This document shows positions 1-24,203 of a DNA stretch of 24,203 bases, in pieces. Made by a program: the position numbers and the translations under genes. The notes under the pieces were generated by a model. That model worked only from the letters and a program-made list of their open reading frames with translations. It was not told where the DNA came from and searched no databases. The stretch is from a virus. The number at the start of each line of letters is the position of its first letter. Positions within the stretch are counted from its first letter, which is position 1. The DNA lies in the IMG/VR virus record IMGVR_UViG_3300030380_000138, positions 1-24,203 of that record. One strand, written 5' to 3'.

Positions 1-1065
1 ATTGGTATGCAAGCTATGAAAGCAAATACAACCGCAGATAACAACACAGCAGTTGGTTATAGAGTTTTATATGCAAATACTACAGGTACTCAAAATACCG
101 CAGTTGGTGCTTTAGCTGGAGATGCAATTACTACAGGAGCAGAAAACACAGCAGTTGGTTATGCTGCTTTAACAACTGCAACCACAGCAAGTAATAATAC
201 TGCTATAGGTAGAGCAACATTAAATGAAAATAGTTCAGGAGCTAGTAATACAGCTGTTGGACATGATGCTTTAGAATCAAACACCACCGCTTCTAACAAT
301 ACAGCAGTAGGTGCAGAAGCTTTAACAGCAAACACTACAGGAGAAGGAAATACCTGTATTGGTTCTTTATCTTTAGATGCTAATACTACAGGTGATTTGA
401 ATACAGCACTTGGTTATAATGCTTTAAGTGCCAACACCACAGCAGATGCAAATACTGCTGTCGGTAATGCAGCATTAGGTTCTTGTACTACAGGTCAACA
501 AAATACAGCCGTAGGTAGTAATTGTATAGATTCTTTAACTACTGGAGAAGGAAATGTTGCAGTAGGTTATAACAACGATGTTGATTCAGGAGATAGATTA
601 AGAAGTTTTGGTATAGGAATAAATTTATCACTAGCAACTAACAACTCTGTTAAAATAGGTAATGCAGGAACAAATATCCAATGTGATTGGGGTGGTGGTG
701 CTACTTGGAGTCATAGTTCTGATGAAAGGTTAAAAAATAATATACAAGATAGTTCTCTAGGTTTAGATTTTATTAATGATTTAAGACCTGTAACTTATAA
801 CTGGAAAGAACAAAAAGATGTACTAGAAGAAATAAGAGATGAATCAGAAAAAGATACTAAGAGTTTACAACATGGTTTAGTAGCACAAGAAGTAAAAGCT
901 ACATTAAATAAACTGGGAGTAAATGAATTTTCTGGTTGGTCAGAAGGAGAAGATAGCATACAAAGAATTAGTGAAAGTATGTATGTATTCCCATTGATTA
1001 AAGCAGTACAAGAACTTTCTACGCAAGTAGAAGAATTAAAAGCTAAATTAAACGAAGGAGAATAA
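1..1065 (+). CDS. Tail fibre / receptor-binding protein with C-terminal S74 chaperone domain (5' partial)
   Basis: The reading frame is open through the left edge: bases 1-6 encode Ile-Gly, which continues the repeat pattern, so the ATG at 7 is internal and the N-terminus lies outside the window. Counting from that ATG, residues 13-182 are ten 17-residue repeats beginning NTAVG, ending in a degenerate eleventh; this resembles YadA-like trimeric adhesin head repeats. Residues about 235-352 match the intramolecular chaperone/autoprotease domain of peptidase family S74, with SSDERLKNNI supplying the Ser238 and Lys243 pair expected of that family, followed by LRPVTYNWKE and a Gln-rich/coiled-coil C-terminus (VQELSTQVEELKAKL). 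In this family the C-terminal domain drives trimerisation of the fibre and is then cleaved off. Likely role: host-surface recognition by the virion. A good Shine-Dalgarno (gaaggag) for the next gene overlaps its 3' end. Confidence 0.9.
   Translation: MGMQAMKANTTADNNTAVGYRVLYANTTGTQNTAVGALAGDAITTGAENTAVGYAALTTATTASNNTAIGRATLNENSSGASNTAVGHDALESNTTASNNTAVGAEALTANTTGEGNTCIGSLSLDANTTGDLNTALGYNALSANTTADANTAVGNAALGSCTTGQQNTAVGSNCIDSLTTGEGNVAVGYNNDVDSGDRLRSFGIGINLSLATNNSVKIGNAGTNIQCDWGGGATWSHSSDERLKNNIQDSSLGLDFINDLRPVTYNWKEQKDVLEEIRDESEKDTKSLQHGLVAQEVKATLNKLGVNEFSGWSEGEDSIQRISESMYVFPLIKAVQELSTQVEELKAKLNEGE
43..552 (+). repeat. Ten 51-bp coding repeats in the tail fibre
   Basis: Ten consecutive units of exactly 51 bp start at 43, 94, 145, 196, 247, 298, 349, 400, 451 and 502; a decayed unit follows at 553 (NVAVG). 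Each encodes 17 residues of the form NTAVGxxALxxNTTxxx. The DNA copies have diverged, so the repeat is held at the protein level as a beta-solenoid or trimeric head fold. The array continues leftward out of the window, since bases 1-42 hold the end of another unit. Confidence 0.9.
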
Positions 1066-1066
1066 T

Positions 1067-1345
1067 ATGGCACAAACAGTAGCAGAATGTTTAACAGCAG
1101 GAATGGATAGCGTAACATTAATTAATAGTATTAATACAGATGCTTCAGCAGAAAGCAAAGTTGAAGGAATGACACAAGCTGAAATAAATGTAATGGTACA
1201 AAAAAATGTAGACCACTTAGAAATTATTTTAGCGTATGATGGAACTGATGATTTACCAAATATAACAGGCTCATCAAGTAGTAAAAAAACTGATTGCACA
1301 AATGCTATTACTACAGGTAAAGCATATATATCAGCTAACAGTTAA
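1067..1345 (+). CDS. Small phage protein of unknown function next to the tail fibre
   Basis: I do not recognise this 92-residue protein. It starts with ATG just after the tail-fibre stop, with a strong Shine-Dalgarno (gaaggag at 1054-1060). It is soluble, with no signal peptide or membrane segment. Residues about 1-70 look helical with acidic patches (AESKVEGMTQAEINVMVQKN) and the C-terminus is Ser/Thr/Asn rich (GSSSSKKTDCTNAITTGKAY). Its position right after the fibre suggests a fibre-associated or assembly role, but that rests only on context. Confidence 0.7.
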   Translation: MAQTVAECLTAGMDSVTLINSINTDASAESKVEGMTQAEINVMVQKNVDHLEIILAYDGTDDLPNITGSSSSKKTDCTNAITTGKAYISANS

Positions 1346-1347
1346 TT

Positions 1348-1587
1348 ATGTCTACGCAAGAACCAGTAGTAATGATTGATGATCAAGAAATAAAAGTTTC
1401 TGATCTGTCAGCAGAACAACAATATTTTCATCAACAAATATTAGATCTAACCAATAAACAAAAACGTATACAATTTGAGCTTGACCAAATCAACGCCAGT
1501 TTAAGTGTGTTTCAAAACGCATTTATAGAGTCTGCTAAACAAAAAGCAGATGAAGTTTTAAATAATCCAGAGGAGGATAACAAATGA
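1348..1587 (+). CDS. Small coiled-coil phage protein (possibly DUF6447-like)
   Basis: This 79-residue protein has a short beta-like start (VVMIDDQEIKVSDLSAEQQ) and then one long amphipathic helix (residues about 20-70, Gln/Lys/Asp rich), predicted to be a coiled coil. The pattern of Ile-Asp-x-x-Glu, then Leu-Ser, then a long helix recalls the DUF6447 family of small phage proteins; this is from memory and tentative. Its last codons overlap the start of the next gene as ATGA at 1584-1587, with an internal gaggag-type Shine-Dalgarno (1570-1576) serving the next gene. Confidence 0.65.
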   Translation: MSTQEPVVMIDDQEIKVSDLSAEQQYFHQQILDLTNKQKRIQFELDQINASLSVFQNAFIESAKQKADEVLNNPEEDNK

Positions 1588-1745
1588 TTGTAGAAATTAT
1601 TATGTGGGTAACAGCTATTGTTACAATAAGCAGTCTTGTAGCTGCTAGTACACCAACACCAAAGGATGATGTTTGGATTGGTAAATTATATAAACTTATT
1701 GATATGTTAGCTTTGAACATAGGCAAAGCAAAGGATAAATCATGA
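1584..1745 (+). CDS. Short membrane protein, 53 aa
   Basis: The ATG overlaps the preceding stop (ATGA) and follows an aggagg-type ribosome site at 1570-1575. The 53-residue product starts with a hydrophobic segment (IIMWVTAIVTISSLVAA, residues about 5-21), followed by STPTPKDDVWIGKLYKLIDMLALNIGKAK. This reads as one membrane helix plus a short amphipathic tail, a design common among small holin-like or membrane proteins of marine phages. No specific function can be assigned. It ends in a second ATGA overlap with the next small gene, so the set is translationally coupled. Confidence 0.65.
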   Translation: MIVEIIMWVTAIVTISSLVAASTPTPKDDVWIGKLYKLIDMLALNIGKAKDKS

Positions 1746-1897
1746 GTTGGTGGAGTAATTTAGTAGATAAAATAACTGGCACTAAAAGAGTTGAAGTTAG
1801 GGCTAGAAACAAAAAAGGTCATTACGTAGCTGACGATAAATCAACACCAGATGTTAATGAAGCTTATACAACTAAAAGAGTTAAGAACGATAAGTAA
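1742..1897 (+). CDS. Short basic hypothetical protein, 51 aa
   Basis: This ORF starts at the ATG inside the preceding gene's ATGA stop overlap and ends in a TAATG overlap with the nuclease gene. The 51-residue product begins MSWWSNLVDKITGTKRVEVR and is rich in Lys/Arg with no membrane segment. I do not recognise it. The tight coupling on both sides and the clean ORF filling the gap support it being real. Confidence 0.6.
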   Translation: MSWWSNLVDKITGTKRVEVRARNKKGHYVADDKSTPDVNEAYTTKRVKNDK

Positions 1898-2277
1898 TGG
1901 CAAAATCTCCTGATGCGTTTGTTTACAATGCTACATTAGAACGAATTGTAGATGGAGATACTTTTGATTGCTGTCTTGATCTTGGTTTTGATGTAAAGCT
2001 ACATAAACAACGTGTTAGACTTGCAGGTATAGATACTCCAGAAAGCAGAACGCGTGATCTTGCAGAAAAAAAACTAGGCCTAGCTGCAAAAGAAAGATTA
2101 AAAGAATTATGCATAGGAAGTCTTAAAGTAAAATCTTTAGGTAAAGGCAAGTATGGCCGTATATTAGGCATACCTTACACAGAAGATGGTAGAGATATAT
2201 GCCAAGTATTAATCAAAGAAGGGCACGCTGTAGAATATGATGGCGGAAAAAAAACTAAAATATGGGGTGATTACTAA
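1897..2277 (+). CDS. Staphylococcal-nuclease-like (thermonuclease, SNase fold) enzyme
   Basis: The 126-residue product matches the SNase/thermonuclease family over its whole length: VDGDTFD (Asp21), RVRLAGIDTPE (Arg41, Asp46, Glu49) and YGRILG (Arg88) correspond to the metal- and phosphate-binding residues of staphylococcal nuclease (Asp21, Arg35, Asp40, Glu43, Arg87). The later ICQVLIKEGHAVEYDGG is the family's usual C-terminal block. Members are calcium-dependent endonucleases acting on DNA and RNA. There is no signal peptide, so it should act in the cytoplasm, for example on host DNA, or be packaged. ATG overlaps the previous stop (TAATG) and its own stop overlaps the next ATG. All catalytic residues are present. 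Confidence 0.9.
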   Translation: MAKSPDAFVYNATLERIVDGDTFDCCLDLGFDVKLHKQRVRLAGIDTPESRTRDLAEKKLGLAAKERLKELCIGSLKVKSLGKGKYGRILGIPYTEDGRDICQVLIKEGHAVEYDGGKKTKIWGDY

Positions 2278-2648
2278 TGAACGAAGAAAAATTTAGCGGA
2301 GATATGAGTCGTAATGAGGTTGAGATAGACCTTAATAAATTTATGGCAATGGTTTCTGAGATTGGCGAACTGAAACAAAAGATTATGGAACTAGAAAATG
2401 AAAAAGAACCTGACAATCCATGGCAAAGTTGGATATGGTTTTCTAACATGATTGATGCTTGGAGAATATTTCCAAGAATGTTTTTAACAGTTTACATAGT
2501 TCTTCTTTATAAATGCACTATATGGTTTATGGCATTACCAGAACCAACATTTGAACAATCAGGTTTAATCTCAATAGTTGTAGGAGCAGGTGCAGCATGG
2601 TTTGGGCTATATGCAGGAACAGCTAAAGATAAAATAAATAGCAAATAA
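2277..2648 (+). CDS. Two-TM membrane protein with N-terminal coiled coil, holin-like
   Basis: The 123-residue product has an acidic, helical N-terminal part (residues about 15-45, FMAMVSEIGELKQKIMELENE), then two hydrophobic spans: about 60-84 (FPRMFLTVYIVLLYKCTIWFMAL) and about 95-115 (GLISIVVGAGAAWFGLYAG). The last span has the Gly/Ala-rich face typical of small pore-forming phage helices. It begins a run of three small membrane genes in a region that also contains spanins and an endolysin, which makes a holin or holin-associated role plausible. The family assignment is not certain. Start ATG overlaps the upstream stop (TAATG), as does its stop with the next gene. Confidence 0.7.
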   Translation: MNEEKFSGDMSRNEVEIDLNKFMAMVSEIGELKQKIMELENEKEPDNPWQSWIWFSNMIDAWRIFPRMFLTVYIVLLYKCTIWFMALPEPTFEQSGLISIVVGAGAAWFGLYAGTAKDKINSK

Positions 2649-2941
2649 TGGATGCTTTTGACCTTATTGAAAAGGTCGGATTACCTATAGCAAGCGGTTT
2701 AATAATGGGATATTTTATATTCCTAATTATGAAACAAATGATGACTGGTCTAGTTAATAAAATTAAAACCGTAGAAGGAATAGCCAAGATGCTTATTACT
2801 AGAGCATCAATAATGAATAACGATATGATTCGCATAGATACAAGCGTATCTAGTGCTTTAAACTTACCTCCTGATTTAGATAGAATAGCAAGAGCAGAAA
2901 ACTTTGTAGAAGACGGAAAGATAGACGCTAGAAGAGACTAA
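2648..2941 (+). CDS. Small single-TM protein, holin/BhlA-like, first of a tandem pair
   Basis: The 97-residue protein has an N-terminal membrane helix (GLPIASGLIMGYFIFLIMKQMM, residues about 11-32) preceded by a short amphipathic start (MDAFDLIEK) and followed by a long polar helix ending in acidic and Arg residues. This topology fits BhlA/UviB-type small holins. It shares a visible pattern with its downstream neighbour: MD-x(3)-LIEK-x-G, a GYF in the membrane span, and NDMIR/QDMIR further on, so the two are probably paralogues from a tandem duplication. TAATG overlaps at both ends show translational coupling. Confidence 0.65.
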   Translation: MDAFDLIEKVGLPIASGLIMGYFIFLIMKQMMTGLVNKIKTVEGIAKMLITRASIMNNDMIRIDTSVSSALNLPPDLDRIARAENFVEDGKIDARRD

Positions 2942-3201
2942 TGGACGTAGTGGCTCTTATAGAAAAGTTTGGTTTTGCTACTGTTATGGTTATAGGATTG
3001 GGGTATTTTGTTTATTACGTTTGGATAACAATTACTAAAACAGTTGAGCCTGCCGTAAGCGAAATGCAAAAAACTATAATAAGGCTTACCGATCAACTTC
3101 GCCTGTTAGACCAAGATATGATACGATTACAACAAAAAGTTAATACGGTTTTAGAATTAAATGAAAAGAAAAATAACACAAGAAGAAATCGAAAAAGATA
3201 A
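2941..3201 (+). CDS. Small single-TM protein, holin/BhlA-like, second of a tandem pair
   Basis: The 86-residue product has a membrane helix at about residues 10-33 (GFATVMVIGLGYFVYYVWITI) and a coiled-coil tail (TIIRLTDQLRLLDQDMIRLQQKVNTVLEL) that ends in a strongly basic stretch (KKNNTRRNRKR). Pattern matches to the preceding gene point to paralogy. The basic tail is encoded by the 41 bases (3161-3201) that also encode the start of the CsgF homologue in another frame. Likely a membrane/holin-type component; exact role unknown. Confidence 0.65.
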   Translation: MDVVALIEKFGFATVMVIGLGYFVYYVWITITKTVEPAVSEMQKTIIRLTDQLRLLDQDMIRLQQKVNTVLELNEKKNNTRRNRKR

Positions 3202-3658
3202 TCTTATAAAAATTGTAGCCATAATAGGAACTATATTATTTATTGGTATTTTTGTTCAAAATGTTGTAGCAGATACTATAACTCATAAGTTTAAATCTCC
3301 TAGTTTTAATGGCATAGGAACATCCAGTCATTACCTCACTATAGAAAACCAACAATATACTCGTAAGCTTACGATTAAAGAAGAAATTAAAGCTTTACAA
3401 GAAGAAATAGAAAGAGAAAAAGAAAACTCTACTCTTGCAAGGTTTATGCGTAATCTTGAGTCTAGGGTTTACGCAGAATTATCAAGACAGTTAGTTAATA
3501 ACTTATTCGGAGAAACACCGCAGAGCGAAGGTGTCATCACTTTAGAGGGCAATACGATTGAATATACAAGTGATGGTGTAACTTTAACACTAAAAATAAC
3601 CGAGGCAGATGGTACAATCACTCAAATCGTTATCCCTATTGGTACTTTTACTTTCTAG
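3161..3658 (+). CDS. csgF: CsgF-like curli assembly factor
   Basis: The 165-residue product has a hydrophobic export signal (residues about 17-36) ending near VVA, so the mature protein should begin DTITHKFKSPSFNG. This lines up with the mature start of E. coli CsgF (GTMTFQFRNPNFGG), the segment that plugs into the CsgG pore. Later blocks also align: LESRVYAELSRQLVNNLFG with the CsgF helix, and residues 133-160, where NTIEYTSDGVTLTL is followed by TQIVIP, with its C-terminal beta domain. It is longer than E. coli CsgF (about 138 residues) because of an inserted Glu/Lys-rich helix (residues about 70-90). In curli systems CsgF sits on the extracellular face of CsgG and couples secretion to fibre nucleation. 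It overlaps the upstream gene by 41 bp and csgG by 50 bp. Confidence 0.85.
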   Translation: MKRKITQEEIEKDNLIKIVAIIGTILFIGIFVQNVVADTITHKFKSPSFNGIGTSSHYLTIENQQYTRKLTIKEEIKALQEEIEREKENSTLARFMRNLESRVYAELSRQLVNNLFGETPQSEGVITLEGNTIEYTSDGVTLTLKITEADGTITQIVIPIGTFTF

Positions 3659-4511
3659 TTGTTCTATATTTGATCAATTAGAAGATACATACGAACAAAG
3701 GTTTTCTGAAGACGTAGCAACAATTCAAGACCTGCAATCAGCAGAACTTAAAAATGTTCCTTTGCCAAAGATAAGCCCTGTGGTAGCTGTGTACCCTACC
3801 TCATTTTTAGACCAAACAGGGCAACGTAAAAGCAACAGTGAGTTTGCTTTGTTTAGCACAGCTATAACCCAACAACCTAATGCTTTACTTATAAGAGCTT
3901 TAAAACATGCAGGAGACGGTAAGTTTTTTAGGGTTGTAGAAAGAGTAGGCTTAGACAATCTTACTAAAGAACGACAACTTATAAGATCAGCAAGAGAACA
4001 ATCGACCGATGAGGAAGAAAAGAAAAAAGCTTTAAGACCTTTATTATTTGCTGGTATTTTGATTGAAGGTGCAGTCATATCTTACGAAACAAATTTAGAA
4101 AGTGGTGGTGCAGGAGCCAGGTATTTAGGTATTGGTAAAAGTGTAATCTATCGAGAGGACAACATAACCATAAGTATGCGTATGGTGTCAGTTGCAACAG
4201 GCGAAGTTTTATTAGAAGTTCTAAGTCAAAAAACAATATTTAGTTATGGTAAATCAGAAGATGTATTTAGGTTTGTTGAAGCTGAAAGTCAGCTAGTAGA
4301 AATAGAACTAGGTAATGCAAGAAACGAATCATCAACGATAGCTGTAATGAAAGCTATAGAAGGAGGTGTGCTAGAAATCATTAATACTGGTTATGATCGT
4401 GGTTTCTGGATTTTACAAAATGATAACCAAGGAGTAGAATTAGATAATGAAGAAATTAAAATTGATGAGCCTGATTGTGATGCTGACTGCATCGACAATG
4501 TACGCGGCTGA
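3609..4511 (+). CDS. csgG: CsgG-like outer-membrane curli secretion pore (lipoprotein)
   Basis: The 300-residue product is a clear CsgG homologue. Residues 1-18 form a lipoprotein signal with lipobox LSSC (Cys18). Family blocks follow: DQTGQ, then FSTAI (Phe82, matching the constriction Phe of E. coli CsgG), the SGGAGARYLGIG block (Ser165-Gly176; SGGVGARYFGIG in E. coli), VSVATGEVLLEV, VFRFVEAE and YDRGFWILQN near the end. CsgG forms a nonameric beta-barrel that lets unfolded curli subunits cross the outer membrane. The E. coli protein is 277 residues; the extra length is at the acidic C-terminus and in the loop around residues 130-145. The start is fixed by the signal peptide and lies 50 bp inside csgF in another frame. 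The gene is followed directly by a curlin-like gene, which is the expected substrate. Confidence 0.95.
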   Translation: MVQSLKSLSLLVLLLSSCSIFDQLEDTYEQRFSEDVATIQDLQSAELKNVPLPKISPVVAVYPTSFLDQTGQRKSNSEFALFSTAITQQPNALLIRALKHAGDGKFFRVVERVGLDNLTKERQLIRSAREQSTDEEEKKKALRPLLFAGILIEGAVISYETNLESGGAGARYLGIGKSVIYREDNITISMRMVSVATGEVLLEVLSQKTIFSYGKSEDVFRFVEAESQLVEIELGNARNESSTIAVMKAIEGGVLEIINTGYDRGFWILQNDNQGVELDNEEIKIDEPDCDADCIDNVRG

Positions 4512-5178
4512 TAACGAAATATATGTAGATCAGTCTGGTACTGGTGCAAATATAGACCTAGAGCAACTAGGTATATCTAATATTATTGGCGGATTAAACT
4601 CAACTGCTGGCAGCGTTAATGCTTTTGATTTAGACGGAAATAGCATGACACTTGACATCAATATGATTGGTGCAACTAACAAATTTTTAGGTGATATAAA
4701 CGCTGATAACTTTACTGGTTTATATAATTTTACTGGTGGCACTAATACATTTACCATTCAAGTAGATCCAACTAACACATATAGCTCAGATGGTTCTGAT
4801 CACAACATAGCAGTCACAGGAAGTAGCAATACTTTTACTTTAAATCAAGGCACAACAGCATTAGCAGCTTCTCTTAATTTAGATTGGATTATTCAAGGCT
4901 CTAATAATACAGTTACATCGAATATTAATATTGATGGTGCTACAAACTATATGGATATAGATGGTTCTGACAACGCAGTTACTTATACAGGAACAGGTAC
5001 AAATGCATCAGCAGGTGGGTATTTTTGGTTAGATCATACTGGTGGTTCAAGAGCATTTAATATTCAACAACTGAGTACCCAAGACAATGACTGGCTTAAA
5101 ATTATATCCGTTTCTGGCACTTCTGCTTCTACTGTTTGTGTCATTCAAAACGACCAAGGTACAAGCACAAGCTGTTGA
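4447..5178 (+). CDS. Secreted curlin-like repeat protein (putative phage-encoded curli subunit)
   Basis: The 243-residue protein has a classical signal peptide (MKKLKLMSLIVMLTASTMYA, cut near Ala20/21). The mature start NEIYVDQSGTGANIDLEQ followed by LGISN resembles a curlin repeat (N-x-hydrophobic-x-x-x-Q-x-G-x-x-N). The rest is made of Asn/Gly/Thr/Ser-rich strand-turn units (GSSNTFTLNQ, GSNNTVTSNINIDGATN, GSDNAVTYTG), typical of beta-solenoid or amyloid-forming secreted proteins. Two Cys (231 and 243) flank the extreme C-terminus. It is longer and less regular than CsgA (about 150 residues). By position after csgF-csgG it is the likely exported substrate. The start lies 65 bp inside csgG, with ggag at 4431-4434. 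Identity as a true curlin is likely but the repeat register is loose. Confidence 0.75.
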   Translation: MKKLKLMSLIVMLTASTMYAADNEIYVDQSGTGANIDLEQLGISNIIGGLNSTAGSVNAFDLDGNSMTLDINMIGATNKFLGDINADNFTGLYNFTGGTNTFTIQVDPTNTYSSDGSDHNIAVTGSSNTFTLNQGTTALAASLNLDWIIQGSNNTVTSNINIDGATNYMDIDGSDNAVTYTGTGTNASAGGYFWLDHTGGSRAFNIQQLSTQDNDWLKIISVSGTSASTVCVIQNDQGTSTSC

Positions 5179-6202
5179 TATAGGAGATATATCTGAGTTA
5201 AACGGTACGGCTCAAATTGTCAGAGACAAACCTTACGAAGCTGATTTAAAGTTTGCGATACAAAGCAATGATGAAGCCATAACCAAAGATGGCCGCATGG
5301 CTATTACTTTTCTTGATGATTCTACAGTAAAACTTACAGAACATAGTCAGCTACTTATTGATGAATACATATACGATCCAGATCCAAGCAAATCAAAAAT
5401 GGCACTTACCTTTGGTCTTGGTACAGCTAGGTTTATTACAGGCAATCTAAACCGTATAGATAAACAAAACATAACTCTTAAAACACCAACAGCTAACATA
5501 GCAATACGTGGGACTGATTTTACGGCTACAGTTGATGAACTAGGGCGTAGCCTTATAATTTTGCTACCAGACGCTCTAGGGCTCTCTAGTGGAGAAATAG
5601 AGGTAGTTACTGCTATGGGAACAGTGGTGCTTAATAAACCTTATGAAGCTACCACAGTAAATGTATTTGAGTCTGCACCAACTAAACCAGTTATTTTAGA
5701 TTTAACTCTTGATCTAATTGATAATATGTTAATTGTTACACCACCTAAAGAAGAAGCTGTAATTGAAGAAGAAACTACAAGAACACAAACAGATAGCGTA
5801 TTAGATTTTAATGATCTTGATATAGATTATCTTGCAGAAGATTTTTTAAATGATGATTTAGAATTTACAGAATTAGATATTAATTATCTTGATGTAAATT
5901 ATCTTGAAGACTTGTTAAATGTATTAGATGCACTAGCTGTAGCTGAAGATGAAGATCAATTAGCACAAGCGACTAGCACTCAAATTAGTGGTACTTCTCT
6001 AGGTAAAGATGCTGAAACGCAAATAACAACTTTAATAACAGGTAATTTAGTTAGTCTTAGAAGAGAAGTAAATGAAAGCGTAAGAGTAGATTTAGATGGT
6101 AGTAATGCTTATACAGTTATTTTGATTCAAGATGGTATTTCTAATATAATCAAAGTTAATGGAGGGGGTGACAGTGTTATCACTATCACTCAGAGTGATT
6201 AA
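5087..6202 (+). CDS. Secreted FecR-domain protein with C-terminal curlin-like tail
   Basis: Residues 1-29 are a signal peptide (LALLLLLFVSF core, cut near VQAQA). Residues about 35-150 match the FecR domain: GTAQIVR, a DGRMAITFLDDSTVKLTEHS block, LGTARFITG and TPTANIAIRGTDFTATV. In FecR proteins this periplasmic domain relays a signal or binds ligand. Residues about 238-290 form an acidic, Leu-rich repeat-like stretch (LDIDYL, LDINYL, LDVNYL). The last 40 residues (SNAYTVILIQDGISNIIKVN, then GGGDSVITITQ) look like one or two curlin repeats, which suggests that it can join or nucleate the neighbouring curlin fibre. The start is 92 bp inside the curlin gene, with no clear Shine-Dalgarno; the signal peptide decides the choice. 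The next gene follows with no gap. Confidence 0.85.
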   Translation: MTGLKLYPFLALLLLLFVSFKTTKVQAQAVDIGDISELNGTAQIVRDKPYEADLKFAIQSNDEAITKDGRMAITFLDDSTVKLTEHSQLLIDEYIYDPDPSKSKMALTFGLGTARFITGNLNRIDKQNITLKTPTANIAIRGTDFTATVDELGRSLIILLPDALGLSSGEIEVVTAMGTVVLNKPYEATTVNVFESAPTKPVILDLTLDLIDNMLIVTPPKEEAVIEEETTRTQTDSVLDFNDLDIDYLAEDFLNDDLEFTELDINYLDVNYLEDLLNVLDALAVAEDEDQLAQATSTQISGTSLGKDAETQITTLITGNLVSLRREVNESVRVDLDGSNAYTVILIQDGISNIIKVNGGGDSVITITQSD

Positions 6203-7957
6203 ATGAAACGACTATTATTACCTGTAGTTATAATACTATCTTTACCATTATTGTTTCAAACCACTCCAACAGAAATACTTAAATTAAAGGTGTTTGATGC
6301 TTTAATACAAACACCCCAAGAATCAGGTAATTTTGTTATACTTAATATAACAGAAGAAGATGTAGAGCGAGAAGGTGGTTATCCATTACCAAGACAAAGA
6401 CTTGCAGAAATACAAATAGATTTAATTAATGAGGGTGCTGTAGGAGTAGGTTGGGTCATATCTTTTCCACAAGCAGACCGAATGGGTGGTGATGAAATGT
6501 TTGCAGAAGCATTAAGTTATTCACCTTCTGTAATAGCAATGTTTGAAGATGGTAAGGGTAATTTTCCTTTATCACCTGGAACAGTTGTCATGGGTAATGA
6601 TAATGGTGGTATACTTAGTTTGGGAGTAAAGGAAAACCTACCTCTTTTATCCAATAACACTTTACAGGGTTTAGCCATTGCTCCCACTGATGTAGATCAA
6701 CTTGTAAGAAGAATACCTCTTTTAGTAAAAACACCTAACAATGATTGGATTCCTAGTTTTGGAACGCAAATATATAAATCTTTATTTGATGTAAAAACTT
6801 ACATTATAAAAACTAATGATAATGGTATAGAAGAAATATCAATAAGAGGAATACCACCCGTTAAAACAGATAGCCTTGGTCGTAAGTGGATTAGTTGGGT
6901 TGATACTCCACAAACAGATTTAAAAGAAATGGATGTTGCTGGCAAGTTTGTATTCGTAGGTGTTACTGCTAACGGGGTGATGCCGCAAATTTCCACGCCT
7001 GTCGGTTTGTTAGAACCACATAAAATACAAACAGCACTAGCAGAATCAATACTTATACAAGATAGTCCTTATATACCTGACTGGTCTTTAGCTGCTGAAC
7101 TAATGATGCTTATTGTATTTGTTAGTTTGGTTTGGGTTGCACTTCATTACTTAGGAATTACTTGGGGTATTACTGTTGCAACCATGTTAATGATTACTAC
7201 TGGCGGTTTAGGATATTACCTTATAAGTAAAGGGTTGTTGGTAGATGTATCTTGGACACTTATATCAGAGTTTATTTCAGGATCTATAGCTTTCTATTTA
7301 AGGTTTAGGCAACAATACAAACTGCGTCAACAGATCAAGAAACAGTTTGAACATTACCTTGATCCACGCCAAGTTAAAAAACTACAAGATGATCCTAGTT
7401 CTTTAGTGCTAGGTGGTGAACGTAGATACTGCACGTTTCTTTTTACTGATGTACGTGGGTTTACTGCTATGTCTGAAAAATTAGAACCTGAACAAGTTAC
7501 AGAAATTATGAATCAAGCTCTTACAATACAAGCTAATGCAGTAAAAGAGTATGGTGGTATGGTTGATAAATATATAGGCGATGCAATGATGGCCATATTT
7601 AATGCACCTATAGACTTACCAAATCATGAAACCGCTGCGGTTTTTTGTGCAAAAGAAATACAAGAAAAAATAAAACAAGCTGATATTAATGTAGAAATAG
7701 GAGTAGGTGTTAATACTGGATACGCTGTTGTAGGCAATATGGGTAGCGATACAAGGTTTGATTACACAGCCATAGGTGATGCAGTAAACCTTGCGGCTAG
7801 ACTTGAAAGCTCTACTAAGGAAGTTGGAGAAGATATTGTTATAGGTTATGATACTGTTAGTGCAAACAACTTTAACGATCAAATTGTTTTAAAAGAGTTG
7901 AAAAGCATTAAAGTTAAAGGAAAAGAAAAATCTGTAAATATTTATACAATTATATGA
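6203..7957 (+). CDS. CHASE2-domain class III adenylyl cyclase
   Basis: The 584-residue membrane protein has an N-terminal TM helix (1-20), a periplasmic CHASE2 sensor region (about 22-290), three TM helices (about 297-316, 321-341, 348-367), a linker (HYLDPRQVKKL) and a class III nucleotide cyclase domain (about 405-584). Catalytic features are complete: metal-binding Asp416 (FTDVRGFT) and Asp460 (KYIGDAMMA), and transition-state Asn529 and Arg533 (GDAVNLAARLE). Lys456 with Thr522 at the purine-selecting positions matches the Lys/Thr pair of bacterial adenylyl cyclases, so cAMP is the predicted product. FecR-domain and CHASE2-cyclase genes are often neighbours in bacteria, to my knowledge, which supports capture as a unit. 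ATG follows the FecR stop directly; its own stop overlaps the next start (ATGA). Confidence 0.95.
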   Translation: MKRLLLPVVIILSLPLLFQTTPTEILKLKVFDALIQTPQESGNFVILNITEEDVEREGGYPLPRQRLAEIQIDLINEGAVGVGWVISFPQADRMGGDEMFAEALSYSPSVIAMFEDGKGNFPLSPGTVVMGNDNGGILSLGVKENLPLLSNNTLQGLAIAPTDVDQLVRRIPLLVKTPNNDWIPSFGTQIYKSLFDVKTYIIKTNDNGIEEISIRGIPPVKTDSLGRKWISWVDTPQTDLKEMDVAGKFVFVGVTANGVMPQISTPVGLLEPHKIQTALAESILIQDSPYIPDWSLAAELMMLIVFVSLVWVALHYLGITWGITVATMLMITTGGLGYYLISKGLLVDVSWTLISEFISGSIAFYLRFRQQYKLRQQIKKQFEHYLDPRQVKKLQDDPSSLVLGGERRYCTFLFTDVRGFTAMSEKLEPEQVTEIMNQALTIQANAVKEYGGMVDKYIGDAMMAIFNAPIDLPNHETAAVFCAKEIQEKIKQADINVEIGVGVNTGYAVVGNMGSDTRFDYTAIGDAVNLAARLESSTKEVGEDIVIGYDTVSANNFNDQIVLKELKSIKVKGKEKSVNIYTII

Positions 7958-8136
7958 CAACACCAAAAGAAGCATTATCTAAAATAGAAACACATGAAAA
8001 AGAATGTTCTATAAGATATTCAAATATAGAAAAAAGATTAGAAGATGGTGCAAAACGATTTGATAAACTAGAAAACATGATATGGGCAGTCTATCCATTT
8101 ATTTTAGTTTCATTAGTTTTGTCCAGATTTGTTTAG
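7954..8136 (+). CDS. Small coiled-coil protein with C-terminal TM (XhlA-like)
   Basis: The 60-residue protein has a charged helix (residues about 5-40, KIETHEKECSIRYSNIEKRL and KRFDKLENM) followed by one C-terminal membrane span (MIWAVYPFILVSLVLSRFV). This layout is like XhlA/hemolysin-type phage accessory lysis proteins, cytoplasmic coiled coil plus tail anchor. Function is inferred from layout and from the spanin and endolysin genes immediately downstream. ATGA overlap with the cyclase stop couples its translation to the curli-like cassette. Confidence 0.65.
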   Translation: MTTPKEALSKIETHEKECSIRYSNIEKRLEDGAKRFDKLENMIWAVYPFILVSLVLSRFV

Positions 8137-8369
8137 TGAAAAAAAAACTTAAACAATTTTATAACTGGTTTCTTAGTCTATTTCAAACACGTTATAAAAT
8201 AACAGTATCTTTTAATAAAGAGTATGGAGATACTGACGATAAAAGCTATATGTCAAAAAAAATACTTATTCAAAAAGAAAAACATCTTAAATTTAGAACT
8301 CTTGATAAAAAATTAATTGAATATAGAAGTTCTACAGGATTAAACTATATTATTGAGGAAGACGAATAA
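8136..8369 (+). CDS. Small basic hypothetical protein, 77 aa (GTG start)
   Basis: I chose the GTG at 8136, which overlaps the preceding TAG stop (TAGTG), giving MKKKLKQFYNWFLSLFQTRY as the start. The frame is open upstream to an ATG at 8082, but that start would lie deep inside the preceding gene and adds a hydrophobic stretch that is just an off-frame reading of its TM segment. The product has a basic amphipathic N-terminus, a beta-like middle (YKITVSFNKEYGDTDDKSYM) and an acidic end (IIEEDE). I do not recognise a family. Its stop overlaps the i-spanin start (TAATG). Confidence 0.65.
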   Translation: MKKKLKQFYNWFLSLFQTRYKITVSFNKEYGDTDDKSYMSKKILIQKEKHLKFRTLDKKLIEYRSSTGLNYIIEEDE

Positions 8370-8764
8370 TGCAACAAGTTTTAATAGGAATAATTATAGT
8401 GTTAGGGCTTGGTGGCTATTGGTTATATAACGAAAACGTAACCTTAAAAACTAACAATGTTAGTTTAGAAAAAGCTATAGCCACGCAAGAAGAAGCTATA
8501 AAAACTTTAGAAAATGACTTTGAACTACAAACACAACAAATGAATGAGTTATCTTTGAAAAGTCAAGCAGCACAAAGAGAACTAAACAGATATACACAGT
8601 TTATACAAAACTATGAATTATCTGCAAAAATACTTGCAGACCCTATAGAGATGCAGAGGAAAATAAATAATGGAACAAAACATATTATGGAGAACATCGA
8701 AGAAATCAGCGTTGTCGTTGATGATCTTGATGATGGCTTGCAGTTGCAGCCTAATTCCGACTAA
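8369..8764 (+). CDS. Putative inner-membrane spanin (Rz-like)
   Basis: The 131-residue protein has an N-terminal membrane anchor (residues about 3-20, VLIGIIIVLGLGGYWLY) followed by a long periplasmic coiled coil (about 25-85, rich in Gln/Glu/Leu heptads). That is the type II i-spanin layout of Rz. The strongest support is genetic: a second gene with a lipoprotein-like signal starts inside its 3' end in another frame and an endolysin follows, the classic Rz/Rz1/endolysin arrangement. The i-spanin would pair with the outer-membrane partner to fuse membranes at the end of infection. Confidence 0.7.
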   Translation: MQQVLIGIIIVLGLGGYWLYNENVTLKTNNVSLEKAIATQEEAIKTLENDFELQTQQMNELSLKSQAAQRELNRYTQFIQNYELSAKILADPIEMQRKINNGTKHIMENIEEISVVVDDLDDGLQLQPNSD

Positions 8765-9053
8765 ACAAATAGAAGTTACAGCTAAACCTTTAGATAGGAA
8801 AATAGTGCAACCTGTTATGCCTAGAGAGATTAATCTACAAGAACCTATGTGGATTGTTGTTACTCCTGAAAACTTAGATGAACAACTAGCAATCATAGAA
8901 GAACAAGAGGGAGAGCTGGTATTTTTAGCTATGACAATACCTGATTACGAGGTTATGGCTTACAATATGCAAGAACTAAAGAGGTATATTAGTGAACTTA
9001 AAGACGTTGTTGTGTATTATAGAAAAGTTACTACAACTAAAAAGGAAGAATAA
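8670..9053 (+). CDS. Putative outer-membrane spanin-like lipoprotein (Rz1-like position)
   Basis: This 127-residue ORF starts 95 bp inside the i-spanin gene in another frame. Residues about 13-30 (SALSLMILMMACSCSLIP) form a hydrophobic signal ending in a Cys-containing, lipobox-like motif (MMAC or ACSC), so the mature protein is probably anchored in the outer membrane. The remainder (PMWIVVTPENLDEQLAIIEE, FLAMTIPDYEVMAYNMQELK) is soluble and longer than a typical Pro-rich Rz1. The lipobox is not canonical and the protein lacks the Pro-rich linker, so the o-spanin role rests on overlap and neighbours. It ends just before the endolysin, and its last codons carry the endolysin's aaggaag ribosome site. 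Confidence 0.6.
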   Translation: MEQNILWRTSKKSALSLMILMMACSCSLIPTKQIEVTAKPLDRKIVQPVMPREINLQEPMWIVVTPENLDEQLAIIEEQEGELVFLAMTIPDYEVMAYNMQELKRYISELKDVVVYYRKVTTTKKEE

Positions 9054-9054
9054 T

Positions 9055-9498
9055 ATGGATATTTCACAAGAAGGTTTATCTTTAATTAAAAAATTTGAAG
9101 GATGTGAGTTAGAAGCATATCGTTGTGCTGCAAATGTTTTAACAATAGGTTATGGCTCAACTAAAGGTGTTAAAGAGGGTGATACTATAACTCAAGAAGA
9201 AGCTGATAATTTGTTGTTGCATGAAATGAATGAATATGAAGGCTACATAAACGATATGGTAGAAGTAGATTTAGAACAAAATCAATTTGATGCTATGGTT
9301 TCATGGGTATTTAATTTAGGCCCAGCTAATTTGAAAGCATCTACATTGCTTAAAGTTTTAAATTCAAAAGATTATGACGGAGTGCCCATGCAAATTAAAA
9401 GATGGAATAAAGCTGCTGGTCAAGTAAAACAAGGTTTAATAAGAAGGAGAGAAGCAGAAGCCTTATTGTTTGAAGGCAAAGAATGGCATGAGGTTTAG
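9055..9498 (+). CDS. Endolysin, T4-type lysozyme (GH24)
   Basis: The 147-residue protein is a phage lysozyme of glycoside hydrolase family 24, which cuts the MurNAc-GlcNAc bond of peptidoglycan. It carries the E-8-(D/C)-5-T catalytic layout: Glu15 (KKFEG), Cys24 (AYRCAANV) and Thr30 (LTIGYGST); Cys in place of T4's Asp20 is common in this family. FDAMVSWVFNLG and the C-terminal GLIRRREAEALLF are family blocks. The frame is open back to 8992, but ATG 9055 is chosen because of the aaggaag site just upstream and because it gives the standard GH24 N-terminus (MDISQEGLSLIKKFEG). There is no signal or SAR helix, so it needs a holin to reach the wall. Confidence 0.93.
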   Translation: MDISQEGLSLIKKFEGCELEAYRCAANVLTIGYGSTKGVKEGDTITQEEADNLLLHEMNEYEGYINDMVEVDLEQNQFDAMVSWVFNLGPANLKASTLLKVLNSKDYDGVPMQIKRWNKAAGQVKQGLIRRREAEALLFEGKEWHEV

Positions 9499-9500
9499 TA

Positions 9501-11384
9501 ATGCCATTAACTAAATTACAATTCAATCCAGGTATCAACAAAGAAATGACCGACCTTATGAGTAAAGGGGGTTGGACAGATAGTAATTTAGTTAGGTTTA
9601 GAAAAGGACTTCCAGAAAAAATAGGTGGTTGGGAAAAAGAAACTAGCTCTTCTTATTTAGGCACAGGCAGAGCACTGTTAGGTTGGGTTGCTTTAAGCTC
9701 AACTAAATATTTAGGACTTGGTACTACCTTTAAATACTATATTAAAGAAGGATCTGGTTTTGATGATGTTACTCCAATAAGATCAACTACAAGTGCGGGA
9801 GACGTAACATTTTCTGCAAGCAATGGCGATGCAACTATAACAGTTGCAGATACAGGGCATGGTGCTGTGCAAAATGATTTTGTTACATTTAGTGGGGCTG
9901 CAACGTTAGGAGGCAATATAACAGCAGCAGTTTTAAATCAAGAATATCAAATCGCAACCGTAATAAATGCGAATAGTTATACCATAGAGGCAAAAGATAC
10001 ATCTGGTTCTACAGTGACCGCAAACTCCTCAGATAGCGGTAATGGTGGTTCCTCTGTTGTAGGTACTTATCAAATAAATGTAGGACTAGATGTTTTTGTA
10101 GCATCAACAGGCTGGGGTGCTAGTACATGGGGTAGCGGTACTTGGGGTTCAGGTACATCAATAACAGAAACTGGACAGTTAAGATTGTGGTCACACGATG
10201 CTTTTGGAGAAGATTTAATTATAAATCCAAGAGCAGGCAGTATTTATTATTGGGATGAAACTAACGGAACTAGCACTAGAGCAGTTGAGTTAAGTAGTTT
10301 AAGTGGTGCTAATCTTGTACCAACTAGAGGATTACAAGTAATCGTAAGCGATATTGATAGGCATGTTATAGTTTTAGGTGCTGATCCTATTAGTGGTAGC
10401 TCAAGAACAGGAACTGTAGATCCTATGCTTATAGCGTTTTCAGATCAAGAAAGTGCAACTAACTGGGAGCCAACTGCTACTAATACAGCAGGTTCACTAA
10501 GACTATCGTCAGGATCACAAATAGTAGGTGGTCTAAGATCAAGACAAGAAATACTTATTTGGACTGATACATCTTTATATAGTATGCAGTTTGTAGGTGC
10601 ACCATTTACTTTTGGTGTCAATCTTATAAACGAAAACGTAGGACTTATATCTCCTAATGCAGCAATAAATACACCAGACAGTGTGTATTGGATGGCAAGA
10701 GATGGTTTTTACACTTACTCGGGATCAGTAAAAAGATTAGTATGTAGTGTACTAAACTATGTATTAGATGATTTTAACTCATCGCAATCATTTAAAACTA
10801 TATCGTTTACAAACAAAGAGTTTAACGAAGTTGGTTGGTTTTATTGCTCATCTTCATCTACTGAAATAGATAGGTATGTTACTTATAATTATTTAGAAGG
10901 TGTATGGAGCATAGGAAATTTATCAAGAACAGCTTGGTTAGACGAGGGTGTATTTGAAAAGCCAAAAGCTACAGGACAAGACAGTAGCACAGGATATTTA
11001 TACGTGCATGAAGATTCTGACGATGCTGATGGGTTGCCTATGGACAATGTTTATATAGAGTCAGGCGACATAGATATAGAAGATGGAGATGGTTTTGGTT
11101 TTATAAGCAGGATTATTCCTGATGTAAAGTTTTTTGGCACATCTGCATCAACTGGACAAATAAACTTTGTTCTTAAAACTCGCGACTTTCCAGGCGATAG
11201 TCTAACTACTAATTCAACAAACGATGTTACTAGCTCTACTCAACAAAACTTTACACGTGCTAGAGGCAGGCAGCTAGTTCTTAGAGTTCAGTCTGATGAT
11301 GACGCAGCTACAGGAGTAAGAACTGGGTTTAGATGGAGGTTAGGCTCTAACAGAATAGATGTTAAAAGCGATGGTAGAAGATAG
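9501..11384 (+). CDS. Virion protein, probable tail hub / DNA-stabilisation protein (P22 gp10-like)
   Basis: The 627-residue protein begins MPLTKLQFNPGINKEMTDLM, followed by SNLVRFRKGLPEKIGGWEKE. It then consists of many short beta-strand repeats (WGASTWGSGTWGSGT, DEGVFEKPKATG, SVYWMARDGFYTYSGS), the pattern of a beta-propeller. Residues about 400-470 (NEVGWFYCSSSSTEIDRYVTYN) and the basic end (GFRWRLGSNRIDVKSDGRR) are of a kind often annotated in podoviruses as packaged-DNA stabilisation or tail hub proteins. It opens the virion gene block after the lysis module. A gagg motif (9489-9492) precedes the ATG. Virion role is fairly safe; the specific name is tentative. Confidence 0.7.
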   Translation: MPLTKLQFNPGINKEMTDLMSKGGWTDSNLVRFRKGLPEKIGGWEKETSSSYLGTGRALLGWVALSSTKYLGLGTTFKYYIKEGSGFDDVTPIRSTTSAGDVTFSASNGDATITVADTGHGAVQNDFVTFSGAATLGGNITAAVLNQEYQIATVINANSYTIEAKDTSGSTVTANSSDSGNGGSSVVGTYQINVGLDVFVASTGWGASTWGSGTWGSGTSITETGQLRLWSHDAFGEDLIINPRAGSIYYWDETNGTSTRAVELSSLSGANLVPTRGLQVIVSDIDRHVIVLGADPISGSSRTGTVDPMLIAFSDQESATNWEPTATNTAGSLRLSSGSQIVGGLRSRQEILIWTDTSLYSMQFVGAPFTFGVNLINENVGLISPNAAINTPDSVYWMARDGFYTYSGSVKRLVCSVLNYVLDDFNSSQSFKTISFTNKEFNEVGWFYCSSSSTEIDRYVTYNYLEGVWSIGNLSRTAWLDEGVFEKPKATGQDSSTGYLYVHEDSDDADGLPMDNVYIESGDIDIEDGDGFGFISRIIPDVKFFGTSASTGQINFVLKTRDFPGDSLTTNSTNDVTSSTQQNFTRARGRQLVLRVQSDDDAATGVRTGFRWRLGSNRIDVKSDGRR

Positions 11385-11719
11385 TGGCCAAACTACTTGA
11401 AACAAGATTACCTCAAGCAAATGGTGAGGTTGAAGCAGGAACTTTTAACAGGTTAATTAGAATACTTGAAATAAACTTAGGTAAATTTGATCCAAACTCT
11501 ACACCACAATTTAACGATTCTGAAATATCATCTTTAAATTTTAACGCTGGTGATGTAATATGGAATACATCTATTGATGTTTTACAGGTTTATACTGGCA
11601 ATCAATGGATACAGTTACATACTCCAAGCAGTTCACAAGGCTTTGAGATGGCTGCATCAGTAGGATCACTTTCTGTTAAAACTAACGGAGATATATCCAT
11701 CAATATAACTGCAAATTAA
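11384..11719 (+). CDS. Small virion-region protein, unknown function (GTG start)
   Basis: The 111-residue protein uses GTG overlapping the preceding TAG stop (TAGTG), with no ATG alternative close by. The N-terminus (AKLLETRLPQANGEVEAGTF) is followed by helix NRLIRILEINLGKFD; the middle (FNAGDVIWNTSIDVLQVYTG, then NQWIQL) looks like a small beta-sheet decoration motif, and the C-terminus is Ser/Asn rich. I do not recognise it beyond its place between two virion genes; a minor tail or adaptor component is possible. Confidence 0.6.
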   Translation: MAKLLETRLPQANGEVEAGTFNRLIRILEINLGKFDPNSTPQFNDSEISSLNFNAGDVIWNTSIDVLQVYTGNQWIQLHTPSSSQGFEMAASVGSLSVKTNGDISINITAN

Positions 11720-11721
11720 AT

Positions 11722-12696
11722 ATGAAAAAAATATCTGAAGGAAACAAAGGGATACAGGCACTAGCAAAAGAAAACCCTGCCTTAGTAGAAGACAAGTTTG
11801 GTTATGACGTGCCAGGTTATTTTACGGGTGGTATGCCTGGTTATGATGAAGCTCAAGACGAAGCACTAAAAGACTTAAAAGATTTTCAAAATAGAGCCGC
11901 AGGTATGAACAAAGCTGAAATAATAGGAGAAATGCTTTCAATGATAGGAGATTCAGCAGACTTTGCTCCTTTAGTAAAACCAGGTAAGGTTGCAGGAATA
12001 GAAGCAATCATACCTAAAATAAGAAGACCAGATCCTGAAACATTAATGCCACAAGGTTTTAGAAGAGGAGGTATGCCAGGTGGTTTGGGTAGTTTATACG
12101 AAAGAGATTTTATAGCTGATGATTTTAATATAAAAGATTATATTAATAATGTTTTAGGTGGAGGTACGGCTTCACAGCTAACAGAAGAAGAACAAGAGGC
12201 CATGAGATTAGCAAGAGGCTACGGTGCCTCTGGTGCTATGGGTGGTAATGCTTATAGAGGAACTACTCCAGGTGCGGATGTAACTATAGATGCACGATCA
12301 GAAAACCCTGCTGTTTACAAATTTTATCCTAGTGAGGTCTCAAAACTTTACTCTCAAATGAAAGGCGTGCCATTTTCCCCCTTGGTGGCACCGCCTAAAG
12401 AGGCAACTTTTATTGATGACCTACAACCAAGAAAAATAGCTAGTCAGTTATATGCTAAAGATGGAACTTTTGTAGATAGAGATCAACTAATTACAGGACC
12501 AGGCGGAGAGCGTGGCGACAAGATACCAGCTATGTTAAGTGATGGTGAGTTTGTTGTAAACGCTGCTGCTGTAAGAGGTATAGGAATACAAGCTGGTGCA
12601 GATCCAGATGATGAATACGAACAAAGACTTCTCGGTGCTAGAGAGATGTACGAAATGCAAAAACTTGGAGAGGAATTTGCTAAAAAATTAACATGA
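11722..12696 (+). CDS. Putative structural protein with tape-measure-like C-terminal motif
   Basis: The 324-residue protein is low in recognisable domains but has the motif GPGGERGDKIPAMLSDGEFV near residues 255-275, which resembles the G-x-D-x-(V/I)-PAMLS-x-GEFV motif near the end of many phage tape-measure and minor virion proteins. It also has Gly-rich pieces (YFTGGMPGYDEA, FRRGGMPGG). It is too short for a tape measure itself, so a minor internal or tail component is more likely. Its stop overlaps the next ATG (ATGA), linking it to the GNAT-like gene. Confidence 0.6.
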   Translation: MKKISEGNKGIQALAKENPALVEDKFGYDVPGYFTGGMPGYDEAQDEALKDLKDFQNRAAGMNKAEIIGEMLSMIGDSADFAPLVKPGKVAGIEAIIPKIRRPDPETLMPQGFRRGGMPGGLGSLYERDFIADDFNIKDYINNVLGGGTASQLTEEEQEAMRLARGYGASGAMGGNAYRGTTPGADVTIDARSENPAVYKFYPSEVSKLYSQMKGVPFSPLVAPPKEATFIDDLQPRKIASQLYAKDGTFVDRDQLITGPGGERGDKIPAMLSDGEFVVNAAAVRGIGIQAGADPDDEYEQRLLGAREMYEMQKLGEEFAKKLT

Positions 12697-13166
12697 ATCT
12701 AACGCTAGAAACTATAGTTCCTAACGCTGATAATGGTAAAAAAATTGCAAAGTTCTTATCTGAAAGTTTTTGGACAGAGCATTCTTTATCAGGAGATAAG
12801 TCTCCTGAAATAGATTGGTCAAGAGCTTCGGCTCACATAAATCATTTTATGTTTGAAGGTATTGTGTATAATGTAAATGATGGCGATAAGATTGTAGGAA
12901 GTATAGCTGTCGCACCTGATAAGCATTGGTGGTCAGCAGAAGAGTATGTAGGAGATGGATGGTTTTTTGTTTTACCTAAATACAGAAACCTAAAAGATCA
13001 AACATCGCCTTCACATCTTTTAATAGATGCAGTTATAGATTATGCTAGTAAACTAGAAAAGCCTTTAATAATGGGCGTGTTTAACTTACAAGGAGTTGAA
13101 CGAGCTAAAAAGTTATTTGATAAAAAAGGCTTCCACCAAATAGGTGGTATGTATTATAGGAATTAA
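12693..13166 (+). CDS. GNAT-like N-acetyltransferase
   Basis: The 157-residue protein fits the GNAT fold in order and size: N-terminal helices (NGKKIAKFLSESFW), strand pair around GIVYNVNDGDKIVGSIAV, then the core strand DGWFFVLPKYRN followed by a helix (SPSHLLIDAVIDYASKLEKP), and LIMGVFNLQGVERAKKLFDK with GFHQIGGMYYR as the usual end block. The acetyl-CoA P-loop (normally Q/R-x-x-G-x-G/A) is degenerate here (YRNLKDQTSPS), so activity is uncertain. It sits inside the virion gene block, coupled to the upstream gene by ATGA. Its substrate could be a virion or host protein; nothing in the sequence decides this. Confidence 0.65.
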   Translation: MNLTLETIVPNADNGKKIAKFLSESFWTEHSLSGDKSPEIDWSRASAHINHFMFEGIVYNVNDGDKIVGSIAVAPDKHWWSAEEYVGDGWFFVLPKYRNLKDQTSPSHLLIDAVIDYASKLEKPLIMGVFNLQGVERAKKLFDKKGFHQIGGMYYRN

Positions 13167-13172
13167 ATAAAT

Positions 13173-14429
13173 ATGTGTCTTAGTAAAACAAAGTCAGCAC
13201 CAGAAGCAGACATTATAACCACCCCCCAAACTGGTTATTCTTTTACTTCTCCTTACATTGAAGACTACTCAAGAAGAATACTTGGTTCTTACTTTGGCTC
13301 TCCTGGTGAGTATGAAGGTTTAATATCTCAACCTAGAGACATACCAATAGAACAAACAGCAGGTCTTACACCATTACAAATACAAGCACGACAAGCTTCA
13401 CAAGGCTTAGGTCAATTTGCACCTTATATAGATCAAGCCAGAGGTATGGTAGAAGAAGGTGCTGGAACTGTATCAGGTGGTTTAGGTACATTACAAAGAG
13501 CAGAACAAAGCGGTATGGGTGCAACTCAAATGTACGATCCTAGCAGTGCGTCAAGATTTTATGATCCATACGAAGATCAAGTAGTACAACAAACATTACA
13601 AGATATAAACCGAGCAGCAGCACAACAAGACATAGGATTGCGTGATAGAGCTATAAGTCAAGGTGCGTTTGGTGGGTCAAGAGGTAGAATTTCACAAGAA
13701 GAATTAGCAAGACAAACAGGCAGAGGTGCAGCTGAGGCTGTAGGTGCTCTTAGAAGTCAAGGTTTTGGCAGAGCACAAGACGCTGCAAGACAATCATTTG
13801 AGGCACAACAAGGCAGACAAGCTGGACTTGCAAACTTACAATCAGGATTAGGTAGTCAACAAGCAGCTTTAGGTGGACAGCAAGCAGCCTTAGGCCAAGG
13901 CATTGCAGGTCTAGGGCAACAAGGTCAAGGTATGTTAGGAAGTCAGATCAATATGCTGAATCAGCTTGGAGCACAAGGGCAAGCTACACAACAGGCCGCA
14001 CTATCAAGACAGTATGGTGCAGCACAACAGCTTGCTGCTGAACCAATGCAAAGATTACAACAAGGTCAAGCATTACTTGCTGGATCACCAATGGGAGGTA
14101 TCTCTGGTGGCACTGGTACAAGTGCATATCAACGTGGTGTCTATCAACAACCAACACCATTAAGTCAAGCAATAGGTGCCTTTGGAACTATTGCAACTGG
14201 TATAGGAGCTTTGTCAGATGTTGATTTAAAAGAAAACATTACAAAGATAGGTGAGCTTGAGCCAGGTATCGGTTGGTACACATGGGATTGGAATGATAAA
14301 GGTAAGGCTATAGGAGCTGAAGCAGAGCCAACAGAAGGTGTGTTAGCTCAAGAAGTATTAGAAGTTAAACCAGATGCAGTTGTAGTTAAGGACGGCTACT
14401 ACGCTGTTGATTATAGCAAGGTGATGTAA
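13173..14429 (+). CDS. Gln/Ala/Gly-rich internal virion protein with C-terminal S74 chaperone-like domain
   Basis: The 418-residue protein has a long low-complexity, helix-prone middle (residues about 130-315), where Gln, Ala and Gly dominate (GSQQAALGGQQAALGQGIAG), similar to internal core or ejection proteins of podoviruses. The C-terminal 75 residues look like a peptidase S74 chaperone domain: SDVDLKENITKIG (Ser348 and Lys353 in the same spacing as in the tail fibre), WYTWDWN and GVLAQEVLEVKPDAVV. S74 domains normally assist trimerisation of fibres and are then cut away, so this is unexpected on a protein of this kind. It could instead be a second fibre or neck protein. Stop overlaps the next ATG (TAATG). 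Confidence 0.75.
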   Translation: MCLSKTKSAPEADIITTPQTGYSFTSPYIEDYSRRILGSYFGSPGEYEGLISQPRDIPIEQTAGLTPLQIQARQASQGLGQFAPYIDQARGMVEEGAGTVSGGLGTLQRAEQSGMGATQMYDPSSASRFYDPYEDQVVQQTLQDINRAAAQQDIGLRDRAISQGAFGGSRGRISQEELARQTGRGAAEAVGALRSQGFGRAQDAARQSFEAQQGRQAGLANLQSGLGSQQAALGGQQAALGQGIAGLGQQGQGMLGSQINMLNQLGAQGQATQQAALSRQYGAAQQLAAEPMQRLQQGQALLAGSPMGGISGGTGTSAYQRGVYQQPTPLSQAIGAFGTIATGIGALSDVDLKENITKIGELEPGIGWYTWDWNDKGKAIGAEAEPTEGVLAQEVLEVKPDAVVVKDGYYAVDYSKVM

Positions 14430-15385
14430 TGCAAGGAATAATGTCTGGGCTAGAGCCCATAAGAATGCAAGATGGTGGACCATTAGATGTAACTAATTTA
14501 TCTGAAAAAGAATCTCAAATGTTAGAAAACATTTTTACTAAGTTATATCTTAGTGACTATGATTCTTTTAGAACGAGAAGATCTCCAGACTATAGCAAAA
14601 TAACAGATGAAGAATATGATTTTTTAATGCGTTACGATAGAGGTAAAGTTGCAAGAGATATGCCTTTGCTTTCAAGATACCAAGAAAGAGTAGGGTTTTA
14701 TCCAGGCGGTAAAGCATTTGAAGAGTCTGATGGATTACCCATGAAAGAGTTTGGTGCATCAACAGGTATAGCTATGTTGGCAACATTACCTAGACAACTT
14801 AGAAAAGCTTTTAACAGTAAAGAATACATGTCTAATCCAATAGAAGATCGTATAAAAGCAGAAGCTAGAAATATAGCAGATCAAGAGTATAACGAACTAA
14901 TGGGCAGAAAAGACGGAGGCATAGTTAAGCTTCAAGAAGGTGGTGATGCGGGCATGAAATATTTTGGCAAAGATGGATTGCTTTTTGATTACACTAATCC
15001 TTTAGACTACGCAATGTTTATACCTGGTATTGGTTGGGCAGGTGCAGGTATAAAAGCTTTATCAGTAGGTAACAAATTTCGTAAATTAAACAAAGTTGTA
15101 GATCCAATAGTTAAAAAGGGTGGTCTTATGCGTAATCCATTAACAAAGACAGCATCTGGTGGAGCATTTGGTTATATGCTTGGAGATGCAACTAAAGAAG
15201 CTTTTAGTGAAATGGATTCAGAGCTTAATGTTAACAGTAAAGAATACATGTCTAATCCAATGAATCCTAACATGGCTTATCTTGATGAAGATACTGGAAA
15301 TTATTTTTATTATGATCCAGTAGATGAAGATTATTATTCATTTGAAAATAACCAAGTGCCTGAAGGCTATACCTTGGAGCAATAA
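14429..15385 (+). CDS. Virion-region protein, unknown function, with a duplicated peptide
   Basis: The 318-residue product is not recognised. Its start (MQGIMSGLEPIRMQDGG) and middle (GRKDGGIVKLQEGG) carry short GG-containing motifs typical of virion-associated proteins in marine podoviruses. The middle has a hydrophobic stretch (residues about 190-215, LDYAMFIPGIGWAGAGIKAL). The peptide NSKEYMSNP occurs twice, about residues 129 and 269, because of an exact 31-bp repeat in the DNA. The C-terminus is acidic and Tyr-rich (FYYDPVDEDYYSF). Position just before two other internal virion-type genes suggests the same structure. Confidence 0.6.
   Translation: MQGIMSGLEPIRMQDGGPLDVTNLSEKESQMLENIFTKLYLSDYDSFRTRRSPDYSKITDEEYDFLMRYDRGKVARDMPLLSRYQERVGFYPGGKAFEESDGLPMKEFGASTGIAMLATLPRQLRKAFNSKEYMSNPIEDRIKAEARNIADQEYNELMGRKDGGIVKLQEGGDAGMKYFGKDGLLFDYTNPLDYAMFIPGIGWAGAGIKALSVGNKFRKLNKVVDPIVKKGGLMRNPLTKTASGGAFGYMLGDATKEAFSEMDSELNVNSKEYMSNPMNPNMAYLDEDTGNYFYYDPVDEDYYSFENNQVPEGYTLEQ
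14811..14841 (+). repeat. 31-bp direct repeat, copy 1
   Basis: The 31 bases beginning ttaacagtaaagaatacatg are identical to those at 15231-15261. The copies are 420 bp apart (140 codons) and in the same frame, each encoding NSKEYMSNP within one gene. Flanking bases differ at both ends. Confidence 0.95.
15231..15261 (+). repeat. 31-bp direct repeat, copy 2
   Basis: Second copy of the repeat at 14811-14841, exact over 31 bases. Recombination between the two would remove 140 codons without a frameshift. Confidence 0.95.
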
Positions 15386-15387
15386 TT

Positions 15388-16281
15388 ATGGCGGCAAAAA
15401 AAGAATTAGCTAAACAAGGTATATTAGGTTTTTTAAAAAAATTTAGACCTAAGCCTAAACCTAAACCAAGAGGAAGACCTCCAAAAAAAGTTCCAGAAGA
15501 TTCTTTTATACCAGTAGGAGTACAACCAACCCTTTCTGCTGGAAAAGAAATTATAAAAAAAGTTGTAAGACCAGGTAAATATAGTCCAGCAACCAAACAA
15601 TTTATTGGAAAAGCTGCATTGTATGCAGGAGTTCCGGGGTTTGGTTTTTACAAGGGACTTACAAGTGGAGATGATGAAGAAACAAAAGCTGTAAGCAATG
15701 TTATTTCTAAAAAACCAACAGAAGTAGAAACCTCAGACAGACTAGGAGACATACTCAGAGAAAAAACTATGACCATAGCTGCTGAAAATGGCAGAGCAAC
15801 ACCTGTATTCTTTGACTATGTAAAAGCTTTTCCATCTAGTTACATGGAAAAGGTAGGTAGAGATCCTGAGTTTGCAAAACAAATGATGGCAGGATTCTTA
15901 GCAATGATGAAACCTGTTGCTGGACCTGTGCCTGTAAATCCATTCGTAGCTTTTGGCGAGGCTGCGTTAGAAGAAGGTGTTAGGCAAGAAGAATCAATAA
16001 CAGATCAAGAAAAATTATTATCAATGAGTGATGAAGATATTGCTAAATTACAAAGAATAAAAACTAAATCAACTGGAATTACTGTAGACGACCTTACTGT
16101 TGCAGGTGCTATTTTAAAATCTATAAGAGAAGAATATGGTCTTAAAAAAGATGCTCCTTTAGTAGATAAAGATAATCTATATAAAGGTGATTTAACTGCT
16201 TTCGGTCTATTAGGAATAATGAGAGAAACAAATAACGATCCAACAGAAATTGGAAGAAGAGTTGTACCTAAAGCAAATTAA
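15388..16281 (+). CDS. Virion-region protein with N-terminal AT-hook-like motif
   Basis: The 297-residue protein has a strongly basic N-terminus (residues 17-34, KKFRPKPKPKPRGRPPKK) that contains RGRP flanked by Pro and Lys, the core of an AT-hook DNA-binding motif that inserts in the minor groove of AT-rich DNA. The rest is helical with a short hydrophobic segment (AALYAGVPGFGFYKGL, about 72-88) and no enzyme motif. In an AT-rich genome, and between likely internal virion genes, it could be an internal protein contacting packaged DNA. The gene follows its neighbour by 2 bp and is followed by the large internal protein 2 bp on. Function is inferred. Confidence 0.6.
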   Translation: MAAKKELAKQGILGFLKKFRPKPKPKPRGRPPKKVPEDSFIPVGVQPTLSAGKEIIKKVVRPGKYSPATKQFIGKAALYAGVPGFGFYKGLTSGDDEETKAVSNVISKKPTEVETSDRLGDILREKTMTIAAENGRATPVFFDYVKAFPSSYMEKVGRDPEFAKQMMAGFLAMMKPVAGPVPVNPFVAFGEAALEEGVRQEESITDQEKLLSMSDEDIAKLQRIKTKSTGITVDDLTVAGAILKSIREEYGLKKDAPLVDKDNLYKGDLTAFGLLGIMRETNNDPTEIGRRVVPKAN

Positions 16282-16283
16282 TT

Positions 16284-19200
16284 ATGCCTCTAGTAAAACT
16301 AAACGATGGCACAGAAATCTTTGTAGATAGTAACGATGCTAACGATATAGAGGAAGCAAAACAAAGATTTATAAAAAAAAGAAACACTGGTTCCTCTGGT
16401 ACTTTAGCAGGAGACATAGGCAGAGGAATAGGTGCTGGTATAGTATCTATACCACAAGGTCTTATCACCATACCCACCACAGGGATTGATCTATTATTTA
16501 ACACAGAAGTTACTGATAATGTAAATGATTTTTTTCAAGGTATTAAACCTGAGGTTGAAGGAACTGCTGGTAAAACAGCACAAATGATTACTCAGTTTGG
16601 TATTCCTGGTTTAGGCACAGCAAGTGCTTTATCTAAATTAAGCAAGTTTAAACAACTAGCAGCAATAGGTGCTGTAGACGCTGCTGTTGCTACAGACGAT
16701 GTTGATACTTTTGTAGATATAATTTTTGACAAAGAAAGTGATGAAGAGAGAATTAAAAACCTTGAGGGTAGAGAAGCAGCGGCAGCAAGATTAAAAGAAA
16801 GAATGCAAGTTTTTGCTGAAACAGCCTCAGTTGTTTATGCTGTTCCTAAAGTTGTAGGAGGTACAATTAAAACCGCAGGTGTTGGATTAGATTTAGCCGC
16901 ACCATACATTAGCACCTTGGCTAAAAAAATTAATCCTAATGAAGCACTAGCATCTGCAACTAAAGCAGATAAAAACTTGTTTGATTATCTTAGAAAAAAC
17001 TTTAGAGAAGGTGGTATTTTTGAACAAACTGCAAAAAACAATAAAGCAATATCAGACGTATATCAAACACAAAAAGCATACGCATCTAATCAATCATTAG
17101 AAATAGCTGATAACATGGATAAAATAACAAGAACACTAACGACTGCTGTAAAAGGTCGTGGGTTATTAAATCAAAAAGATTCTTTAGAATTGGTAAAAGC
17201 TATATCAACTTATAGAGCTCCTTTGTTAGCTGTAGAAAGACAGTATTCAAATGTTAAAGGAAAAAAGAAAACACAAATAATGAAAAGATTTCAAGACGAT
17301 GCACTTAAAAAAATAAAAAGTTTTGAAGGACAGGGTAATAAAATAGATTATGACGCTTTAAATATATCTTCTGAAAATTACATATCTAATATACTTAAAA
17401 ATAACAAAGGTTTATTTGCTCAAGAACAAAAACTTTTATCTGATATTATTGCTGACAAAACAACTATCGCAGGATTAACATTAGACAAGAATTTTAAAAA
17501 AGCTTTAATAGAAAATAGAGGAATGTATGGAACTACTCTTTATAGAAAATTAATAGACTCAAACTTTGAACCATCTAAAGAAGTTTATAACAGAGCTATT
17601 AATAAAATAAAAGAAATACTTGAAATATCTCCTACCGATAAACTTGGAACATCAAAAGCAAAACAAATTTTTGACAAGTTAAGTGATCCTGAGTTTTCTA
17701 AAAACAGTTATGAAACTCCAGAGTTTTTTTTAAACAACATAAAAGGTGGTTCTTTAAAAGGAAAAAAATTAAAAAACCTACCAGAAATTAGAGAAGCTTT
17801 AGGTGAGATAACTCCACTTACATATAAGAAAGGGTCTGATTGGAAAAAAGCTTTGCAAGATGAAAGTTTTGCAGCTACAGCAACCATGTCTAAAATAGCT
17901 AGTTTATCTGCGGATGTAAAAGTTTATGATGATTTATATTTATTAAATCAAAATGCTAAAGCAAGAGGCACAACACCATTTTTAAAAACAATAAAAGATT
18001 TAGACAATCAAAAAATTAATGTTCGTGATACTGACAATAAACTTGTAGAAACTTTAGAAATAGACGGAGTTAAATACAGAAAATTTGATAGTAACCAAGG
18101 TGCTTTAAAAGATACTTATGCACCAGAGGTTTTTTACGATGCTGTCACAGGTGCAACTTCTTCTTTTTTAAAAGATAGTGATAACCTTTTAATGCAAACT
18201 TATAAAGGTTTATTAGCTTTAAAAACAGTGGGTCAGTACAACAAGACTCTATTATCAATAGGTGCTCATATAAGAAACAATACAAGTGTTTTTGCTTTAT
18301 CTTCAATGAATGGCAACCTTGGACCTTCTGGAAGATTTGTAGATGCTTTTAGAAAAATGTTTGCTGGGGTTTTTGATCCAAGACAAAAAACAAAATATCA
18401 AAAAGAAATTAAAGAAGGAAAAGATTATGGAGTTGTAGTTGGTAGAGGAACTCAGCTACAAGAAATAGCAGAATTAGGAGAGTATGCTACAAATGATCTT
18501 TCTCTTTTAAAACAAGTAAAATCAAAAGGTTATTTTCAAACTTTAAGAAATTTATTAAAACCTGTTGAAAGAGCCTACACAGGTTCAGACAACGCAGCTA
18601 GAATGATAAATTGGAATGGAGAACAGTTTAAATATGCTAATGCTATACTTGATTCATCTAGCAATTCAGTTATTCCAATATCTTCAACTAAAAGTTTTCT
18701 TGACCCTGACATTTCAAAGTTAATAAAAAATGGTGGAGCAGATGGGCCTGTTATTCAAACTAAAGAACTTAAAAAAACAATAGATGATCTTAATAAAAAA
18801 AGAGTAAAGTCAGGAGAAATGAAAAAGGGAGACGAACTTTTAGATAAAATTGTAAAAAGTGAAAGTGCTGACATAGCTTTGAATGTAACTCCTACTTATT
18901 CAAGAATACCTGAAATAGTAAAAAAATTAAAATTCTTACCTTTTTTAGGTAACTTTACAGCCTTCCCTGCTGAAATAGTAAGAAATACCTCAAACACTTT
19001 ATCAAGATCCATAAAAGAATTAGCTAGTAGCAATGTTGAATTTCAAAAAATAGGAATGAGAAGACTAACTGGTGCACTAACAACAACTGTTGGATTACCA
19101 GTAGGTTTAACTAAAGCTGGTTTAGCATTAACAGGTTCAGATGAGGAACAATTAAATGCTTATAAAAGATCATTTGCTGCACCATGGGAAAAAAATGCAA

Positions 19201-20246
19201 CACTAATTCCAACCAGCACTGATGCACAAGGTAACATAACAGGATTTATTAATTACAGTTATACAAATCCTTATGATTACTTACAAAGACCAGTGCAAGC
19301 TTTATTTAACGCTTACGCTGATGGAGAAAGAAATGAGGCTAACTTAGTAAAAACAACACTTAACTCTAGTATTGACATGATAGGCGAAATGGCAGAACCA
19401 TTTTTATCTTTTAGCATAGGCTCTAATGCGGTGCTTGAAGCTAAGGCTGGCAAAACATCAACAGGAAAAATTATTTATAACGAATCAGATTTATTGGGAG
19501 ATAAAATTGAAAAATCAATGATACATGTTTTTAATTCTATAGCTCCTACCTCTCTTCCTTTTACAGTTCAAACTGATGCAGAAGGAACACAAATAGTACC
19601 TAAGGATTTTGTAACTGCTGCGGCCGCAGTATTCACAGGAGAAAGAGATTTAATTAGCCCTAAAGGAAAAGAAATAGATGTAGCAGAAACTATGGTACAG
19701 GCTTTTTCAGGAATAAAAGTTATCAAGCCACAACTTGAAAGATCTTTATATTATAAAGCAGCAGAATCTAAACGAGCTATTAGAGAAACAACTAATGAAT
19801 TTAATAGATTACTTAGATCAAACAACAGAAGAGATGCAGAGAGCTTTCTTAAAGGTTACATTAATACTAACGAAGATAGATATAACTCATTAAGAACTCT
19901 TTATACAGCTATAGAAGACGCAAGAACTTTAGGTTTAAATGACTATGAAATAAGCGAACAATTAAAAATTGCAAAAGTTGCAAACAGAGACTTGGTTATG
20001 TTGGGTATATTTAAACCTAGTGAAATTAATCAAGATGTTCTTAACTTTGCTTTACAAGAATCAGATATTAAAGAAGCACAACCTGTTCCATTGGGAGATT
20101 TAGGAAAAGCTCAATTTGATTTATTAGGACAACCATTGCAAGGACAATTTCAATCTCCAAAACTTACACCTCCAGGTCAATACAACAATAGAGCATCGCA
20201 AGTATTAAGAGAAGAAGAAATAGATAAGCTCTTAGGAGGCACCTAA
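16284..20246 (+). CDS. Very large internal virion (DNA-ejection) protein
   Basis: The 1320-residue protein is the longest in the window and lies at the end of the virion block, the position of the large internal/ejection protein (T7 gp16-like) in podoviruses. The start (MPLVKLNDGTEIFVDSNDAN) is a small beta-domain; residues about 34-62 are Gly-rich and hydrophobic (GDIGRGIGAGIVSIPQGLIT); the remainder is long helical stretches rich in Lys/Asn/Leu. No transglycosylase motif or other enzyme signature is evident to me. Residues about 900-950 (LPFLGNFTAFPAEIVRN, then GLPVGLTKAGLAL) hold another hydrophobic patch that might contact membrane. Last residues are LGGT, with the ribosome site of the next gene (aggagg, 20234-20239) inside its end. 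Confidence 0.7.
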   Translation: MPLVKLNDGTEIFVDSNDANDIEEAKQRFIKKRNTGSSGTLAGDIGRGIGAGIVSIPQGLITIPTTGIDLLFNTEVTDNVNDFFQGIKPEVEGTAGKTAQMITQFGIPGLGTASALSKLSKFKQLAAIGAVDAAVATDDVDTFVDIIFDKESDEERIKNLEGREAAAARLKERMQVFAETASVVYAVPKVVGGTIKTAGVGLDLAAPYISTLAKKINPNEALASATKADKNLFDYLRKNFREGGIFEQTAKNNKAISDVYQTQKAYASNQSLEIADNMDKITRTLTTAVKGRGLLNQKDSLELVKAISTYRAPLLAVERQYSNVKGKKKTQIMKRFQDDALKKIKSFEGQGNKIDYDALNISSENYISNILKNNKGLFAQEQKLLSDIIADKTTIAGLTLDKNFKKALIENRGMYGTTLYRKLIDSNFEPSKEVYNRAINKIKEILEISPTDKLGTSKAKQIFDKLSDPEFSKNSYETPEFFLNNIKGGSLKGKKLKNLPEIREALGEITPLTYKKGSDWKKALQDESFAATATMSKIASLSADVKVYDDLYLLNQNAKARGTTPFLKTIKDLDNQKINVRDTDNKLVETLEIDGVKYRKFDSNQGALKDTYAPEVFYDAVTGATSSFLKDSDNLLMQTYKGLLALKTVGQYNKTLLSIGAHIRNNTSVFALSSMNGNLGPSGRFVDAFRKMFAGVFDPRQKTKYQKEIKEGKDYGVVVGRGTQLQEIAELGEYATNDLSLLKQVKSKGYFQTLRNLLKPVERAYTGSDNAARMINWNGEQFKYANAILDSSSNSVIPISSTKSFLDPDISKLIKNGGADGPVIQTKELKKTIDDLNKKRVKSGEMKKGDELLDKIVKSESADIALNVTPTYSRIPEIVKKLKFLPFLGNFTAFPAEIVRNTSNTLSRSIKELASSNVEFQKIGMRRLTGALTTTVGLPVGLTKAGLALTGSDEEQLNAYKRSFAAPWEKNATLIPTSTDAQGNITGFINYSYTNPYDYLQRPVQALFNAYADGERNEANLVKTTLNSSIDMIGEMAEPFLSFSIGSNAVLEAKAGKTSTGKIIYNESDLLGDKIEKSMIHVFNSIAPTSLPFTVQTDAEGTQIVPKDFVTAAAAVFTGERDLISPKGKEIDVAETMVQAFSGIKVIKPQLERSLYYKAAESKRAIRETTNEFNRLLRSNNRRDAESFLKGYINTNEDRYNSLRTLYTAIEDARTLGLNDYEISEQLKIAKVANRDLVMLGIFKPSEINQDVLNFALQESDIKEAQPVPLGDLGKAQFDLLGQPLQGQFQSPKLTPPGQYNNRASQVLREEEIDKLLGGT

Positions 20247-20247
20247 C

Positions 20248-20577
20248 TTGTATAACAAGTATGGAGCAAAAAAAGTAAGACAAGACGGTTACACTTTCGA
20301 TAGCAAACTAGAGGCAGCTAGATACAATCATCTTAAAGAACTAGAAGAACAAGGCCTAATCTCTGACATAGAAGTGCACCCACCTTTCCCATGTGTAGTT
20401 AATGACAAGAAAGTATGTCTTTACAAGGCTGACTTTAAATACAAGAACATCAATGGCGATGAGATCATAGAAGATACCAAAGGTATGCAGACTCCCATGT
20501 TTAGATTAAAAAAGAAACTTGTTGAGGCTTTATATCCTGATGTTGAAATTATGGTTATAAGTAAAGCCAAAGCCTAG
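20248..20577 (+). CDS. DUF1064-type PD-(D/E)XK nuclease-like protein (TTG start)
   Basis: The 109-residue protein begins YNKYGAKKVRQDGYTFDSKL and matches the small phage family DUF1064, thought to be a PD-(D/E)XK nuclease or Holliday-junction-resolvase-like enzyme. Candidate active-site residues are Glu22 (SKLEAARY), Asp62 (YKADFKY), and Asp76-x-Lys78 (EDTKG), in the usual E...D...(D/E)xK order. The start is TTG at 20248, chosen because a perfect aggagg (20234-20239) sits 8 bases upstream and no ATG precedes YNKYG. It is the last gene of the rightward block and its stop shares CTAG with the opposing nuclease gene. A role in resolving branched DNA before packaging would fit. Confidence 0.8.
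   Translation: MYNKYGAKKVRQDGYTFDSKLEAARYNHLKELEEQGLISDIEVHPPFPCVVNDKKVCLYKADFKYKNINGDEIIEDTKGMQTPMFRLKKKLVEALYPDVEIMVISKAKA
20574..20577. other. Convergent gene ends sharing CTAG
   Basis: The palindrome CTAG provides TAG for the rightward DUF1064 gene (20575-20577) and TAG for the leftward exonuclease (20574-20576). The rightward and leftward blocks therefore meet with a 4-bp overlap and no space for a terminator between them. Confidence 0.9.
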
Positions 20578-21653
20578 AAAGGCACACCTGTTTCAACCCA
20601 AGGTCTTATACTAGATATTTTTCCATTCAAAAGCTTTCTAACATTCTCACACTGAACAATCATTTCTTTTGGAAAGTTACTGTTGACTATCTCTATCAGC
20701 TCCTCACTAGAATAAAAATTATCTCCTGTAGATTGTTTGTTTTTAGCTACATTGACAAACCTAAAGTCATCTTTTTCGTAGACTACAAAGGTATCATCAA
20801 CTTGTAATACTTTAGCTGGTATTAGTTCAGGTATGTAGTTGTGGTTTGCACAACCTGTGGTTTGTCTTTCTTTGCTTATCACTCTATTGTCTTGAGAACA
20901 AACCCACTCGCCTGTTTCAATATCTGGATTAGAAAAACGACAAGACCTACAATGTAGTTTCTCAGGCAAAGACCTACCAAGATATGCGGCCTGTTGTTTC
21001 TTTGACATGTAGCTACGTATCCTGTAGTCAGTCAATGGTATGTGATTCTCTGGTGGTGTTTTGGTCTTTAATATATTTTCAGCTTTGTCCATAAACATTT
21101 CAAACTTTAAGTAATCAAAGTCGATAACTTCTGTATATAAAGCAGAGTTGTTCTTGTTATAAACAATAGCTATGCAATGATCTAGTTTAAACAATCCCAT
21201 ATACAAATGGATCTGTGCATCATACTCCTCTGACCAATTACAATAGCTACCTAGTTTTTCTAGCTTGTTAAAACGATTGTCGTTAGCTGTTTTAAACTCT
21301 AGTAGGTATGGTTTGTTTGGTTTCAGTCCAGGTAAATTCTTAGCCACACCGTCTATGTGTCCTTTCAAATGGCCACCGAACGCTTTGGTTTCAAACTGTC
21401 TGCCGTCTTTTCTTACATCGTAGATAGTTGCACCTGGTATCTTGCGTAGCTTTTCGATTAAGTGATCCTCTACTACATTACCTAAGTCTAGCAACCTAAG
21501 AACTCTTGGCTCCCATTCATCAGGCATGAGCCAGCGGTATCTCATCCAGAGGAGCCTTTGATTAGGATTACCGATACCACTGATGCCCAAATAAAATCTT
21601 TGGTGTCTTTCAGTATTTGTTTCTACTTCATCAAGTAGATGATTGATTGTCAT
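20574..21653 (-). CDS. PD-(D/E)XK exonuclease, RecB/Cas4-like, with four-Cys cluster
   Basis: The 359-residue protein carries the RecB-family nuclease motifs: Glu62, GHIDG (Asp101), LLEFKT (Glu119, Lys121) and AQIHLY (Gln147, motif QxxxY). Downstream, four Cys (235, 238, 252, 268; C-x2-C-x13-C-x15-C) look like a metal or Fe-S site, as in Cas4/AddB-like nucleases. Such phage enzymes act as 5'-3' exonucleases in recombination or host DNA breakdown. It is the last gene of the leftward operon; ATG 21653 overlaps the preceding stop (ATGA) and follows the repeated ggagaaacaaa ribosome site. The C-terminal 90 residues (VDDTFVVYEKDDFRFV onward) have no assignment. Confidence 0.85.
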   Translation of the reverse strand: MTINHLLDEVETNTERHQRFYLGISGIGNPNQRLLWMRYRWLMPDEWEPRVLRLLDLGNVVEDHLIEKLRKIPGATIYDVRKDGRQFETKAFGGHLKGHIDGVAKNLPGLKPNKPYLLEFKTANDNRFNKLEKLGSYCNWSEEYDAQIHLYMGLFKLDHCIAIVYNKNNSALYTEVIDFDYLKFEMFMDKAENILKTKTPPENHIPLTDYRIRSYMSKKQQAAYLGRSLPEKLHCRSCRFSNPDIETGEWVCSQDNRVISKERQTTGCANHNYIPELIPAKVLQVDDTFVVYEKDDFRFVNVAKNKQSTGDNFYSSEELIEIVNSNFPKEMIVQCENVRKLLNGKISSIRPWVETGVPF

Positions 21654-21811
21654 TTTGTTTCTCCAGATATTTTTACTTTTTTAATTATTTCATCTATCAT
21701 CGTATATGCTTCATCTAATTCTACGGCTACATTTTCATCACAATATCTTAGGACTACATCACCTAATTTATCTCTAGCTTTTTTTATTTTCTTTAGTTCA
21801 GATTTGTTCAT
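21650..21811 (-). CDS. Small hypothetical protein, 53 aa
   Basis: This short ORF fills the gap between the exonuclease and the next leftward gene. Its 53-residue product (MNKSELKKIKKARDKLGDVV at the start, KVKISGETK at the end) is charged and helical with one Cys at 24 and no membrane segment. Support: ATG follows the conserved ggagaaacaaa ribosome site and overlaps the upstream stop as ATGA; its own stop overlaps the exonuclease start the same way. I do not recognise it. Confidence 0.65.
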   Translation of the reverse strand: MNKSELKKIKKARDKLGDVVLRYCDENVAVELDEAYTMIDEIIKKVKISGETK

Positions 21812-22050
21812 TTTGTTTCTCCAGGTTGGTACTCCTCTGCTATTTCTATTTCTCGTTTAATACCTCGTAATTTGACTAATAAGGACATAAACTTATCATC
21901 TTGAGGCATAACCTCTTTCTCTACTAAATCAGTCAAAACTTTAGGGCATACTTCTAATGCCTCTGCCAATAAACTTTTACTAAAGAAATATTTTTCTATT
22001 AAATGCTTTATGTCCTTACGCATTTTGATAACCTCTATTGCTTTAATCAT
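21808..22050 (-). CDS. Small hypothetical protein, possible helix-turn-helix
   Basis: The 80-residue protein is helical: MIKAIEVIKMRKDIKHLIEK, then FSKSLLAEALEVCPKVLTDL, a stretch that could be a helix-turn-helix, followed by a Lys/Arg/Glu-rich end. A DNA-binding regulator is possible but the match is weak. The first Met is preferred over Met10 because the ggagaaacaaa site lies just upstream of it. It overlaps both neighbours by ATG/stop coupling and ends in PGETK, like the following gene's SGETK, because both ends are encoded by the same ribosome-site sequence. Confidence 0.6.
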   Translation of the reverse strand: MIKAIEVIKMRKDIKHLIEKYFFSKSLLAEALEVCPKVLTDLVEKEVMPQDDKFMSLLVKLRGIKREIEIAEEYQPGETK

Positions 22051-22237
22051 TTTGTTTCTCCAAGTTGGTTATTTTATTAACTAAATCTAATATTTTTTTT
22101 CGCTGTCTTTCAATAATAGAATTATCTAATGGTTGATTACTACTTTCAGCAGCACTAATCAAATGCTGTAAGGTGTCTTTTTCATTTTGCAAACATATTT
22201 GCAAATATTGTGTTTTACTAAATGGATGTTTTTTCAC
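22043..22237 (-). CDS. Small coiled-coil hypothetical protein (GTG start)
   Basis: The 64-residue product (KKHPFSKTQYLQICLQNEKD at its start, KKILDLVNKITNLEKQND at its end) is polar and helical, with Leu/Ile spaced like a short coiled coil; no family is recognised. The start codon is GTG at 22237, overlapping the helicase stop (GTGA), with ggag and an 8-base spacer upstream. It lies between the helicase and the possible HTH gene in the leftward operon. Confidence 0.6.
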   Translation of the reverse strand: MKKHPFSKTQYLQICLQNEKDTLQHLISAAESSNQPLDNSIIERQRKKILDLVNKITNLEKQND

Positions 22238-23904
22238 AATATTATCTCCTTGTTTTGTTTTGTTTTGATCCCTATAACATTCTCATACTTGCCCTGCTTT
22301 TGTAAGACAATTTCTGATATGTTTTCAAAGGCACCGCTATTAATTAATTCAGCAGCCATCCATGGTTGCTCAGGAGCACCCCACTTATCTGCTATCTTCT
22401 TCCATCTACGAACAGCCATGTGGTGTGCTTTAGGATGTCCGAACATTAACGGCATCTTCTTTGGAAAGAACTCATCCTTAACTGTAAAGATCACTTGACA
22501 ATACTCACTGCCATTCATGGACTTAGTTACAGTTGCATAGATGTCAGTAACAGGTTTGTATCTTGGCTTGGCTTTCTTTCTCTCATCAGATAAAACAGCT
22601 TGCCTTTCTGCTTTAGTTCTTCTAGCAACTTCTTTTTCTTTTTTGGTTTGTAGTTCTTGAAACTTTTTAGATCCCTCAAACTCTTGTCCACACTCTACAC
22701 ATTTTCTAGCAGAGGGTAAATTGATCGCATTACAACTAGCACATATCTTAGGATGGTATCTTCCCGGTGCCGTACGATCTGGTTGCACCTCATCAAGACA
22801 GCCATGTCTAGCTACATTCTCTCCATAGTCTAGTAACAAACAGTTTTCTTTATCATCATGCAGTCTCATACCTCTGCCACACATTTGCACAAACAAGCCA
22901 ACGCTTTGTGTTGGTCTAAGCAAAGCCACGCAGTCTGCTCTTGGAGCATCCCAACCCTCGGTCAAGACACCAACATTACATATTGCATGCACTAAGCCGT
23001 TGTTAAATTTTTCTAGTATGTCTTCTCGTTTTTCTTTTGGTGTCTCACCTGTTACACACTCAGCTACAATTCCATAGTTCTGTAAACACTGAGTCATCTT
23101 CTCTGCGTGTAGCACTGATACACAAAAGAATACTGTAGCTGTTCTGCCTTTGGTGTAGGCGTTGTCAATCCAGTCGTTGATAACTTGTAAGATCGTATCA
23201 TCTACCATAGCTACTTTTTCTAGTTCACTCTCCTTGAAATCTCCGTTCTTAAACTTTAGTGCTACAGCTCCTGCATCAATAACAGCGTTGTCATTTACAG
23301 CATAAGCAGATAGCCTGGATAAGAAACCATTACGGATCAGTTCAGGTATTGATACCGAATAAGCCAAGCCTTTAAAAAAATGATCTTTACGATTGCCATA
23401 GATATAACCTTGACCCATACGATAAGGCGTTGCAGTGCAACCCATAACACGCATAGGCTTTCTGTCAGACAAGGTGGTTATAATTTTTTTGTATCTAGTG
23501 TGTGAACTTGGTGGCACGTTATGTGCCTCATCTATAATCATGTAATCAAAACTACCTACAGCCTCTAATCTTTTGGGCGATGCCAAAGTATCACGACTGG
23601 CTATAAGTATTTGTGAGTCTATCTCAAAGCGTTTCATACCTGCCGCTAACACACCAACAGGTGCTTTAGGCCATACTGTTTTTAATTTTGTTTCTGCTTG
23701 CTCTACCAATTCTTTTCTATGTGCCAGGACAAGAAACCTAGCAGTAGGATCTTTAGCAAATATTTCTTTAATAAAGTGTGAAAAGATAATAGTCTTACCT
23801 GCTGCCGTAGGTAATGCAATCAAGGCATGATCCTCTGCTGGTCTAGTGTTAAACCACTTGTGCAGAGAATCTATTGCATCTCTTTGGTAGTAGCGTAGTT
23901 TCAA
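22234..23904 (-). CDS. SF2 DNA helicase, RadD-like, with zinc ribbon (TTG start)
   Basis: The 556-residue protein has all superfamily 2 helicase motifs: PTAAGKT (32-38, ATP-binding), DEAH (125-128), TATP (157-160), a GVLTEGWDAP block and QMCGRGMR (340-347, Arg fingers). After the helicase core comes a four-Cys zinc ribbon (Cys388, 391, 402, 405), then a basic linker and a C-terminal domain. Size, DEAH box and zinc ribbon after the helicase core match bacterial RadD (YejH), which aids recombination intermediates. It likely drives phage replication or recombination with the downstream RecB-type nuclease. The start is TTG, overlapping the preceding stop as TTGA; no nearby ATG fits the family N-terminus (KLRYYQRDAI). 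Confidence 0.9.
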   Translation of the reverse strand: MKLRYYQRDAIDSLHKWFNTRPAEDHALIALPTAAGKTIIFSHFIKEIFAKDPTARFLVLAHRKELVEQAETKLKTVWPKAPVGVLAAGMKRFEIDSQILIASRDTLASPKRLEAVGSFDYMIIDEAHNVPPSSHTRYKKIITTLSDRKPMRVMGCTATPYRMGQGYIYGNRKDHFFKGLAYSVSIPELIRNGFLSRLSAYAVNDNAVIDAGAVALKFKNGDFKESELEKVAMVDDTILQVINDWIDNAYTKGRTATVFFCVSVLHAEKMTQCLQNYGIVAECVTGETPKEKREDILEKFNNGLVHAICNVGVLTEGWDAPRADCVALLRPTQSVGLFVQMCGRGMRLHDDKENCLLLDYGENVARHGCLDEVQPDRTAPGRYHPKICASCNAINLPSARKCVECGQEFEGSKKFQELQTKKEKEVARRTKAERQAVLSDERKKAKPRYKPVTDIYATVTKSMNGSEYCQVIFTVKDEFFPKKMPLMFGHPKAHHMAVRRWKKIADKWGAPEQPWMAAELINSGAFENISEIVLQKQGKYENVIGIKTKQNKEIIL

Positions 23905-24095
23905 TTTAATCCAAGTATTCTATAAATTTTGCTATGTTGATCCGTTCTCGTATCTACATTTAACAATAACATTTTAGCTTCCTTTACTTTGTCGTTTAAA
24001 TCAGTAGGCAAACTGTCAAAGTTTTGATCTAAAGAGTTTATTAAAGATGTCATTGATTTTATCAAGGCGTTAGCCTCTCTCTTATTTATATTCAT
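23901..24095 (-). CDS. Small hypothetical protein, first complete gene of the leftward operon
   Basis: The 64-residue protein (MNINKREANALIKSMTSLIN at the start, HSKIYRILGLN at the end) is helical and polar, with no recognised family. ATG 24095 follows a good ribosome site (ggagaaa, 5 bases before the ATG). Its TGA overlaps the helicase TTG. It is preceded by a leader with two stem-loops. Confidence 0.65.
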   Translation of the reverse strand: MNINKREANALIKSMTSLINSLDQNFDSLPTDLNDKVKEAKMLLLNVDTRTDQHSKIYRILGLN

Positions 24096-24116
24096 AATTT
24101 CTCCAAAAATTAGTTT

Positions 24117-24132
24117 AGGGTTATACTACCCT
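24117..24132 (-). promoter_or_regulatory. Second, weaker stem-loop before the first leftward gene
   Basis: AGGGT at 24117-24121 pairs with ACCCT at 24128-24132 around a 6-base loop. On the leftward transcript it follows the strong stem-loop and precedes aaactaattttt, then the ribosome site of the gene starting at 24095. Five pairs alone are weak; its placement makes it worth noting. Confidence 0.35.
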
Positions 24133-24138
24133 TAGGTG

Positions 24139-24174
24139 CGAGGAGTAGTCTTCGTGTATAAGACTACTCACTCG
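24139..24174 (-). promoter_or_regulatory. Strong stem-loop in the leader of the leftward operon
   Basis: Bases 24143-24152 (gagtagtctt) and 24160-24169 (aagactactc) form a perfect 10-bp stem around a 7-base loop; cgag at 24139-24142 and ctcg at 24171-24174 extend it by 4 bp past one bulged base. No run of U follows on either strand, so it is not a typical intrinsic terminator. It could be an RNA processing or stabilising element, a regulator site, or a repeat-type operator. Confidence 0.6.
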
Positions 24175-24203
24175 AATTATTTATTTACTCTCTCCTGTAA
24201 ATA

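Follow-up and report, generated by a model that had tools for sequence, protein, structure and literature searches.

Integron gene cassettes are single-gene units arranged in tandem. In phage lambda, the ninR region was reportedly described by Kroger and Hobom in 1982 as a chain of interlinked genes, and the genes of ninR overlap at their start and stop codons. A long-standing argument concerns whether phage mosaicism is due to short boundary sequences that serve homologous recombination or to selection acting on the products of illegitimate recombination. In lambdoid phages, short conserved sequences have been described at gene borders (Clark et al. 2001, as the idea is cited in PMC2327257 and PMC3029335). 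In cluster K mycobacteriophages, the Start-Associated Sequences form a short repeat with a Shine-Dalgarno core, located a few bases before the starts of many unrelated non-structural genes; the role proposed for them, in the accessible part of that source, is translation initiation and not cassette exchange (PMC3203893). In T4-like phages, the PeSL cassettes carry an intergenic promoter/stem-loop motif reported to mediate modular shuffling (Arbiol 2010 and Comeau 2014, as presented in PMC4503421). Searches of open-licence papers showed no description of an array such as the one analyzed here.

The window, that is, the whole stretch of DNA analyzed, is a virus record of 24,203 bases with 35% G+C. 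On its minus strand, three small genes (64, 80 and 53 aa) separate a helicase gene from the gene for a Cas4-domain exonuclease downstream of it. The features of this region, in the direction of transcription, are the following.

22234-23904, minus strand: helicase, upstream flank; superfamily II DNA helicase (ResIII + Helicase_C)
22234-22237, minus strand: overlap GTGA of the helicase stop and the start of the first cassette, read from the sequence; the sequence upstream of it differs from the motif (AAGGAGATAATATTGTGA)
22043-22237, minus strand: cassette 1, 64 aa; continues through the motif in a different frame and ends in the tail LEKQND
22047-22062, minus strand: motif copy 3 (third in the order of the earlier note), joining cassette 1 to cassette 2
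21808-22050, minus strand: cassette 2, 80 aa, family F3; predicted to fold into four helices, its structural matches being helix-turn-helix-like
21808-21823, minus strand: motif copy 2, joining cassette 2 to cassette 3
21650-21811, minus strand: cassette 3, 53 aa; open reading frame with weak family matches at most
21650-21665, minus strand: motif copy 1, joining cassette 3 to the exonuclease gene and also providing the ribosome site and start of that gene
20574-21653, minus strand: exonuclease, downstream flank; Cas4-domain exonuclease (phrog_1990, 7.6e-57)

The helicase was matched by Pfam (PF04851, 8.5e-27; PF00271, 9.1e-15) and by PHROGs (phrog_16 DNA helicase, 3.2e-90), and the exonuclease at 20574-21653 had no Pfam match. 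The earlier note had reported the same 16 bases at three leftward gene junctions, and this was confirmed: TGGAGAAACAAAATGA is present in three exact copies, at 21650-21665, 21808-21823 and 22047-22062, with no further exact copy in the window, and it is the sole 16-mer occurring three times on one strand of these 24,203 bases. Allowing up to 3 mismatches gave 4 matches, a number reached by none of 100 dinucleotide shuffles; the fourth lies at 23683-23698 with 3 mismatches. The motif contains a Shine-Dalgarno core and an A-rich spacer. As the note had also stated, it is read in two frames: the TGA inside the motif ends 21808-22050 (PGETK and stop) and 21650-21811 (SGETK and stop), and in the other frame, at 22043-22237, it is read as LEKQND up to a TAA stop at 22043-22045. 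The described extension of the second and third copies into gttggt (plus strand) is right for those copies, but one differing base comes first (ACCAACC versus ACCAACT on the minus strand).

A role of the motif as a promoter or terminator element was considered and rejected: the 7 promoter-like sites did not exceed the shuffle mean of 11.6 (host promoters may differ), no terminator-like site was found at the window joints, and these joints showed no stable fold (z-scores 0.94, 0.03 and -0.57). Separately, the helicase open reading frame as listed starts at a TTGA overlap (23901-23904, minus strand) with the stop of a 64-aa open reading frame at 23901-24095; stop/start overlap may thus extend upstream of the array.

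The gap between the helicase end and the exonuclease start, termed site 1, was then compared in relatives. IMG/VR was searched with the exonuclease (55 loci), the helicase (best 80 of 175 matches) and the middle small gene (6 loci). From this set, 107 loci, window included, carried both the helicase end and the exonuclease start; removal of 23 second loci of the same contig left 84 contigs, and the other locus counts given here include second loci. The relatives come from metagenomes, often as short contigs, and the array was not met in any cultured phage. The gap ranged from a 4-nt overlap, without insert, up to 1062 nt. In this set, including the best 80 of 175 helicase matches, 49 of the 84 contigs were empty and 35 were filled. 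The window's own group (exonuclease at least 93% aa identical) had 15 of 16 contigs filled, with 10 architectures and the motif in 14. Two groups without any motif had 35 of 40 contigs empty, and the other five held one of two single cassettes. Two middle groups had 13 of 28 contigs empty, with the motif in 8 of the 15 filled ones. Architectures were more numerous in the motif-bearing group than in the motif-less groups, a comparison that ignores kinship. In family terms, the window array reads F25>F3>F26, and other arrays at site 1 include F0>F18, F0>F19, F10>F2 and F5>F20>F21>F2.

When a 17-base form of the motif was searched for, at least 120 stretches matched. A relative of a known cassette was located within 300 nt of the 17-mer in 27/120 among the matches listed; for the other 93 no cassette relative was present within this distance, and the 17-mer precedes unrelated genes in other viruses. 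The motif recurs at the junctions of other arrays, so that this part of the refuting condition set by the earlier note does not hold; a qualification is that it also stands before unrelated genes. Several of the 27 stretches lie between a RecE-like gene (DUF3799 in Pfam, exonuclease VIII in PHROGs) and a gene that we take to be DUF3310-like (nucleotide kinase in PHROGs), and this gap was termed site 2. A search with the RecE-like protein (64 loci), pooled with the loci already collected, gave 59 loci with both ends, among which the gap ranged from 12 to 1609 nt. Gene content between motif copies is thus not fixed at either site, and the other part of the refuting condition does not hold either. 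The RecE-like gene was present in 0/11 site-1 records and in 4/4 site-2 records, and one record belonging to neither group (G010) had a weak match. Comparison of a site-1 record (G003) with a site-2 record (G021) found a relative for 30 of 58 G003 open reading frames of at least 90 aa, with a mean identity of 73%; these are therefore related phages with alternative replication genes.

Over the two sites, 71 distinct filled inserts (27 and 44) contained 154 cassettes. These fell into 24 families with two or more members and 12 singletons, and 10 of the 24 families occur at both sites. Families were built by single linkage, so that the counts are approximate and F0 is heterogeneous, mixing proteins with different N-termini; the identity and breakpoint tests rest on nucleotide identity and not on families. 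Architectures at site 2 include F1>F6, F1>F0, F1>F0>F2, F4>F3>F2>F8 and one array of seven cassettes. One site-1 cassette (L013) is 100% nucleotide identical, from start to next start, to a site-2 cassette (L301), and the window's cassette 2 is 97.9% nucleotide identical to a site-2 cassette of L127. Relatives of cassette 1 were found in L127, L139 and L184 at 49-66% aa identity. A cassette designated CWSC is 91.5-92.7% identical between L033 and L106, with 70.8% identity for the helicase DNA and 69.5% for the exonuclease DNA; between L033 and L104, where the cassette end differs, the identity is 79-87%. Sequence comparison thus shows that cassettes are shared between the two genomic sites and also between diverged phages, in support of lateral movement. 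Identical inserts were found in more than one contig (L170/L282/L283 and L292/L293/L294/L323), which argues against assembly artefacts. A third array site was observed in L149, L174, L244 and L247 (positions 69-410 in G003), where the motif recurs and some loci carry the same cassettes as well. Its neighbours are a presumed methyltransferase-like gene and MTDKVVQIEKVAQRL-type genes, and at the start of G003 the motif is found twice near the methyltransferase-like gene.

The position at which identity is lost was analyzed for pairs of the same cassette with at least 90% nucleotide identity and similar length, a test that cannot reveal breaks inside genes. In 63 pairs with different downstream neighbours, identity was 0.84-1.0 over the last 25 bases, ATGA included, and 0.38 at the next base. 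In 51 pairs with different upstream neighbours, identity was 1.0 at the TGA, intermediate over the ribosome site and about background beyond -12. Without pre-selection of pairs, a junction was no more than 25 nt away, in both arrays, from 373/388 5' ends and 493/534 3' ends of shared blocks. As these counts are of non-independent events, unique breakpoints were also counted: those within 12 nt of a junction were 176/223 at the 5' side and 193/239 at the 3' side. In 1000 random placements, the corresponding counts averaged 35 and 36 and never exceeded 54 and 57.

Pairs of loci differing by one cassette were then considered. L285 and L288 are identical over the 348/348 nt compared, their one difference being a 220-nt cassette with an exact 17-nt repeat of the motif, AAGGAGAAACAAAATGA, at its borders; the same holds for L284, with 98.3%. 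Other differences of one cassette were bounded by repeats of 18 nt (L005/L016), 16 nt (L311/L338) and 15 nt (L285/L135), with 93-94% identity outside the insertion. In total, 18 pairs were explained by one insertion at 93% identity or more, 5 with exact repeats of 15-18 nt and 13 with repeats of 0-11 nt. Among 14 further comparisons, the repeat was 27 nt in 3, 8-11 nt in 2, 3-4 nt ((A)TGA) in 8 and absent in 1. The 27-nt repeat corresponds to the helicase 3' end and was seen in L103, L110 and L112, each compared with L104 (L103/L104 being identical at 100 of 101 positions). Combined, these results support the proposal of the earlier note that small genes were added by recombination at a portable junction: content varies, cassettes are shuffled, shared blocks end at junctions, and direct repeats of 15-18 nt bound some presence/absence pairs. 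Recombination over the 16 identical bases may underlie part of the cases; as most presence/absence pairs have shorter repeats (13/18 with 0-11 nt, 9/14 with 0-4 nt), it is not the sole route.

These short repeats favour a reading that we judge unlikely and yet the most serious of the alternatives, namely that recombination is random (illegitimate, or relying on very short homology) and that selection retains crossovers keeping start, stop and ribosome site, the motif being a by-product of cassettes that carry their ribosome site. Reading frames across the joint bear on it from both sides. Among 91 motif junctions (up to 1 mismatch), the upstream gene ends on the TGA of ATGA in 26, continues for a further 4-19 bases in 55 and stops earlier in 10. 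In 26 pairs that read on, identity was 0.94 before ATGA, 0.46 over +4 to +10 and 0.32 over +11 to +24. The last residues of such a cassette are therefore written by its neighbour, as seen in the tails LEKQND, LEKQNET, LEKQNDNQSPT and LEKQNESD. Selection for intact genes would place the break after the stop, and the loss of identity from ATGA onwards, changing the tail, thus counts against a reading based on selection only. However, 23 motif-less pairs from 3 families break at ATGA as well (0.92 before it, then 0.47 and 0.30), in favour of random recombination with selection, and junction-precise exchange therefore occurs without the 16-mer. Also against this alternative, L285 and L288, a pair without any other difference, are bounded by 17 identical bases, and the motif-bearing group has more architectures than the motif-less ones, with the reservation on kinship given above.

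A second alternative, very improbable in our estimation, holds that the motif is simply the favourite ribosome site of this phage group, repeated because it is effective and without a role in recombination. The Shine-Dalgarno core, the A-rich spacer and the 93/120 matches listed without a cassette relative nearby are in its favour. Its placement in these phages is against it. With up to 1 mismatch, the motif precedes 60/83 internal junctions, 31/71 last junctions and 9/71 first junctions, the majority bases at internal junctions being GGAGAAACAAAATGA, but it precedes 0/306 of the other open reading frames in these loci, a control limited to frames of 100 aa or more. The rarity of the motif at first junctions, for its part, speaks against the exchange model proposed below. 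Whole records, 20 in number, contain 0-5 motif matches each, with 12/20 having any and a few matches, at 1 mismatch, lying outside the arrays studied; the reversed pattern used as control gave 0 matches in the same 20 records. In addition, single-cassette insertions are bounded by the motif. A plain preferred ribosome site was rejected for these phages on the 0/306 count, though the motif is generic elsewhere. Insertion of cassettes at the motif by a site-specific recombinase or an integron-like integrase, suggested by the tandem single-gene cassettes with their common junction, by arrays that are one cassette apart and by a resolvase in 1/16 records, is hardly credible and was rejected, since PF00589 tyrosine integrase was found in 0/16 records (control 14/14) and PF00239 in 1/16, in records that may be partial, the window joints have no stable structure, and other joints are used too, such as the 27-nt repeat of the helicase end.

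Two further observations concern the motif within coding sequence. In the third cassette of the site-1 array of L013, the ATGA of the motif is changed to ATAA, and two cassettes form one protein of 160 aa across the joint. In L018 (5583-5855), and also in L011 (5583-5855) and L004 (354-797), motif-derived copies are found 48 bases apart inside one cassette and are read as LEKQIDSDWLQMQENILEKQN, the first copy of this L018-type pair being altered at its end. The joint also seems to duplicate as a coding tail.

Among the cargo proteins, cassette 2 is predicted to form four helices (AlphaFold mean pLDDT 90.9). Its best structural matches (Foldseek, PDB) include antitoxins, regulators of the helix-turn-helix type and a designed DNA-binding protein, but none is strong, the best E being 0.2; against viral models the best E was 0.028. 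Cassette 3 had no Pfam match above the cut-off and weak PHROGs matches of unknown function. For the other cassettes tried with Pfam and PHROGs, family matches were weak or none, F15 giving weak matches to Arc-like repressors; the predicted structure of F2 was poor (pLDDT 70). F0 and F3 had no match among 50,697 phage records.

A host was sought by scanning contigs of cellular genomes for the helicase, an approach abandoned after 11 distant matches only (26-31% aa). No terminase was identified in the window; that of G003 is 59-62% aa identical to those of HTVC027P, HTVC023P and 023Pt_psg01 and 61% to that of DSL-LC04, whose host is given as Gammaproteobacteria. A Pelagibacter-type host is therefore plausible, but no more than that. 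None of the flank proteins had a named relative above 60%, and in HTVC027P (first 50 kb of 57.6) a single motif match with 2 mismatches was found, as chance predicts. Elsewhere in the window, 7-1065 on the plus strand encodes a tail-fibre-like protein of repeated TAVG/NTTA units, the C-terminal end of which we take to be an S74-type self-cleaving chaperone. Genes resembling the curli secretion (T8SS) module of pelagiphages occupy 3161-7957 on the plus strand.

3609-4511, plus strand: presumed CsgG-like lipoprotein
5087-6202, plus strand: presumed FecR-like protein
6203-7957, plus strand: adenylate cyclase, 36.5% aa identical to the HTVC008M cyclase

The CsgG and FecR labels at 3609-4511 and 5087-6202 are assumptions of ours, and PHROGs gives no function for these genes. 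Transfer of the curli module between pelagiphages has been discussed by Wittmers et al. 2022, whose main text contains none of the terms cassette, hypervariable and small genes (PMC9599517).

We consider it likely that the array, which lies in a marine tailed phage, is made of mini-gene cassettes with coupled translation, and that these are exchanged by recombination at a joint serving at once as ribosome site, stop and start. The unit, its boundaries, its gain and loss and its reshuffling are shown by comparison of the nucleotide sequences. One unit would run from TGA to RTGA, as a small gene that provides, in its last bases, the ribosome site for the gene after it; in the terminal RTGA, the next start codon would overlap the unit's own stop in one of the frames. 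With the same 15-18 bases at each joint, a cassette could be removed, added or swapped between joints without breaking the translation of its neighbours. Homologous pairing at the joint would drive many exchanges in motif-bearing phages. During co-infection, a Sak4-like annealing protein, an SSB-like protein and the exonuclease, all encoded by the phages, would carry out the exchange, and the cargo may be small proteins directed at the host or at rivals, one of them with a predicted helix-turn-helix-like fold.

An AAA_24 protein was found in 14/16 records. It is Sak4-like (phrog_124) in both records tested and has an SSB-like gene (phrog_378) beside it; for this gene, in one of these records, a family of unknown function scores best and the SSB family ranks second. 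The window itself ends about 300 bases upstream of the helicase, before the Sak4 region. Sak4 of phage HK620 is described as annealing single strands and as being stimulated by its SSB (PMC5928155), and RecET is cited as recombining sequences of 5-13 bp at low frequency (PMC2327257). Exchange probably proceeds via the Sak4/SSB annealing system, Sak4 being assigned from gene neighbourhood. More tentatively, and with slightly less than even confidence, we propose that a deck of mini-genes is shared within a population of ocean phages whose members carry alternative replication modules. An identical joint of 15-18 nt would have evolved there as an adaptor combining recombination site, ribosome site, stop and start. 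In co-infected cells, the phages' annealing machinery would then recombine single cassettes, and even the protein tails that the neighbouring gene writes.

In these arrays, nature has produced a series of gained and lost cassettes around a recurring joint. The joint is read in two frames, which helps to tell selection from DNA homology, and the motif is present in some lineages and absent from others; the question of the origin of mosaicism therefore becomes directly testable. The pool of small phage proteins with fast turnover is also a good place to seek host take-over or counter-defence functions. Compared with known systems, the array shares with integrons the tandem arrangement of single-gene units, but its joint is a ribosome site and start instead of a recombination hairpin, and the tyrosine integrase is lacking from the 16 records as given above. 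It shares with PeSL cassettes a regulatory motif at gene borders tied to modular shuffling; in the accessible part of that account PeSL is an early promoter with a stem-loop, whereas the joint of the array has neither intergenic space nor a stable stem (PMC4503421). Like the Start-Associated Sequences, the motif lies within a few bases of the start codons of non-structural genes, but their 13-bp consensus, GGGATAGGAGCCC in the part of the source available, is not matched by the majority sequence GGAGAAACAAAATGA of the array (PMC3203893). A short conserved sequence at the borders of exchanged modules is common to the array and the lambdoid phages, in which it is proposed to let homologous recombination swap the modules, as it may do in the array; overlap of start and stop is also common to the array and the ninR genes. 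As far as the lambdoid side is known through citing papers, the array differs from it in that its joint is one stop-ribosome-site-start sequence of 15-18 nt, common to many unrelated mini-genes at two sites, and in that it displays pairs differing by the presence or absence of one cassette, together with protein tails written by the neighbouring gene.
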